A stretch of 64,000 nucleotides of DNA from Poseidonocella pacifica (GTDB lineage Bacteria; Pseudomonadota; Alphaproteobacteria; Rhodobacterales; Rhodobacteraceae): NCBI RefSeq assembly GCF_900111875.1, contig NZ_FOJU01000003.1:1-64000 (forward strand), read 5' to 3'. Numbering within the stretch: the first letter of the stretch is position 1; each line of letters opens with the position of its first letter. Position numbers and translations under genes: made by a program. Shown piece after piece: positions 1 through 64,000 of the stretch. A model generated the notes under the pieces. The model was given only the letters and a program-made list of their open reading frames with translations, ran no database searches and had not been told where the DNA came from.

Positions 1-101
1 GCGGCGCTGACGACAAGATCGAGGCGATGAAATCCGCCGGCATCACCGTCGCAGACAGCCCCGCCACACTCGGCGAAGCCGTGCTGAAGGCGATCGGCTG
101 A
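1..101 (+). CDS. mtkB: C-terminal fragment of an ADP-forming CoA-ligase alpha subunit, probably malate thiokinase MtkB (or SucD)
   Basis: Only the last 32 codons lie in the window; the reading frame enters from position 3 and stops with TGA at 99-101. The tail (..DKIEAMKSAGITVADSP.. followed by LGEAVLKAIG) is typical of the C terminus of SucD/MtkB proteins. Both families share this end, so it cannot separate them. The next gene on the same strand is PEP carboxylase, and mtkA-mtkB-ppc is the classical serine-cycle gene order, so malate-CoA ligase is favoured by context. The 121 bases before ppc show no clear terminator, so the two genes may be cotranscribed. Confidence 0.6.
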   Translation, partial: GADDKIEAMKSAGITVADSPATLGEAVLKAIG

Positions 102-222
102 AACTTTCGACATCCGGCGCGATCCTGCGGGGTCGCGCCCCTCCTGCTCTTGTTCGGTGGTTGATGTTAGCGCTAAAAGTCGGGCATACCGCGCTAGAGC
201 CAATCGGCTGACAGGAGGAACC

Positions 223-2952
223 ATGCTGAACCGCCCCCAAGACCACCGCCCGGTGAACGACGAACTCGCCGATGAAGGAATTCGCTTCCTCGGTCGTCTG
301 CTCGGAAACGTGCTCCACGCTCAGGAAGGCGGACAGGCCTTCGATCTGGTTGAGCGCATCCGCAAGGCCTCCCTAGAGTTTCACGACAGCCACAATGAAT
401 CGGCCTATAGTGCGTTGCAGGACATCATTTCCGACCTGCCGGAAACGCAGATGCTCCAGGCGCTCCGAGCGTTTTCATATTATCTCCACCTGCTCAACAT
501 CGCCGAGGATGAGGCACAGTTGCAATCGCAGCGTGCACACCGCGATACCAATATTCTGCGCGATCATCTCGACAAGGCCGAGGAGACGCTGCAGGGGCCC
601 TATGGCCTCGCGAATTTCTTCCGTCGCTGCCTCGTTAGCCCGGTTCTGACTGCTCATCCGACGGAGATCCGCAGGCAAAGCACCATGCGGGCCGAATTCT
701 CCGTTGCGCGTCTTCTGGATGATCGGGTCAAGGCCATCGCCACGGGAAGTCCGACCGAAGAGATCGACGCGGACATTGCCCGCGAAATTGAAATCCTGTG
801 GCAAACCCACCTCCTGCGCCGCTCCAAGCTTTCGGTACGCGACGAAATTCGCAACGGCCTCAACTATTTCAATCACACTTTTTTTGATGTGATCCCCAAA
901 CTTCACGGGATCGTGGAGACCAAGCTTGAGGCGGCAACCGGTGACCGGAGCTTGCAGGAGTTTTTGCGTGTCGGGAGTTGGATCGGAGGGGACCGCGATG
1001 GCAACCCCTTCGTCGAAGCGGACGTCCTGCGCGATGCTTTCCGCCTGCAGGCCGGTTTTGCAATTCGGCACTATCTGGATGAGTTGCACAAGCTTGGCTC
1101 CGAACTTTCCATGTCGACACGGGTCGTGCCGGTCAGTGCGGAGATCGAAGCGCTGTCGGCAGAATCGCCGGACGAGTCGCCGCATCGACAAGATGAGCCC
1201 TACCGGCGCGTTATCGTTGGCCTTTACGCCCGCCTTTCCGCCACCCTGCGCGACATCGTTCCAGGCGTAACGCTTCCCCGCGAAGCGCCCGATGCTGCCC
1301 CCTATGCGGGACCAGAAGAGTTTCTCGCGGATCTCGACCTGATCGACGCGTCCCTCCGCGCCAATCAGGCCCGAGCCACGGCCGAAGGGCGCCTGCTTTC
1401 TCTCCGGCGCAAAATCCAGAGCTTTGGCCTGCACCTTTCCACCGTGGATTTGCGTCAAAACTCAGCGGTACACGAGACAACCATCGCCGAACTCATCCGG
1501 GCGGTCGACCCCGACACGGATTACCTTGCCCTTGATGAGGATGGCCGCGTTGAACTGCTGTTGAAAGAACTTGGGTCGAAGCGAAACCTCGTGCGCGCCT
1601 ACCACCGGTATTCCGACGAGACCTGCAAGGAACTGGATGTATTCCACGCCGCGCGCGACACCCGCGCACGTTTTGGCCCGAAATCCATCATGATGTCGAT
1701 CATATCGAACTGTCAGTCGGTTTCAGATATGCTCGAATTGCTGGTTCTGCTCGAAGAGACCGGCCTCGCCCCCTCCGAAGGCAACGCCGGCCTGCAGGTC
1801 GTCCCCCTCTTCGAGACCATCGAAGACCTCAGAAATGGTTCGGACATCATGGCGAAGATGCTCGACATCCCGGCGTATCGAAAGGTGCTCGAAGCACAGA
1901 ACATGACGCAAGAGGTCATGCTCGGGTATTCCGATAGCAACAAGGACGGCGGCTACGTCACCTCGAACTGGGAGCTTTACAAGGCAGAGCGAAACCTCGT
2001 TGCCCTCTTCCGAGAAAAAGGATGCGCGCTTCGGCTGTTCCACGGTCGCGGCGGATCTGTCGGGCGTGGTGGCGGCCACGTACGGGATGCGATCCTGAGC
2101 CAGCCGGAGGGCGCGGTGGACGGCCAGATCCGCCTCACCGAACAAGGCGAAGTCATCTCCTCGCGCTATTCGCACCGGGAAATCGGGTTCACCCATCTTG
2201 AGACCATCGTTGCCGCGACAATCGATGCCTCCCTCTTCAACAAGGATGACAAGATCCGTCCGGAAGACGAGGCCATCCTCGACACGCTGTCGCAGACGGC
2301 CTTTGACACATATCGCGGCCTCGTCTTCGAAACGGAGGGGTTCGAAGATTTCTTCTGGTCCTCGACGATCATCAATGAGGTTGCTTCCCTCAACATCGGC
2401 TCCCGCCCGGCATCGCGTAGCAAGACCCGGTCAATCGCCTCGCTTCGGGCGATCCCTTGGGTGTTCAGTTGGGCGCAGTGCCGGATCATGCTTCCTGGCT
2501 GGTTTGGCTTCGGCACAGCGGTGACGAACTGGCTTGATGAAGGGGGCGATGCGCAAACACTCCAGCGCCTCTATGCCGATTGGCCTTTCTTCCGGACCCT
2601 CGTCTCCAAGATCGAAACCATCATGGGCAAGAGCGATATGGCGATTGCCGCCCATTACGCCGAGCTTGTGGAGGACGAGGCGCTTCGCGAACGGATCTTC
2701 TCCCGCATCGAGGCAGAATGGCAGCGCTCGCGCGATTGTGTCGAACTCATCACAGGCCGCAGCCTTGGTGCCGCATCCGACAGCGCCGCCCGCCCAGAGC
2801 ACCGGCGCCGGACGCCCTATCTAGATCCGCTGAACCACATGCAAGTGGCCTTGCTGCGCAAGCTTCGCTCCGGGGAAGATTCCGAGAAAGTACACCGTGG
2901 CTTGCTGCTTTCCATCAACGGGGTGGCCTCCGGCCTTCGTAACACAGGCTAA
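223..2952 (+). CDS. ppc: phosphoenolpyruvate carboxylase
   Basis: Adds bicarbonate to PEP to give oxaloacetate and phosphate; it is the anaplerotic and serine-cycle CO2-fixing step in the cytoplasm. The 909-residue length matches the family. Visible motifs are the catalytic-His region AHPTEIRRQ (His145), GYSDSNKDGG, the glycine-rich FHGRGGSVGRGGG and the conserved C-terminal ..GLRNTG. ATG 223 is chosen because AGGAGGAA lies just upstream (213-220); an in-frame extension to 157 has no such site and adds an unconserved leader. It follows a probable mtkB, which suggests a serine-cycle operon. A strong hairpin terminator follows the stop. Confidence 0.96.
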   Translation: MLNRPQDHRPVNDELADEGIRFLGRLLGNVLHAQEGGQAFDLVERIRKASLEFHDSHNESAYSALQDIISDLPETQMLQALRAFSYYLHLLNIAEDEAQLQSQRAHRDTNILRDHLDKAEETLQGPYGLANFFRRCLVSPVLTAHPTEIRRQSTMRAEFSVARLLDDRVKAIATGSPTEEIDADIAREIEILWQTHLLRRSKLSVRDEIRNGLNYFNHTFFDVIPKLHGIVETKLEAATGDRSLQEFLRVGSWIGGDRDGNPFVEADVLRDAFRLQAGFAIRHYLDELHKLGSELSMSTRVVPVSAEIEALSAESPDESPHRQDEPYRRVIVGLYARLSATLRDIVPGVTLPREAPDAAPYAGPEEFLADLDLIDASLRANQARATAEGRLLSLRRKIQSFGLHLSTVDLRQNSAVHETTIAELIRAVDPDTDYLALDEDGRVELLLKELGSKRNLVRAYHRYSDETCKELDVFHAARDTRARFGPKSIMMSIISNCQSVSDMLELLVLLEETGLAPSEGNAGLQVVPLFETIEDLRNGSDIMAKMLDIPAYRKVLEAQNMTQEVMLGYSDSNKDGGYVTSNWELYKAERNLVALFREKGCALRLFHGRGGSVGRGGGHVRDAILSQPEGAVDGQIRLTEQGEVISSRYSHREIGFTHLETIVAATIDASLFNKDDKIRPEDEAILDTLSQTAFDTYRGLVFETEGFEDFFWSSTIINEVASLNIGSRPASRSKTRSIASLRAIPWVFSWAQCRIMLPGWFGFGTAVTNWLDEGGDAQTLQRLYADWPFFRTLVSKIETIMGKSDMAIAAHYAELVEDEALRERIFSRIEAEWQRSRDCVELITGRSLGAASDSAARPEHRRRTPYLDPLNHMQVALLRKLRSGEDSEKVHRGLLLSINGVASGLRNTG

Positions 2953-2970
2953 ATCCGCCAGAGGGAAAGC

Positions 2971-3005
2971 GCCCGGCTTCGATCGGAGCCGGGCTTAAGT
3001 TTTCA
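2971..3005 (+). terminator. Rho-independent terminator of ppc
   Basis: Perfect 8-bp stem GCCCGGCT (2971-2978) / AGCCGGGC (2987-2994) with an 8-nt loop, followed by a moderately T-rich TTAAGTTTTC. It starts 18 nt after the ppc stop. Confidence 0.8.
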
Positions 3006-3025
3006 GAACCTGAAGTGAACGAAAT

Positions 3026-3058
3026 AGGGCCCCGCCAGACGGTGGGGCCCTTTTCTGT
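3026..3058. terminator. bidirectional terminator between convergent ppc and fdhA
   Basis: Perfect 8-bp stem AGGGCCCC (3026-3033) / GGGGCCCT (3044-3051). TTTTCTGTT follows on the plus strand and a short T run (ATTTCG) on the minus strand. It lies 25 nt beyond the fdhA stop and so ends the formate dehydrogenase transcript as well as backing up the ppc terminator. No fdsC/fdsD-type accessory gene sits between fdhA and this element. Confidence 0.75.
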
Positions 3059-3075
3059 TCAGCAGTTCGCGCAGC

Positions 3076-5853
3076 TCACTCTGCGGCTATGGCGTCGCTG
3101 TCCTTCTCGATCCGAACGGCCGAGTACTTGAATTCCGGGATCTTCCCGAATGGATCAAGCGCGGGGTTCGTCAGGATGTTCGCCGCCGCCTCGACATAGG
3201 CGAAGGGTAGAAAGACGTTATCCTCAGCCACCGCACGATCAGCCCGCACCATGACCCGGACCGAGCCGCGTCGCGTCGTCAGCCTGATCGTATCGCCCGC
3301 TTCGATGCCCATGCGCCGCAGTGTCCGCGGATGCATGGAGCAGTTGGCCTCTGGCTCGACCGCATCCAGAACGCTCGCACGGCGCGTCATCGACCCGGTA
3401 TGCCAATGCTCAAGTTGCCGCCCGGTGATCAGCACAAAGGGATACTCCGTATCGGGCCGCTCGTCCGGTGCGATGACGGAGGCCGGCGTGAACTTCGCAC
3501 GGCCCTCGGGGCGCGGGAAACCATCCCCGAAAACGATATCCTGACCGGGATCGTCCTCACTCAGTGAGGGATAGGTCACGGCGGATTGCTCGAGCCGGTC
3601 CCATGTGATGTTGTCGAGCGAGGCCATGTTAAGCTTCATCTCGGCAAAGACCTCACGCGGGTGCGTATAGCCCCAGTCGAGACCGAGACGTTTGGCCAGT
3701 TCGACTTCGATCCACCAATCCTCGCGGGCATCACCCGGAGGCGAGACAACGGGCCGGCCCATCTGTACCTGACGGTTCGTATTGGTCACGGTACCCGTCT
3801 TCTCCGCCCAGGCGCTGGACGGCAGGATGACATCGGCGTAGTTCGCCGTCTCCGTCAAGAAGATGTCCTGCACCACGAGATGATCGAGCTTGGCCAAGGC
3901 ATGGCGTGCATGTTCCACGTCGGGATCCGACATGGCCGGGTTTTCCCCCAGAATATACATGCCCTTGATATCGCCCGCGTGGATCGCATCCATGATCTCG
4001 ACGACCGTGAGACCCTTCTGATTACTGAAGTCCGGAGACTTCCAGACATCGGTGAAAGCAGATCGCACGCCATCATCGCTGACGGGTTGATAATCGGGCA
4101 GGAACATCGGGATCAGGCCGGCGTCGGAGGCCCCCTGAACGTTGTTCTGTCCACGCAGCGGGTGAAGCCCGGTGCCCGGACGCCCAACATGCCCCGTCAT
4201 CAGAGCAAGTGAGATGAGGCAACGCGAATTGTCAGTTCCATGAATGTGTTGGCTGACGCCCATGCCCCAGAAGATCATGCCAGCCTTGGCGGAAGCAAAG
4301 GTGCGGGCCACATCACGAAGCACTTCTGCTTCGATGCCGCAGATTTCCGCCATTTTCTCTGGCGTGAACTGCTTGAGATGCTCCTTCATCGCCGGCCAAT
4401 TCTCGGTATAGGCCTCGATATACTGCTGGTCGTAGAGCCCCTCTTCGACAATGACGTTCATGATGCCGTTGAGCATGGAGACGTCCGCCCCCGGCTTGAA
4501 CTGCAACATGTGCGAGGCATAGCGCTTCATGCCCTGTCCACGCGGATCCATGACGATCAGCTTGCCGCCCCGCTTTGCGAACTGTTTGAAGTAGGTCGCG
4601 GCGACGGGGTGGTTCTCCAATGGGTTGCACCCGATCATGATTGCCGCGTCGGCGTTCTTGATCTCGTTGAAGCTGGCCGTCACACCGCCCGAGCCGACGT
4701 TCTCCAGAAGTGCCGCCACAGAAGACGCGTGGCAAAGCCGTGTGCAGTGATCCACGTTGTTATGGCCAAAACCCTGCCGGATCATCTTCTGGAAGAGGTA
4801 CGCCTCTTCGTTCGAACACTTGGCCGAGCCAAAGCCCGCGATTTCCTTTCCGCGGCCCCTCATGCCCTTGGCTGCGAAGTCGAGCGCCTCATCCCACGTT
4901 GCTTCGCGGAAATGCGTGCCAAGGTTGGCAGGATCGACGTTGAGACCTTTTTCCGGGGCATCCTCGCGCCGGATCAACGGCTTGGTGAGACGATGGCCAT
5001 GCGCGATATAGTCAAAGCCGAACCGGCCCTTGACGCAAAGCCGACCTTCGTTCGCGGGGCCGTTGATGCCCTCCACGTACTTGATCTTGTTGTCCTTGAC
5101 CTTGAAGGAGATCTGGCAACCGACGCCGCAATAGGGGCATACGCTCTTGACCTCGCGGTCATAGTCCTGGCTATCGCCCCGCTGCTCTTCATCGACCACG
5201 GTTGCGGGCATGAGTGCACCCGTCGGACAGGCCTGAACGCATTCGCCGCAGGCAACACAGGTGCTGTCGCCCATGGGATCGTTCTGGTCAAAGACGATCT
5301 GCTCGCTCGCGCCACGCCCTGCCATCCCGATCACATCGTTGACCTGCACCTCACGGCAGGCGCGGACGCACAGGTTGCAGTGAATGCAGGCGTCGAGATT
5401 GACCCGCATGGCCACGTGGCTGGCATCCAGTAGCGGCACATGCTCGGCCTCGATCTGCGGAAACCGGCTTTCGGTCACGCCATTGAGTTCGGCCATATCC
5501 CAGAAGTGGGAGGAGCGGTCATGCGCCTCTTCCTTCTCCGGCTGGTCAGCAACAAGCAGTTCCATGACCATCTTGCGAGAGGTCTTGGCACGCTCGCTGT
5601 CTGTCTTGACCACCATTCCTTCGGAGGCGGGACGAATGCACGAAGCAACCAGAACCCGTTCACCCTCCACCTCGACCATACAGGCCCGACAGTTTCCATC
5701 AGGTCGATAGCCGGGGTCGGGTTTGTGGCAAAGGTGCGGGATCTTGAGGCCCCGCCCGTTCGCTGCTTCCCAGATTGTCCAGCCCTGCGGAACGGTGACA
5801 TCCTCTCCGTTGAGGTTAAAGGTCACCATTGTGATGTCTTGTGCGCCGTCCAT
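3076..5853 (-). CDS. fdhA: NAD-dependent formate dehydrogenase, catalytic alpha subunit (Mo/W-bis-PGD, iron-sulfur)
   Basis: Oxidises formate to CO2 and passes electrons through an Fe-S chain to the NADH-forming beta subunit. The 925 residues carry, in order: a plant-type [2Fe-2S] domain (Cys42, 55, 58, 72), a NuoG-like segment, two ferredoxin [4Fe-4S] motifs (CIHCNLCVRAC from Cys156; CVACGECVQAC from Cys199), the molybdopterin-domain cluster motif CPYCGVGC (from Cys239), and TRLCHASS, where Cys374 is the likely metal ligand (no selenocysteine). The ATG at 5853 lies one base after the fdhB stop and has a GGGGGGA Shine-Dalgarno; a longer in-frame start at 5925 would overlap fdhB by 71 bp. Architecture resembles Methylobacterium FDH1 (tungsten); the metal cannot be told from sequence. 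Confidence 0.95.
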   Translation of the reverse strand: MDGAQDITMVTFNLNGEDVTVPQGWTIWEAANGRGLKIPHLCHKPDPGYRPDGNCRACMVEVEGERVLVASCIRPASEGMVVKTDSERAKTSRKMVMELLVADQPEKEEAHDRSSHFWDMAELNGVTESRFPQIEAEHVPLLDASHVAMRVNLDACIHCNLCVRACREVQVNDVIGMAGRGASEQIVFDQNDPMGDSTCVACGECVQACPTGALMPATVVDEEQRGDSQDYDREVKSVCPYCGVGCQISFKVKDNKIKYVEGINGPANEGRLCVKGRFGFDYIAHGHRLTKPLIRREDAPEKGLNVDPANLGTHFREATWDEALDFAAKGMRGRGKEIAGFGSAKCSNEEAYLFQKMIRQGFGHNNVDHCTRLCHASSVAALLENVGSGGVTASFNEIKNADAAIMIGCNPLENHPVAATYFKQFAKRGGKLIVMDPRGQGMKRYASHMLQFKPGADVSMLNGIMNVIVEEGLYDQQYIEAYTENWPAMKEHLKQFTPEKMAEICGIEAEVLRDVARTFASAKAGMIFWGMGVSQHIHGTDNSRCLISLALMTGHVGRPGTGLHPLRGQNNVQGASDAGLIPMFLPDYQPVSDDGVRSAFTDVWKSPDFSNQKGLTVVEIMDAIHAGDIKGMYILGENPAMSDPDVEHARHALAKLDHLVVQDIFLTETANYADVILPSSAWAEKTGTVTNTNRQVQMGRPVVSPPGDAREDWWIEVELAKRLGLDWGYTHPREVFAEMKLNMASLDNITWDRLEQSAVTYPSLSEDDPGQDIVFGDGFPRPEGRAKFTPASVIAPDERPDTEYPFVLITGRQLEHWHTGSMTRRASVLDAVEPEANCSMHPRTLRRMGIEAGDTIRLTTRRGSVRVMVRADRAVAEDNVFLPFAYVEAAANILTNPALDPFGKIPEFKYSAVRIEKDSDAIAAE

Positions 5854-5854
5854 C

Positions 5855-7606
5855 TCAGCTATCCCCCCCTTCGAGGCTTTGCTCGGTATCGTACCCCATC
5901 GAGCGCGGTACGCTCCGGATGTCATCGGTAAAGTGTTTCATCGTCAAAAGGATCGGGTTCGGAGCCGCCTGCCCCAGACCGCAGATGGACGCATCCATCA
6001 TCACCCCGCAAAGCTCCGTCAGAAGATCCTCGTCCCAGGTCTCTTCTTCCATCAGCTTCACGGCTTTCTCGCAGCCCTTGCGGCATGGAGTGCACTGACC
6101 GCAACTTTCGTCCTCGAAGAAGCGCAGCATGTTAAGCGCCGCATCCTTCGCGCTGTCATGGTCCGACAGGACGACCACAGCCGCAGATCCGATGAAAGAG
6201 CCGTGGGGCTGCAGCGTGTCGAAGTCGAGCGGGATGTCATTCATGCTGGCTGGTAGAAGCCCGGAGGACGGACCACCCGGCTGATACGCCTTGAAGGTAT
6301 GGCCGTCGAGCATGCCGCCAGCCGCCTCGATGATATCCGTGATCGTCGATCCCGCCGGCAAGAGATGGACACCGGGAGCCTTTACCCGGCCCGAAACGGA
6401 ATAGCTGCGAAGCCCCTTGCGCCCGTTCTTTTCCGTCGAGCTCATGCACTCCGGCCCCTCGCGGCAGATCTTGGCCACCCAGTAGAGGGTCTCGATATTA
6501 TGCACGAGCGTCGGTTTGTCGAAGATCCCCACCTGCGCCACGTAAGGCGGGCGATGCCGTGGAAGGCCGCGCTTGCCTTCGATGGATTCGATCATCGCGC
6601 TTTCTTCGCCGCAGATATACGCGCCTGCACCGCGCCGCAGATCGATATAGCCCGGCTTCGCAAGGCCCGCAGCTTCGAGAGCTGCGATTTCACGGCGAAG
6701 GATCTCCAACACGACCGGGTATTCATCGCGCATGTAGATGAAGCATTTCTCCGCCTCGACGGCCCATGCCGCAATCAGCATGCCTTCGAGAAAGAGGTGG
6801 GGCGAGCGTTCGAGATAGTAGCGGTCCTTGAAGGTGCCCGGCTCTCCCTCGTCGCCATTCACGGCCAGATAGCGCGTTCCTGCATTGGCGCGCACGAACC
6901 CCCATTTCTTACCCGACGGGAATCCCGCGCCGCCAAGACCGCGCAACCCGCTGGCAAGGATCTTTTCCTGTACGTCTTCCCAGTTGCCATCGCGGCGCAA
7001 CTGCTCCAGCGCGGCATAGCCGCCCGCATCCCGGTAAGCGGTGAAGGTTTCGTAGTCAGTCATGACAGGATGGGTATGATCGCCCGCGATCGCTTCCTGC
7101 ACCTTCTCCGGCGTGGCGTGATCGATGTGGTTGTGCCCAAGCTCGAGAACCGGCGCCGTGTCGCAACGACCCATGCACGGCGCGCGCAGCACGCGGACCT
7201 CGGAGGGATCCATCCCGTTTTCGAGCGCCTGAAGCAATTGCTGTGATCCCGCAAGCTCACACGAAAGCGAGTCGCATACCCGGATGGTCAGCGCCGGCGG
7301 CGGCGTCTCGCCTTCCTTTACGACGTCGAAATGGGCATAGAACGTCGCGACCTCATATATTTCCGCCTGCGCAAGGCGCATTTCCTCGGCCAGCGCACGG
7401 ATGTGATCGGCCGAAAGATGGCCGAAACGGTCTTGAATCAAATGGAGAAATTCGATCAGAAGGTCGCGGCGGCGCGGGCGATCCCCGATCAGTGCACGGA
7501 CATCTTCGAGTGCCTCGTCACTGTACTGCCGTCCCTTGGGCGTGACCCGCCCTTTTCCCTTACCTTCTGTCTTCCAGATACCTTTACGGTCGTCCAACGG
7601 TGCCAT
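5855..7606 (-). CDS. fdhB: formate dehydrogenase beta subunit, NuoE-NuoF fusion (FMN, NADH-forming)
   Basis: Takes electrons from FdhA and reduces NAD+. The 583-residue protein fuses a NuoE-like thioredoxin-fold [2Fe-2S] domain (about residues 30-180; CDSLSC and APCMGRC) to a NuoF-like domain with the nucleotide/FMN loops GLGGAGFPSGKKW and GDEGEPGTFKDR and the [4Fe-4S] motif ESCGQCTPCRKGC near the C terminus. Two-domain beta subunits of this length are typical of Methylobacterium-type FDH1, whereas Fds enzymes have separate gamma and beta subunits. ATG 7606 has AGGAGGAA upstream. It is the first gene of the fdhBA operon; the promoter region is the 82-bp gap up to the LysR gene. Confidence 0.95.
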   Translation of the reverse strand: MAPLDDRKGIWKTEGKGKGRVTPKGRQYSDEALEDVRALIGDRPRRRDLLIEFLHLIQDRFGHLSADHIRALAEEMRLAQAEIYEVATFYAHFDVVKEGETPPPALTIRVCDSLSCELAGSQQLLQALENGMDPSEVRVLRAPCMGRCDTAPVLELGHNHIDHATPEKVQEAIAGDHTHPVMTDYETFTAYRDAGGYAALEQLRRDGNWEDVQEKILASGLRGLGGAGFPSGKKWGFVRANAGTRYLAVNGDEGEPGTFKDRYYLERSPHLFLEGMLIAAWAVEAEKCFIYMRDEYPVVLEILRREIAALEAAGLAKPGYIDLRRGAGAYICGEESAMIESIEGKRGLPRHRPPYVAQVGIFDKPTLVHNIETLYWVAKICREGPECMSSTEKNGRKGLRSYSVSGRVKAPGVHLLPAGSTITDIIEAAGGMLDGHTFKAYQPGGPSSGLLPASMNDIPLDFDTLQPHGSFIGSAAVVVLSDHDSAKDAALNMLRFFEDESCGQCTPCRKGCEKAVKLMEEETWDEDLLTELCGVMMDASICGLGQAAPNPILLTMKHFTDDIRSVPRSMGYDTEQSLEGGDS

Positions 7607-7666
7607 GGCTTCCTCCTAGCTGAGTGCAGGCTGCATTAAGGAGGTTGCATCGTCAATTCGCCTTTT

Positions 7667-7693
7667 CATAATGTACGATAACGTACGGTTATG
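7667..7693. promoter_or_regulatory. dyad upstream of the fdh operon, candidate LysR-type operator
   Basis: An inner perfect hairpin GTACG-ATAA-CGTAC (7673-7686) is flanked by CATAA and TTATG arms (7667-7671 / 7689-7693). It sits 61 bp upstream of the fdhB ATG and overlaps the LysR stop codon. A TTGACG hexamer further downstream could be a -35 element. Position and symmetry fit an activator site for the adjacent LysR protein; this assignment is inference. Confidence 0.4.
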
Positions 7694-8570
7694 ACGAGCG
7701 TGCCGCCTCCCGCAGCGCGATGAGCGCGGGAATGTTGGGGGCCCGGAGTGGCGTCACGAGGCAAACGGACTTCTCCACCACCGGGTCCACCAGCGGCAGA
7801 ACGACCGTGCCGGGCAGTTCGCCGAGGGAGTCGAGCAGCACGCGCGGCACGACCGTAGCGGCGGCGCCCTGTACCGCTGCTACCATCGGGGCAGTGAACC
7901 CGTTCGCCTCTCCCTGGAACCGTGGGGCAACGCCCAGATCTGAGAATACTCTATCAAGAATCCGCCGGTTTTGCATCTCCGGTTCCAACAGCCAGAGAGG
8001 AAGCTCCGCCGCCTCGCGCCATGTCACATCTCCCGACAGCCTCGGCGCCAGCTTTGTGGGGCATAGAAGAACATAGCTTTCCTCATAGAGAGGTTCGACC
8101 GTCATGAGGTCGGGCGACGCGCCCTCGGTATAGGTCAAACCGGCGTCATACCGTCCATCATCGACCCCCTGCTGGATGGACAGGGAAGTGGTGGACAGAA
8201 TCCGAACCTGCAGACCGGGATGCAACTCGCGCAAGCGGACCACCAGATGTGCCGCATAGGGAACTGCGGTGGGAATGACCCCAAGCGTGAGCCTGCCGGC
8301 CAATTCACCGCGCGCCGAGCGAACCTCCTGCTCCAGTACGCGAACCTCGGCTAGAATCTTGCGTGCGTGGGCGAGGATCGCCTCCCCCTCTGCCGTCAGG
8401 CCCTGAAACCTGTTGCCGCGTTTTACGATCGACGTGTCGAGCCTTGTTTCCAGTTGGCGGATGCGCATGGAGAAGGCGGGCTGTGACATCCCGCATTCCT
8501 CCGCCGCCCGGGCGAAATGCCGATGCCGCGCAAGTGCCGTTAGGCACCGTAGATCCCGCAAGTCAATCAT
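7689..8570 (-). CDS. LysR-family transcriptional regulator, likely controls formate dehydrogenase and/or the divergent ligase operon
   Basis: 293 residues from ATG 8570, which follows a GGGAGTGG Shine-Dalgarno; a longer in-frame extension to 8648 lacks similarity to the family. The N terminus is a classic LysR winged helix-turn-helix (MIDLRDLRCLTALARHRHFA, then AAEECGMSQPAFSMRIRQLE), followed by a periplasmic-binding-protein-like effector domain. It is codirectional with and immediately upstream of fdhBA and divergent from the sucC-like operon, so it may act on both sides. LysR regulators of formate dehydrogenase (FdsR) and of serine-cycle genes (QscR) are known families; which one this resembles cannot be decided by eye. 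Confidence 0.9.
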   Translation of the reverse strand: MIDLRDLRCLTALARHRHFARAAEECGMSQPAFSMRIRQLETRLDTSIVKRGNRFQGLTAEGEAILAHARKILAEVRVLEQEVRSARGELAGRLTLGVIPTAVPYAAHLVVRLRELHPGLQVRILSTTSLSIQQGVDDGRYDAGLTYTEGASPDLMTVEPLYEESYVLLCPTKLAPRLSGDVTWREAAELPLWLLEPEMQNRRILDRVFSDLGVAPRFQGEANGFTAPMVAAVQGAAATVVPRVLLDSLGELPGTVVLPLVDPVVEKSVCLVTPLRAPNIPALIALREAARSS

Positions 8571-8636
8571 CCTGCCACTCCCCCAAAAGTCTTTCTGCAA
8601 AGCCCTACGGTATCCTGCTAGGCTCAACCAGTCGCG

Positions 8637-8666
8637 TTGACACAACATGGCTCAGTGGTATACCAA
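8637..8666 (+). promoter_or_regulatory. sigma70-type promoter with dyad for the sucC-like operon
   Basis: TTGACA (8637-8642), 16-bp spacer and TATACC (8659-8664) make a good housekeeping promoter 37 bp before the sucC-like ATG. The -10 lies inside a perfect 10-bp palindrome TGGTATACCA (8657-8666), so a regulator bound there would compete with or contact RNA polymerase. Confidence 0.55.
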
Positions 8667-8702
8667 ACACCACAAGCAGACCAGCGGGAGGAGGCTGAAA
8701 GA

Positions 8703-9869
8703 ATGCTACTTTCAGAATATAAATCAAAGGAACTCCTGTCGCAGTATGGCGTCGGCGTTCCCTCGGGCCGCATCGCGCGCAGCCCCGAGGAAGCAGAGGC
8801 AAGCTGCGGCGCGATCGAAACGCGCAAATTCGTTGTCAAAGCGCAAATTGCCGCCGGTGGCCGCGGTCTTGCCGGGGGGATCCGCTTTGCGGCAACGCCA
8901 TCCTCAGTGGGCGAAGAGGCTCGGCGCCTTTTGGGAAGCAAACTGGTAACGGAGCAGACCGGCCCCGCGGGCGAAACGGTCGGCGCCGTCTACGTCGAAG
9001 CGGCGCTTGATCTCAAGGCGCAGTATTTCGTCGCCCTCGCGCTTGATCCCGAAACCGGTTTTCCAATGCTCCTCGCCTCCGCGCAAGGCGGCGTGGAGTT
9101 CGAGCAACGCGCCCGAATGGACAGCGACGTCGTCCGCACGCTGCTGCTACCCGATGACGACCAAGACACGCGCAAGGCCCTCGCCGACTTCCTCGCCGGG
9201 ATCGGCATCGACGATGATGCAGCCCTCGATCCAATTTTCTATCTGCGCAGCGCGTTTCTCGACAACGAGATGACGCTGCTCGAAGTGAACCCCTTCGCCG
9301 TGACGCGAGATGGAAAGTGGATGGCAATCGACGCCAAGATCGCGCTCGACGCCAATGCTGCCTTCCGCCACCCGGAGTTCGAAAGCCTTGCCGCTGATTC
9401 AGGTTTGTCCCAGACCGAGAGTGAGGCGCAAAAGAGCAACATCAACTTCGTCAGGCTCAACGGCAATATCGGTGTCGTGGTCAACGGCGCGGGGCTTGGA
9501 CTTGCCACCAACGACATGGTCGTGGACGCAGGTGGTCGCCCCGCCAACTTCATGGACATCCGCACCACCGCCACCAGCTTCGACATCGCCCGGGGCATTG
9601 ATATCCTGCTGGCGGAGCCGGAGGTAACGGCAATCTTGCTCAACGTGCACGGGGGCGGGATGACGGTTTGTGACACCGTGGCCGAAGGAGTTGCCTTCGC
9701 CTATTCCCGCGCCAAGCGCAAACCGCCAGTCGTTGCCCGTCTCGCCGGACAGAACGCACCATGGGGCCACCAGATCCTGAAGGACCGTCAAGTGCCCGTA
9801 GAGGCGTTCGGGACCATGCGCGAAGCGGTCGCCCGCGTCGTCGAACTCGCACAAGGGGGGAAGCGCTGA
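8703..9869 (+). CDS. ADP-forming acyl-CoA ligase beta subunit, SucC-like, specificity unknown
   Basis: 388 residues, SucC length, with an N-terminal ATP-grasp domain (KAQIAAGGRG near residue 45) and a C-terminal CoA-ligase domain. Signature loops depart from succinyl-CoA synthetase: the canonical DVGGGA after NF(L/M) is DIRTTA here, and the GG(I)VRCD phosphate-site loop is GGGMTVCD. Acidic and general fold motifs (LLEVNPFAVT, NGAGL.LATND) are kept. ATG 8703 is preceded by GGGAGGAGG. The stop overlaps the alpha-subunit start (TGATG), so the two are translationally coupled. It is probably a paralogue of SucC/MtkA acting on another carboxylate; malate, sulfoacetate or other dicarboxylates are possible but not decidable here. 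Confidence 0.8.
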   Translation: MLLSEYKSKELLSQYGVGVPSGRIARSPEEAEASCGAIETRKFVVKAQIAAGGRGLAGGIRFAATPSSVGEEARRLLGSKLVTEQTGPAGETVGAVYVEAALDLKAQYFVALALDPETGFPMLLASAQGGVEFEQRARMDSDVVRTLLLPDDDQDTRKALADFLAGIGIDDDAALDPIFYLRSAFLDNEMTLLEVNPFAVTRDGKWMAIDAKIALDANAAFRHPEFESLAADSGLSQTESEAQKSNINFVRLNGNIGVVVNGAGLGLATNDMVVDAGGRPANFMDIRTTATSFDIARGIDILLAEPEVTAILLNVHGGGMTVCDTVAEGVAFAYSRAKRKPPVVARLAGQNAPWGHQILKDRQVPVEAFGTMREAVARVVELAQGGKR

Positions 9870-10741
9870 TGGCCATTCTCGTTGATCAACGCACCCGCGT
9901 TCTCGTGCAGGGGGCCACGGGCCGCGCCGGCACGTTCTATACGGATCAGGCCGTGCGCTATGGTTCCACCTACGTCGCGGGCGTCCGCCCTGGCCGGGGA
10001 GGCACCAAGCACTTGGGCATTCCTGTGTTCCATTCGGTCAAGGAGGCCGTAGAGGAAACCGGCGCAACGGCAAGCCTCGTGGTTGTTCCCGCACCCAATG
10101 CCGCCGACGCCATGATCGAGGCGATCGAAGCGGGGCTGGAGACCATCGTTTGTGTGACCGAGCGCGTCCCGATGCACGATATGGCGCGCGTCAAACGGGC
10201 GCTTGAGGGCACTCAGTCCGTGCTGATCGGCCCCAACAGCCAAGGCATCCTCACCCCCGGCCAGTGCAAGATCGGTGTGATGCCCACGAAGGACGCAAAG
10301 CCGGGCCGGATCGGTATCGCATCCCGCTCCGCCTCGCTCACCTCCGAGATCCTCGCGAATTGCAGCGCTGCCGATCTGGGCCAGAGCACGACCGTCGGTA
10401 TCGGCGGTGATACGATCCACGGCATCGGTTTTGTCGGGTGTCTCGAACGGTTCAAGGACGATCCCGAAACGGAGGCCGTCGTGCTCATCGGTGAAATCGG
10501 CGGGCGCGAAGAAGAAAAGGCCGCCGAATACCTGTCGTCAGTCACTTACGGCAAACCGGTCATCGGTCTTGTCGCCGGTCGGCATGCGCCGCAAGGGCGA
10601 CGGATGGGTCACGCCGGAACACTCTCCGTCTTTGGTCTGGAAACCGCCGAGCAAAAGGTGGCAAAGCTGCGGGAGGCCGGAGTCCTCGTTGCCAAGGATG
10701 CAAGCGACGTTGTCTCCACCGTTCTCAAGGCGCTGAAGTAA
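9869..10741 (+). CDS. ADP-forming acyl-CoA ligase alpha subunit, SucD-like, specificity unknown
   Basis: 290 residues with an N-terminal CoA-binding Rossmann domain ([17 protein letters not shown]) and a ligase domain. The phosphohistidine motif is retained ([10 protein letters not shown], the His in GHAG), so the enzyme should catalyse phosphoryl transfer. Other signatures differ from SucD: GPN(C/T)PG is GPNSQG, SRSGTLTYE is SRSASLTSE, and GG(D)PIIGT is GGDTIHGI. These positions surround the CoA/substrate pocket, which argues for a changed acid substrate. The start overlaps the beta-subunit stop in TGATG. A quinone oxidoreductase follows after 12 bp in the same operon. Confidence 0.8.
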
Positions 10742-10753
10742 GAGGAGTACAGA

Positions 10754-11746
10754 ATGCCGGGTCAAGACGCCAAGACAATGCGAACTGTGGAAATGCGGGA
10801 ATCCGGGGGGCCGGACGTGCTGGAAATCGGCTCGCGCGCGGTTCCGTCCCCTGCCCCGAGCGAAGTTCTGATCCGTGTCGCGGCGGCGGGCGTCAACGGC
10901 CCGGACCTTGTACAGAGGCGCGGCCACTACCCGCCGCCCAAGGGCGCATCCGATCTGCTTGGGCTCGAAGTCTCGGGCGAGATCGTAGAGGTTGGCTCCG
11001 ATGTTACGAAATGGAACGTCGGAGATAAGGTCTGTGCCCTGACAAACGGGGGCGGATATGCTGAATATGTACCGGTGCTGGAGGGACATGTCCTGCCTCT
11101 TCCTGAGGGCATCGACATCATCGATGCTGCCGGGCTCTGCGAGACTTATTTCACCGTCTGGAGCAACGTATTCCACGGCTTCGACATCCCGGAGGGCGGC
11201 AATTTCCTCGTGCATGGTGGCTCCGGCGGGATCGGCACCACAGCGGTACAGCTTGGCGCGGCCATGGGGCTCAACGTCTACACCACCGTGGAATCCGCCG
11301 AAGCCGCAGAGTTTGTCACCAGTTTGGGCGCCACGCGCGCGATCCGGTACAAGGATGAGGATTTCGTCGACATCTGCCGAGACGCAGGTGGGATGGACAT
11401 CATCCTCGACATCATCGGCGGCGACTACGTGGCGCGAAACATCAAGGCGGCACGGCACGATGCCCGCCTTATCCAGCTTGCCTTCAACGCTGGCAGCAAG
11501 GTCGAAATCAACCTGATGCCCATCATGCTCAAGCGTTTGACCTATACCGGCTCCACGCTGCGTTCACGCTCAGACACGTTCAAGGCGCAGGTCGCCTCTG
11601 GTCTGAAGGAACATGTGTGGCCGCATTTCGCCGCTGGCAGGCTTCGGCCCGTCACCCATAAGACCTATCCGCTGGACGACGCCGCAAAGGCCCACGCGGA
11701 GATGGAGGGCGGAAGCCAGCATGGAAAGATACTGTTGCGCCTCTAA
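10754..11746 (+). CDS. NAD(P)H:quinone oxidoreductase-like protein, zinc-independent MDR family (PIG3/Qor type)
   Basis: 330 residues. The N-terminal GroES-like domain contains AAGVNGPDLVQRRGHYPPP, typical of quinone oxidoreductase/PIG3 proteins, and lacks the zinc-ligand cysteines of alcohol dehydrogenases. The Rossmann part has GGSGGIGTTAVQLG near residue 155. AGAGGAG lies 8 bp upstream of ATG 10754. It is the third gene of the sucC-like/sucD-like operon. MDR proteins of this branch reduce quinones or enoyl-type substrates, so it could reduce an unsaturated acyl or aldehyde product of the ligase pathway; that is inference only. Confidence 0.85.
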   Translation: MPGQDAKTMRTVEMRESGGPDVLEIGSRAVPSPAPSEVLIRVAAAGVNGPDLVQRRGHYPPPKGASDLLGLEVSGEIVEVGSDVTKWNVGDKVCALTNGGGYAEYVPVLEGHVLPLPEGIDIIDAAGLCETYFTVWSNVFHGFDIPEGGNFLVHGGSGGIGTTAVQLGAAMGLNVYTTVESAEAAEFVTSLGATRAIRYKDEDFVDICRDAGGMDIILDIIGGDYVARNIKAARHDARLIQLAFNAGSKVEINLMPIMLKRLTYTGSTLRSRSDTFKAQVASGLKEHVWPHFAAGRLRPVTHKTYPLDDAAKAHAEMEGGSQHGKILLRL

Positions 11747-11752
11747 GCGCGC

Positions 11753-11796
11753 AAAGGGCCCTGGTCTTCCCTCCCTGGATCAGGGCCCGCCTTTCT
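11753..11796 (+). terminator. terminator of the sucC-like/sucD-like/qor operon
   Basis: Perfect 8-bp stem GGGCCCTG (11756-11763) / CAGGGCCC (11781-11788) with a 17-nt loop, followed by GCCTTTCT. It begins within 10 nt of the stop codon. Confidence 0.65.
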
Positions 11797-11914
11797 CCCA
11801 ATGTCTCTGCCAAGACGGCAACCATCTCTGACATTCTCGCTCTCCAAGCGCTCGCCCTTGCCAAGCGGGATGGTTCCGGCTAGCAGGCGATCTCGGACGG
11901 AAGAGGATCTGGTC

Positions 11915-12109
11915 ATGAGTATCAATACCGAACGAGACGTCGAAGCGAACCTGCAGATCGGGCCGACCGATCAGGGCATGGTGCGCATCTTCGTGGAATC
12001 CGGGGGCGCGGAAATTCCGATGGATTTCGAGCCGGACGAAGCGCGCGAAATCGCCGAAGAAATCATGGCGGCAGCCAAGGGTGCCGAGAGCATGGCCAAA
12101 AAGCGCTAG
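11915..12109 (+). CDS. small conserved acidic protein, DUF6324-like
   Basis: 64 residues starting MSINTERDVEANLQIGPTDQ and rich in Asp/Glu with an alanine-rich basic tail (..AMAKKR-type end). I recognise the pattern as a small protein widespread in Rhodobacteraceae (DUF6324 from memory). There is no signal peptide or membrane segment. GGAAGAGG lies 8 nt upstream of ATG 11915. Its stop codon TAG is shared head-on with the stop of mmcB inside the tetranucleotide CTAG. Function unknown. Confidence 0.7.
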   Translation: MSINTERDVEANLQIGPTDQGMVRIFVESGGAEIPMDFEPDEAREIAEEIMAAAKGAESMAKKR

Positions 12110-12555
12110 GAAAACCGCTCGGCATCCGGATCCCGCAGGACCTGCAGTCGCCGCGCTGCGTGGCGCGCGAACATGCCGAGCAATTTCTTTTTCCGGCCGG
12201 GTGCGAGTTTTGCCTCCGGCCCCATCCTCAAAATTTCCGCATCATAGTCGTCCGCGAGGATGAGACCGGTCTCCTCCGGCAAAAGCTCTGTAGGAAAAGC
12301 CGCGTCAACAGACCAGAAGTACCGGTCACACCACTCAAGATATCCCGACCACTTTGCGTCACTCACGAAGTCCGCCCGGCTGGATTTGCATTCCACGATC
12401 CAAATCTCACCCTTGGGCCCGAGTGCCATCAGATCCACCCGCAAACCACGGGCAGGAACGAACTCCTCGATCGTTACAAATCCATGACCCAGCAGGTGCC
12501 GCGCCGTACCGCGCGCAAGCCGCTGACCCGGTTGGAGAAGAGAGCTGTATTCCAT
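12106..12555 (-). CDS. mmcB: MmcB-family DNA repair protein, PD-(D/E)XK nuclease-like
   Basis: 149 residues with the nuclease-fold signature Asp-x(n)-Glu-x-Lys: RVDLMALGPKG then WIVECKSS. In Caulobacter MmcB belongs to the LexA regulon and contributes to mutagenic repair after crosslink damage alongside ImuA/ImuB/DnaE2. A perfect LexA box lies 13-27 bp upstream of ATG 12555. A TTG extension to 12573 would start inside that box and has no Shine-Dalgarno, so ATG 12555 is preferred, possibly read from a leaderless or very short leader mRNA. The end overlaps the convergent small gene by 4 bp. Confidence 0.88.
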   Translation of the reverse strand: MEYSSLLQPGQRLARGTARHLLGHGFVTIEEFVPARGLRVDLMALGPKGEIWIVECKSSRADFVSDAKWSGYLEWCDRYFWSVDAAFPTELLPEETGLILADDYDAEILRMGPEAKLAPGRKKKLLGMFARHAARRLQVLRDPDAERFS

Positions 12556-12567
12556 AGGGAAAGATAC

Positions 12568-12582
12568 GAACAATAGGGGAAC
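12568..12582 (-). promoter_or_regulatory. LexA (SOS) box of mmcB, GTTC-N7-GTTC
   Basis: The plus strand reads GAAC-AATAGGG-GAAC, i.e. GTTC-N7-GTTC in the direction of mmcB. This exactly matches the alphaproteobacterial LexA consensus. It sits 13 bp before the mmcB ATG, so bound LexA would cover the transcription start. Confidence 0.85.
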
Positions 12583-12670
12583 AAATGCAATACCCCCTGC
12601 AGTACGCTATTCGAAACTGCGAAAAGTGGCGGGCCCGCACGCAGCCGTTTGGTTATCTCATTCCCGAGGA

Positions 12671-12684
12671 CCTGTATATACAGG
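12671..12684. promoter_or_regulatory. perfect 14-bp palindrome in the mmcB-nusB gap
   Basis: CCTGTATATACAGG is a perfect dyad in a 291-bp gap (12556-12846) that otherwise shows only the LexA box and no convincing gene. It resembles CTGT..ACAG half-sites of gammaproteobacterial LexA, but with a 4-bp rather than 8-bp centre, so it is unlikely to be a second LexA site. Its target is unknown. Confidence 0.4.
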
Positions 12685-12846
12685 TGGGCGTCGGAAATAA
12701 CCGGACCAGGGCCCGGCCAGAGCCAACTCCCTCGGAATTGCTTAAGGCCACCGGAATGCAACCGTGCACGAGAAGGGCAGCACCCGCCACGCATTGACGT
12801 AATGCGGCACACCCCCTGCGACAAGCCCTCATGAAACAAAAAGGAT

Positions 12847-13344
12847 TCAGAAGGCCTCGGGCTTGGCCTCTCGCGCCATGTGATCAAGCACCGCGTTGAC
12901 GAATTTCGGTTCCTTCCCATCGGGAAAGAAGGCCCGTGCGACATCCACGAATTCGTTGATCACGACCTTGGGCGGCGTATCGCCCTCGACAAACTCGGCC
13001 CCTGCGGCGCGGAACAAAGCCCGCAAGGTGGGATCAATCCGCGCGATCGGCCATTTCGCAACAAGGGCACGATCGGTCATCTGGTCGATGCGGCCCTGAT
13101 TGTTGACGGCATCATCAATCAGTTTGACGAAGAGATCGATATTGCCATCGGCCATCTCCGTACCCTCATCAATAACCGCACCGAAGCGGTACTCCAGGAA
13201 CTCACGCTTGACCGCAGTAGCCGACTGGTCCGATGCTTCCATCTGGAACAGGGCCTGCACGGCATAGAGTCGGGATGCGGATTTCGCCTGTAGCTTGAGC
13301 GCGCGACGCTCTTCATAGCTCATCTTGGGTCGTTCTTCGGTCAT
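12847..13344 (-). CDS. nusB: transcription antitermination factor NusB
   Basis: 165 residues of all-helical NusB fold. NusB binds boxA RNA with S10 in antitermination of rRNA operons. Recognisable parts are SASRLYAVQALFQME near the N terminus and the C-terminal PPKVVINEFVDVARAFFPDGKEPKFVNAVLDHM, split here as PPKVVINEFVDVA and KFVNAVLDH. ATG 13344 overlaps the ribH stop as ATGA, giving the usual ribB-ribH-nusB operon. An in-frame extension upstream inside ribH is not conserved. Confidence 0.95.
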   Translation of the reverse strand: MTEERPKMSYEERRALKLQAKSASRLYAVQALFQMEASDQSATAVKREFLEYRFGAVIDEGTEMADGNIDLFVKLIDDAVNNQGRIDQMTDRALVAKWPIARIDPTLRALFRAAGAEFVEGDTPPKVVINEFVDVARAFFPDGKEPKFVNAVLDHMAREAKPEAF

Positions 13345-13889
13345 GCGGTGCTGGAGCCTCCGGGGGCGCTGGCGATCTGATATTCGTCCGTCGAGGTGCG
13401 GAAGCCCACTCCCCCGCGCGGAGCGCCCCACTTACGGGCGTGCGCAATCAGGTGCAAGGCCGCAGCTGCGGCACCGCCACCCTTGTTCTGGTCTTCGGGA
13501 TTTGCGCGGACACGTGCCTGATCTTCTGTTTCGACCGTCAGGATCCCATTGCCGATGCAAAGCCCCTGCAGGCCGAGAAGCGTAAGACCGCGCGAGCTGT
13601 CGTTGCAGACAGTTTCGTAATGCGTTGTCTCGCCGCGAATGACGCATCCGAGCGCGACGTAGCCGTCGAAATTGCTCAACCGCCCGGCGGTTCCGATCGC
13701 GGAGGGGATCTCCAGCGCGCCGGGCACCTCGATGGTCTCATGGCTGCCTCCGGCGGCGTCGATCTCGGCCCGTGCACCGCTCAGCAGATCATCTGCGATC
13801 TCTCGATAGTAGGGCGCGACCACGATCAACAGTTTGACCGGCTTGCCGAACTCCGGGCGGGGAAGTGTGTAGTGGGAAATGCCTGCCAT
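13341..13889 (-). CDS. ribH: 6,7-dimethyl-8-ribityllumazine synthase
   Basis: Condenses 5-amino-6-ribitylaminouracil with dihydroxybutanone phosphate, the penultimate step of riboflavin synthesis. 182 residues with family motifs VPGALEIP, GCVIRGETTHYE and LGLQGLCIGNGILTVET (GNGILT region); the catalytic His lies in RGETTHYE. ATG 13889 shares bases with the ribB stop (TGATG); a TTG one codon earlier is less likely. The C terminus has an extra Gly/Ser-rich tail. Confidence 0.95.
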   Translation of the reverse strand: MAGISHYTLPRPEFGKPVKLLIVVAPYYREIADDLLSGARAEIDAAGGSHETIEVPGALEIPSAIGTAGRLSNFDGYVALGCVIRGETTHYETVCNDSSRGLTLLGLQGLCIGNGILTVETEDQARVRANPEDQNKGGGAAAAALHLIAHARKWGAPRGGVGFRTSTDEYQIASAPGGSSTA

Positions 13890-15013
13890 CAACCTGTCTC
13901 CGTAATCCTGCGTGTTCCCACAATTTCGAGCCCATAGGCATCAAGTCCGACAATGCGAGGGGTCGGTGAATTGGTCAGAAGGGTCAGCTTCGAAAGCCCC
14001 AGAGACGACAGGATCTGCGCGCCCAACCCGTATTGCCGCAAGGTGCGCGGGGAGGGTTGATCGGCGACCTCCAGCTTCATGGAAGTATCCCGGAGGAGAA
14101 CAACAACGCCCCGACCTTCGTTCGACACGATCCGCATCGCATCGGCAAACTCCGACGCACGGCCCGCGGGACCGGCCCCCACGACATCATGCAACGGGTC
14201 CAGCGCATGCATCCGTACCAGCACCGGCGACTCACCCGCGATGTCGCCCTTGATCAAAACGATATGCTCATCCCCGTGGGTCTCATCCGCGTAGATACGC
14301 ATGGTCCACTCGCCCCCATACTCGGAGGTGATTGTCGTCTCGCGGGTGGAACGCACGAGGTTATCGTGACGCCGGCGATAGGCAATCAGGTCTGAGATGG
14401 TTCCGATCTTGAGGCCATGCTTTTGCGCAAAGGACACGAGCTCGGGCAACCGCGACATGGTGCCATCTTCGTTCATGATCTCACAAATGACGCCCGAAGG
14501 GTCCAGCCCGGCAAGACGCGGAACGTCGACCGCCGCTTCGGTATGACCGGCGCGGACCAGAACGCCGCCACGCCGCGCACGCAGAGGAAACACATGGCCG
14601 GGCGTTGCAATATCTGCGGCACCCTTGGATTTGTCGATCGCCACGGCAACGGTGCGGGCCCGATCGTGGGCGGAAATGCCTGTCGTCACCCCTTCGCGCG
14701 CCTCAATGGACACGGTAAAGGCCGTCTCGTGGCGCGAGGAATTGTTGGTGCTCATGAGTTGCAGACCAAGCGCTTCGATCCGCTCCGGCGGCAAGGCAAG
14801 ACAAATCAGCCCCCGCCCGTGAGTCGCCATGAAGTTGATCGCTTCTGGTGTGGCCATCTGGGCGGGAATAACCAGATCGCCTTCATTCTCCCGATCTTCG
14901 TGATCCACCAGAATGAACATGCGGCCGTTCCGAGCATCCTCGATGATCTCCTCCACCGAAGAGATCGCGTCGTGCCAATTCTCCTCGACGGGACCGGGTG
15001 TGTTGAAACTCAT
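13889..15013 (-). CDS. ribB: 3,4-dihydroxy-2-butanone-4-phosphate synthase with degenerate GTP cyclohydrolase II domain (RibBX type)
   Basis: Makes the four-carbon precursor of riboflavin from ribulose 5-phosphate. The N-terminal domain (about residues 10-210) has DHEDRENEGDL, HGRGLICLAL and GHTEAAVD.RLAGL. The C-terminal half aligns with RibA in outline, but the zinc-binding GD.LGS.RCDCG.QL region is DPLHDVVGAGPAGRASEF with no cysteines, so GTP cyclohydrolase II activity is not expected. Such RibBX proteins are known in alphaproteobacteria. ATG 15013 has a GAAAGG site at good distance; ATG 15019 is an alternative. No FMN riboswitch is visible upstream. Confidence 0.92.
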   Translation of the reverse strand: MSFNTPGPVEENWHDAISSVEEIIEDARNGRMFILVDHEDRENEGDLVIPAQMATPEAINFMATHGRGLICLALPPERIEALGLQLMSTNNSSRHETAFTVSIEAREGVTTGISAHDRARTVAVAIDKSKGAADIATPGHVFPLRARRGGVLVRAGHTEAAVDVPRLAGLDPSGVICEIMNEDGTMSRLPELVSFAQKHGLKIGTISDLIAYRRRHDNLVRSTRETTITSEYGGEWTMRIYADETHGDEHIVLIKGDIAGESPVLVRMHALDPLHDVVGAGPAGRASEFADAMRIVSNEGRGVVVLLRDTSMKLEVADQPSPRTLRQYGLGAQILSSLGLSKLTLLTNSPTPRIVGLDAYGLEIVGTRRITETG

Positions 15014-15108
15014 GCGCATGACCTTTCGTCGGGCGATCCTGCGGGCGAAATAGCGGGATTCCCCGTGGTTGACCAGTGCCCCGCACCATGACGACGAGAC
15101 TTGGAATG

Positions 15109-15141
15109 GAAAGCCCCCGCACGGGCGAACCGGGCGGGGGC
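15109..15141 (-). terminator. Rho-independent terminator of degP
   Basis: Perfect 8-bp GC stem GCCCCCGC (15113-15120) / GCGGGGGC (15134-15141), followed on the minus strand by TTTCC. It is 29 bp beyond the degP stop. Confidence 0.7.
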
Positions 15142-15169
15142 CTAGTGGAACACGTCGCTTGGTGCGAAA

Positions 15170-16639
15170 CTACTCCTCGAGCGAGAGGGCGACGAATCGA
15201 GGGTCACCATCCCGGCGGATCAGGAGGAGCAGTGATTTGCGTCCTGCTTCACGGGCGTCCTCGATCTTGGCTTCGAGCGCCGTGATTGACGTAATCTTCT
15301 CCTGTCCCGCTTCGGTGATCACATCGCCTGCGCGCAGTCCCTTTTCAAAGGCTTCGCCGGTCTCGTCGACCTCAGTGATGACCAGACCTTCGAGATTGTC
15401 CCCGACGCCCAACTCACCGCGCATCTCATCGGTAAGCGGGGTGAGCGTGATGCCGAGAATCTCGGTCTCCGTCTCGCTCGCTTCTGGGGCGTTCGCGACA
15501 ACCGGGATTGCGCCCTCGGCCTCTTCACGGCGACCCAGTGTAACTTTGAGGGTCACGGTCTGACCTTCGCGGTTCACGAGAACGCGGACACTCTTGCCCA
15601 CCTCGGTGTTCCCGACCTGACGCACAAGCTCACGCGTGTCGGCAACCTCGACCCCATCGAACTGAGTAATCACGTCGCCCGCTTTCATGCCAGCTTCGGC
15701 AGCAGGACCTTCGGGCACATCCGTGACAAGCGCACCGGAGGCGCTCTCGAGCCCCATCGCCTCGGCGACATCATCAGTCACGTCTTGGATGCGAACGCCC
15801 AGCCAGCCGCGGCGGGTTTCCCCATATTCCTGCAACTGGTCGACGACTTTGGTGACAACGTTCGAGGCCATAGAGAACCCGATCCCGATGGAACCACCGT
15901 TCGGCGACAGGATGGCCGTGTTGACCCCGATCACCTCACCCGCAAGGTTGAACAGCGGACCTCCCGAGTTACCCCGGTTGATCGCGGCATCGGTCTGAAT
16001 GTAATCGTCATATGTACCGGACAGCGCGCGGTTCCGGGCGGACACGATACCTGCGGACACAGAGAACCCCTGCCCCAACGGGTTGCCCATCGCGATCACC
16101 CAGTCGCCCACACGGGCCGTATCACTGTCGCCGAAGCTCACGTAAGGAAGCGCTACGTCTGTCTCTACCTTCAACAAGGCGATGTCGGTTTTCGGGTCGG
16201 TGCCGACGACCTTTGCGGGCAGCTCGGTCCCGGAAAAGAATTCGATGGTAATCTCGTCGGCGCTTTCGATCACATGGTTGTTCGTCACCACATAACCGTC
16301 CTCAGAAATCACGAAGCCCGAGCCAAGCGCAGAAGAACGGCGCGGACGGTTGCCCTCTCCGTTCCGGTCTTGGAACTCTCGGAAGAAGTCTTCGAACGGG
16401 GACCCTTCGGGCACGATACCTTGCGGCCCCGCATTCCCCGCCACAACCGTCGAGGTGGTGATGTTCACCACCGCGGGACTGATCTGATCGGCAAGGTCAG
16501 CGAAGCTTTCGGGAAGGGCCCGGGCAGATATCGCCTGCGCCAGAACGAGCACCGTGGCGAGCATCGACAGCCAAAGGCCGCGCATAGCCTGCTCGGGGAA
16601 TTGTCGTGAAAGGATAATAGCCTGCGGTCTCACTCGCAT
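15170..16639 (-). CDS. degP: periplasmic Do-family serine protease (DegP/HtrA)
   Basis: Periplasmic protease/chaperone for misfolded envelope proteins. 489 residues: an N-terminal signal sequence with a long n-region (hydrophobic WLSMLATVLVLAQ near 24-36), the trypsin-like domain with catalytic His122 (TNNHVIES), Asp152 (KTDIALLKV) and Ser225 (GNSGGP), then two PDZ domains (about 275-365 and 395-485). ATG 16639 is chosen because GAGGAG lies 2 nt upstream; an internal ATG at 16585 would give a more ordinary signal peptide. It is downstream of hflK-hflC on the same strand, a conserved alphaproteobacterial quality-control order. Confidence 0.95.
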   Translation of the reverse strand: MRVRPQAIILSRQFPEQAMRGLWLSMLATVLVLAQAISARALPESFADLADQISPAVVNITTSTVVAGNAGPQGIVPEGSPFEDFFREFQDRNGEGNRPRRSSALGSGFVISEDGYVVTNNHVIESADEITIEFFSGTELPAKVVGTDPKTDIALLKVETDVALPYVSFGDSDTARVGDWVIAMGNPLGQGFSVSAGIVSARNRALSGTYDDYIQTDAAINRGNSGGPLFNLAGEVIGVNTAILSPNGGSIGIGFSMASNVVTKVVDQLQEYGETRRGWLGVRIQDVTDDVAEAMGLESASGALVTDVPEGPAAEAGMKAGDVITQFDGVEVADTRELVRQVGNTEVGKSVRVLVNREGQTVTLKVTLGRREEAEGAIPVVANAPEASETETEILGITLTPLTDEMRGELGVGDNLEGLVITEVDETGEAFEKGLRAGDVITEAGQEKITSITALEAKIEDAREAGRKSLLLLIRRDGDPRFVALSLEE

Positions 16640-16778
16640 GTCTCCTCATAAACCTGCGGGAGAACGCGCAACGTGGCGCGCTCTTTATGCATATATCTTC
16701 TATGTAGGGCTTCCGAGACGCAACACAAACAACTCACACATGGCTTCACCCTGCCGTGTGCGACCGTGACGAGACGCC

Positions 16779-16976
16779 TCAAAGCCCCATGGCCTGTGCA
16801 AACCATAGCAGCGCAAGCCCGGCCAGCGCGGCAAGAAGTCCGATTTGCCGCACCGCCGTTTCAGGCAAAGCGCGAAGGATCTCCAGCATGCGCACAATAA
16901 GAGAAGGGGCCAGCGCATAGGCCAGCCCCTCCAGTATCAGCACCAGCCCAAGAGCCAGAACGATATCGCCCATCAT
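16779..16976 (-). CDS. DUF2065 small membrane protein
   Basis: 65 residues with two hydrophobic segments (about 3-24 and 44-63), matching the DUF2065 family usually found beside hflC. The ATG overlaps the hflC stop as TGATG; an ATG one codon later is possible. Likely an inner-membrane accessory of the HflKC/FtsH system, but no function is proven. Confidence 0.85.
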   Translation of the reverse strand: MMGDIVLALGLVLILEGLAYALAPSLIVRMLEILRALPETAVRQIGLLAALAGLALLWFAQAMGL

Positions 16977-18124
16977 CAGTTGGCCGGAGCCTCATCAGAA
17001 ATTTCCGCGCCATCTTCGGCGGGGGTTTCCTCTGCGGGGGTTTCCTCTGCGGGGGCATCCTCGGCGGGTGTCTCTTCCGCCGGGGTATTTTCCAAAGCCT
17101 CTTGCTCACGGGCACGCTCGGCTGCTTCTGCGTCTTCCTGCAGGCGTTCGCGTTCCGCTTCGGGCAGATCGGGCGAGATTTCGCTCTCTGGCGCCAGATC
17201 ACGCAACCGATCCAGATCGACATCATCCATCGATACCGCGCCCAGACCTTCGGCGCGAATTGCCTGGAAAAGCGGCCCGACGAATTCGCTGTTGGGCGAA
17301 AGAACCAGAGTAGAGTTCTCCGCAGGAAGCGAGCGTTCAAACGCAGCGAGCGAGCGATAGAAAGCAAAGAACTCAGGGTTGTTGCCAAAGGCTTCGGCAT
17401 AGACCCGGTTCCGTTCCGCGTCCGCTTCACCGCGGGTGATCTCCGCTTCGCGTTCCGCTCCGGAAACCGTCTCCACAACGGTTCGATCCGCGGCCGCGCG
17501 TACACGCTGCGCCGCCTCATTACCGCGTGCAATCTCATCAGCGGCTTCCCGTTCACGTTCGGCACGCATCCGGGCAAAGGTCGCCTCAAGGTTCTGTTGC
17601 GGCAAGTTGGTCTGCTTGAGCCGGACGTCCACGATCTCAAGGCCGAGGCTATCGGCGCTTGTCCGAGCCTGCGCACGGATCCGCACTGCAAGGTCGCGGC
17701 GTTCCGGCGACAGGATGACATCCGATGTCACCTGATCAGCACCAAGCACCTCACGGATCTGTGCGTTCAGAATGGAACTGAGACGATCCTCTGCCGTACG
17801 GATGCCGCCTACGCCAACGGCCTGACGGAACTGGACAACGTCCGAGATCCGATACCGGGCAAAGGCATCGACAACCAAACGCCGATCATCCGACGGCGTC
17901 ACCTCGATCGTATCCGTATCGAGCGACAGGATGCGGTCGTCATACACGACGACCTCCTGAATGATCGGAACCTTGAAGCTCAGGCCCGGCTCTTCGACGA
18001 CCTGCTTGATCTGGCCGAATTGGAGGACGAGTGCCTTTTCGCGCTCATCCACAATGAAGATCGACGAGAAGACGACAACTGCCGCCACAATCAACGCGAT
18101 CAGAAATGCTCCGGATTTCCGCAT
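16976..18124 (-). CDS. hflC: FtsH protease modulator HflC
   Basis: 382 residues. A single N-terminal transmembrane anchor (LIALIVAAVVVFSSIFIV) precedes the band-7/SPFH domain (DEREKALVLQFGQI onward) and a coiled-coil region rich in Arg/Glu/Ala. With HflK it forms the large periplasm-facing complex that encloses and modulates FtsH. The C terminus is unusual: an acidic Pro-Ala-Glu tandem repeat (ETPAEDAPAEETPAEETPA and flanks), about residues 345-375. It overlaps hflK by one base (stop/start) and DUF2065 by one. Confidence 0.95.
   Translation of the reverse strand: MRKSGAFLIALIVAAVVVFSSIFIVDEREKALVLQFGQIKQVVEEPGLSFKVPIIQEVVVYDDRILSLDTDTIEVTPSDDRRLVVDAFARYRISDVVQFRQAVGVGGIRTAEDRLSSILNAQIREVLGADQVTSDVILSPERRDLAVRIRAQARTSADSLGLEIVDVRLKQTNLPQQNLEATFARMRAEREREAADEIARGNEAAQRVRAAADRTVVETVSGAEREAEITRGEADAERNRVYAEAFGNNPEFFAFYRSLAAFERSLPAENSTLVLSPNSEFVGPLFQAIRAEGLGAVSMDDVDLDRLRDLAPESEISPDLPEAERERLQEDAEAAERAREQEALENTPAEETPAEDAPAEETPAEETPAEDGAEISDEAPAN
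17021..17087. repeat. 15-bp tandem repeat in the 3' end of hflC
   Basis: GTTTCCTCTGCGGGG occurs twice in direct succession from about 17025, then continues as decayed copies (GCATCCTCGGCGGGT, GTCTCTTCCGCCGGG). It encodes the EETPA-type acidic repeat and could vary in copy number by slippage. Confidence 0.75.
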
Positions 18125-19266
18125 CAGTTGCCCCCTTCGGTGCTGGATGCGCCGCGGCGCAGTTCATTTAGGGGCAGGTAAGGCAACACGCCCTGCCCGC
18201 CGGCGGCACCCTCGTCAAGAATGATCTTGTCGACGTTACCCAACGTGCGCTCAACGGTCTCAAGATAGAGTCGGCGTTGGGTGACTTCGGGCGCCAAGTT
18301 GAATTCACGCGCCACGGCGACAAAGCGGCTTGCTTCACCGATGGCTTCGTTGATCACTTGCGCGCGATAGCCTTCAGCCTGTTCGAGAACCTGGGCCGCT
18401 TCACCGCGTGCCTCGGCAAGGACGCGGTTCGCGTAGGCATCGGCTTGACGCTGCAAACGGTCACGCTCCTGCTCGGCGGCTTGCACCTCGCGGAAGGCAT
18501 CGATCACGTCAGACGGTGGATCCGCCGCATCAAGGTTGACCCGTACGATATTGATACCGCTGTCGTATTCATCGAGCGTACTCTGGATATTCTCCATCGC
18601 CGTGTCGGCAATAAGGCCCCGGTCACGGTTGAGAATCGGCGCGAGGTTCGACGCTGCGATGATCTCCCGCATGATGGATTCCGAAACGGCCTGAACCGTA
18701 AGTTGCGGATCGCGCATGTTGAACAGAAGCTTCGCGGGATCGTTGATGTTCCAGACAACCTGAAAATCGATGTCCACGATGTTGGCGTCCGTGGTCAACA
18801 TCAAGCCGTCGCCATTGTTCGACTGCCCCGACCCGACATTTTCGGTCCGCTCGGATGTCACGTTGACCACGTCATAGGTGACAAGGGGCCAAGGTGCGAA
18901 GTTGAGACCGGGATTGCCCGTTGAGGAATACTCCCCGAGGAACAACTCCACCGACTGCTCTTCTGGCTTGACCGTATAGAAGCTCGCCATACCCCAGAGC
19001 ACAACGCCGACCAGCGCCGCAATGGCAATAGTCCCGCGCCCGAACCCCGGTCCGCCGGTGCCGCCCGACGTCGGGCCGCCGTTTCCGCGGCCACCCATGA
19101 GCACGCGCAGGCGCTCCTGTCCCTTTTTCATCAGTTCGTCGATCTCGGGGATCTGCGATCCATCCTGGCCGGGCCGCCGCCCGCCATTACCGCCCTGTCC
19201 GCGATTGTCACCGCCGCCCCCGTCGGAGCCGCCTCCGCCCCACGGGCCGCCGTTGTTACCTGACAT
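18124..19266 (-). CDS. hflK: FtsH protease modulator HflK
   Basis: 380 residues. The N-terminal cytoplasmic region is Gly/Asn/Asp-rich (MSGNNGGPWGGGGSDGGGG), followed by a transmembrane segment (IAIAALVGVVLWGMASFYTV) and the SPFH domain, then a coiled coil. Start 19266 gives the conserved MSGNNGGPW opening; an ATG nine codons earlier (19293) is possible. Coupled to hflC (ATG/stop overlap at 18124). It is the first gene of the hflK-hflC-DUF2065-degP group. Confidence 0.93.
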   Translation of the reverse strand: MSGNNGGPWGGGGSDGGGGDNRGQGGNGGRRPGQDGSQIPEIDELMKKGQERLRVLMGGRGNGGPTSGGTGGPGFGRGTIAIAALVGVVLWGMASFYTVKPEEQSVELFLGEYSSTGNPGLNFAPWPLVTYDVVNVTSERTENVGSGQSNNGDGLMLTTDANIVDIDFQVVWNINDPAKLLFNMRDPQLTVQAVSESIMREIIAASNLAPILNRDRGLIADTAMENIQSTLDEYDSGINIVRVNLDAADPPSDVIDAFREVQAAEQERDRLQRQADAYANRVLAEARGEAAQVLEQAEGYRAQVINEAIGEASRFVAVAREFNLAPEVTQRRLYLETVERTLGNVDKIILDEGAAGGQGVLPYLPLNELRRGASSTEGGN

Positions 19267-19324
19267 CCGGATGCCGTCCTCTTTGTTGTTCATGTGTCGT
19301 ACCTGTGCAGAGCCTAACCTAAAA

Positions 19325-20788
19325 TCAAGCTGTTCGAACAGGGGCCCGCATCGTCACCAACTCTTCCGACATCGTCGGATGAACGGCAACGGTCCGGTCA
19401 AAGTCTTCCTTTGTTGCACCCATCTTTACGGCGACGCCGGCCAGTTGGATCAATTCGCCCGCCTCTGGCGCGACGATATGGCACCCCAGAACCTTGCGGC
19501 TTTCCTGCCCCACGATCAATTTCATCAAAACCCGGTCGGGTTTTCCAGCAAACGCGGTGCGCATGGGTCGGAATGACGTGCAGTAGATCTCGCAGGTTTC
19601 ATCGAGCTCCTGCGCCTCCTCTTCTGTGATGCCCACACTGCCGTATTCCGGCTGGGTAAAGACCGCGCTCGGGATCAACTCGTGATCGACCGGCGTCGGG
19701 TTGCCTTTGAACACGGTTTCCACGAAAGCCATCCCCTCGCGGATCGCGACCGGGGTCAAGGCGACGCGGTTCGTGACATCCCCGATGGCATAAACCGATG
19801 GCACCGAGGACTGGCTATACTGATCCACGACAATCTCGCCGCGCTTGCCCAGTTTCACGCCCGCCTCTTCCAGCCCCATGTCGCCCGTGCTCGGGGACCG
19901 GCCCGTGGCAAAGAAGACTGCGTCAAACACCTGTTCCTGACCATTCGTGCCCTTGACCCGGATCGGACCGGGGCGCTTGCCGGGATGTTGGCCAGTGGAA
20001 ATGGAGCTATCTCCGATATGGGTGCCTGTCTCCTGCACACCTGCGCCCATTCCGGCCTCCGGTGCGTCCTCGTCCGGGCACATTTCAACGATGTTGGTTC
20101 CCACGTGAAGGTCGATGCCAATCTGGCGCATGTGATCGGCAATCAGCCCACGCGCCTCTCCGTCGAAACCGCGCAGGATCTGCGCACCACGATAGAATTG
20201 GGTCACCTTCACCCCGAGCCCGTTCAGAATGCAGGCGAATTCGCAGGCAATATAGCCCCCGCCGACGATCAGGATCCGCTTTGGCAACTCCTCGAGATGA
20301 AAGATGTCGTCCGACACCATCCCAAGCTCGCAGTTGTCGATATCGGGGCGAACCGGATGGCCACCGGTGGAAACGAGGATATGTTTCGCACGGAACACCT
20401 CGCCGCTCGACAGTTCCACCGTATGTGGATCGCGCAATCGCGCGCGGGCGTCGAACGCATCGACACCAGACCCTTTCAGGAGATTGCGATACACAGTCTC
20501 CAACCGGTCCAGCTCTTCCGTTAGCTTCCCGTGAAAGATCGACCAATCGAACGATCCTTCGCGCGCAGACCACCCATAGGCGACGGCCTCTTCGGCTGCA
20601 TGGGCATGCGATGAGGCAAACACCATGAGTTTCTTGGGTACGCATCCGCGTATGACACAGGTGCCACCGTAGCGATCCGCTTCCGCAAGGCCAACCTTGG
20701 CGCCCGCTTCTCCGGCTGCGACACGCGCGGCACGCACCCCACCGGAGCCCCCACCAATTACGAAGAGGTCATAGTCAAAGTCACTCAT
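19325..20788 (-). CDS. gor: glutathione-disulfide reductase with a central insertion
   Basis: NADPH-dependent reduction of glutathione disulfide in the cytoplasm. 487 residues: FAD site GGGSGGVRAAR, redox pair Cys44/Cys49 in GGTCVIRGCVPKK, NADPH-site GGGYIACEF near 176, second FAD motif YAIGDVT, and the C-terminal active-site HPTMSEE. Family members are usually about 450-460 residues; the excess lies at roughly residues 236-273, a stretch of Glu/Gly/Ser/His (PDEDAPEAGMGAG onward) inside the NADP domain. The insert is in frame, with no sign of error. It is upstream of and codirectional with hflK. Confidence 0.94.
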   Translation of the reverse strand: MSDFDYDLFVIGGGSGGVRAARVAAGEAGAKVGLAEADRYGGTCVIRGCVPKKLMVFASSHAHAAEEAVAYGWSAREGSFDWSIFHGKLTEELDRLETVYRNLLKGSGVDAFDARARLRDPHTVELSSGEVFRAKHILVSTGGHPVRPDIDNCELGMVSDDIFHLEELPKRILIVGGGYIACEFACILNGLGVKVTQFYRGAQILRGFDGEARGLIADHMRQIGIDLHVGTNIVEMCPDEDAPEAGMGAGVQETGTHIGDSSISTGQHPGKRPGPIRVKGTNGQEQVFDAVFFATGRSPSTGDMGLEEAGVKLGKRGEIVVDQYSQSSVPSVYAIGDVTNRVALTPVAIREGMAFVETVFKGNPTPVDHELIPSAVFTQPEYGSVGITEEEAQELDETCEIYCTSFRPMRTAFAGKPDRVLMKLIVGQESRKVLGCHIVAPEAGELIQLAGVAVKMGATKEDFDRTVAVHPTMSEELVTMRAPVRTA

Positions 20789-20858
20789 ATGGCTTCCTCC
20801 TGGGCTCGCTTGTTTGGCGGTATCCCATAGCCCCGGCCCAAAGGCCAGAGGCAGGAGA

Positions 20859-21611
20859 TCAACCGAAAAGACTCTCCGCTGCAGGTTGAGCCTGTTGGGC
20901 GCTCACGATCTCGGAATTTCCGTCCTCATGTCCGACGATCACCGTGTCGCAAAGGTCGATGAAAAGCCCGTTCTCCACCACACCCGGCACTTGATTGAGG
21001 GCAGCGGACAGCGCACGTGGGTTGCCGATACGCCCGAGGTGCAGATCGAGGATATGGTTCCCCTCATCGGTCACAAGCCGTTCAGCCCCACGCATCCGCG
21101 GCGTGATCTCCGCGTCCCCCATATCGAGAACCGTCAGGGCCCGCCGTATGAGCGCTTCGCTCGCGCGTTCGCCAAATTTCAGCACTTCGACGGGCAGCGG
21201 GAAGGCGCCAAGCTCCTCGACGCGCTTTCCGGCATCCGCGATAACGATCATCCGGCTGGAGGCGCTCGCCACGATCTTTTCCTGAAGATGCGCCCCGCCA
21301 CCGCCCTTGATCAGCGTCAGACGGGGATCAAACTCATCAGCGCCATCAATCGTCAGGTCAAGCCATCCGGCCTCATCGAGCGTGATCACGTCTATGCCCT
21401 GCTCGCGGGCGAGTTGTCCCGTTGCGTAGGATGTTGGCACGCCCGTGATCCGCAAGCCTTCTTCCCGGATCCTGCGGCCCAGTGCGCGCACCATGAAGGC
21501 CGCCGTACTGCCGGTCCCCAGACCCAGCCGCATCCCGTCTTCGACAAATTCCACAGACCGCTCGGCGGCTGCCGCCTTTGCCTTGTCTGCCGCGCTCAAT
21601 TCTTGAGCCAT
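20859..21611 (-). CDS. rpiA: ribose-5-phosphate isomerase A
   Basis: Interconverts ribose 5-phosphate and ribulose 5-phosphate in the pentose phosphate route. 250 residues; motifs GLGTGSTA (phosphate loop), TIDGADEFD (catalytic Asp residues) and IKGGGGAHLQEKI (catalytic Glu) are all present. Slightly long at both ends. It lies 70 bp upstream of gor on the same strand. Confidence 0.96.
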   Translation of the reverse strand: MAQELSAADKAKAAAAERSVEFVEDGMRLGLGTGSTAAFMVRALGRRIREEGLRITGVPTSYATGQLAREQGIDVITLDEAGWLDLTIDGADEFDPRLTLIKGGGGAHLQEKIVASASSRMIVIADAGKRVEELGAFPLPVEVLKFGERASEALIRRALTVLDMGDAEITPRMRGAERLVTDEGNHILDLHLGRIGNPRALSAALNQVPGVVENGLFIDLCDTVIVGHEDGNSEIVSAQQAQPAAESLFG

Positions 21612-21719
21612 CGCAATCTCTCCCTCACACTCTCTCCGCCGCTTATATCAAAGACACTCACCCCTGCGAGGGGGATGGCGGATGAAATTCAACGATTTGA
21701 CGCCAAGCGCGACGAAGTA

Positions 21720-22415
21720 TCACGCGGGCGGCCAGGCCGGTGCACGTTTCAAAGCATTCACTGCCTCGGCCAGGGCGTCTCGCGGCAATATCACCAGCAT
21801 TTGCGGGCCATCCATCTCGAGGATCACCGGCCCCGTAACTTCATTGGATGTGCCCAACTGGCCCAAGGGATTGAACCGCAACCCATCAATCGGCCAGCGC
21901 AGCCCTTCGCTACGGCCCATCACAGAACCGAAGGGAAACAGGGAAAATCTATTCCCAATAGGCAGTTGCAAGTCGATCCTAGCCGGACATGTAAAGATGA
22001 CATCATGCGATCCCAGCAAGATACATTTCTTGTCGGGATGCCGAAGGAGCACGCCTAGCGAGGCCAGTTCATGATCCAGCCGCGCGCCAAGAAACCCCAC
22101 CCCGATGAAGAGCGGCGCGGAAACCGAACGCAGAACCTTGTCGAAATCCGTCGTGTCCTGTTCAGCAAGCTCGTGAATGGTCCCGGGTGCAAGCGCTGCG
22201 CGATCCTCCGGGAGGATCGAATCCATATCGCCGATTACCGCGCGGGGTAGAATGCCTCGCACCAAACACGCGCGCGTACCGCCATCTGCGGCGACAACCT
22301 CGGGCGCAACTCCAAGCGACAGAACGAAGTCTTCGTCGGTGACGTGACCGCCCCCGACAAGCGTCAGTGGTTTCCTGCTCTCGACGAAGGGCGGCTCAGC
22401 GGTTGTCGGGGTCAT
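21720..22415 (-). CDS. thiamin pyrophosphokinase
   Basis: Transfers pyrophosphate from ATP to thiamin, giving TPP. 231 residues with the family motifs AADGG (about 43), GDMDS (about 62) and DTTDFDK (about 87), then the beta-sandwich domain. It overlaps the end of the DUF2842 gene by 20 bp on the same strand, so the two are probably cotranscribed with purA. No TPP riboswitch is visible in front. Confidence 0.9.
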   Translation of the reverse strand: MTPTTAEPPFVESRKPLTLVGGGHVTDEDFVLSLGVAPEVVAADGGTRACLVRGILPRAVIGDMDSILPEDRAALAPGTIHELAEQDTTDFDKVLRSVSAPLFIGVGFLGARLDHELASLGVLLRHPDKKCILLGSHDVIFTCPARIDLQLPIGNRFSLFPFGSVMGRSEGLRWPIDGLRFNPLGQLGTSNEVTGPVILEMDGPQMLVILPRDALAEAVNALKRAPAWPPA

Positions 22416-22608
22416 GCTGCCCCACCCCGCGAAAAACCGCCTTGAAGGGCAGGATCCAGATCACCCCGAGCCCAACATAGACCAGCAACTCCAACCAGAC
22501 CGGCGGCCGGTCCAGAAGGTTCACGATTGTCACCGCCACAAAGATATATGCCGGCAACCCGACGAGCAGGATCAAAAGCGATAGGCGTTTGCGGGTCTTG
22601 AGGCGCAT
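22396..22608 (-). CDS. DUF2842 small membrane protein
   Basis: 70 residues opening MRLKTRKRLSLLILLVGLPA with two transmembrane helices, the hallmark of DUF2842, a family of unknown function common in alphaproteobacteria. Start 22608 matches the family's (M)xxKTRKRLSLL opening; a longer frame running back into purA is rejected. It lies 8 bp after the purA stop. Confidence 0.85.
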   Translation of the reverse strand: MRLKTRKRLSLLILLVGLPAYIFVAVTIVNLLDRPPVWLELLVYVGLGVIWILPFKAVFRGVGQHDPDNR

Positions 22609-22616
22609 CGCCCTTC

Positions 22617-23909
22617 TCAATCCGCGAACGGGTCGGTCACGAGGATGGTATCCTCGCGTTCGGGTGACGTGGACAGAAGCGCGACGGGGCAATCGATCAA
22701 CTCTTCCACACGGCGAACGTACTTGATCGCATTGGCGGGCAGATCAGCCCAACTCCGCGCGCCTTCCGTGGATTCGCTCCAGCCCGGTACTTCTTCGTAG
22801 ATCGGGGTACACCGGGCCTGTTGGTCTGCCGCGGTCGGAAGATAGTCGAGTGTTTCGCCATCAAGGTCGTACCCGGTGCAGATCTTCAGGGTTTCGAACC
22901 CGTCGAGCACGTCGAGCTTGGTCAGTGCGATGCCGTTCACGCCGCTGGTGGCACAGGTTTGCCGCACGAGGCAGGCGTCAAACCAACCGCAGCGCCGTTT
23001 GCGCCCCGTGGTGGTGCCAAATTCATGGCCCCGCTCACCAAGGCGTTGGCCATCAGCGTCGTCCAGTTCGGTCGGGAAAGGCCCCTCACCCACGCGGGTG
23101 GTATAGGCTTTGACGATGCCAAGCACGAAATCAATCGCACCGGGGCCGATCCCCGTGCCGGTTGCCGCCTGACCTGCAATCACGTTGGACGATGTGACGA
23201 AGGGATAGGTGCCAAAATCAATATCGAGAAGGGCACCCTGCGCGCCTTCAAACAGGATTCGGCGCCCTGCCTTGCGTTTTTCGTTGAGCACCTTCCAGAC
23301 TGGGGCCGCGAATGCGAGAATCTGCGGCGCGATCGCCTCAAGTTCCGCAATAAGCCCATCCCGGTCGATGGCCGATAGTCCGAGGCCGGAGCGCAGCGCA
23401 TTGTGATGCACCAGCGCGCGATCTACGCGAACCTCCAACGTCGCACGGTCGGCCAGATCGGCCACACGGATCACCCGACGGCCAACCTTGTCCTCATAGG
23501 CAGGACCGATACCGCGCCCGGTGGTGCCGATCTTTGCCATCGAATTCTGGCCTTCCCGCGCGCGGTCCAGCTCCCCGTGGAAGGGCAGGATCAGCGGCGT
23601 ATTTTCGGCAATCATAAGTGTTTCGGGCGTGATCTCTACACCTTGGGCCCGGATTGTCTCAATCTCCTTGACGAGGTGCCAAGGATCGAGAACCACGCCA
23701 TTGCCGATGACCGAGAGCTTGCCGCCCCGCACCACACCGGATGGAAGGGCGTGAAGCTTGTAGACCTCTCCGTCGATCACCAGAGTATGGCCGGCATTAT
23801 GCCCGCCTTGAAAACGCGCGATCACATCGGCGCGTTCGCTGAGCCAGTCGACGATCTTGCCCTTGCCCTCGTCGCCCCATTGTGCGCCCACGACCACCAC
23901 GTTCGCCAT
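22617..23909 (-). CDS. purA: adenylosuccinate synthetase
   Basis: GTP-dependent ligation of aspartate to IMP, first committed step to AMP. 430 residues starting [23 protein letters not shown] at the P-loop, with [23 protein letters not shown] and the [10 protein letters not shown] region all intact. The ATG at 23909 follows GGGAGATTGGC; the in-frame extension to 23987 is unconserved. Confidence 0.97.
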
Positions 23910-24008
23910 GCCAATCTCCCGTTCCGACGGCCCAAACAGCGGCTCGTATACCGGGGGAAACGGCGCGGTGAAACCCGTTTGTTGCATCAGCCCCGTAGAG
24001 AGTGGCGT

Positions 24009-25061
24009 TCAGCGCGCCTGAGCCGTCTCCGCGGTTCGGGTCATATCGAGGATTGCGGGGCCAATCCGGTCAAGCGGCAGTTGACGCTCAACCGCCCCAA
24101 GCTCAAACGCGCGCGCGGGCATCCCATAGATCGTGGAGGTCGCCTCATCCTGGCCGATGGTTCTTGCCCCGCCCATGCGCAACGCAAGCATTTCCTGCGC
24201 CCCATCGGCGCCCATCCCCGTCAATTGTACCGCAAGCACATGCCGGGCACGGGGCACGAGCGAGCGGTACATGACATCCACCGATGGGCAATGGCCATTT
24301 TCGGGCGGCGTGTTGAGCAGTACGATCCGGTCCGAACGGTCGAGGATCATGTGCCGATCCCCGGGAGCGAAAAGAACCCGCCCCGGCGCCAGAACCTCAC
24401 CGGCATCGGCGACTTTCACTTCCGGAGAGAGATTTGAATTAAGTCGAGCCGCAAGACTTCGGAGGAAGTTGCCGGGCATGTGCTGGGTGATCAACGTCGG
24501 GGGGCACTGGGACGGATAGTTCGACAGAACGGTGGTGAGCGCCTCCACCCCACCCGTCGAAGAGCCGATTGCCACCATCCAGTGCCCTGAGCGGAAGTTT
24601 TCATCCACGATGGGGGCTGTGCTTGGCCCGTATGGGCGCGACTTGACGTGACCCCCGGCGGGCGACAGCCGCGCGCGTGCTGCGGTTCGTATGAGATCCG
24701 GCAGATGCCGGTAGACCTCATCGGGATTGCCCGCCGCCGGTTTGCCGATGCAGGCAATCGCCCCCATTCCAAGGGCTTGTACGGCGGCATCGGCACCGCG
24801 CCGCGTATAAGAAGAGATCATGATGACTGGGCGGGGGCGCGATTTCATGAGCCGCGCAAGAAACTCCAACCCGTTCATTCCGGGCATTTCCACATCAAGG
24901 GTCAGAACATCCGGGTTCATGGTTTTGACAAGATCGCGCGCCTGATAGGCGTCGGCGGCTTCGGCGATGACCTCGATCCCGTCATGCCCTTCCAGCGCAT
25001 GAGCAATCAAGCGCCGCTGCGTGGCGCTGTCGTCGACGATAAGAACGCGGGTCTTGCGCAT
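24009..25061 (-). CDS. cheB: chemotaxis response regulator protein-glutamate methylesterase CheB, orphan
   Basis: 350 residues: an N-terminal receiver domain (LIVDDSATQRR; phosphoacceptor Asp56 in LDVEMPG; Lys107 in IGKP) joined to a C-terminal methylesterase with catalytic Ser168 (AIGSSTGG), His194 (QHMPG) and the Asp of GMGADG. It removes methyl groups from chemoreceptors. No cheA, cheR, cheW or receptor gene lies nearby; the neighbours are purA and the divergent secG, so it is an isolated copy. The 217-bp gap to secG holds an 8-bp inverted repeat ACCAAGTC/GACTTGGT 45 nt apart but nothing else recognised. Confidence 0.92.
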   Translation of the reverse strand: MRKTRVLIVDDSATQRRLIAHALEGHDGIEVIAEAADAYQARDLVKTMNPDVLTLDVEMPGMNGLEFLARLMKSRPRPVIMISSYTRRGADAAVQALGMGAIACIGKPAAGNPDEVYRHLPDLIRTAARARLSPAGGHVKSRPYGPSTAPIVDENFRSGHWMVAIGSSTGGVEALTTVLSNYPSQCPPTLITQHMPGNFLRSLAARLNSNLSPEVKVADAGEVLAPGRVLFAPGDRHMILDRSDRIVLLNTPPENGHCPSVDVMYRSLVPRARHVLAVQLTGMGADGAQEMLALRMGGARTIGQDEATSTIYGMPARAFELGAVERQLPLDRIGPAILDMTRTAETAQAR

Positions 25062-25278
25062 CAGCCTGCCGTTTTGGAAACCAAGTCAGCGGTTCGAAAT
25101 GGGAGCATTCATCTGAACGCTTCTGGCGCCCCGACTTGGTCTCGAAGGATCTATCTGAGAGAGAAGTGGCGAAGAAGTCTGAAGGAAGCGTGAAGTCAAT
25201 CTGGCCGCTCACGGGTTGCGCGCCTCATGCGATTGGCCTACATGAGCGCGAATTGCCGCAATCATCCGGGTCCGGTTC

Positions 25279-25644
25279 ATGGAAAACGTCGTCCTCATCA
25301 TCCATCTCCTGCTTGCGCTTTCGCTGATCGGCGTTGTGCTGCTGCAGCGGAACGAGGGCGGTCTCGGCTCGATGGGCGGCGGCGGTGGCGGTGCCATCTC
25401 CGGGCGGGCGGCCGCGACGGCGATGGGCAAACTGACGTGGATTCTCGCGGCTGCCTTCATCGTGACATCGCTCACTCTTACCGTAATCGCGGCCTCCAAC
25501 AGCACCGGCAGTTCGATCATCGACCGGCTTGGCGTGCCCGCATCCGAAGGTGATGCGACAATACCGACCTTGCCCGGTGTTGATGGCGGCTCTCTCTTGC
25601 CGCCCTCGAACGACGACGCGCCGCTTATACCCGGAGCCGACTGA
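25279..25644 (+). CDS. secG: preprotein translocase subunit SecG
   Basis: 121 residues with two membrane helices (about 1-22 and 50-75) around the conserved LLQRNEGGLGSMGGGGGG loop, and an acidic-proline C-terminal tail. Part of the SecYEG channel in the inner membrane. It is followed by pyrG on the same strand, a frequent alphaproteobacterial order. Confidence 0.94.
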   Translation: MENVVLIIHLLLALSLIGVVLLQRNEGGLGSMGGGGGGAISGRAAATAMGKLTWILAAAFIVTSLTLTVIAASNSTGSSIIDRLGVPASEGDATIPTLPGVDGGSLLPPSNDDAPLIPGAD

Positions 25645-25671
25645 GGCCGTTCTCAAAACCTTGAGGCCGTT
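25642..25671 (+). repeat. 10-bp direct repeat at the secG stop
   Basis: TGAGGCCGTT occurs at 25642-25651 (including the secG TGA) and again at 25662-25671, a 20-bp period, i.e. about two helical turns. It lies just upstream of the pyrG operator region. Confidence 0.5.
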
Positions 25672-25688
25672 ACGCGGATCGCAACAGC

Positions 25689-25730
25689 ATGTTGCGCACA
25701 CTGTTGCGCAACATGGGCGAATCCTATAAT
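25689..25730 (+). promoter_or_regulatory. pyrG promoter overlapped by a GTTGCGCA repeat/palindrome
   Basis: A consensus TATAAT (25725-25730) lies 81 bp before pyrG. Directly upstream, ATGTTGCGCACA (25689-25700) is followed by the perfect 12-bp palindrome TGTTGCGCAACA (25702-25713), which covers the expected -35 position (TGTTGC, 17-bp spacer). Repressor binding here would block the promoter. Another GTTGCG occurs at about 25747, after the start site. The regulator is unknown. Confidence 0.6.
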
Positions 25731-25810
25731 CTTCAAAGCCCGTGATGTTGCGGTTTTTTGGCCGTGACGGGCAGTCCGAAAACCAAGCAGATCACGGGGG
25801 CAAGAGCACC

Positions 25811-27457
25811 ATGGCTCGGTTCATCTTCATTACAGGCGGCGTGGTTTCCTCTTTGGGAAAAGGCCTCGCGTCGGCGGCACTCGGATCGCTGCTGCAAGCG
25901 CGCGGCTACACCGTGCGCCTGCGCAAGCTTGATCCCTATCTCAATGTCGATCCCGGCACGATGAGTCCCTTTGAACATGGCGAGGTCTTTGTCACTGATG
26001 ACGGGGCCGAGACCGATCTCGATCTGGGTCACTACGAACGTTTTACCGGCGTCGCAGCACGCAATACAGACTCCGTCTCTTCCGGCAGAATTTATTCGAA
26101 TGTTCTGGAGAAAGAGCGCCGCGGCGACTACCTCGGCAAAACGATTCAGGTCATTCCGCACGTCACGAATGAGATCAAGGACTTCATCAGCATCGGTGAA
26201 GACGAAGTCGATTTCATGCTCTGCGAAATTGGCGGTACAGTCGGCGACATCGAAGGCCTGCCCTTCTTCGAAGCCATCCGCCAGTTCGCGCAGGACAAAC
26301 CCCGTGGTCAATGCGTCTTCATGCACCTGACACTGCTGCCTTGGATCAAGGCCAGCGGCGAATTGAAGACGAAGCCGACGCAGCACAGCGTCAAGGAGCT
26401 TCGCTCTATCGGACTTGCCCCCGATATTCTGGTTTGCCGGTCCGAGGGCCCCATCCCGCAGAAGGAACGCGAAAAACTCGCCCTCTTCTGCAACGTGCGG
26501 CACGACGCCGTTATTGCCGCGCAGGACCTCAAGTCGATCTATGAGGCGCCTCTGGCATATCACCGCGAAGGGCTCGACCAAGCTGTTCTGGATGCCTTCC
26601 AGATTTCGCCCGCGCCAAAACCCGACCTTACCAAGTGGGAAGACGTGGCGGATCGTATCTACAACGCCGAGGGTGAAGTGCGGATCGCAATCGTCGGCAA
26701 GTACACCCAACTTGAGGACGCCTACAAATCGATCGCCGAGGCCCTGACGCACGGCGGAATGGCGAATCGCGTCAAGGTGCGGATCGAATGGGTCGATGCG
26801 GAGATTTTCGACAAGGAAGACCCCGCCCCCCACCTCGAAGGGTATCACGCGATCCTCGTGCCCGGCGGCTTTGGCGAGCGCGGAACCGAAGGCAAGATCA
26901 AGGCCGCGCAGTTCGCGCGGGAGCATAACGTCCCCTACCTCGGGATCTGCCTCGGCATGCAGATGGCCGTCATCGAAGCCGCGCGCAATGTCGCGGGCAT
27001 CTCTGAGGCTGGCTCTGAAGAGTTTGATCACGAATCCACTGGCAAGAAGCGGTTCGAGCCTGTTGTCTATCACCTCAAGGAATGGGTGCAGGGCAACTAC
27101 AAGGTCAAACGATCCCTCTCCGACGACAAGGGCGGCACCATGCGCCTTGGGGCCTATAACGCGACGCTCAAGGCTGGCTCTCACGTCAGCGAGATTTACG
27201 GCAGCACAGAAATCGAAGAGCGCCACCGCCACCGCTATGAGGTGGACATCAAATACCGGGACAAGCTCGAAGAAAAAGGTCTGTGCTTTTCCGGCATGTC
27301 ACCCGACGGCCGGCTTCCCGAAATTGTCGAATGGAGCGACCACCCGTGGTTCATCGGCGTACAGTTTCACCCTGAACTGAAGTCAAAGCCGTTTGCGCCT
27401 CACCCGCTGTTCGCTTCGTTTGTTCGTGCCGCGGTGGAGACATCCCGCCTCGTTTGA
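25811..27457 (+). CDS. pyrG: CTP synthase
   Basis: ATP- and glutamine-dependent amination of UTP to CTP. 548 residues: the synthase domain starts [19 protein letters not shown] (P-loop), with [15 protein letters not shown] and the CTP/UTP site region [10 protein letters not shown]; the class I amidotransferase domain has the nucleophile Cys in YLGICLGMQ and the His-Glu pair in [12 protein letters not shown] 25811 is chosen because the family begins exactly there. Confidence 0.98.
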
Positions 27458-27496
27458 CCCTGTTCTTGTCGCTTTGTCCCCCTATATGGCCCTTTC

Positions 27497-27937
27497 ATGA
27501 TTGCTGATCTTCTCAAGAGACTGATGTCATCCGAACCGGAAGCCCTGCCGGATGCCGATGCACGCCTTGCCCTGACCGCTCTGCTTGTTCGGGTAGCGCG
27601 TTCCGACGGTGCCTATGACGTGGCCGAAATCGACCGGATCGATCGTATCTGCGCGACGCGCTATGGCTTGACCACGGAGGACGCTCGCGCGCTTCGCCGT
27701 GAGGCCGAAGATCTGGAGGCCGAAGCCCCCGATACCGTCCGGTTCACCCGGTCGATCAAGGATGCGGTCCCCTATGAACAACGGCTCGCAGTGATCGAGG
27801 CGCTTTGGCAGGTCGCTCTTGCAGATGGCGCGCGGGATCAGGAAGAGGATGCGCTGCTGCGTCTCGTCTCTTCGCTTTTGGGGATAAACGACCGCGACAG
27901 CGCGCTCGCCCGCCAACGGGTCGATCCGGAGCGCTGA
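27497..27937 (+). CDS. TerB-like (tellurite-resistance-fold) protein
   Basis: 146 residues, all-helical, with two TerB-type acidic repeats: LLVRVARSDGAYDVAEIDRI and ALWQVALADGARDQEEDALL. The DGxYDxxE/DGxRDxxE pattern is characteristic of the TerB/DjlA fold, which can bind metal. It lies 40 bp after pyrG and may be cotranscribed. No other ter gene is present; function unknown. Confidence 0.85.
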   Translation: MIADLLKRLMSSEPEALPDADARLALTALLVRVARSDGAYDVAEIDRIDRICATRYGLTTEDARALRREAEDLEAEAPDTVRFTRSIKDAVPYEQRLAVIEALWQVALADGARDQEEDALLRLVSSLLGINDRDSALARQRVDPER

Positions 27938-28044
27938 GCATCGATACCGGCGGCGCGGAAAATCTGCCGCAACGTCACCCGATATTTTAGCCCGATTTCT
28001 CAGCAGATGCCGCGGCGACACACAGGCAAACCCCCTCTGATACG

Positions 28045-28073
28045 TTGCCATCGCGGGGAATTTCCGCCCTAAT
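28045..28073 (+). promoter_or_regulatory. candidate sigma70 promoter of the ABC/amine operon
   Basis: TTGCCA (28045-28050), 17-bp spacer, CCTAAT (28068-28073), 48 bp before the GTG start of the ATPase gene. Confidence 0.4.
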
Positions 28074-28120
28074 GCCCACCTATCGGGCGATTGCCCCAAA
28101 GTCGGACAGGGGAACGAGAC

Positions 28121-28897
28121 GTGGCAAAGGACGGCCCGGTTCTGGAGATACGGAACCTGCACAAGGCATATTCCGGACTCGAAGTGATCAAGGGTGTCGA
28201 CATAACCGCGCGCCGCGGGGATGTCGTTTCGCTCATCGGGTCCTCTGGTTCTGGCAAGTCTACCATCCTCCGGTGTGCCAACCTCCTCGAAGACAGCCAG
28301 AAGGGCGATATCCTCTTTGAAGGCGAAGCCGTCCACTGGCGCGGGGAAGGCGATGGACGGCGGCCCGGCGATCCTCGTCAGGTGCTCCGCATTCGCACCA
28401 ACCTTTCGATGGTGTTTCAGCAGTTTAACCTATGGGCCCACATGACCATTCTCCAGAATGTCATGGAGGCCCCGGTGACGGTTCTGGGCCGCGACAAGGC
28501 AGAGGTCGAAGCCTCGGCGCGGCGATACCTCGACAAAGTCGGTATTGGTGACAAATGCGATGCTTGGCCGGCGCAACTCTCTGGTGGACAGCAACAGCGC
28601 GCGGCGATCGCTCGGGCGCTCTGTATGGAACCCAAAGCGCTTCTCTTTGACGAACCGACCTCCGCTCTTGATCCAGAACTGGAACAGGAAGTCGTTCGGG
28701 TCATCAAAGATCTCGCCGCAGAAGGGCGCACGATGCTTATCGTCACTCACGATATGAAAATGGCGCAGGACGTTTCTGACCATGTCGTCTTTCTGCACAA
28801 GGGTCGCATCGAAGAACAAGGCCCGCCCGATACGCTTTTCGCGAACCCCGAGTCCCCTCGGTTGAGGGGGTTTCTCTCTTCCACTCAAGCAGCATGA
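28121..28897 (+). CDS. polar amino acid/opine-type ABC transporter ATP-binding protein
   Basis: 258 residues. Walker A GSSGSGKST (about residue 41), a Q-loop in MVFQQFNLWAHMT, signature LSGGQQQR, Walker B ALLFDEPTSALDP and switch His in IVTHDM. The HisP/OccP-like subfamily is indicated by the FQQFNLW region. A GTG start at 28121 has AGGGGA 6 nt upstream; an upstream TTG (28091) lacks one. First gene of a transporter plus gamma-glutamyl pathway cluster running to 36118 or 37384. Confidence 0.93.
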   Translation: MAKDGPVLEIRNLHKAYSGLEVIKGVDITARRGDVVSLIGSSGSGKSTILRCANLLEDSQKGDILFEGEAVHWRGEGDGRRPGDPRQVLRIRTNLSMVFQQFNLWAHMTILQNVMEAPVTVLGRDKAEVEASARRYLDKVGIGDKCDAWPAQLSGGQQQRAAIARALCMEPKALLFDEPTSALDPELEQEVVRVIKDLAAEGRTMLIVTHDMKMAQDVSDHVVFLHKGRIEEQGPPDTLFANPESPRLRGFLSSTQAA

Positions 28898-28920
28898 AAC
28901 TAGTAATTATGGATACGTCT

Positions 28921-29640
28921 ATGAAATCACTCATTCTCACCATAGCGAGCCTTGCGTTCGCAGCCAGCGCAGCCCTCGCACAGGACGTTGTCCGCCTCGG
29001 GACAGAGGGCGCCTACCCTCCCTACAATTACCTTGATGACAACGGCGAAGTTGCAGGCTTCGAGCGAGTGCTCGGTGACGAGCTTTGCGAGCGCGCCGAA
29101 TTGGAATGCACCTGGGTTACCAATGACTGGGATTCCATCATCCCCAACCTCGTGTCCGGCAACTACGATACGATCATCGCAGGCATGTCGATCACCGAGG
29201 AACGTCGTCAGGTCGTCGATTTCGCGCAGAACTATTCGCCGCCCGCCAGCTCTGCATACGCCGCGCTTTCCGAGGACGCTGATATCGAAGGCGGTGTCGT
29301 CGCTGCGCAGACCTCCACCATTCAGGCCGCCCATGTTGCCGAAAGCGACGCAACAGTGCTCGAATACCCTACGCCGGACGAAACCGTGAGCGCGGTCAAG
29401 AGCGGCGAAGCGGATGCCGTTTTTGCTGACAAGGATTTCCTCGTGGCGATCGTCGAGGAGAGCGAGTTGGTTTTTGTGGGTGAAGACGTCGCGCTTGGCG
29501 AAGGCCTCGGCATGGCGTTCCGCAAATCCGACCCTGAGCTTCGCGACAAATTCGATGCGGCGATCCAATCGATGAAGGATGACGGCACGCTGAACGAATT
29601 GATCGTTGAGTGGTTCGGCGAAGACGCTCCGACCTTCTAA
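28921..29640 (+). CDS. periplasmic substrate-binding protein of the ABC transporter (family 3)
   Basis: 239 residues from ATG 28921: a signal peptide (MKSLILTIASLAFAASAALA, cut near AQD) then the family 3 binding-protein opening VVRLGTEGAYPPYNYLDDNG and the middle motif FAQNYSPPA. Upstream in-frame ATGs at 28894 and 28909 exist, the first overlapping the ATPase stop, but they would spoil the signal peptide. Family 3 proteins bind polar amino acids or opines; the ligand here may be a glutamate- or arginine-like amine precursor. Confidence 0.9.
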   Translation: MKSLILTIASLAFAASAALAQDVVRLGTEGAYPPYNYLDDNGEVAGFERVLGDELCERAELECTWVTNDWDSIIPNLVSGNYDTIIAGMSITEERRQVVDFAQNYSPPASSAYAALSEDADIEGGVVAAQTSTIQAAHVAESDATVLEYPTPDETVSAVKSGEADAVFADKDFLVAIVEESELVFVGEDVALGEGLGMAFRKSDPELRDKFDAAIQSMKDDGTLNELIVEWFGEDAPTF

Positions 29641-29662
29641 GACAGACGGATATTCAAATGGT

Positions 29663-29680
29663 GGGGGCCAATCGGCCCCC
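29663..29680 (+). promoter_or_regulatory. intercistronic hairpin after the binding-protein gene
   Basis: Perfect 7-bp stem GGGGGCC / GGCCCCC with a 4-nt loop, 23 nt after the stop and with no T run. It would protect the 3' end of the binding-protein message or attenuate the permease genes, as is common in ABC operons where binding protein is needed in excess. Confidence 0.6.
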
Positions 29681-29751
29681 GCCCCCTTCAAAGAGGCGCT
29701 GTCATCTTCTCATTTTGCGTAGATCCCGACACCCTGGACCGGGTCCGGTGG

Positions 29752-30588
29752 ATGGCCTGTTTCCTCACCACGGGGAAGCATCTGAGCTTCTACAGCTCAT
29801 TTGCTACGGTTCTGCTGCTTCTCGCACTGACAGCCCCCACCGCGCTCGCCTTCGGGTTTGGTGCGGCCATGGCGGCTCGCGCACCCCTCGCGCCTGTCCG
29901 CTGGATTGGCAAAAGCTATATCGCGATCGTTCGCGGCGTGCCCGACATCGCATTCTTTCTCTTTTTCGTCATCGCACTGGACCAGGCTTTCGAATGGCTC
30001 CGCCACAAGGCCTTGTGTCCCGATTGGGATCAACCCATCAGACAGGGCAACGATTTCGTCGTCTGCGATGCCGCCAAGCTTCCGCTCGGCAACTCAGCGC
30101 AATGGGTCCATGAGGCCTATGGGTTTTTCGTCGCAATACTGACTTTCGCCCTCGTCTTCGGGGCATTTGCCGGAAACGTTCTTTACGGAGCGATGCGCAC
30201 CGTGCCCCACGCCCAGATGGAAACGGCAGAGGCCTATGGGATGACCCGATCTCAGGCATTCTGGCGCATTCTCGTCCCGCAGATGTGGGTCTACGCCATC
30301 CCCGGCCTGTCGAACCTCTGGATGGTCCTGATCAAGGCGACCCCCCTTCTCTTTCTTCTGGGGGTCGAGGATATCGTGTACTGGGCACGTGAACTCGGGG
30401 GGTCCAAAACGACGCGCTTCACCGATTATCCCCATGGGGACTGGCGTGTATGGTACTTCCTCGGTTTGCTCGTCTTCTACCTCTGCTTCACCCGCCTGTC
30501 CGAAATCGCGCTTGAGCGTCTGACCCGCCGATTGAGCCGCGGACAGGCCACGCTTGGGGGCGAAGCGCTCCGGAAGGCCGGCGCATGA
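29752..30588 (+). CDS. ABC transporter permease, His/Glu/Gln/Arg/opine family (subunit 1)
   Basis: 278 residues from ATG 29752, with about five membrane segments and the EAA-type loop (TAEAYGMTRSQAFWRILVPQMW). The reading frame extends upstream without a stop to an AAAGAGG Shine-Dalgarno (29690-29696), adding FSFCVDPDTLDRVRW, which looks like real coding sequence. The only candidate initiation codon after that site is a non-standard ATC at 29704, so the true N terminus is uncertain. Its last codon overlaps the next permease (ATGA). Confidence 0.9.
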   Translation: MACFLTTGKHLSFYSSFATVLLLLALTAPTALAFGFGAAMAARAPLAPVRWIGKSYIAIVRGVPDIAFFLFFVIALDQAFEWLRHKALCPDWDQPIRQGNDFVVCDAAKLPLGNSAQWVHEAYGFFVAILTFALVFGAFAGNVLYGAMRTVPHAQMETAEAYGMTRSQAFWRILVPQMWVYAIPGLSNLWMVLIKATPLLFLLGVEDIVYWARELGGSKTTRFTDYPHGDWRVWYFLGLLVFYLCFTRLSEIALERLTRRLSRGQATLGGEALRKAGA

Positions 30589-31391
30589 GTTGCTGGGAAA
30601 CGGTACAGGCCTATGCGTTCCGCAGTCTGGGGTTCGGGGAGCGTCTGCTGCCTCGCGACGACTTTACGCTTTGCCAGCAGGTTACCCTGATCGGCTCAGG
30701 TCTCATCTGGAACGTCTACTTTGGCATTCTCGCTCTCGCCGCAGGCTTCTTTCTCGCGGTCACGGTAGCGCTTGGGAAATCTTCACCAAACCCTCTGCTG
30801 CGCAAACCCTCGGAATGGTTCATTTTCATCTTCCGTGGCTCGCCACTTTTCATCCAATTCTTCTTTGCCTATTTCCTTTTTCTGTGGCTCAAATCGGTCT
30901 CGTCGATCTACGATCCCTTCACTTCGGCATGGCTTGGGGCATTGGTGGTCCTGTTCCTGAACACCTCAGCCTATACCGGGGAGATTTTCTATGGGGCCCT
31001 TCGCTCAATCCCCAGGGGTGAGGTCGAAGCGGCCGATGCCTATGGCTTCTCCGGCCTGCGCCGTTTTCGCAGGATCATCTATCCCACAATGATGCGACTG
31101 GCTTGGCCCGCCTATACCAACGAAGCGATCTTTCTCTTTCACGCCACGACATTGATCTACTTCTCCGGCTTTCCGGCGCTGCAACAGAGGGGCGATGCAC
31201 TCTATTATGCCAACTATTTCGCGGACAAGACATTCAACCCCTTCGTCCCCTATCCCATCCTTGCGGCGTATTTCATCGCGGTCACTCTGGTCATTGTCGC
31301 GATATTCGGCATGATCAACGCGCGGCTGAATCGACACCTGCCGCGCGAAAGTCGGCCCCGCATGCGCTTTCGCTTCAACCTAATGCGCTGA
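30585..31391 (+). CDS. ABC transporter permease, His/Glu/Gln/Arg/opine family (subunit 2)
   Basis: 268 residues, several membrane helices (e.g. LIWNVYFGILALAAGFFLAVT) and an EAA loop (VEAADAYGFSGLRRFRRIIYP). The start overlaps the previous stop in ATGA, so the two permeases should be made in equal amounts, as in HisQ/HisM. GS-like gene follows after 9 bp. Confidence 0.92.
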   Translation: MSCWETVQAYAFRSLGFGERLLPRDDFTLCQQVTLIGSGLIWNVYFGILALAAGFFLAVTVALGKSSPNPLLRKPSEWFIFIFRGSPLFIQFFFAYFLFLWLKSVSSIYDPFTSAWLGALVVLFLNTSAYTGEIFYGALRSIPRGEVEAADAYGFSGLRRFRRIIYPTMMRLAWPAYTNEAIFLFHATTLIYFSGFPALQQRGDALYYANYFADKTFNPFVPYPILAAYFIAVTLVIVAIFGMINARLNRHLPRESRPRMRFRFNLMR

Positions 31392-31400
31392 GTTTCCTCG

Positions 31401-32717
31401 ATGGACCTGACGAGTTACCGCACAATCCGCGTTGCCGCCGCCGACCTCAATGGTCAGATGCGTGGCAAGCGCCTTCCCTTCATGGATCAAGAGAAACTGG
31501 ACGCAGGCGCCGTGCGCATGCCGCTTTCGGTTCTCAATGTCGATATTCGCGGTGCGGACATCGACGACAGCCCTCTCGTATTCGAGTCGGGCGATGCGGA
31601 CGGCGTTCTTCTCCCCACGGGACGCGGGCCATTGCCGATGCCGTGGCTCACACACGCATCCGCGCTTGTGCCGCTCTGGATGTTCCGCGAAGACGGCAGC
31701 CCCTTTGCCGGAGATCCGCGCCATGCGCTCGAATCCGTTTTGGCGCGCTATGCCGAACGCGGCTTGCGGGTCGAGGCGGCGACGGAGATGGAGTTTTATC
31801 TTGTGGACGATGAGGGCGGCGTCCTGCGCTCGCCTGCCAACCCGGTGACGGGCCGCCCGCTACAGGGCACGGCAATCCTGTCGCTCCGTCAACTCGACTC
31901 CTTCGATGCCTTCTTCACCGACCTCTACGAGGCCTGCGCCGAGATGGACATTCCAGCGGACTCGGCCATCTCGGAGGCGGGCGTCGGACAATTTGAGATC
32001 AACCTCATTCACCGCGATGCGATGGTTGCCGCAGATGACGCCTGGCTTTTCAAGACACTGGTCAAGGGCATGGCCCGGCGGCACGGCATGGCGGCCACTT
32101 TCATGGCGAAACCTTATCAGGATGAGCCGGGGAATGGGATGCATGTGCATTTCTCCGTGCTCGACGCCGAGGGGCGCAACATCTTTGACGACGGCGGCCC
32201 GAAAGGCACCGAGGCGTTGCTTCACGCGGTGGCCGGATGCCTCGCCACGATGCGGCCCTCAACCTTGATCTTCGCCCCGCATGAAAACAGCTACGACAGG
32301 CTTGTTCCCGGCGCACATGCGCCGACCGGTGCGGGCTGGGCCTATGAGAACCGGACAGCGGCGATCCGCATTCCCGGCGGTTCCCACAAGGCCCGTAGGA
32401 TTGAGCACCGCGTTTCGGGCGGGGATGTGAACCCGTATCTCGCACTCGCCGCGATCCTTGGGGCCGCGTTGATCGGATTGGAGGATGCCGAGACACCGCC
32501 AGAGCCGATCACAGGCAACGCATATGAGTATGACCTGCCCCAACTCGCCTCGGACTGGAAAATCGCGGTTCGACTGTTCGAAAGTGATCCTCGGATACGG
32601 CGCATCTTCTCCCCGGAACTCATCGAAAACTTCGTCATGACAAAGCGGCAGGAGATTACGCTCCTCTCGGCGCTGCCCCCCGAGCAACACTGGCCTCTCT
32701 ATCTCGAAACAGTTTGA
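31401..32717 (+). CDS. glutamine synthetase-like gamma-glutamyl ligase (PuuA family), copy 1
   Basis: 438 residues of GS-III/PuuA type: the N-terminal beta-grasp part has ADLNGQMRGKRLP, and the catalytic domain has ATEMEFYL (metal ligands), EAGVGQFEINL, MHVHFSVLD and the ENRTAAIRIPGG substrate loop. PuuA proteins ligate glutamate to the amino group of putrescine or other amines. A second, clearly different copy lies 0.7 kb downstream, suggesting either two substrates or a hetero-oligomer. Clustered with transporter, amidotransferase and oxidase. Confidence 0.9.
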   Translation: MDLTSYRTIRVAAADLNGQMRGKRLPFMDQEKLDAGAVRMPLSVLNVDIRGADIDDSPLVFESGDADGVLLPTGRGPLPMPWLTHASALVPLWMFREDGSPFAGDPRHALESVLARYAERGLRVEAATEMEFYLVDDEGGVLRSPANPVTGRPLQGTAILSLRQLDSFDAFFTDLYEACAEMDIPADSAISEAGVGQFEINLIHRDAMVAADDAWLFKTLVKGMARRHGMAATFMAKPYQDEPGNGMHVHFSVLDAEGRNIFDDGGPKGTEALLHAVAGCLATMRPSTLIFAPHENSYDRLVPGAHAPTGAGWAYENRTAAIRIPGGSHKARRIEHRVSGGDVNPYLALAAILGAALIGLEDAETPPEPITGNAYEYDLPQLASDWKIAVRLFESDPRIRRIFSPELIENFVMTKRQEITLLSALPPEQHWPLYLETV

Positions 32718-32778
32718 GAGGCTCTTGTTTGGCCCCGCGCGACGGACTAGCTTCGCGGCAGTTTACCACAGGTGATCC

Positions 32779-33462
32779 ATGAAAATCGGCATCCTGCAAA
32801 CAGGGCATTTTCCCGATGCCCTGCAGCCCGACAACGGTGACTATGACGCGATGTTTCGCCGCCTTCTGGGCGGGCGCGGCTATGACTTTGAGACTTGGAA
32901 CATCGTCGATGGTGACTTTCCGGGTGGACCAGAGGACGCGGATGCGTGGCTCATCACCGGCTCGCGGCATGGGGCCTATGAAGACCACCCTTGGATTCCC
33001 CCACTCGAAGAACTGATCCGACAGATCCGAACCGCCGGACGCCCGCTAGTCGGGGTCTGTTTTGGCCACCAGATCATCGCGCAGGCACTGGGCGGCCGGG
33101 TGGAAAAATTCTCCGGCGGCTGGTCCGTGGGCCCGCAGAGCTATGAACTTGAGGGGGAAACCACGACCCTCAACGCATGGCACCAGGATCAGGTCACGCA
33201 GCTGCCCCCCGATGCAAAGGTCGTCGGCTCATCTGACTTTTGCGCCAATGCCGCGCTGCTTTACGGGGATCGGATCTATACCGTACAACCTCACCCCGAA
33301 TTCACCGCCACCATGATAGACGGGCTCATGCGCGAACGCGCGCCCGGTGTGGTGCCTGAACCGCTGCTCGTCTCCGCGCGCGCACGGCTCGACGCCCCAA
33401 CCGACAGCGAACGCCTCGCCGCGCGGTTCGCCGAGATTTTCTCCAAGGGAGCCAAAACATGA
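32779..33462 (+). CDS. class I glutamine amidotransferase-like protein
   Basis: 227 residues with nucleophile Cys94 in VGVCFGHQII and the His172-x-Glu174 dyad in QPHPEFTA. In this neighbourhood it probably hydrolyses a gamma-glutamyl product (the role of PuuD, which belongs to a different amidotransferase subfamily) or supplies ammonia. This single-domain class I type is common beside GS-like genes in Rhodobacteraceae. Its stop overlaps the next gene's start (ATGA). Confidence 0.85.
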   Translation: MKIGILQTGHFPDALQPDNGDYDAMFRRLLGGRGYDFETWNIVDGDFPGGPEDADAWLITGSRHGAYEDHPWIPPLEELIRQIRTAGRPLVGVCFGHQIIAQALGGRVEKFSGGWSVGPQSYELEGETTTLNAWHQDQVTQLPPDAKVVGSSDFCANAALLYGDRIYTVQPHPEFTATMIDGLMRERAPGVVPEPLLVSARARLDAPTDSERLAARFAEIFSKGAKT

Positions 33463-34820
33463 GCGACGACATGCTCGATCAACTGCCGGCACAGGCCCAA
33501 GCCTATCTCGAGGGCCGCAGGTTGGACGAGGTCGAATGCATCATTTCGGACTTCCCCGGAATCGCCCGTGGCAAGGCGGTTCCCGCCTCGAAATTTGCCC
33601 GGCTCAAGCATTTCCACCTCCCCGACAGTATCTTCTTTCAGACCATCACGGGTGATTGGTCGGATGCGGCTGGATCCGACGGGTTCATTGAAAAGGACAT
33701 GATCCTGCGCCCCGACATGAGCACGGCAACCGCCGCGCCGTGGACCGGGGACTGGACGCTTCAGGTCATCCATGACGCCTATGATCGCAAGGATCGTCCT
33801 GTGCCGATCGCGCCGCGCAATGTGCTCAAACGGGTGGTGGCACTCTATGAAGCGCAGGGATGGAAGCCGGTGGTGGCACCGGAAATGGAGTTCTTTCTCA
33901 TCGCCCGGAATCTAGATCCGGCACGCGATATTGAACCGATGGTGGGGAGGTCTGGGCGGCCCGCTGCTGCGCGGCAGGCCTACTCGATGACAGCGGTCGA
34001 TGAGTTCGGGCCGGTCATCGACGACATCTATGATTTCGCCGAAGCGCAGGGTTTTGAGATCGATGGCATCACACAGGAAGGCGGCGCCGGGCAACTGGAG
34101 ATCAACCTGCGGCACGGGGACCCTGTGCGGCTCGCCGATGAGGTGTTTTACTTCAAACGCTTGATCCGCGAAGCCGCGCTGCGGCACGACTGTTTCGCGA
34201 CCTTCATGGCCAAACCGATCGCTCAGGAACCCGGATCTGCAATGCACATCCATCATTCCGTGCTCGACTTGGAAACCGGGCGAAACATCTTCTCCGGCCC
34301 GCAAGGCGGAGAGACGGATGCTTTCTTCCATTTCATCGCCGGATTGCAAAAATACCTGCCCGCGGCGACCGCCGTTCTTGCGCCATATGTAAACAGCTAT
34401 CGGCGCTATGTGCGGGATCATGCGGCCCCAATCAACCTTGAATGGGCGCGGGACAACCGCACCACCGGTATCCGCATTCCGCTCTCCAGCCCGGATGCGC
34501 GGCGTGTGGAGAACCGCCTCGCAGGGATGGACTGTAACCCCTATCTCGGGATCGCGGCATCGCTTGCATGCGGATATCTGGGCCTGATGGAGGAGCACCG
34601 GCCCAGCCCTGCGTTCCGTGGGGATGCCTACGAAGGCGAGCCCGCAATCCCGCAGGTTCTGGGCGAAGCGCTGGACGTGTTCGAAGAGGCGGAGGCGCTC
34701 CACGCCGTCTTGGGCGAAGAATTTGCGCGGGTCTACTCGATCGTCAAACGCACCGAGTACCAAGAATTTCTGCAGGTCATCTCCCCTTGGGAGCGCGAAC
34801 ACCTGCTGCTCAACGTCTGA
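33459..34820 (+). CDS. puuA: glutamine synthetase-like gamma-glutamyl ligase (PuuA family), copy 2
   Basis: 453 residues. N-terminal segment VECIISDFPGIARGKAVPASKF is characteristic of PuuA; the catalytic part has APEMEFFLIA, EGGAGQLEINL, MHIHHSVLD and DNRTTGIRIPLS. It is closer in motif detail to gamma-glutamylputrescine synthetase than copy 1. Coupled to the amidotransferase upstream (ATGA) and to the FAD oxidase downstream (TGATG), so these three are made together. Confidence 0.9.
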   Translation: MSDDMLDQLPAQAQAYLEGRRLDEVECIISDFPGIARGKAVPASKFARLKHFHLPDSIFFQTITGDWSDAAGSDGFIEKDMILRPDMSTATAAPWTGDWTLQVIHDAYDRKDRPVPIAPRNVLKRVVALYEAQGWKPVVAPEMEFFLIARNLDPARDIEPMVGRSGRPAAARQAYSMTAVDEFGPVIDDIYDFAEAQGFEIDGITQEGGAGQLEINLRHGDPVRLADEVFYFKRLIREAALRHDCFATFMAKPIAQEPGSAMHIHHSVLDLETGRNIFSGPQGGETDAFFHFIAGLQKYLPAATAVLAPYVNSYRRYVRDHAAPINLEWARDNRTTGIRIPLSSPDARRVENRLAGMDCNPYLGIAASLACGYLGLMEEHRPSPAFRGDAYEGEPAIPQVLGEALDVFEEAEALHAVLGEEFARVYSIVKRTEYQEFLQVISPWEREHLLLNV

Positions 34821-36118
34821 TGAACTTGCTCGACGCCAACGACCGGACCGGCCACTACCCCCCGTCGTGGTATGCTGCGACGACCCCGCAACTGCCCCCT
34901 TTCCCGAAGGCGGAAGGAGAAATACACGCCGATGTTTGCATAATTGGCGGCGGCTACACCGGGCTATCTGCTGCGCTGCACCTCGCGGAAGCGGGGATCA
35001 AAGTCGTCCTGATAGAGGCGCAGCGTGTGGGCTTCGGGGCCTCCGGCCGAAACGGGGGCCAACTGGGAAGCGGCCAGCGTCCGGAACAGGATAAGCTGGA
35101 GAAGGCGCTAGGTCGGGATGCCGCGCACTATTTGTGGAAACTGGCCGAAGACGCCAAAGTCGTCACCACCGGACTTATCGAAAAGCACCAGATCGATTGC
35201 TACCTTCGACCCGGCGTCGCGTGGACCGGATCGAGCGAGGGCGATGTCTCTCACCTACATCGCTATGCCGATAAGCTCTCACGCGACTACGGCTATGATA
35301 AAATCGAGCCGCTCGACCGTGGCGGGTGCTACGCGCTCTGTCCCTCCCCCGACTATTGCGGTGGCATTCTGGATCGTGGCGCTGCGCATCTTCACCCGCT
35401 CCGTTACGTGCTTGGCCTTGCCCGCGCCGCGCAGGACGCGGGGGTACTCATCTATGAACAGAGCCGGGCGACTGCCCTTCACCCGGGCCCCAGGGTCGAG
35501 ACGGCAGAGGCGGCAATCTCAGCGGATCACGTTGTTCTTGCGTGCAACGGGTACATCGGCAACTTGGCCCCCAAGGTCGCTGCCCGTGTCCTTCCCATCA
35601 ACAACTTTATTATCGCGACCGAACCCTTGGGAGACCGAACACAGGAAGTTCTGACGGAGGACGTGGCAGTCGCGGATTCGCGCTTCGTGGTGAATTATTT
35701 CCGGCTCAGCCATGATGGGCGGCTGTTGTTCGGCGGTGGTGAAAACTACGGCTATCGCTTTCCCGCTGACATCGCCTCCAAGGTGCGCAAACCCATGCTT
35801 CAAGTGTTTCCCCACCTGCGTGACGTCAAGGTTGACTATGCATGGGGCGGAACACTTGCGATCACCGCACGGCGCATGCCGCTCTTTGCCCGTTTGGGGC
35901 CAGGCGTCTATTCCGCGTCGGGGTATTCGGGCCATGGGGTGGGAACGGCCACTCATGCCGGCAAGCTTATCGCGGCGGCTATCCAAGGTGACAACTCCGG
36001 GTTCGACGCGATGGCGGCCATGCCGACACCGCGCTTTCCGGGTGGTACAGCTCTGCGTAGCCCGCTCCTTGCCCTTGCCATGACGTGGTACGCGATGCGC
36101 GATCGCCTGGGACTATAG
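34820..36118 (+). CDS. puuB: FAD-dependent oxidoreductase, gamma-glutamylputrescine oxidase-like
   Basis: 432 residues of the DAO/DadA fold: HADVCIIGGGYTGLSAALHL is the dinucleotide-binding motif and FGASGRNGGQLGSGQ the conserved second FAD motif. The N-terminal YPPSWYAATTP is typical of PuuB-type oxidases. It would oxidise the gamma-glutamylated amine to an aldehyde with release of ammonia or amine. No PuuC-type aldehyde dehydrogenase follows, so that step must be encoded elsewhere or by another enzyme type. Confidence 0.88.
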   Translation: MNLLDANDRTGHYPPSWYAATTPQLPPFPKAEGEIHADVCIIGGGYTGLSAALHLAEAGIKVVLIEAQRVGFGASGRNGGQLGSGQRPEQDKLEKALGRDAAHYLWKLAEDAKVVTTGLIEKHQIDCYLRPGVAWTGSSEGDVSHLHRYADKLSRDYGYDKIEPLDRGGCYALCPSPDYCGGILDRGAAHLHPLRYVLGLARAAQDAGVLIYEQSRATALHPGPRVETAEAAISADHVVLACNGYIGNLAPKVAARVLPINNFIIATEPLGDRTQEVLTEDVAVADSRFVVNYFRLSHDGRLLFGGGENYGYRFPADIASKVRKPMLQVFPHLRDVKVDYAWGGTLAITARRMPLFARLGPGVYSASGYSGHGVGTATHAGKLIAAAIQGDNSGFDAMAAMPTPRFPGGTALRSPLLALAMTWYAMRDRLGL

Positions 36119-36199
36119 ACCGGCATCAACAAGAATTGTCTTGGTACCGTCACAAACTCCATTTAGGTTTCCGAAAACTGGAATTCAGGAAATCGAAAT

Positions 36200-37384
36200 A
36201 TGCTGCCAAATCTGCACGACGCCGAACCGATCCCCGCAGAAGCGCGGGCAGAGATCGACAGACTGCTCCAGAGCGGCGACCTTTTTCGCTATACCGCCCC
36301 CGACGACGCCCCGGTGACCCTTCTGGAAGAGGAGTTCGCTGAAACGCTCGGGGTTCGCTTCGCACTCGCGGTCAGCTCCTGCTCCGCTGCGTTGTTCCTG
36401 TCGCTCAAAGCACTTGACCTGACGCGCGACGCCCGTGTCCTGATCCCGGCCTTTACCTTCGCCGCCGTCCCCTCGGCGGTGGTTCATGCGGACTGTGTGC
36501 CGGTACTCTGCGAAGTGGGGGAAAACTACCGTATCGATCTCGACGATTTTCGTGCCAAATTGCCAGGCGTCTCCGCTGTACTGATCAGCCACATGCGGGG
36601 TCACACCTCTGACATGGACGCGATCATGGCCCTTTGCGCGGAGGCGGGCATCCCGGTGGTCGAAGACGCCGCACATTCCCTTGGGACAACATGGCACGGG
36701 AAAAATATTGGGACGATCGGGCGGGTTGGTTGCTTCAGCTTCCAGTCATACAAGCTGATCAACGCAGGCGAAGGCGGCATTATGGTGTCGAACGACGCGG
36801 ACCTGATCGCTCGGGCGGTGATCATGTCCGGGGCCTACGAGCACGCATGGAAAAAACACCGCGGCCTCGCCGAAGCCGTACCACGCTGGCAGAACCGTCT
36901 GCCACTCTTCAACCTTCGTATGTCAAACCTCGCAGCTGCGGTGATACGTCCGCAACTGCCGCATATCGCCCGCCGGGTGCGCGATGGTCGCCGAAACCAC
37001 GATTATGTCGCGGCGCGCCTCTCGTCCTCCCCTTGGATCTCCGTCCCGGAAAAGCTGGGGCCCGAGGAAAGAGCGCCGGACTCGCTGCAATTCAATTTAG
37101 TGGGGTTGGACGATCGTCAGGTCAAAAACTTGCAGGAAGAGGCTGCGGCGCGAGGCTTGCCAATACAGATCTTTGGGATGAGCAAGGACAATGCCCGCGC
37201 GTTCTGGAATTGGCAGTTTCTCGGGAATCTCCCCGACCTTCCCCAGACGCGTGCGATGCTGATGCGGGCTTGCGATCTGCGCCTTCCCGCCCGCCTGACG
37301 GCGACCGAGCTCGATGCGATTGTCGAGGTCGTTCTTGGCGCAGTTGATACCGTCATGAAAGAGCCTCGCGCCTACGGGACGTAG
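36200..37384 (+). CDS. DegT/DnrJ/EryC1/StrS-family PLP aminotransferase
   Basis: 394 residues. The PLP lysine is Lys185 in FSFQSYKLINAGEGG, and the cofactor Asp is Asp156 in VVEDAAHSLG; IPAFTFAAVPSAV is the typical N-terminal substrate loop. The family usually aminates keto-sugars, but no sugar nucleotide genes are near. It follows the puuB-like gene by 81 bp on the same strand and may belong to the amine pathway, e.g. handling an aldehyde or amino-aldehyde; this is inference. A hairpin overlaps its stop codon. Confidence 0.87.
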   Translation: MLPNLHDAEPIPAEARAEIDRLLQSGDLFRYTAPDDAPVTLLEEEFAETLGVRFALAVSSCSAALFLSLKALDLTRDARVLIPAFTFAAVPSAVVHADCVPVLCEVGENYRIDLDDFRAKLPGVSAVLISHMRGHTSDMDAIMALCAEAGIPVVEDAAHSLGTTWHGKNIGTIGRVGCFSFQSYKLINAGEGGIMVSNDADLIARAVIMSGAYEHAWKKHRGLAEAVPRWQNRLPLFNLRMSNLAAAVIRPQLPHIARRVRDGRRNHDYVAARLSSSPWISVPEKLGPEERAPDSLQFNLVGLDDRQVKNLQEEAAARGLPIQIFGMSKDNARAFWNWQFLGNLPDLPQTRAMLMRACDLRLPARLTATELDAIVEVVLGAVDTVMKEPRAYGT

Positions 37385-37389
37385 GCGCG
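37367..37389 (+). terminator. hairpin at the end of the aminotransferase gene
   Basis: Perfect 9-bp stem CGCGCCTAC (37367-37375) / GTAGGCGCG (37381-37389) with a 5-nt loop; the stop codon lies in the 3' arm. No T run, so it may act as an mRNA end-stabiliser or weak terminator between convergent genes (phaR ends at 37407). Confidence 0.5.
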
Positions 37390-37406
37390 GCGCCCTACCC
37401 GACGTC

Positions 37407-37961
37407 CTACTTCCCCAAATTGGAGAGTTTGGACTGTAAATCCGCAAGCTGTTTGCGGATGTCGTCAAGGTCCTCTGGCCCGCCGTTTCCCTCTCGTTCC
37501 GCAGAGGGTCCGCTCATGCCGGCGGGCATTCCCCCGGTCATGGCCTTCAGAAAAGCAGCCTGCTGGGCCTTCATCGCCTCAAACCCCGGGATACTCGACA
37601 TCGGGTTCATGGTGGTGATGTTCTCAACCATCTTCGACTGGCTATCGCGGAACATCTCGAAACTCGCCGCCAGAAACTGCGGAACGACCGAGGTCGCTTG
37701 CGTGGTATAGCTGCGGACGAGATCGGTCAGGACATTGATGGGAAGCACGCTTTCGCCACGGCTTTCGTGCTCGGCCACAATCTGCAGCAGATATTGGCGC
37801 GTCAGGTCGTCCCCACTCTTGAGATCGACGATCTGTACGTCGCGGCCATCGCGAATGAAGCCTGCGATGTCCTCAAGCGTGACGTAATCGCTTGTCTCGG
37901 TATTGTAGAGTCGTCTGCTCGCATAGCGCTTTATAAGAAGAGTGGATTTCTTGTCAGCCAC
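37407..37961 (-). CDS. phaR: polyhydroxyalkanoate synthesis repressor PhaR
   Basis: 184 residues. The N-terminal PHB/PHA accumulation regulator DNA-binding domain (LLIKRYASRRLYNTETSDYV, then TLEDIAGFIRDG) is followed by the second conserved block and a Met-rich C-terminal region ending in a short coiled coil. PhaR represses phasin (and its own) genes until it binds nascent PHA granules. A GTG start at 37961 is placed 6 nt after GGAGG; a TTG two codons earlier lies too close to it. CTGC-N3-GCAG sites precede the phasin gene. Confidence 0.94.
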   Translation of the reverse strand: MADKKSTLLIKRYASRRLYNTETSDYVTLEDIAGFIRDGRDVQIVDLKSGDDLTRQYLLQIVAEHESRGESVLPINVLTDLVRSYTTQATSVVPQFLAASFEMFRDSQSKMVENITTMNPMSSIPGFEAMKAQQAAFLKAMTGGMPAGMSGPSAEREGNGGPEDLDDIRKQLADLQSKLSNLGK

Positions 37962-38051
37962 GCGCAACCTCCCGAAATAGCAGCCCCACGACGAAGCCTA
38001 GGGCAGCCGTAGCCAAAAGGAAAGCGCTGTAAGCGGCCATGCCGCAAATGC

Positions 38052-38080
38052 AAAAAAAGAGCGGACCCGAAGGCCCGCTC
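38052..38080 (-). terminator. Rho-independent terminator of the phasin gene
   Basis: On the minus strand GAGCGGGCC-TTCG-GGTCCGCTC (9 bp with one G-T pair, UUCG tetraloop) is followed by TTTTTTT. It is 51 bp beyond the phasin stop and separates it from phaR. Confidence 0.9.
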
Positions 38081-38130
38081 AGAAACCGCACCGATAAAAT
38101 GGGAGGAGGAAATCGGTACGTATCAGCGAA

Positions 38131-38580
38131 TTACTTCGCGGTTGCGGCCTTCTTGGTCGCAGTCGTGACGTCCTTGCTTGCCTTCTGCAGTGCAGCGGCA
38201 GCATCTTCGCCCATGTCTTTGCCGGCAGCCATCATCAGGTCGACGGTTTCCATCTGAACCTTCTTGGCAACTTCGGCGAAAGCGGCCATGTGCTCAGCTG
38301 CGACTTCAGCAGTGGCGGAGGCGAAATCGGTCATCGCCTTGGCGTAGTCAGCAGGCTCGCTCTTGGCGCGGGACATATCCGCGAGACGAGCAAGCGTGTC
38401 TTTTGTCCACTTGGTGGAGATTTCTGTCGATTTGTCAGCGGCTTCAAGAGCAACACCGGCCAGCTTCTCATTGAGAGCGGCAGTCGTCTTGAACGCGTCG
38501 TCCATCGCGGACGTGTCGACGGGGAAGGAGCCCATCATGTCTTTGAAGATCGCTGTGAAGTCTTGGGATTGCATAGCCAT
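38131..38580 (-). CDS. phaP: phasin family protein (PHA granule surface protein)
   Basis: 149 residues, almost wholly alpha-helical and rich in Ala, Lys, Asp and Thr, with the phasin_2-like pattern (TTAALNEKLAGVALEAADKS; AEVAAEHMAAFAEVAKKVQ) and a basic Lys/Ala tail (TKKAATAK). It coats and sizes PHA granules. ATG 38580 has AGGA 5 nt upstream. Transcribed alone between the phaC 3' end and its own strong terminator; two PhaR-type sites lie 77-115 bp upstream. Confidence 0.92.
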   Translation of the reverse strand: MAMQSQDFTAIFKDMMGSFPVDTSAMDDAFKTTAALNEKLAGVALEAADKSTEISTKWTKDTLARLADMSRAKSEPADYAKAMTDFASATAEVAAEHMAAFAEVAKKVQMETVDLMMAAGKDMGEDAAAALQKASKDVTTATKKAATAK

Positions 38581-38656
38581 TGTGTCCTACTTTCCTTGTT
38601 CAGTCACGCGAGCCGGGCTTGTCCCGGTTGTTCTGCGTCTGAGAGGAATATGCACG

Positions 38657-38695
38657 CTGCAGCGCAGCATTTCAACCCCCTATGCTGCACTGCAG
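38657..38695 (-). promoter_or_regulatory. two CTGC-N3-GCAG PhaR sites upstream of phasin
   Basis: CTGC-AGC-GCAG (38657-38667) and CTGC-ACT-GCAG (38685-38695) are 28 bp apart, centre to centre. They match the CTGCN3-4GCAG motif established for PhaR of Paracoccus/Rhodobacter. Location in the 140-bp gap before phaP supports autoregulated granule-dependent repression. Confidence 0.75.
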
Positions 38696-38720
38696 CACGA
38701 AAAACTTTCCCCTAGGACAA

Positions 38721-40517
38721 TCATAGGTTTGCAAGGGGTTTTACATAGGTTCCCGGTGCCGGAGCGAGCGAAGGATGCTCCGAATCGCCCGGCTCTCGGG
38801 CCGGAACCTGCTTGCCCGAGCGCCCTTTGAGCCAGCTTCCCCAGCGCGGCCACCAAGATCCTTCATGAAAGCTCGCCCCTTCCCTCCATGCCTCGAAATC
38901 GAGACTGAGATCCGTGTTGGTGTAGTGTCCGTATTTCTTCTTCGACGGGGGATTGATGATCCCCGCAATGTGCCCGGATTGAGACAGGATGAAAGTCTTG
39001 GAGCGTGATGCCATCGCTTGAATCCCACGATAGCTGTCGCGCGCTGCGGCGATGTGGTCGGTCTCACAGGCAATCGCACAGACCGGTACGTCGACATCTT
39101 TTAGACGCAGCAGTTCGTCGAGCAGTTCAAACCCCTCTTGCGCAAACCGGTCCTGCTGACAGAGGCCCCGGAGGTACTGGGTCGCCATCTTGCCAGGGAG
39201 GTTGGTGCCGTCCCCGTTCCAATAGAGCAGATCGAACGCCGGAGGCGCCTCGCCCATCATGTAGCTGCGGATGGCGGGCTTGTAGATCAGGTCGTTGGAT
39301 CTAAGGAAGGAGAAGGTCCGCGCCATGATGTAGGATCGCAGGATACCGCTAGCCTCCACCTCCGCCACAATGCCATCGACAAAGTCATCCTGCAGGAAGG
39401 GCTGAAACTCGCCCTGATCCGAGAAGTCCGTCAATGTGGTGAAGAAGGTTGCGGACCGAACCGTCTTGTCCCCACGGGATTTGAGGAGCGCCAAGGTGAG
39501 AGCAAGGGTCGTGCCGGCAATGCAGTACCCCACCGCGTTGATCCGCTCGACCCCGCAAATTGCCTTCACTTCGCGCATCGCGGTCAGGTAACCTTCTTCG
39601 ATGTAATGCTCTAGCCCGACATCGGCATAGCTTTCATCGGGATTTACCCAGCTGACCACGAAGAGCGTATAGCCCTGATCCACGATCCAGCGGATGAGGC
39701 TGTTCTTCTCCTTGAGATCCATGATGTAGAACTTGTTGATCCACGGCGGAAAGATGATCAACGGCGTCTCATGCACCGTTTCAGTTGTCGGAGTGTATTG
39801 GATCAACTCGAAAAGCCGGTTGCGAAAGACAACCTCGCCGGGGGTCGTCGCGATGTTCTTGCCGACCTCAAAGGCCTGTTGATCGGCGAGGCGCACCGCG
39901 AAATCTCCGCCATTCGCCTCAATGTCGGAAATGAGGTTCTCCAACCCCTGCACGAGGCTGTCCCCCTCGGTCGCGACGGCTTTCTCCAGCGCGTCGGGGT
40001 TGGTGCCCAGAAAATTGGTGGGGCTCATCATGTCGACGATCTGCTGGGTGAAATAGTCCAACCGCTTCGCGTCACGCTCATCAAGCTCCTCACGGGCCGT
40101 GGCCACCGCCTCACGGATCGCTTCGGAGTTCCGCATGTACTGCTGCTTGACGAAGTTGAAGTAGGGGTGGGACTTCCACAGCGGGTTTACGAAACGCGGA
40201 TCATCTGGGGTCTCATCCTCCGGTGCCTGCAAGCGGCCTTGGGCGAGCGCCTTCTGCGCATCCATGTAGTGCTTGAGCGTCTTTCCCCAGTATTGGAACT
40301 GCGTTTCCATGAGCCGGGACGGGTTTTCCAGCATCTCCTGCCAGTAGGCCACCCCGGCCTTCACAAAGAGCTCCTGATTCGGCGCCTGCAGTGCAGCATT
40401 CATAGGTTTGCGCTGCGACAATGCCGTTATCAACCGATTGGAAAGTTGCTCCACCTTCGCCAGATTTTCGTTGATACGTTCAAGATTCTCGCCGCCGATA
40501 TCACCCTGCGTTGTCAT
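38721..40517 (-). CDS. phaC: class I poly(3-hydroxyalkanoate) synthase
   Basis: 598 residues. Polymerises 3-hydroxyacyl-CoA on the granule surface. The lipase-box-like nucleophile is Cys332 in AVGYCIAGTT, with Asp487 (CETDHIA) and His516 (QSGHIAG) completing the triad; the N-terminal domain (1-200) and WxxxW-type C-terminal region (ASFHEGSWWPRWGSWLKG) fit class I. It is divergent from phaZ with a 106-bp shared upstream region, and its 3' end abuts the phasin promoter. Confidence 0.96.
   Translation of the reverse strand: MTTQGDIGGENLERINENLAKVEQLSNRLITALSQRKPMNAALQAPNQELFVKAGVAYWQEMLENPSRLMETQFQYWGKTLKHYMDAQKALAQGRLQAPEDETPDDPRFVNPLWKSHPYFNFVKQQYMRNSEAIREAVATAREELDERDAKRLDYFTQQIVDMMSPTNFLGTNPDALEKAVATEGDSLVQGLENLISDIEANGGDFAVRLADQQAFEVGKNIATTPGEVVFRNRLFELIQYTPTTETVHETPLIIFPPWINKFYIMDLKEKNSLIRWIVDQGYTLFVVSWVNPDESYADVGLEHYIEEGYLTAMREVKAICGVERINAVGYCIAGTTLALTLALLKSRGDKTVRSATFFTTLTDFSDQGEFQPFLQDDFVDGIVAEVEASGILRSYIMARTFSFLRSNDLIYKPAIRSYMMGEAPPAFDLLYWNGDGTNLPGKMATQYLRGLCQQDRFAQEGFELLDELLRLKDVDVPVCAIACETDHIAAARDSYRGIQAMASRSKTFILSQSGHIAGIINPPSKKKYGHYTNTDLSLDFEAWREGASFHEGSWWPRWGSWLKGRSGKQVPAREPGDSEHPSLAPAPGTYVKPLANL
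40386..40396. promoter_or_regulatory. CTGC-N3-GCAG motif inside the 5' end of phaC
   Basis: CTGC-AGT-GCAG lies about 120 bp inside the phaC coding region (codons for AALQA). It matches the phasin promoter sites. A further copy at 38185-38195 lies inside phaP. Ala-Leu-Gln codons generate the motif easily, so function is uncertain. Confidence 0.3.
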
Positions 40518-40623
40518 GAGCGCAATTCCCCCCTATTCTCGCAATTGCAGCATTTAGCCTTTCCATGGGAAGGCCACATGCCGAGATGGTCCGGTCTTGC
40601 GGACATTTATAGAGGAGATCGCC
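40518..40623. promoter_or_regulatory. phaC-phaZ divergent promoter region
   Basis: The 106-bp gap contains the palindrome GCAATTGC followed by AG (40541-40550), which makes a half PhaR-like TTGCAG, and a 16-bp dyad CCTTTCCATGGGAAGG (40558-40573) with one mismatch. Both lie where a regulator could control both directions. Confidence 0.45.
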
Positions 40624-41886
40624 GTGAAATACATGGTGACATATGACCTTATGGAGACGGTCCGAAACACGAACCAGTGGCTCGGAGCGTCCGCAAAGGC
40701 CCTCGCGTCCTATCCCGCTTTCGCCATGCTCCCGAATCCCACCGTACAATGGATGGCTGCGTGGGGTGATGTCACCGAACGCAGTTTCGAACGTATGGTG
40801 GCCAAACCCGACTGGGGAATCCACTCTTTTACCTGCGATGACGGCAAGGATCACCTTGTGTCGGTAGAAACCGTGGTGGAGCGCCCGTTCGGTGACCTCA
40901 TCCACTTCGCCGTGCAGGGGCGTCCCGCTGCCAGCCGGCGCGTCCTTCTGGTGGCGCCCATGTCAGGGCACTATGCCACGCTCCTGCGGTCCACCGTTGT
41001 ATCGCTTTTGCCGGATTGCGAAGTCTACGTCACCGATTGGAAGAACGCGCGCGACATCCCAGTTTCCTGCGGCAAGTTCGATGTGGAGGATTACACCCTC
41101 TACCTCGTGGACTTCATGCGCTACCTCGGCCCGGAAACCCATGTCATCGCGGTTTGCCAGCCGGCTCCGCTGACGCTCGCCGCGACGGCCTACCTCGCCG
41201 AACAGGATCCCGCGGCGCAGCCCCGCTCGCTGACCCTCATAGGTGGGCCCATCGACCCCGATGCCACGCCAACGGACGTGACAGATTTTGGACGCCGAGT
41301 GACCATGGGCCAGTTGGAAAAGACGATGATCCAACAGGTCGGCTTCAAGTACAAAGGTGTGGGCCGCAAGGTCTATCCCGGCCTCCTGCAACTTGCCTCG
41401 TTCATCTCGATGAATATGGAAACCCACAGTCGCGCCTTCACGGACCAGATTCAGCGGGTCGCGCTTGGCGAGGCATCCGATCACGACAAGCACAACCGTT
41501 TCTACGATGAATACCTCGCCGTCATGGATATGCCGGCGGAGTTCTATCTTTCTACGGTGGAACGCATCTTCAAGGGCCGCGAGATTGCTGACAACGCATT
41601 CACGGTAGAGGGCTCGCCCGTTGATCTCGGCAAAATCACATCGGTGGCCGTAAAAACGGTCGAAGGCTCGAAGGATGATATCTCCGCGCCGGGACAGTGC
41701 GTTGCCGCACTCGCGCTTTGCACCGGGTTGCCGCCCGAGAAGAAGGCCAGCCATCTCGAAGAAGGTGCTGGGCACTATGGCATCTTCGCGGGTCGGAGTT
41801 GGCGCAACAATATCCGCCCGTTGGTGCTTGATTTCATCGACGCCAACAGCGGTGGGCAGGATGCAGCAAACACCACTGCTGCCTGA
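40624..41886 (+). CDS. phaZ: intracellular polyhydroxyalkanoate depolymerase
   Basis: 420 residues. Degrades native PHB granules, the reverse arm of PhaC. The nucleophile is Cys178 in HVIAVCQPAP, as in Ralstonia/Paracoccus PhaZ; VYVTDWKNARDIPVSCG and the C-terminal GAGHYGIFAGRSWRN (catalytic His) are typical. A GTG start at 40624 follows GAGGAGATC; an ATG three codons on is an alternative. Confidence 0.94.
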   Translation: MKYMVTYDLMETVRNTNQWLGASAKALASYPAFAMLPNPTVQWMAAWGDVTERSFERMVAKPDWGIHSFTCDDGKDHLVSVETVVERPFGDLIHFAVQGRPAASRRVLLVAPMSGHYATLLRSTVVSLLPDCEVYVTDWKNARDIPVSCGKFDVEDYTLYLVDFMRYLGPETHVIAVCQPAPLTLAATAYLAEQDPAAQPRSLTLIGGPIDPDATPTDVTDFGRRVTMGQLEKTMIQQVGFKYKGVGRKVYPGLLQLASFISMNMETHSRAFTDQIQRVALGEASDHDKHNRFYDEYLAVMDMPAEFYLSTVERIFKGREIADNAFTVEGSPVDLGKITSVAVKTVEGSKDDISAPGQCVAALALCTGLPPEKKASHLEEGAGHYGIFAGRSWRNNIRPLVLDFIDANSGGQDAANTTAA

Positions 41887-41891
41887 CCGCC

Positions 41892-42446
41892 GTGGATGAC
41901 ATCGCGATAGGGTGCCGCTGCGGCCAATTTACCGCACGTCTCAAGGCGGCCTCCCGTTCGAGGGGCACCCATATCGCTTGTCATTGTCGGGATTGCCGAT
42001 CGGCCGCCCTGCACTTCGGCATGCCTGACCCAGCCCCGGATGGCGTTGCGCTCTATCAAACCACGCCAGACCGGATCGAGATATTGACCGGGCAGGAGGA
42101 GCTTGCAGTCATGCGTCTCTCCCCGCGCGGGCTTTTCCGCTGGTACGCGCGCTGTTGCGATACCCCGATCTGCAACACCTTGGCTCGGCCGGGGCTTCCC
42201 TTCGTCGGGGTTCAGGTTTCCGCGATACAGGATCCGGCCCCGCTGGGAAGGGTCCGCGCCCATACATTCCTGCGCGATCCGGCGACGGGGCGCACGATGC
42301 AGAAGGGAATGGTCGCCATTGGCGCCGCGCTAATGACGCGCATGATCTCTTCGCGTCTTTCGGGGCGCTGGCGCGAAACGCCATTCTTCGACCCGCCCAC
42401 CGGGGCACCTGTCGCCACCCCAGTAGTCCTCGATCTACGCCCCTGA
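41892..42446 (+). CDS. GFA/CENP-V-like zinc protein, DUF6151 type
   Basis: 184 residues with a CxC...CHCxDC zinc pattern (GCRCGQFTA; ACHCRDCRSA) and a later Cys pair (RCCDTPIC), as in glutathione-dependent formaldehyde-activating enzyme-like proteins; I recognise this divergent branch as DUF6151. A GTG start at 41892 is 6 nt after the phaZ stop, so it may be cotranscribed. Substrate unknown; a link to formaldehyde would suit the C1 genes elsewhere in the window but is not shown. Confidence 0.8.
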   Translation: MDDIAIGCRCGQFTARLKAASRSRGTHIACHCRDCRSAALHFGMPDPAPDGVALYQTTPDRIEILTGQEELAVMRLSPRGLFRWYARCCDTPICNTLARPGLPFVGVQVSAIQDPAPLGRVRAHTFLRDPATGRTMQKGMVAIGAALMTRMISSRLSGRWRETPFFDPPTGAPVATPVVLDLRP

Positions 42447-42484
42447 CTCCTATCGCTTCCGCCGCCCGACTCAGGCCGCTCGTC

Positions 42485-43228
42485 TCAGATAGGGCCAGCG
42501 ACCTCGGTGATCGCGCTTTGGATCAACGCGAGACATTCGGGCGATGAGAACCCATGATCAGCCCCCTTCACGAAGGTCAGATGCAGATCATCGCACAGGG
42601 CGTGCTCCATCAACTTCAGAGGCACTTCCTGAGCGACGGAAGAATCCGCCGTTCCGTGCAGCAGCCGCACCGGAAAGGAGAGGTTCAAGGTATCCCGCAG
42701 GACAAGATTGTGCCGCCCGTCTTCGATCAGCGCGCGTGTAACCACATAGGGTTCGTCATAACCCGAAGGCAATTCAAGCCGCCCCTGCCCCATGATCTGT
42801 TCCCGCTGCTGCTCGTCGAAACTGTTCCAGAAGCTGTCCTCGGTAAAGTCCGGTGCGGCGGCGATCCCGACCAAGCCCTTCACCCGTCCCAGCATCTGCG
42901 AACAGATCAGCGCGATCCATCCCCCCATAGAAGATCCCACGAGCACGGGGGCACGTTCACCGCAAAGCTCCAGCGCCGCGAGAGCATCTTGGGTCCATGC
43001 CCCGATGGTCCCCTCCTCGAAATTCCCCGAGGAACGGCCATGCCCGGAATAGTCGAACCGAAGAAACGCCCGCCCTTCGGCCTGGGCCCAAGCTTCGATA
43101 TGGGTGGCTTTCGTCCCCTCCATATCGGACTTGTACCCCCCGAAAAAGACGATGGGCGCCCCGCCCCCATCCGTCCACCGGTAGGCAATACGCCGGCCCT
43201 GCGGCGTCTCCATGAACTGCGGCTCCAC
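42485..43228 (-). CDS. alpha/beta hydrolase (ABHD10/lysophospholipase-like)
   Basis: 247 residues. The nucleophile Ser is in VLVGSSMGGWIA, preceded by the FDYSGHGRS oxyanion-type motif, with Asp in LLHGTADSSV and His in VKGADHGFS completing the triad. This set resembles ABHD10-type acyl-protein or glucuronide esterases and many bacterial carboxylesterases; the substrate cannot be assigned. A GTG start at 43228 has a perfect AGGAGGA 6 nt upstream. Confidence 0.85.
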   Translation of the reverse strand: MEPQFMETPQGRRIAYRWTDGGGAPIVFFGGYKSDMEGTKATHIEAWAQAEGRAFLRFDYSGHGRSSGNFEEGTIGAWTQDALAALELCGERAPVLVGSSMGGWIALICSQMLGRVKGLVGIAAAPDFTEDSFWNSFDEQQREQIMGQGRLELPSGYDEPYVVTRALIEDGRHNLVLRDTLNLSFPVRLLHGTADSSVAQEVPLKLMEHALCDDLHLTFVKGADHGFSSPECLALIQSAITEVAGPI

Positions 43229-43294
43229 TCGAATTCCTCCTCGTTGATGCTTACCGATAGCCCCTGCGCCTAGGTCTTGTCACCAGCACCTTGC

Positions 43295-43323
43295 TTGACA
43301 CCGCAGGACCGGCTCGTCACATA
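43295..43323 (+). promoter_or_regulatory. candidate thrS promoter
   Basis: TTGACA (43295-43300), 17-bp spacer and CACATA (43318-43323), 63 bp before thrS. The -35 is consensus and the -10 is weak. Confidence 0.45.
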
Positions 43324-43385
43324 GGGCCCGAACTTCTACCCGCAACCGGGCGTTCCGTGGGCGCCAAACCGACGAGGCAGCCAAC

Positions 43386-45332
43386 ATGGCCGATATCTCC
43401 CTCACATTTCCCGATGGCAATGCGCGCAGCTACCCGCAAGGGACAACACCTGCCGAGGTTGCCGCTGACATTTCCAAATCCCTCGGGAAAGCAGCGATAA
43501 GTGCGAACGTGGATGGGGCGCACTGGGACCTGCAGTGGCCGTTGGACCGTGATTGCGCGATCAGCATCAACACCCTGAAGGATGACGCCGCCGCGCTCGA
43601 ACTGATCCGGCATGATCTGGCGCATATCATGGCCCGCGCGGTGCAGGAGCTATGGCCGGACGTCAAAGTCACCATCGGCCCGGTGATCGACAACGGCTGG
43701 TACTATGACTTTGACCGGTCCGAGCCATTCACGCCCGAAGACCTCGGCGCGATCGAAAAGACCATGAAAGACATCATCAACCGGCGCGATCCCATTCGCA
43801 CCGAAGTCTGGGAACGTACGCGCGCAATCCAGCACTACGAACAGAACGGAGAGCCTTACAAGGTCGAGTTGATCGATGCGATCCCCGGCGACGAGCCGCT
43901 GCGCATGTACTGGCACGGCGATTGGCAGGATCTCTGCCGTGGTCCGCATCTCCAGCATACCGGTCAAGTGCCCGCCGATGCGTTCAAGCTCATGTCCGTC
44001 GCCGGTGCCTATTGGCGCGGTGACAGTTCGCGCCAGATGCTTCAGCGGATCTATGGCGTGGCATTCAAGTCCAAGGAAGACCTCAAGAAGCATCTCAACA
44101 TGCTCGAAGAGGCCGCCAAGCGCGACCACCGGAAACTGGGCCGCGAGATGGATCTCTTCCACATGCAGGAGGAGGCACCGGGACAGATCTTCTGGCACCC
44201 GAACGGCTGGACCATCTACACCGGGCTTCAGGATTACATGCGCCGACAGCAGCGCCGCGACGGTTATGTGGAGGTCAACACCCCGCAGGTCGTGGATCGC
44301 AAGCTCTGGGAGAAATCCGGCCACTGGGACAATTACCAAGAGCATATGTTCATCGTCGAAGTGGACGAGGAGCATGCCCGCGAAAAGGCCGTGAACGCTC
44401 TCAAGCCGATGAACTGTCCTTGTCACGTACAGGTTTTCAATCAAGGTTTGAAATCATACCGCGACCTGCCCTTGCGGATGGCCGAGTTCGGCTCTTGCAA
44501 CCGGTACGAGCCGTCGGGCGCGCTGCATGGCATCATGCGGGTTCGCGGCTTCACGCAGGATGATGCGCATATCTTCTGCACCGAGGAGCAGATTGAAGAG
44601 GAAACCGCCAAGTTCATTCGCTTCCTTGCGAAAATCTATGCCGATCTGGGCTTTGAGGACTGGACCATCAAGTTGTCCACTCGGCCGGAGAAGCGGATCG
44701 GTTCGGACGAAAGCTGGGACATGGTCGAAGCCGCGCTCGGGGCCGCATGCCGCAAGGCGGGCTACGACTATGAGATTCAGGAGGGCGAAGGCGCCTTTTA
44801 TGGCCCGAAGCTAGAATTCACCCTCACGGATGCCATCGGGCGGCAATGGCAGTGCGGAACGCTTCAGGTGGATCCCAACCTGCCGGAGCGGCTCGACGCG
44901 AACTATATCGGGCAGGACGGCGCAAAGCACCGACCGGTTATGCTGCACCGTGCCGTTCTTGGCTCCTTCGAGCGTTTCATCGGGATCCTGATCGAAAGCC
45001 ACGCTGGCAAGTTGCCTTTCTGGATCGCACCGCGTCAGGTCGTCGTGGCCTCCATCACCTCGGACGCGGACGACTATGTGCGCGAGACGGTCGAATTGCT
45101 CATCGCCGCCGGGGTGCGGGCCGAGGCCGATACGCGCAACGAGAAGATCAACTTCAAGGTCCGTGAGCATTCCTTGGGCAAAGTGCCCGTGATCCTTGCC
45201 GTCGGCCACCGAGAGGTTGAGGAACGCACGGTCACCGTCAGGAGGCTGGGCGAGAAACAAACACAGGTCAGCCCGCGAGACGAAGTGGTGACACTTCTGC
45301 GCCAAGATGCGACCCCGCCCGATCTGACCTGA
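43386..45332 (+). CDS. thrS: threonyl-tRNA synthetase
   Basis: 648 residues, class II synthetase with N-terminal TGS domain ([19 protein letters not shown]), editing domain with [16 protein letters not shown] and the [15 protein letters not shown] zinc/editing motif, catalytic core with [10 protein letters not shown] and [19 protein letters not shown], and anticodon-binding C terminus. Monocistronic, with its own promoter and terminator. Confidence 0.98.
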
Positions 45333-45335
45333 GAC

Positions 45336-45358
45336 AACGGCCCTTCGGGGCCGTTTTG
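45336..45358 (+). terminator. Rho-independent terminator of thrS
   Basis: AACGGCCC-TTCG-GGGCCGTT, an 8-bp stem with UUCG loop, then TTGC; begins 4 nt after the stop. Confidence 0.85.
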
Positions 45359-45673
45359 CTGCGCCGCCATTGAAAAGTGCTCTGGCTTGGACGGCCCCCG
45401 CCCGCCCTGCGGTCCAATCGCTTTGTAACATTCCGTGAACAGCGAAGCGTTCTGCGTTTCAGCCACTAGGGATACTGCAACATAGGGTACGAACCCTGTG
45501 CCGAATGTTTCAATACTCGGTGCAATCGCCCCGCCACGCCCCCGCTCGCTCACACAGTTGCCATGTCCAGATCACGGGCCCGTGTCGCACGGGCGCGTGA
45601 GTAGGTAAAAACCATGCCCTCCGGCTACCCTTTGCCCATCGCACTTCGCGATGAATTTTTCGGAGGAAACCAT
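45359..45673 (+). promoter_or_regulatory. structured leader/promoter region of the bufferin operon
   Basis: This 315-bp stretch holds no convincing gene. It contains a short hairpin AGGGT-ACGA-ACCCT (45484-45497) and a long one at 45572-45600 (TCACG, one G-G mismatch, GCCCGTG, TCG loop, CACGGGC, G, CGTGA: 12 paired bases). Around 45424-45453, TGTAAC and CGTTCT 18 bp apart loosely resemble an ECF-sigma promoter, as expected for bufferin operons, but the match is weak. The strong Shine-Dalgarno GGAGGAAA precedes bufA1. Confidence 0.45.
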
Positions 45674-45976
45674 ATGTCCCACACGATCAAGACTGCGGCC
45701 GTCGCCGGTGCAATCGCCGCGGCATTCGCAGCGAGCGGCACAGCCGCAACGGCCCAAGCGCAGGAAAAGTGCTTTGGCGTTTCTCTCGCCGGTGAAAACG
45801 ACTGCGCCGCAGGCCCCGGCACGACCTGCGCGGGCACCTCCAAGGTGGACTATCAAGGCAACGCCTGGACCCTCGTAGAGGCCGGAACCTGCGCCGAGAT
45901 AGAGCTTCCCGCGATGGCGGACGGATCGGATCGGATGGGCTCCCTGGAAGCGCTAGACCGCGACCTGCCGTCCTGA
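45674..45976 (+). CDS. bufA1: bufferin-family RiPP precursor (BufA1, DUF2282)
   Basis: 100 residues: signal peptide ([20 protein letters not shown], cleavage near AQA) then the core with four spaced cysteines, Cys33 ([15 protein letters not shown] start), Cys44, Cys52 ([14 protein letters not shown]) and Cys73 ([10 protein letters not shown]). This Cys pattern with EKC.GV..AG.NDCAAG is the DUF2282/bufferin signature. In described bufferins the partner MNIO enzyme converts cysteines to copper-binding thiooxazole groups and the peptide is exported to the periplasm. An in-frame ATG at 45614 would destroy the signal peptide. The strong GGAGGAAA fixes the start at 45674. Confidence 0.93.
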
Positions 45977-46034
45977 ATCCCAAGACCGGGTGCGCACACC
46001 ACTGTGCGCCCCGCCACCTGAGGGGAGAGTTGCC

Positions 46035-46889
46035 ATGCTTGATACCGCCCACCCATCATCATTACCGTCGCGGCCCGGTGTCGGCTACAAACCCCAGCAT
46101 TTCGCCGAGATAATGCGCGATCCCGGAAGCGTTGGCTGGCTCGAGGTTCACGCCGAAAACTATATGGGAGATGGCGGCAGGCCACTGGCACAGCTTCGGG
46201 CGCTGCGTGAGCGCTTTCCCATTTCCGTTCACGGCGTTGGGCTTTCCATCGGCGGAGTGGGCCGGATTGATCCCGATCATCTTCAGCGCTTGAAAAAGCT
46301 CTGCGACATGATCGAGCCAACGCAGTTTTCCGAACACCTCGCATGGTCGACCCATGACAGCGCGTTTTTCAACGACCTGCTGCCCCTGCCCTACACCGAT
46401 GCGACGCTCTCCCGCGTGGCCGACCACATTGACGAGGTTCAGGACACGCTGGGGCGCCGCATGCTTCTGGAAAACCCCTCAAGCTATCTGGCTTTTGAGG
46501 AAAGCACCTTGAGCGAGACTGACTTTCTGGCGCGCGTGGCGCAGCGGACGGGTTGCGGCCTTCTGCTTGACGTCAACAATGTGTTCGTTTCCGCCACCAA
46601 CCTGAACTACGATCCACGCGCCTATCTCGACGCGCTTCCTCTTTCAAAAATTGGTGAAGTTCACCTTGGCGGCCATGACGAAGATGAAGACGATCATGGC
46701 GCGCCCCTGCTGATCGACAGCCACGGCCGCGAAGTGGCAGATCCCGTATGGGCGCTTCTGGACCACCTGCTTGCACAGAGCGGACCCAAACCCGTCCTCG
46801 TGGAATGGGATACCGATGTTCCGGAGTGGCCGGTTCTCGAAGCCGAAGCCGCCCGCGCGGCGCGCGCCCTTTCCCTCGTGGACTCATGA
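46035..46889 (+). CDS. bufB: MNIO-family RiPP-modifying oxygenase BufB (DUF692)
   Basis: 284 residues of the TIM-barrel DUF692 family, multinuclear non-heme iron-dependent oxidases that modify cysteine in precursor peptides. Metal-ligand motifs in order: [64 protein letters not shown] and VEWDTD. Start 46035 follows AGGGGAG; the in-frame extension from 45990 is not conserved. Its stop overlaps bufC (ATGA). It is the enzyme expected to act on BufA1, cooperating with BufC. Confidence 0.93.
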
Positions 46890-47638
46890 GACGTCAGAGC
46901 GCCTTCCTCACCGCACTGCTCGACCCTGAAAACGAGGTTCCGCCGGGGTTGATCGACGGCGGGAAGCAGGCGGCGGGCAAGCGCTTCAACGTCTATCGCA
47001 ATAATGTCGTTGTCAGCTTGATCGAAGCCCTCCAGAGCGGGTTTCCAACGGTTGCCGCGCTAATGGGCCCCGAACGATTTCAATTTCTCGCCGCACGCTT
47101 CGTCCGCGAATGCCCTCCTACGTCTCCACGTATGATGCACTACGGTGCCACGTTCCCGGATTGGCTTGCGGATGTGCAAGTGGGGGAGTTGCCCGGCTAC
47201 CTTCCCGACATGGCCAGATTGGACCTAGCGATGCGAGCGTCCTACCATGCGCCTGACAGCACCGCCCTGCCGCCCGAAAGCATCGCCGCCCTGCCCCCTG
47301 AAACGATCATGGCGGCGCGGCTGAGCTTTGCGCCGTCGTTGCGCCTGTTGACCTCACCATGGCCCATCTTCGACATTTGGCGGCTGGTACAGGATAGCTC
47401 CGCGCCGAAACCGCGCCCATTGGCCCAAGACATCGTGATTTTGCGCCCCGTTTTTGATCCTGCTCCAGCTTTACTGCCGCCCGGTGGCGCGAACCTTATA
47501 GCCGCACTTCAAGATGCCATACCGCTCGGGGTCGCGCTAGAAGACGCTCCCGAAGGCTTTGACCTGTCCGGGCTCATGAGCATCCTGTTCGCAGGCGGCG
47601 CAATCACGCACATAGACGCAAATGAGACCCCAACATGA
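46886..47638 (+). CDS. bufC: RiPP recognition partner BufC (DUF2063)
   Basis: 250 residues. The N-terminal half is the DUF2063 domain ([11 protein letters not shown].., [30 protein letters not shown], then [10 protein letters not shown]), which in related systems binds the precursor for the MNIO enzyme. Translationally coupled to bufB through ATGA and to doxX through ATGA. The C-terminal half is more variable. Confidence 0.9.
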
Positions 47639-48189
47639 TCACTCTTCCGTCGATGCTCACCCGCCAAGCGCAGCGGCTTCAAGCAACTGAGGTAGCCCTC
47701 CCCTTGGTCGGGCGATTTTTGTTCGCTGCAGTCCTCGCGCCCTATTTCCTCGCCTCGGCAATGACCAAGATGGGCGATGGATTTCTGGGCTTCGTGAAAC
47801 CGTCCCTCGGAGCCTATGCCCAAATATTCCCGCGCGCGATGGAAGCCGCAGGTTATGACGTCAGCCAACTCGGCCTTTGGCACTGGGCAGTGGTGGTTGC
47901 GGGCACCTGGGCCGAAATCCTGCTGCCGCTCCTGATCGTGCTCGGCCTGCTCACGCGGCTATCAGCCTTGGGGATGATCGGCTTCATCACGGTGCAAAGC
48001 CTGACCGACCTGATCGGGCACGGTGCCATCAACCACCCCGAAACACTGGGCGCTTGGTTTGACCGTGCCCCTGACGCTGTGATCTTGGATCAACGCGCGC
48101 TCTGGCTCTTCCTGCTCTTGGTCCTCGTGGTGCGCGGTGGCGGCGCTCTCTCGCTTGATCGCCTGCTCTTTGGGAAACTTCAACGTTGA
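47635..48189 (+). CDS. DoxX-family membrane protein of the bufferin operon
   Basis: 184 residues with four hydrophobic segments (about 22-45, 80-100, 105-125, 150-170), DoxX-like ([14 protein letters not shown]). Commonly the last gene of bufferin operons; proposed roles include membrane redox support or handling of the peptide. Starts within the bufC stop (ATGA) and converges with betA, overlapping it by 10 bp. Confidence 0.88.
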
Positions 48190-49817
48190 GCGGTGCGCCA
48201 CTCCGGATGCATCCAAGGAACGAGGTTCGACCGAGGGAGTGGATCACGCCCCAGGACATGATCGGAAATCTTCTCTCCGACCATGATCGACGGTGCGTTG
48301 AGATTGCCGTTGGTGACCCGGGGAAAGATCGAACTGTCGGCCACGCGCAGACCGTCTACGCCGATCACCCGTCCTTCCGGATCGACCACTGAGGCGGGAT
48401 CGTCTGCCCGCCCCATCCGGCAGGTCCCGCAGGGGTGATACGCACTCTCCGCATGTTCGCGGACAAAATCATCGAGTTCCGCATCACTCTCAACCGAGGC
48501 CCCCGGCTGAATCTCGTGGCCGGCATAGGCCTCGAACGCGGGCTGGCGGAATATCTCCCGGGTTAGCCGGATGGCACGGCGGAAATCTTCCCAATCCTGC
48601 TCGGTGGACATGTAGTTGAAGTGTATCTTGGGATCGGCATCCGTCTCGGGACTGGCCAGTCGCACTGTCCCTCGGGAAGGGGATCGCATGGGCCCGACAT
48701 GAGCCTGAAACCCGTGACCCTCAGCGGCCGCCTTGCCATCATACCGCACGGCGATAGGCAGGAAATGAAACTGTATATCCGGATAGTCGACGCCCGCTTG
48801 CGAACGGATGAAGCCCGCATTTTCGAACTGGTTCGACGCGCCCGGGCCGGTCTTGGTCAGCAGCCACTTTGCCCCGACCCATGCCTTGCCCGCGAGATTC
48901 CAATATTTGTAAAGGCTCACCGGCAGCTTTGACGCCATCTGGATATAAACCTCCAGATGGTCCTGAAGATTGCTGCCGACACCGGGGCGGTCAGCGACCA
49001 CAGGAATACCATGCTCGGCAAGATGCGCCGCAGGGCCAATTCCGGACAACATGAGAATCTTGGGGGAATTGATTGAGGACGCTGCGAGTATGACCTCGCG
49101 CCGCGCCTTGACCACATTGCCCCCCTTGAGGATCACGCCGGTGGCACGACCATCCGTGATCTCGATCCGCTCGACAAAGCCGCGCACCAGATCGCAATTA
49201 TCCAGCCGAAGCGCAGGTTTGAGATAGGCGTTCGCCGCAGACCACCGTTTGCCCTTGTGCACGGTCATGTCTTTGGGGCCAAAGCCCTCTTGCCGATGCC
49301 CGTTGTAGTCGTCGGTAAAGCCGTATCCCGCCTGCTGCCCGGCCTCTACGAAGGCCTTGGTCAGGGGATTTTCTCCCGTGCCTCGAGTGACGTGCAACGG
49401 ACCATCCGAACCCCGATAGTCCGACGTGCCCCCGTGCCAGTTTTCCATGCGTTTGAAATAGGGCAGCACATCCGAGTAGCCCCAGCCCCGCGCGCCCTCT
49501 TCGGCCCAATGATCGAAATCGCGTGCATGACCACGGACATAGACCATCCCGTTGATTGAGGACGACCCGCCGATCACCTTGCCTCGCGGGCAGGCCAGCC
49601 TGCGACCGCCAAGCCGCGCTTCGGGTTCCGTCTTGAACCCCCAGTCATACCGCGACATGTTCATGGGATAGCTGAGGGCACCCGGCATCTGGATAAAGGG
49701 GCCAGCGTCCGTTCCGCCGTGCTCCACGACCAGAACCGAAGCCCCGCTTTCGGCCAAACGGTAAGCCATCGCGCAGCCCCCGCTACCCGCGCCGATAACC
49801 ACGAAATCCGCCTCCAT
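48180..49817 (-). CDS. betA: choline dehydrogenase
   Basis: 545-residue FAD-dependent GMC oxidoreductase that oxidises choline to betaine aldehyde at the inner membrane. [21 protein letters not shown] is the ADP-binding motif; [20 protein letters not shown] is GMC signature 1 and ILSGIGP the second; the active-site His lies in [16 protein letters not shown] 49817 matches the family's first residues; a TTG ten codons earlier overlaps betB. Last gene of betI-betC-betB-betA. Confidence 0.95.
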
Positions 49818-49843
49818 TCGAGGGGCGCTGTGGAACCCCGCGC

Positions 49844-51301
49844 TCAAAACGGTGCCTCCAGAGGGCTGAGCCGTAGATAGATCGACTTTATCTGACTGTA
49901 GTGCTCGATAGCGGCCTTGGAATTCTCCCGCCCGACGCCAGAGAGTTTGACGCCACCAAAGGGAGCTTCTACCGGCGCGTCGTTGTAAGTGTTGATGTAG
50001 CAGGTCCCCGCCTCGAAGCCGCGCGCGACCCGATGGGCCCGCGCAAGATCGCGCGTGAAAACGCCCGCGGCCAGACCAAATTGCGTATCATTGGCCCGGG
50101 CCATGACCTCCTCTTCCGTGTCGAAGTCGAGCACGCACATGACGGGGCCGAAAATCTCTTCTCTCGCGATCGTCATCCTGTCGGTGACATCTGAGAAAAC
50201 CGTCGGCGGCATCCAGAAGCCCGGGCGATCCAGCCGCTCACCGCCGGTCACCAGCCGCGCGCCCTCCTCAATGCCTTGCTCGACATAACGTTCGACAATG
50301 GCAAGCTGCGCTTCGCTCACCATTGGCCCAAAACTCGTCGTTTCGTCGCGTGGATCACCGAGCACCGCGTTGCCAAGCCGATCTATGAGCCGCTCAAGAA
50401 AACTCTCACGGATGGACCGATGGACAAAAACCCGCGTCCCGTTGGAGCAAACCTGCCCGGAGGAATAGAAATTCCCCAAGATCGCCCCAGACACCGCATC
50501 TTCGATATCGGCATCCTCGAACACGACCAGCGGGGATTTCCCCCCCAACTCCATCGTGACGTGCTTCATACCCGCCGCCGCAGCAGCATAGACCTTGCGC
50601 CCCGTCGGGACGGAGCCGGTCAGCGAAACCTTGGCGACACGGTCGTCGGCCACCAATTGCGCGCCGACCTCTCCCATGCCCTGAACCACGTTGAAGATCC
50701 CTGCGGGCGCCCCTGCTTCGATCAGGATCTCGGCGACCTTTAGAGCGGACAGGGGTGTCATCTCGGACGGTTTGAAAACCATGGCATTCCCGCAGGCGAG
50801 CGCGGGCGCGGCCTTCCAACACGCGATCTGGGTCGGATAGTTCCACGCCCCGATCCCAACGCAGACGCCCAAAGCCTCGCGGATCGTGAAGACCATATCT
50901 CCATCTGCGAGCGGAATAGTCTCGCCGGTCAGGCTTGCGGCAAGCCCACCAAAATACTCAAGCGCATCCGCGCCAGAGGTCGCATCCGCAACAAGCGTCT
51001 CCTGCAGGGGTTTTCCGGTATCGTGTGTTTCGAGTACGGAAAGCTCATGGTTGCGCGCGCGCATGATATCCGCCGCTCGGCGCAAGACCCGGCCCCGTTC
51101 CGTGCCAGTCATCGCTTCCCAACCAGACTGCGCCTGCTTGGCTGAGGCGACGGCGCGCGAGACGATTTCCGGAGTTGCGGCGTGGAGCTGGGCAATTGTC
51201 TCGCCGGTTCCGGGAAAGATGACATCGAACGGGGTGCCTGCCAGATCTTCGACATACTCTCCGCCGATGAAATGGCTTCCCGCAGGTTGAAACTTGCTCA
51301 T
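49844..51301 (-). CDS. betB: betaine aldehyde dehydrogenase
   Basis: 485 residues. Oxidises betaine aldehyde to glycine betaine. Motifs: [18 protein letters not shown], substrate-site [16 protein letters not shown] (catalytic Glu), and the nucleophile Cys in [17 protein letters not shown]-terminal [14 protein letters not shown]. 12 bp after betC and 26 bp before betA. Confidence 0.96.
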
Positions 51302-51313
51302 TGCGTTTACTCG

Positions 51314-52822
51314 CTATTCTCCGCGCGGGAAGCGTTTCGCTTCCTCAAGCACGTTCAGGTCCATATGGTTTCGCATGTATCTTTCAGAGGCCCGCTGTAG
51401 TGGCTGATAATCCCACGGATAATAGCCGCCCTTCCGAAGTGCCTCATTCACAAGGCGGCGACGGGCTTGGCTTTCCCGCACGTCGGCGTCGTATGCATCG
51501 AGGTTCCACCGGGCGTCCGCTTCCGCTCGGAACCCGGCAAGGGTTTCCGCATATGCGGAATCCGCCACGAGGTTCCGGAGTTCCGAGGGGTCGGCCTCCA
51601 AATCGAAGAGTTGCTCTGGATCGAGCGCGCACCGGATGTATTTGAAACGTCCACGGCGCAGCGCAACCAACGGCGCATCGGAGCCTTCGGCAGCATATTC
51701 CATCGCAACGGATGTTTCGCGGCGCCCACCCTGCCCCAGTGGAACGAGGCTCTCACCCGCTGTCCACGGGGCAACTTCGGCCATGGAGACGCCCGCCAGA
51801 TCACACAAGGTGGGGCATAGATCGATGGTGCTGACCGGGTCCGTCACCACATCAGGCGTGAGCCCCGGCGCGGAAATCATCAGTGGCACGCGCGCCGCCC
51901 CCTCAAGGAAGGACATCTTGAACCAAAGACCGCGTTCCCCCAGCATGTCGCCGTGATCTGAGGTAAAGACGACGATGGCCTCCTGCCGGGTGGCCTCCAT
52001 CACGTCAAGCAGTCGACCGATCTTCTCATCGAGATAAGAGATGTTGGCGAAATAGGCTTGTCGGGACCGGCGAATATCCCGCTCTGTGATGTCGAACTTG
52101 CGCCAGTCGTTCGCATCGAAAAGCCGTTTGGAGTGCGGATCCTGTTCGGCATAGGGAATTGCGCCAACCGTCGGGGAGAGGTGCTCGCAATCGTCATAGA
52201 GATCCCAAAACTTCCGCCGGGCCACGTAGGGATCATGCGGATGCGTGAAACTGACCGTCAGGCACCAAGGCCGATCACTCTCTTGGCGCGACAGATCATA
52301 GAGCTTGGCTTCGGCGAGATACGCGACCTCGTCGTCGTATTCCATCTGGTTCGAAATCTCGGCGACGCCGGCGCCGGTCACGGAGCCAAGATTGTGGTAC
52401 CACCAGTCGATCCGCTCGCCCGGTTTGCTGTAATCTGGGGTCCAGCCGAAATCCGCGGGGTAGATATCCGTCGTCAGACGCTCTTCAAAGCCATGCAACT
52501 GATCCGGCCCCACAAAATGCATCTTCCCCGAAAGCGTGGTCTGATACCCGGCGCGTCGCAGGTGATGGGCATAGGTGGGGATAGAAGAGGCAAATTCGGC
52601 GGCGTTGTCATAGACTCGGCTCGCGCTCGGCAGAAGCCCGGACATGAAGCTCGCACGTCCCGGAGCACAAAGCGGCGAGGCCGTATAACTGTTGGCAAAG
52701 CGCACGGATTGCCCCGCCAAGCGCCGCAGGTTCGGCGCATGCAACCAATCAGCGGGACCGTCGGGGAAAAGCGTCCCGTTCAACTGATCGACCATCAGGA
52801 TCAGGATGTTCGGTTTCTTCAT
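51314..52822 (-). CDS. betC: choline-sulfatase
   Basis: 502-residue type I sulfatase that hydrolyses choline-O-sulfate to choline and sulfate. The formylglycine motif is SPLCAPGRASFMSG with Cys52 and Arg56; NILILMVDQLNG holds metal-ligand Asp and TSDHGDMLGE the second metal site. Conversion of Cys52 needs a formylglycine-generating or anSME enzyme, not seen in this window. Start overlaps betI stop by 4 bp (ATGA). Confidence 0.96.
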   Translation of the reverse strand: MKKPNILILMVDQLNGTLFPDGPADWLHAPNLRRLAGQSVRFANSYTASPLCAPGRASFMSGLLPSASRVYDNAAEFASSIPTYAHHLRRAGYQTTLSGKMHFVGPDQLHGFEERLTTDIYPADFGWTPDYSKPGERIDWWYHNLGSVTGAGVAEISNQMEYDDEVAYLAEAKLYDLSRQESDRPWCLTVSFTHPHDPYVARRKFWDLYDDCEHLSPTVGAIPYAEQDPHSKRLFDANDWRKFDITERDIRRSRQAYFANISYLDEKIGRLLDVMEATRQEAIVVFTSDHGDMLGERGLWFKMSFLEGAARVPLMISAPGLTPDVVTDPVSTIDLCPTLCDLAGVSMAEVAPWTAGESLVPLGQGGRRETSVAMEYAAEGSDAPLVALRRGRFKYIRCALDPEQLFDLEADPSELRNLVADSAYAETLAGFRAEADARWNLDAYDADVRESQARRRLVNEALRKGGYYPWDYQPLQRASERYMRNHMDLNVLEEAKRFPRGE

Positions 52823-53403
52823 TTCCCATGCCTGCTGAGTTCGGCTTCAAACACGGCCATGACATGCGAGATGGCGATAAGGTTGTCGGGACGTGTAATC
52901 CCGAGCGCCTGACGCAAGTAAACCCCGTCGATCATGGCGGAAATCCGCACCGCTACGGGCTGCGCCTCGACCCCGACGAGGGACTTGAGGCTGTAGACAA
53001 GATTGGATGTCAGACGCCGCTGATACACGTTCAAGAGCCGTTGCGCCCGATCTGAGCGTTGCGACATCACGTAGAAATTAAGCCACGCGGCAATCGTCTC
53101 GGGATTGAAGCTTTCGCCCTCGAAGCCCGCCCGGATAATGGCCTCGACCCGTGCGCGCGGGTCGTCCAGATCGCGCAAGGCCGTCCGGATGCTCTGCGCA
53201 TAGGTCGCCAGTATGTGATGCATCGCGGCGAGGAAGATATCTTCCTTCCCACCGAAATAGTGATGAGCAAGCGCGCTGGAGACGCCCGCCCGCCGTGCAA
53301 TTTTGGCCACAGTCACATCAAGACTGCGCTGCGCACCTATCTCTTCAATGGTGGCTTTAACCAGCGCCTCTCGGCGTATAGGCTCCATCCCAAGTTTGGG
53401 CAT
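52819..53403 (-). CDS. betI: transcriptional repressor BetI
   Basis: 194-residue TetR regulator: MPKLGMEPIRREALVKATIE opens the family, followed by the HTH (VTVAKIARRAGVSSALAHHYFGGKEDIF). Represses the bet genes unless choline is present. The conserved start is at 53403; the same frame runs open for 250 codons further upstream across choX but that is antisense shadow. A perfect operator-like palindrome lies 47 bp upstream in the divergent region. Confidence 0.95.
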   Translation of the reverse strand: MPKLGMEPIRREALVKATIEEIGAQRSLDVTVAKIARRAGVSSALAHHYFGGKEDIFLAAMHHILATYAQSIRTALRDLDDPRARVEAIIRAGFEGESFNPETIAAWLNFYVMSQRSDRAQRLLNVYQRRLTSNLVYSLKSLVGVEAQPVAVRISAMIDGVYLRQALGITRPDNLIAISHVMAVFEAELSRHGK

Positions 53404-53449
53404 CTCAACTCCGTTGCCTTGCTTCGGGGGAGAAGATACTTCTTTTGTT

Positions 53450-53463
53450 ATTGACGCGTCAAT
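53450..53463. promoter_or_regulatory. BetI operator candidate between betI and choX
   Basis: Perfect 14-bp palindrome ATTGACGCGTCAAT with further partial symmetry (TTGTT / CAACA arms). It is centred 53 bp from betI and 28 bp from choX, so one site can control both directions. The core resembles BetI sites described in other Proteobacteria. Confidence 0.75.
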
Positions 53464-53484
53464 CAACAGTACTGGGAGAATGAT

Positions 53485-54408
53485 ATGACATTTAATAAGA
53501 GCCTGTCCGTTATGGCGGTCCTTGCTGCGGGCCAAGCCGCTGCAAACTGTGAGTCGGTGACATTTTCCGATGTGGGCTGGACCGATATTACCGCGACCAC
53601 GGCAGCAACGACTGTGCTGTTGGACGCTCTGGGATATGAGACGGACGTGAAAGTTCTTTCGGTGCCAGTGACCTATAAATCCATGGCCGATGGCGACATC
53701 GATGTGTTCCTTGGGAACTGGATGCCCACGATGGAAGCAGACATCGCTCCATATCGTGAGGCCGGAACGGTCGAGACTGTCCGTACAAATCTCGAAGGCG
53801 CGAAATATACCCTCGCCACCAACGCCGCAGGGGCCGCTCTTGGGATCACGAACTTTGCCGATATCGCTGCACATATCGAGGCGCTCGATGAGACGATCTA
53901 TGGGATCGAGCCGGGAAATGATGGCAATCGGCTTATCATGGATATGATCTCCGAAAACGCCTTTGATCTCGAAGGGTTCGAGGTCAAGGAAAGCTCGGAG
54001 CAAGGCATGTTGGCCCAAGTGGATCGGCTGTCCCGGAGGGATGAGCCAATCGTCTTCCTCGGCTGGGAACCCCACCCAATGAACGCCAATTTCGAGCTGA
54101 CCTATCTCGAAGGCGGCGATGATTGGTTCGGCCCCGACCTTGGCGGTGCGACCGTTCACACCAATACGCGCGCGGGCTACGTAGAAGAATGCCCCAATGT
54201 CGGTGCTCTACTTGGAAACCTTCAGTTCTCGCTCGCCATGGAAAACGAGATCATGGGTTCGATCCTCAATGACGGCGAAGATCCAGAGGACGCGGCGCGT
54301 ACATGGATGACGGCCAACCCCGATATGGTTCTCGGCTGGCTGGATGGCGTGACAACGCAGGACGGCGGCGATGCCGCAGCGGCCGTGAAAGCTGCGCTTG
54401 GCCTATGA
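53485..54408 (+). CDS. choX: choline ABC transporter periplasmic binding protein
   Basis: 307 residues with a short N-terminal signal (LSVMAVLAAGQAAA). All four aromatic cage residues known from ChoX are visible: Trp in SDVGWTD, Trp in LGNWMP, Tyr in GAKYTLA and Trp in LGWEPHPMN. It captures choline (and acetylcholine) for import. GGGAG precedes ATG 53485. First gene of choXWV, divergent from the bet operon. Confidence 0.95.
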   Translation: MTFNKSLSVMAVLAAGQAAANCESVTFSDVGWTDITATTAATTVLLDALGYETDVKVLSVPVTYKSMADGDIDVFLGNWMPTMEADIAPYREAGTVETVRTNLEGAKYTLATNAAGAALGITNFADIAAHIEALDETIYGIEPGNDGNRLIMDMISENAFDLEGFEVKESSEQGMLAQVDRLSRRDEPIVFLGWEPHPMNANFELTYLEGGDDWFGPDLGGATVHTNTRAGYVEECPNVGALLGNLQFSLAMENEIMGSILNDGEDPEDAARTWMTANPDMVLGWLDGVTTQDGGDAAAAVKAALGL

Positions 54409-54425
54409 GGCTTGATCGTAAGACA

Positions 54426-54455
54426 GGGGAGCGCGGCGCGCCTGCCGCCCTCCCC
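54426..54455 (+). promoter_or_regulatory. intercistronic hairpin between choX and choW
   Basis: GGGGAG (54426-54431), C, GCGGC, loop GCGCCT, GCCGC, C, CTCCCC (54450-54455): 11 base pairs with one C-C mismatch, 18 nt after the choX stop and no T run. Likely limits permease/ATPase expression or stabilises the choX message. Confidence 0.65.
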
Positions 54456-54513
54456 CAGTGTGACGATGCGGTAGCGCACAATCGCCCGAAGAACGCCCTA
54501 GGCCGGAGGCCCC

Positions 54514-55350
54514 ATGCTTGACTGGCTGACCGACAACAAGATCCCCGTCGGGGATGCCGCCGAAGCGATGTTCGATTGGCTGCAGGAGAACACGGCAGTA
54601 TTCTTCGACGGGTTGGCGGCAACCATGGAATGGCTCATCGATGCGATCTTGTGGGTGCTGCAAACCCCGCACCCTCTTTTGGTTGTTGCTGCGATCACAG
54701 GCCTTGCCTACGCTTTGCACCGCGGCTGGAAACTACCGCTTTTCGTTGCTGCCGGATTTCTGTTCATCATCAACCAGGGCTATTGGGAAGAAACCACGGA
54801 GAGCCTTACGTTGGTTCTGTCGGCCTGCCTCGTCTGCATGGGTTTGGGTGTGCCCATCGGCATCGCGGCGGCGCATCGCCCCAAACTTTATGCCTGGATG
54901 GCCCCTGTACTCGATCTGATGCAGACGCTTCCGACCTTTGTCTATCTCATCCCAGCAATAGTCTTTTTCGGGATCGGCATGGTTCCGGGCCTCATTGCTA
55001 CGGTGATCTTTGTCCTCCCCGCCCCCATCCGCCTTACGCATCTTGGCGTGACCTCGACACCCAGACCACTACTGGAGGCGGCCGAAGCCTTTGGCGCGAC
55101 GCCGACACAGACGCTTTGGAAGGTCGAACTGCCCTTTGCCCTGCCCCAGATCATGACCGGCCTGAACCAGACCATCATGCTGTCGCTCTCCATGGTGGTG
55201 GTCGCCGCGCTCGTTGGCGCTGATGGGCTTGGGGTCCCGGTGGTGCGCGCCTTGAATCAGGTCAACACGGGCCTCGGATTCGAAAGTGGTTTCGTCATCG
55301 TGGTGGTCGCAATCATGCTTGATCGTATTTTGAGAGTGGGCAAACGATGA
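54514..55350 (+). CDS. choW: choline ABC transporter permease
   Basis: 278 residues of the ProW/OpuAB type: N-terminal amphipathic segment then six membrane helices; the EAA-like loop is LLEAAEAFGATPTQTLWKVELPFALP. GGAGG precedes the ATG by 5 nt. Stop overlaps choV (ATGA). Confidence 0.95.
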   Translation: MLDWLTDNKIPVGDAAEAMFDWLQENTAVFFDGLAATMEWLIDAILWVLQTPHPLLVVAAITGLAYALHRGWKLPLFVAAGFLFIINQGYWEETTESLTLVLSACLVCMGLGVPIGIAAAHRPKLYAWMAPVLDLMQTLPTFVYLIPAIVFFGIGMVPGLIATVIFVLPAPIRLTHLGVTSTPRPLLEAAEAFGATPTQTLWKVELPFALPQIMTGLNQTIMLSLSMVVVAALVGADGLGVPVVRALNQVNTGLGFESGFVIVVVAIMLDRILRVGKR

Positions 55351-56369
55351 AATCCGCGGTTCGCTTCAAGAATGTCTCCATCGTCTTCGGCGACGCCCCT
55401 GAAAAGGCGTTGCCCATGATGGATGATGGCAAAGACCGTCCCGAAATTCAGGAGACCACCGGTCAGGTGCTTGGCGTCCACGATTGCTCGTTAGAGGTCG
55501 GCAACGGCGAAATTCTCGTTCTGATGGGCCTCTCCGGCTCTGGGAAATCAACGCTCCTACGGGCGGTGAACGGGCTCAATCCTGTCATACGCGGACATGT
55601 AGAGGTGTCCGACGGTAGCCAGATGGTCGACATTACGCGCGCCGACGCCAAAACCCTGCGCCGCATGCGCCAGCATCACGTGGCCATGGTGTTTCAACAA
55701 TTCGGTCTTTTGCCCTGGCGTACCGTGCGGGAAAATGTGGGGCTCGGCCTTGAGCTTGCCGGGCAGAATGGAAAAGAACGCCACGCCCAGGTCGACAAGC
55801 AACTCAGCCTCGTAGGGTTGTCGGATTGGGCGGAGCATCGGGTGGGCGAGCTTTCTGGCGGCATGCAACAGCGCGTCGGTCTGGCGCGCGCGTTTGCCAC
55901 CGAGGCCCCGATCCTGCTGATGGATGAACCTTTTTCTGCGCTTGATCCGTTGATCAGAACGCGCCTGCAGGATGAGTTGCTTGATCTTCAGAAACAGCTT
56001 CGACGGACGATTGTATTCGTGTCGCACGACCTTGATGAGGCCTTCAAGATTGGCAACCGCATCGCGATCATGGAGGGTGGTCGTATCGTCCAGATCGGCA
56101 CCCCGAGAGAGATTTATTCCGCACCAGCCTCCGCCTATGTCGCTGATTTCGTAGCCCATATGAACCCGCTTCTGGTCCTTTGCGCGCGCGATGCGATGAT
56201 CCCGATGGAGGGGCAACCTCTCCGCAGCGTGCCGGGCGACATGCCGGTGCAGAAACTCATGGACGTCATCTCCGGCACGGACCAGCCCCTTGGGGTGGAA
56301 GAGGAGGGTACTCTTGTAGGGCTGGTGACGCGCGAGAGTGTTCTGAAAAAACTCGCGGAGCCTTGCTGA
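55347..56369 (+). CDS. choV: choline ABC transporter ATP-binding protein
   Basis: 340 residues of the ProV/ChoV family: Walker A GLSGSGKST, signature ELSGGMQQRVGLARA, Walker B ILLMDEPFSALDP, switch His FVSHDLDEA, plus a short C-terminal extension after ..VADFVAHMNP with a partial CBS-like region. Couples ATP hydrolysis to choline uptake. Confidence 0.95.
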   Translation: MKSAVRFKNVSIVFGDAPEKALPMMDDGKDRPEIQETTGQVLGVHDCSLEVGNGEILVLMGLSGSGKSTLLRAVNGLNPVIRGHVEVSDGSQMVDITRADAKTLRRMRQHHVAMVFQQFGLLPWRTVRENVGLGLELAGQNGKERHAQVDKQLSLVGLSDWAEHRVGELSGGMQQRVGLARAFATEAPILLMDEPFSALDPLIRTRLQDELLDLQKQLRRTIVFVSHDLDEAFKIGNRIAIMEGGRIVQIGTPREIYSAPASAYVADFVAHMNPLLVLCARDAMIPMEGQPLRSVPGDMPVQKLMDVISGTDQPLGVEEEGTLVGLVTRESVLKKLAEPC

Positions 56370-56474
56370 ATTTATCTTGGTGGCCGGGCATGTTCCGACC
56401 TCCGGCTTCCATTTCTCAACGAAAGATTCACCAATACTCCGCTATCCCTGCTGGGCAAGCGTCGAGGTCCCAAG

Positions 56475-57569
56475 ATGAATCACCTGTCACCACTCGGCAG
56501 ACTCCCTTCACCACCCGCCCCCAAATCCGGCTTGAGCGGACTTTCCCGCAAGCATAAGGCCGCGATCATCGTGCGGTATCTGACGGCCGAGGGTGCGGAT
56601 ATTCCGCTGAAGTCCCTGCCCGAAGACATGCAGATCGAGTTGACGCAGCTCATCGGCCACATGCGCTATATCGACCGCAAGACACTCATGGCCGTAGTCA
56701 CCGAATTCGCCAAGGAACTGGATTCCGTCGGGCTTGCCTTTCCTGATGGGCTCGCCGGGGCGCTGACCGCACTCGATGGCAAGATCAGCCCGCTCACGGC
56801 TTCCCGCTTGCGCCGCGAAGCGGGCGTACGCCAGTCAGGTGATCCGTGGGAACGGCTCGCCGCGTTGGAAATTGCCGATCTCATGCCCTTCTTTGAAAGC
56901 GAAAGTACCGAGGTTTGCGCCGTCCTTCTGTCGAAACTCGATGTCAAGAAGGCCGCCATGCTGCTTGGGAAGCTATCAGGGCCGCAAGCGCGCCGTATTG
57001 CCTATGCCGTCTCGCTCACCGACAAGGTGACGCCCGATGCCGTCTATCGCATCGGACTGTCCCTCGCGAGCCAGCTGGACGACCAGCCGGTCAAAGCCTT
57101 TGATACCGGGCCGGAGCGACGCGTGGGGGAAATCCTCAACTTCAGCCAGGCACTCACGCGCGACGACGTTCTTGAGGGGCTTGACGAAACGGATCAGGAT
57201 TTTGCCGAAGCGGTGCGCCGTTCGATCTTTACCTTCGGCAACATTCACGCACGTATTCGGGGCGGAGATATTCCGCAGGTGGCGCGAGAAGCCGATCAAG
57301 AGTCGCTTGTCATCGCCCTTGCCTATGCCCAGTCGCGCGGCGAAGACATGGCAAAGTCGGCCGAATTCGTCCTGCAAAACATGTCACGCCGCCTCGCGGA
57401 TGCCCTTCGCGACGAAATCAATGAGCTCGGCAAGGTCAAAGCCAAGGACGGTGAAGAAGCCTGTTCCGCTGTGGTCGGATCAATTCGCCAGATGATTGAC
57501 CTCGGCGAGTTGGAAATGGTCGACCCGAGCGAAGTCGAGGAGGACGACGACGGCGATTCCGGCGAATAG
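56475..57569 (+). CDS. divergent FliG-like flagellar motor switch protein, orphan
   Basis: 364 residues. The C-terminal part matches FliG (AVRRSIFTFGNIHARI.., then LQNMSRRLADALRDEI), as does the N-terminal SRKHKAAIIVRYL, but the middle-domain EHPQ motif is replaced (FESESTEVCAVLLSKL), and the C terminus carries an acidic tail (EVEEDDDGDSGE). No other flagellar gene is nearby. It could be an accessory or second-system FliG, or a non-flagellar protein using the ARM-repeat fold. 105 bp after choV; no terminator seen between. Confidence 0.8.
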   Translation: MNHLSPLGRLPSPPAPKSGLSGLSRKHKAAIIVRYLTAEGADIPLKSLPEDMQIELTQLIGHMRYIDRKTLMAVVTEFAKELDSVGLAFPDGLAGALTALDGKISPLTASRLRREAGVRQSGDPWERLAALEIADLMPFFESESTEVCAVLLSKLDVKKAAMLLGKLSGPQARRIAYAVSLTDKVTPDAVYRIGLSLASQLDDQPVKAFDTGPERRVGEILNFSQALTRDDVLEGLDETDQDFAEAVRRSIFTFGNIHARIRGGDIPQVAREADQESLVIALAYAQSRGEDMAKSAEFVLQNMSRRLADALRDEINELGKVKAKDGEEACSAVVGSIRQMIDLGELEMVDPSEVEEDDDGDSGE

Positions 57570-57611
57570 GCTCGTCCGGCCCCAGACATCTCGTTTAGAT
57601 CCCCTAAGAGG

Positions 57612-57944
57612 GTGTTGAGCGCCGTTCGCCTAAAGCGAACACGTAGCGGAACAGATGCGGGTGGACCTGAGGTTATTTCCCGGTTCATCCAAAGGCACAT
57701 GTTCGGCAGCGTTTTTTCCCGCACACTCGCAGCGCGGTGCCCAGAGACCGCGTCGATGGCGGCTCTTGCAAATTGGGAAAGCCCTCCGAAAAGCTGGCGG
57801 GATATTCGCAAAATCGCACCACCGGCATTTACCGGCGAGCGCAGCGGTGGGCCGGTAAGGGCCGACATGGCTGCTGAGCCGTCGATCCGCGCGAAACTTG
57901 GCGAATTGGCGCTATCGCACGCCGCGATCCTTCCTCCGAAGTAG
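57612..57944 (+). CDS. possible small hypothetical protein
   Basis: A 110-codon frame from GTG 57612 (or 81 codons from ATG 57699) in the 431-bp stretch between the fliG-like gene and the thiE-like gene. The downstream part reads plausibly as protein (KSWRDIRKIAPPAF; IRAKLGELALSHAAILPPK) with moderately GC-rich third positions, but there is no good Shine-Dalgarno and I recognise no family. An open frame on the other strand crosses the same region. Otherwise I see nothing in this stretch. Confidence 0.3.
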   Translation: MLSAVRLKRTRSGTDAGGPEVISRFIQRHMFGSVFSRTLAARCPETASMAALANWESPPKSWRDIRKIAPPAFTGERSGGPVRADMAAEPSIRAKLGELALSHAAILPPK

Positions 57945-58000
57945 ACCCTCGCCACGCATCGCGATATAGGGGCGCGACACCCGAAAGAGGACCAGCAACA

Positions 58001-58624
58001 ATGGCCGAATCCGAGCAGCCGAGCCTTTATCTCATCACCCCGCCGGAGATAGACCTGTCTATCTTCCCAGACAGGCTCGCTGCGGTTCTTGATGCCGTCG
58101 AAATCGCCTGTGTGCGCTTGGCCCTCGGCACACGCGACGAAGACCGTATCGCTGCCGCTGCTGACACCTGTCGAGAGGTGACGCATGCGCGGGACGTAGC
58201 CCTCGTGGTGGATACCCATTTCCTCCTTGCCGAACGCCATGGTCTCGACGGTGTTCACCTCACCGATGGATCCCGCACAGTACGCAAGGCGCGTCTTGCG
58301 TTGGGCGATGATGCAATCGTCGGTGCCTTCTGCGGTGCCTTGCGCCATGATGGGATAAGTGCGGCGGAAGCAGGCGTGGACTATGTCAGCTTTGGGCCAG
58401 CCGGTGCCTCGGCGCTTGGAGATGGCGCCAAAGCGGAGGCGGACCTGTTCAGTTGGTGGTCCGAGATGATCGAGGTTCCCGTGGTCGCCGAAGGCGCCCT
58501 AACGCCAGAGATTGTGGGCGAACTTGCTCCGTTTACCGACTTCTTCGGGATTGGCGAGGAGATATGGGGCGGAGACGATCCCGTTGCCGCACTCAAGGCG
58601 CTACTTGCGCGCATGAGGGGCTAA
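58001..58624 (+). CDS. ThiE-family (thiamine phosphate synthase-like) protein with degenerate active-site motifs
   Basis: 207 residues of TIM-barrel ThiE/TenI fold. Order of strands is recognisable (SLYLITPP, DGVHLTDG, VDYVSFGP, VPVVAEGAL), but canonical ThiE motifs are altered: NDR is VDT, HLGQ is HLTD, the GPxxxTxTK phosphate loop is GPAGASALGDG, and GGI is EGA. So standard thiamine phosphate synthesis is doubtful; a TenI-like or other role is possible. It overlaps the convergent olsA gene by 24 bp at the 3' end. Confidence 0.75.
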   Translation: MAESEQPSLYLITPPEIDLSIFPDRLAAVLDAVEIACVRLALGTRDEDRIAAAADTCREVTHARDVALVVDTHFLLAERHGLDGVHLTDGSRTVRKARLALGDDAIVGAFCGALRHDGISAAEAGVDYVSFGPAGASALGDGAKAEADLFSWWSEMIEVPVVAEGALTPEIVGELAPFTDFFGIGEEIWGGDDPVAALKALLARMRG

Positions 58625-59440
58625 CGCGCCCTCCAACCCGGAACGAACGCAGAGTTCCATTTCTGCCGCCAGAACCTTGCGGTCGGCAAAGTCGGCGACA
58701 GAAACCGGTGGATGGTATATGACTTCCACCCGTCCCTGTTTCCGAGCAGCCAACACCTTGAGCAGATGAGAGGCGAAATCCATCGTCCCCCACCATCCAT
58801 AGAATCTGGGATCTTCGCCCTCGGGCGCGTGGTAGACGAGCGTAACGGGTTGTATCTGAAGGCTGTCCCGGAGATGCGGGGCAAAGAATGCTGCGAAGAG
58901 CGTCGGCTTGAACGGCAGCACCCTCAGCCCATCCGTCGAGGTGCCTTCGGGAAAAAACAACAGACGGTGCCCCGCGTCGAGCCTTTCCCGAAATACGGCC
59001 TCCTGCCGTTTGGCATCCGTCCGCTCGCGTCGAATGAAAACCGTGCCGGTGCCCCGCGCCAGTGGTCCGATCGCCGGCCATGAGGCAACCTCCGCCTTGG
59101 CAACGAAGTAAATGTTCTTGCGGGCGTTGAGGGCAAAAATATCCAGCCATGACACGTGGTTGGCCACGACCGCACCCCGTCCGCGCAATGGCTGACCGTG
59201 AGAGATATGGCGCATTCCGATAAGGCGAAATACTTTCCGGGACACGCCTTGGGTCAGGAAGGGGGTCACTGGGCGGCGCGCCCCAAATATGGGCCGCTCT
59301 ATGAGGCGTGAAAGTACCATCAGAAGAAAGCCCGCCGTGACCAAGGCAGCGACAGGTACTCCCCGGCGGACCACCCGTAGCCATTCCCGCGCGCCAAACC
59401 TCGGAGCGGGAAGCCCCTCCTCCGGTCGCCAAGTCGTCAC
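58601..59440 (-). CDS. olsA: lyso-ornithine lipid O-acyltransferase (PlsC family)
   Basis: 279 residues. Membrane-anchored 1-acyltransferase: the hydrophobic segment VAALVTAGFLLMVLS precedes the HxxxxD motif NHVSWLDIF and the FFPEGTST substrate motif. With OlsB it makes ornithine lipid, the second acylation step. GTG 59440 overlaps the olsB stop as GTGA, so the genes are coupled; an upstream in-frame start inside olsB is not supported. Confidence 0.9.
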   Translation of the reverse strand: MTTWRPEEGLPAPRFGAREWLRVVRRGVPVAALVTAGFLLMVLSRLIERPIFGARRPVTPFLTQGVSRKVFRLIGMRHISHGQPLRGRGAVVANHVSWLDIFALNARKNIYFVAKAEVASWPAIGPLARGTGTVFIRRERTDAKRQEAVFRERLDAGHRLLFFPEGTSTDGLRVLPFKPTLFAAFFAPHLRDSLQIQPVTLVYHAPEGEDPRFYGWWGTMDFASHLLKVLAARKQGRVEVIYHPPVSVADFADRKVLAAEMELCVRSGLEGALAPHARK

Positions 59441-60216
59441 TTGACGCCTCGGGTGTAGATTTTCGACTGCACCTCGTTCATCTGGGCCGTATCCAGGATC
59501 AGGCAAATGTCTGTGGTGTTGAAGGCGCGGTCGATAAATGCCCCCTCGCCCACCACTCCGCCCAAGCGGAGATACGCCTTGATCAAAGAGGGAACCTCAC
59601 GCATCGCGGCCGGCCGATCAATTTCTTCATCGGAAAGCAAATCCTCTGTCCGAAAGGCGGATTTGAGAGCCCTAGGGCGCAGTTCGGGCGCAGCCAGATG
59701 CCTATGGTGCAAAAGCGAAAGCGGCGCACGCAGCGCGTCGATATCAGTGCCGTGAAAACTCGCGACGCCAAAGAGTATTTCGATGTCCTTCGCGAGGACA
59801 TAGGCCGCAAGCGCGTTCCAAAGCAGATGCACCGCCGTGCCGCCGCGATATTCCGGATGGACACAGGAACGACCAAGTTCGAGCAGTCGTCGGCCAGATT
59901 GGCGCAGTGGACTCAGGTCATATTCGTCGTCGCAGTAGAACCGGCCTGCGGCGCTTGCGCCCCGCTCCGTCATCAACCTGTAGACCCCAACCACGTGGTC
60001 AAGCTCCCCGGGATCACGGTGTTTGTCCACCAGGATCAAGTGCTCGGATACTGCATCGAATTCGTCGCGCTCAAACCTTTCGGCATGATCGACATGCGGA
60101 CCATTCCCGCCAAGCTCTTCCACGAAAACGCCATATCGCAAGCGTTGCGCCGCGAGAAAATCCGACTCTCCGCGCGCGAGCCTGGTCTCGAACGAGCCCG
60201 CCCCTGTCATCTTCAT
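59437..60216 (-). CDS. olsB: L-ornithine N-alpha-acyltransferase (GNAT superfamily)
   Basis: 259 residues: RLRYGVFVEELGG near the N terminus, YRLMTE, and LELGRSCVHPEYRGG are the conserved OlsB/acyltransferase motifs. Transfers a 3-hydroxyacyl group to ornithine, first step of ornithine lipid synthesis, allowing phosphate-sparing membranes. First gene of olsBA; a perfect CtrA box lies 47-61 bp upstream. Confidence 0.9.
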   Translation of the reverse strand: MKMTGAGSFETRLARGESDFLAAQRLRYGVFVEELGGNGPHVDHAERFERDEFDAVSEHLILVDKHRDPGELDHVVGVYRLMTERGASAAGRFYCDDEYDLSPLRQSGRRLLELGRSCVHPEYRGGTAVHLLWNALAAYVLAKDIEILFGVASFHGTDIDALRAPLSLLHHRHLAAPELRPRALKSAFRTEDLLSDEEIDRPAAMREVPSLIKAYLRLGGVVGEGAFIDRAFNTTDICLILDTAQMNEVQSKIYTRGVK

Positions 60217-60262
60217 TGCACGGGCCCCGCAGTTCGGAGATTGTGAACGGCACTTCGCATTC

Positions 60263-60277
60263 TTAAGGTCCTGTTAA
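60263..60277. promoter_or_regulatory. CtrA binding site TTAA-N7-TTAA upstream of olsBA
   Basis: TTAA-GGTCCTG-TTAA (60263-60277), with a C after the second half on the plus strand (TTAAC), matches the CtrA consensus exactly. It is 47 bp upstream of olsB ATG, in the 65-bp gap to the DUF3553 gene. The CtrA phosphorelay gene chpT lies 214 bp away. Confidence 0.7.
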
Positions 60278-60281
60278 CCAT

Positions 60282-60467
60282 CTACGTGTCAAAAACCGGC
60301 TCCAACATGACACGTGTGCCATCTATCACCACTTTGCCTGCCTCCCGGAAGTTCACCGTTGTTTTCCCGTCGATCCGTGATTGTACTTGCCCGACGCCCC
60401 ATTCAGGCGCACCGGGATGGCGGACCAGCATTCCGGGTTCTAGCATGCTGTTGAGATCATCGGCCAC
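60282..60467 (-). CDS. DUF3553 small protein
   Basis: 61 residues opening MADDLNSMLEPGMLVRHPGA with the SH3-like PEWGVGQVQSRIDGKTTVNF block typical of DUF3553, also found at the end of UvrD-like helicases. A CarD/Tudor-like fold is likely, but function is unknown. Divergent from chpT by 23 bp. Confidence 0.85.
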   Translation of the reverse strand: MADDLNSMLEPGMLVRHPGAPEWGVGQVQSRIDGKTTVNFREAGKVVIDGTRVMLEPVFDT

Positions 60468-60490
60468 TTGGAAAACTTTCGAGGATTGCC

Positions 60491-61090
60491 ATGGAAAAGA
60501 CGCAAGATAACCTTGTCGCGCTCGTCGGGTCGCGTATCTGCCACGATTTGATCAGCCCGATCGGCGCGATCAGCAATGGTGTAGAGTTGATGTCTATGGC
60601 AGGCAGCTCTGGTGAGCAAGAGTTGGCCCTGATCACAGAAAGCGTGGAGAATGCCAACGCGCGGATCCGTTTCTTTCGTGTAGCCTTTGGCGTGGCCCAT
60701 GCCGACCAGATGCTCGGTGGTCGTGAGATCGCGGGAATTCTCTCCGATTTGTCCAAGGGAAGCCGTTTCAGCATCAATTGGCAAGTTGGTACCGACCTGC
60801 CCAGAGCAGAGGCCCGCGTCGCCTTCCTCCTGCTGCTTTGCTTCGAAACTGCCATGCCCTTCGGCGGTGAATGCACCGTGACCCGCGATGGCGAGAGCTG
60901 GAAGCTGGAAGGTACCGCCCCGAAGATGCGGCAAGAGGATGGGCACTGGGTTCTGATAACCGACCCAGATGGTGGTCATGAGATCAGCGCCTCAATCGTG
61001 CACTTTGCACTGGCCCCGGATGTGGCCTCCCGCATCGATCGGCAAATCCGTGTCGAGCGGGACCCGACCTGGATCTGCCTGACGTTCTAG
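60491..61090 (+). CDS. chpT: histidine phosphotransferase ChpT
   Basis: 199 residues. The phosphoaccepting His18 is in [20 protein letters not shown], matching ChpT, which relays phosphate from CckA to CtrA and CpdR. The rest is a dimeric degenerate ATPase-like fold without N- or G-box motifs. Its stop shares CTAG with the convergent proA stop. Confidence 0.93.
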
Positions 61091-62352
61091 GCGCGAACGG
61101 TTCCATTCCCGTCTACGAGATACTTGAAACTCGTCAGCTGCGCGGCGCCTACGGGCCCGCGCGCGTGCATCTTGCCGGTGGCGATGCCGATTTCGGCTCC
61201 CATGCCGAACTCCCCGCCATCCGCAAACTGCGTAGAGGCGTTGCGCATCAGAATGGCGCTGTCCAGACGCTCGAAGAAGCGCGCAGCCGCGGTATCGTCC
61301 TCCGTCAGAATGCAATCGGTATGGTTTGACCCGTAGCGCCGGATATGGGCAATCGCGGCATCGAGATCGGGCACGACCTTGGCCGCGATATCCATATCAA
61401 GATACTCGCGCCCCCAATCGTCCTCTGTCGCGGGTACAGTGCCGTCGATCTGTTGCAAGGCGCCGTCGGCGTGAACGCGAACGCCCTTATCCAAAAGCGC
61501 GCGCACGAGGCCCTGCCCGATCGTGTCAACCGCATCCTCGTGTATAAGAAGGCATTCCGCCGCGCCGCAAATGCCGGTGCGCCGGGTTTTCGCATTCAGC
61601 ACCACGTCCAGCGCCTTGACCGCATCGGCAGCCTTATCGACATAAATATGCACGATCCCCTCTAGGTGCGCGAAAACAGGAACTCTCGCCTCGCGCTGGA
61701 CCAGCCCTACCAGCCCCTTGCCCCCACGCGGCACAATCACATCCACCGTATCCGTCATGGTCAGCAGTTCCTGCACCGCGACCCTGTCGCGCGTAGGGAC
61801 GAGTTGGATGGCATCTTCGGGAAGCCCCGTAGCACGCAGCCCTTCCAAAAGGCAGGCGTGGATCGCGCCGGAGGAATGAAAGCTCTCCGACCCTCCCCGC
61901 AAGATGACGGCATTCCCCGCCTTCAAACAAAGCGCGCCCGCGTCGGCGGTCACGTTGGGGCGCGATTCATAGATCACGCCGATAACGCCAAGGGGAGTGC
62001 GGACCTGCCGGATGTGGATGCCCGAAGGTCGATCCCACTCAGCGATCACCTCGCCCACAGGGTCATGCTGCGCCGCAACCGCGCGAAGCCCGCTACAGAT
62101 GCCCTCGATCCGCCCTTCGTCGAGCAGAAGGCGATCCATCATTGCATCGCTCAGGCCCTTGTCCCGGCCAAAATCCAGATCTTTTGCATTTGCTTCCACG
62201 ATCTCTGCACGCCGAGCCCAGACAGCATCCGCCGCAGCGTCCAGCGCCTTGCGCTTCTGCTCCGGTGCTGCATAGGCAAGCTCTGCGGCCGCTACCTTTG
62301 CGCGTGCGCCGATATCAGCCATGAGCGCGGGAATGTCGGTCAAGTCTTTCAT
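61087..62352 (-). CDS. proA: gamma-glutamyl phosphate reductase
   Basis: 421 residues. NADPH-dependent reduction of glutamyl phosphate to glutamate semialdehyde in proline synthesis. The active Cys is in [37 protein letters not shown] and the [13 protein letters not shown] stretch are conserved. Downstream partner of proB (87-bp gap). Confidence 0.96.
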
Positions 62353-62439
62353 CGCGGGATCCTCCGGGTGGGTCCTCGCGATGTAGCCGCTCTTGGCAAT
62401 CCGCTCAATGGGGCACGCCGAATTTGCGCCGGTTTCGGG

Positions 62440-63543
62440 TCAGAGCACCATATCGTCGCGATGCACCAGCGCCGCGCGGCCAGGATACCCGAGGATCTCC
62501 TCGATACGATCCGAACGCTGACCACGGATCGCGGCCGCTTCGGTAGACGTATATCGCGAAAGCCCCATCCCCATTTGATGGCCGTCAGGACCCAGAATGG
62601 CAATCGGCTCCCCGCGCCCGAACCGGCCGCTCACCTTCGCCACCCCGGCGGGCAGCAAAGAACGCCCCTCCATCAAGGCGCGCGCGGCTCCGGCATCGAG
62701 CGTGACCTGCCCCTTTGGTTTCATCGCGCCGATCCAGCGCTTGCGCGCTGTCTGCGGATCGAGATGCGCGGTAAACCAAGTGGCATTTGCCCCGTTTTCA
62801 AGCGCGCGGAGCGGACGCGCCACCGATCCTTCGGTTATCGCCATGGCACAACCCGCAGCGGTGGCAGTCTTGGCGGCCATGAGTTTGGTCTTCATCCCCC
62901 CCTTCGACAGGCCGGAGCAGGCGTCACCGGCCATCGCTTCGATCTGGGGAGTAATTTCCTCGATCACGTCAAAGCGTTGGGCAGCAGGATCCTCCGCCGG
63001 ATTCGCGCTATAAAACCCGTCGACATCCGAGAGAAGGATCAGTTGATCCGCTCCGACGGTCGCTGCGATCTGGGCCGCCAACCTGTCGTTGTCACCAAAG
63101 CGGATTTCGTCCGTCGCGACAGTGTCGTTTTCATTGACGATGGGAACCGCGTCAAGCCCGAGAAGGGTCTCCAGCGTCGCACGGGTGTTGAGGTATCGGC
63201 GCCGGTTGGCGCTGTCTTCCAGCGTCACGAGCACTTGGGCGGTCGTTATCCCATGGGGCCCGAGAACCTCTTCATAGGCGCGGGCGAGCCTGATCTGACC
63301 CACCGCGGCCGCCGCTTGAGATTGCTCCAGTGCCAACTCTGTTTTCGGCAGACCGAGCGCACCGCGACCGAGGGCTATGGACCCCGAAGACACAAGCACC
63401 ACATCCGCGCCTTGCTTGAGCCAAGCGACGTCCTCGGCCAGTCCGGTCAGCCAGTCTCGGCGCAACTCACCGGTATTCCGATCAACGAGCAGTGCGGACC
63501 CGATCTTGATGACGATCCGCCGGGCGGCCGTCAGGGCTGCCAA
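62440..63543 (-). CDS. proB: glutamate 5-kinase
   Basis: 367 residues: amino-acid-kinase domain ([52 protein letters not shown]) plus a C-terminal PUA domain (about 275-360). First step of proline synthesis. The ATG overlaps the end of obgE by 13 bp. Confidence 0.96.
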
Positions 63544-64000
63544 GCTGCGTCCTCCTCATCGCTGTCGGGCTTATGGCGAAGGCGATCCTCGTCGATCTGT
63601 GCCCGGAGCGCACGAAGCACCTCCGGAACGCCTTCCTTTGCGACGCCAGACATCGCCAGAACCGTCCCGCCGCTCGCCTCTTTGAGGGCCGCGAGGCGCT
63701 CCGCTCGGGTATCGTCGTCAAGCGCGTCCACCTTGTTGAGCACCGTCACCCGTGGCTTATGCGAAAGCTCCTCGGCATACGCCTCCAACTCCCCGATTAT
63801 AGTCGCGTAATCGGCGGCTACATCTTCCGCGGTCCCATCAACGAGATGCAGCAGCACTGAACACCGCTCCACGTGACCAAGGAAAAGGTCGCCAAGCCCG
63901 CGACCTTCGTGCGCGCCTTCGATCAGCCCGGGAATATCGGCAACCACAAATTCGACACCATCAATGCCCACGACCCCCAGATTAGGGTGAAGCGTCGTGA
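63531..64000 (-). CDS. obgE: Obg-family GTPase, C-terminal part (runs off the window)
   Basis: About 156 residues to the window edge; the frame stays open through base 64000. [29 protein letters not shown] is the switch region, here given in pieces: [10 protein letters not shown], then DIPGLIEGA (G3); VLNKVDAL is G4 and [11 protein letters not shown] lies in the G5 region. The P-loop and Obg domain lie beyond the edge. Obg acts in ribosome assembly and stress control; obgE-proB-proA is the usual order. Confidence 0.93.

Follow-up and report, generated by a model that had tools for sequence, protein, structure and literature searches.

Does a CtrA box in front of ornithine-lipid genes control these genes, or does it belong to a different neighbour? 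The question is raised by TTAAGGTCCTGTTAAC, the single match to the full CtrA site within the window, i.e. the whole stretch of 64 kb that was analysed. An earlier note on this DNA had assigned this box to the ornithine-lipid operon olsBA. Here the box, its neighbourhood and the corresponding loci of relatives are described, and the possible targets are weighed against each other.

The box and its neighbourhood

The box matches TTAA-N7-TTAA(C) perfectly. According to dinucleotide shuffles, 0.02 occurrences of the full site and 0.09 of the 15-mer are expected by chance in the window. On one side of the box is the stop codon of a DUF3553 gene and on the other is olsB, the gap between these measuring 65 bp (Table 1). 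The chpT-ward half of the box is extended to an ungapped variant of the CtrA site (TTAACCAT), a form that has been described (PMC6180460). The family consensus at this half-box is GTTAACCAt on the plus strand. Judged by its sequence, the box is a real CtrA-type site at which binding is predicted. The perfect box claimed by the earlier note is thus confirmed, but the ATG of olsB follows 46 bp after its end and not 47 bp.

Table 1. Positions of the box, the neighbouring genes and the putative chpT promoter elements in the window.
Feature	Position	Strand	Basis or remark
olsA, lyso-ornithine-lipid O-acyltransferase, start uncertain	58601..59437	-	NCBIfam NF052552, 425 bits, cut-off 300
olsB, ornithine N-acyltransferase	59437..60216	-	NCBIfam NF052554, 414.5 bits, cut-off 350
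Full CtrA site TTAA-N7-TTAAC, TTAAGGTCCTGTTAAC	60263..60278	+	Match and family-wide conserved position
TTAACCAT, chpT-ward half-box extended to ungapped CtrA variant	60274..60281	+	Immediately next to the stop codon of DUF3553
DUF3553 gene, 54 aa, Tudor-like	60282..60446	-	Pfam PF12073, E 2.4e-25; same strand as olsB
Putative chpT-ward -10, TCAAAAA	60289..60295	+	Weak match; family geometry and R. sphaeroides CtrA promoters
Putative chpT leader, covering most of DUF3553 in antisense	60301..60490	+	Relatives lack a promoter signal closer to chpT
chpT, histidine phosphotransferase of the CckA-ChpT-CtrA relay	60491..61090	+	Pfam PF10090, E 6e-22

OlsB and OlsA both score above the NCBIfam equivalog cut-offs. 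For ChpT the Pfam HPTransfase domain was found, and the NCBIfam ChpT equivalogs of Caulobacterales and of Brucella/Rhizobiales match below their cut-offs. The order chpT, DUF3553, olsB, olsA is kept in essentially every relative first collected. DUF3553 is a Tudor-like domain that forms the C-terminal extension of DinX from M. tuberculosis (PMC6511836). Here it is encoded by a stand-alone gene, almost always beside chpT. In the earlier note chpT was thought to adjoin the box directly. However, the DUF3553 gene lies between the two and, since chpT is divergent from DUF3553, chpT is one gene further from the box than first thought.

Two further genes may be mentioned. At 56475-57569, only a few genes away from chpT, a homologue of FliG is encoded (Pfam FliG_N, M and C). 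A second OlsB-like acyltransferase, 31% identical and present in most relatives, is located elsewhere in the genome (L087, G000:C9:758489-759157) and is possibly a glutamine-lipid enzyme.

CtrA itself is encoded in this genome (G000:C9:952661-953335). The protein passes NF045991 and is 76% identical to a Caulobacter-type CtrA sequence. A pattern search of the 3.62-Mb genome gave 12 perfect TTAA-N7-TTAA sites versus 20 sites for the reversed control pattern. Since the pattern is not enriched genome-wide, it is the context of the boxes and not their count that carries the argument from the genome. Other perfect boxes precede genes for a CckA-like kinase, a PAS-domain kinase, which may be DivL, and a single-domain response regulator, as well as motB and luxR. 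Another one (L195, G000:C6:132306) is located between the divergent genes of an Hpt protein and of a response-regulator/SpoIIE phosphatase; this pair resembles the partner-switching genes that are linked to CtrA in R. capsulatus.

Conservation and promoter geometry in relatives

Conservation was evaluated in the gap between DUF3553 and olsB, both in 165 loci remaining after dereplication and in a second set with one locus per genus (127 genera). Exact TTAA-N7-TTAA was found in 20 of the 165 gaps (0.25 expected), and 81 gaps contain it with at most one mismatch (5.5 expected, sd 2.3). With one locus per genus, the latter form is present in 61/127 gaps versus 4.4 expected. Conservation of the box in relatives, put forward as a check in the earlier note, is strong. 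All other spacings from 0 to 17 occur in 8-24 gaps each among the 165 loci. The single clear second peak is at spacing 6 (24 gaps), which is a known variant of the CtrA site in R. sphaeroides (PMC6180460). Because of the excess at spacing 7 over expectation, the box behaves as a selected CtrA-type site.

On the strand directed towards chpT, 25 of the 81 boxes are followed by a TA at offset 27, which is often part of GCTAGCGT. Among the 32 loci in which the DUF3553 stop codon cannot confound the signal, 14 have this TA. Counted once per genus, it is found in 17/58 cases versus 2 on average at the remaining offsets (binomial p 5e-12, with genera treated as independent). This arrangement agrees with mapped CtrA promoters of R. 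sphaeroides, which start 23-24 nt past the site and carry an A at -11 (PMC6180460), and many relatives possess a chpT-ward -10 with such an A, placed as far from the site as in R. sphaeroides. In the corresponding TCAAAAA of the window the A is correctly placed, the remainder of the motif is poor, and the element overlaps DUF3553 codons.

Loci without the box often possess a chpT-ward TTGAC-N16-[CT]TA, its -10 being placed as in the box loci (L170 is an example). A loose version of this TTGAC-type promoter and the box tend not to occur in the same locus (odds ratio 0.21, p 4e-4), as if one had replaced the other as upstream element; 58 of the 165 loci contain neither of them. Closer to chpT, promoter signals were absent in relatives from the chpT/DUF3553 spacer (about 40 bp) and, once conserved codons were recognised, from the DUF3553 coding region. 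Hence, we infer that transcription of chpT is driven from the gap between DUF3553 and olsB, with a leader antisense to DUF3553. Matches to TTGAC-N17-TA inside DUF3553 (8 loci) were rejected as promoters, as they represent conserved codons. For a DUF3553 promoter inside chpT only weak signals were obtained, confounded by coding periodicity. A search of 60150-60700 in the window revealed neither a sigma-70 consensus promoter nor a terminator.

The olsB side is organised differently. Neither a position-anchored element nor a -10 was detected there in the 81 aligned boxes or in the window. Instead, an olsB-ward TTGC-N17-[CT]TA occurs in 73/165 gaps at exactly the N17 spacing, and in most relatives its distance to the box varies between 5 and 90 bp. 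Going by these patterns, olsB has in most relatives its own predicted promoter, TTGC-N17-TA, which is separate from the box. When about 165 loci are ranked by their olsB-promoter score, the best score in the window is the 7th lowest. The sister species (G071) resembles the window in that the box has been retained and the usual olsB promoter lost.

Two of the genomes in which the genes have been separated are informative as well. In G149, chpT/DUF3553 are 33 kb away from olsB; a one-mismatch box is located beside DUF3553 and none before olsB. In G087, too, the neighbour of the box is DUF3553; olsB is about 1.9 kb away from it and has none. An unrelated open frame of 528 codons is inserted between DUF3553 and olsB in the latter genome (L275, 396-1979). 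In these two genomes, the box stayed with chpT/DUF3553 and not with olsB. Of the other genomes with a separated olsB, three lack the box at both genes (G017, G194 and G054) and one has an ambiguous one-mismatch site only (G008). G139, which has lost DUF3553, retains a degenerate site only.

Assignment of the box

From the site, its conservation, the geometry in relatives and the co-segregation with chpT, all computed here and comparative in nature, we consider it rather probable that the box belongs to the chpT promoter as its CtrA site and mediates feedback via a leader antisense to DUF3553. If what applies to the relatives also applies to this genome, phosphorylated CtrA would bind to the box as an activator, and RNA polymerase would start about 23-24 nt past the box toward chpT, which is expected near 60301. 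The transcript would run antisense through DUF3553 into chpT, and the outcome would be a feedback loop on the CckA-ChpT-CtrA phosphorelay. The family argument for this assignment appears strong. For this one genome the argument seems weaker, because the chpT-ward -10 of the window is poor and the olsB promoter is lost. In other lineages, the chpT-ward promoter carries a sigma-70 -35 box in place of the CtrA site; consequently, feedback on chpT probably arose or disappeared on repeated occasions.

Several points count against the chpT promoter. It is unusual for a leader to run antisense to a coding gene, the geometry is taken from relatives, and the box was seen to stay with chpT in two genomes only. 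The same holds for three published observations: chpT is unchanged in a ctrA mutant of D. shibae (PMC4046655; PMC7232146), a site upstream of chpT was not found in Ruegeria KLH11 (PMC3692519), and chpT was never reported in any CtrA regulon (PMC11999139). In Rhodobacterales, chpT is treated as a phosphorelay gene outside CtrA control. If a conserved site is hidden behind DUF3553, earlier searches upstream of chpT could easily have overlooked it. Assignment of the box to chpT predicts a loop in species with the box form and none in those with the TTGAC form.

Of the earlier proposal that the box serves the ornithine-lipid operon, the real CtrA-type site and the link to chpT hold, but the geometry favours chpT over olsBA as target. 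These genes are probably the wrong neighbour, and assignment to the nearest gene would then wrongly put olsBA into the CtrA regulon. Direct control of olsBA by CtrA from the box, either alone or together with chpT from a shared divergent site, is in our opinion doubtful; it is still to be considered because the family's usual olsB promoter is missing in the genus of the window. Moreover, apart from the box no recognisable element precedes olsB in the 65-bp gap, which is even shorter in the sister species, and divergent promoters sharing one CtrA site are known (PMC6180460). However, a fixed-distance -10 is lacking on the olsB side. In most relatives olsB has a promoter of its own, whose distance to the box is not constant, and in the genomes with separated genes the box was not carried along with olsB. 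Moreover, olsBA could here be read through from DUF3553. In addition, a paper linking CtrA with olsB was not found in the openly licensed literature searched, where both terms occur together in a single review, on the Brucella envelope. This counts against direct control and is in line with the earlier statement that cell-cycle or phase-dependent control of ornithine lipid synthesis is not known to be described.

In this genome, expression of olsBA may come from read-through out of DUF3553 or may rely on the box. A single box acting in both directions in this genus, on chpT via the antisense leader and on ornithine-lipid synthesis after loss of the ancestral olsB promoter, seems distinctly unlikely to us. 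If true, such a two-way box would tie membrane composition to the CtrA programme.

Finally, a decayed or chance site that is effectless in this genome is very improbable: the genome-wide count, which does not exceed that of the reversed control, and the weak -10 of the window would fit such a site, but the box occupies a family-conserved position that is also kept in the sister species, and the genome count gives a chance of about 2e-4 for a perfect site in a 65-bp gap.

Comparison with known systems

The olsBA genes of the window resemble the bacterial ornithine-lipid operon in both enzyme families and gene order, and for that operon a link to CtrA is undescribed in the literature found. Several of the box-preceded genes in this genome resemble predicted CtrA targets of D. 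shibae (PMC4046655).

With regard to geometry, the closest counterpart of the putative chpT promoter are the CtrA-activated fla2 promoters of R. sphaeroides, in which the site likewise ends 23-24 nt before the start and an A is found at -11. In contrast to the start proposed here, the fla2 starts were mapped experimentally, and their leaders comprise 12-33 nt compared with about 190 nt for chpT.

With regard to function, the putative loop is related to the autoregulation of ctrA and cckA by CtrA in Rhodobacterales and Caulobacter; in D. shibae, CtrA sites have been reported at ctrA, cckA and divL (PMC4046655). In these systems, as proposed for chpT, feedback arises from a full CtrA site within the promoter of a gene of the phosphorelay. 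The difference is that the target here would be chpT, which is reported outside the CtrA regulon, and that the site is located beyond an intervening antisense gene.
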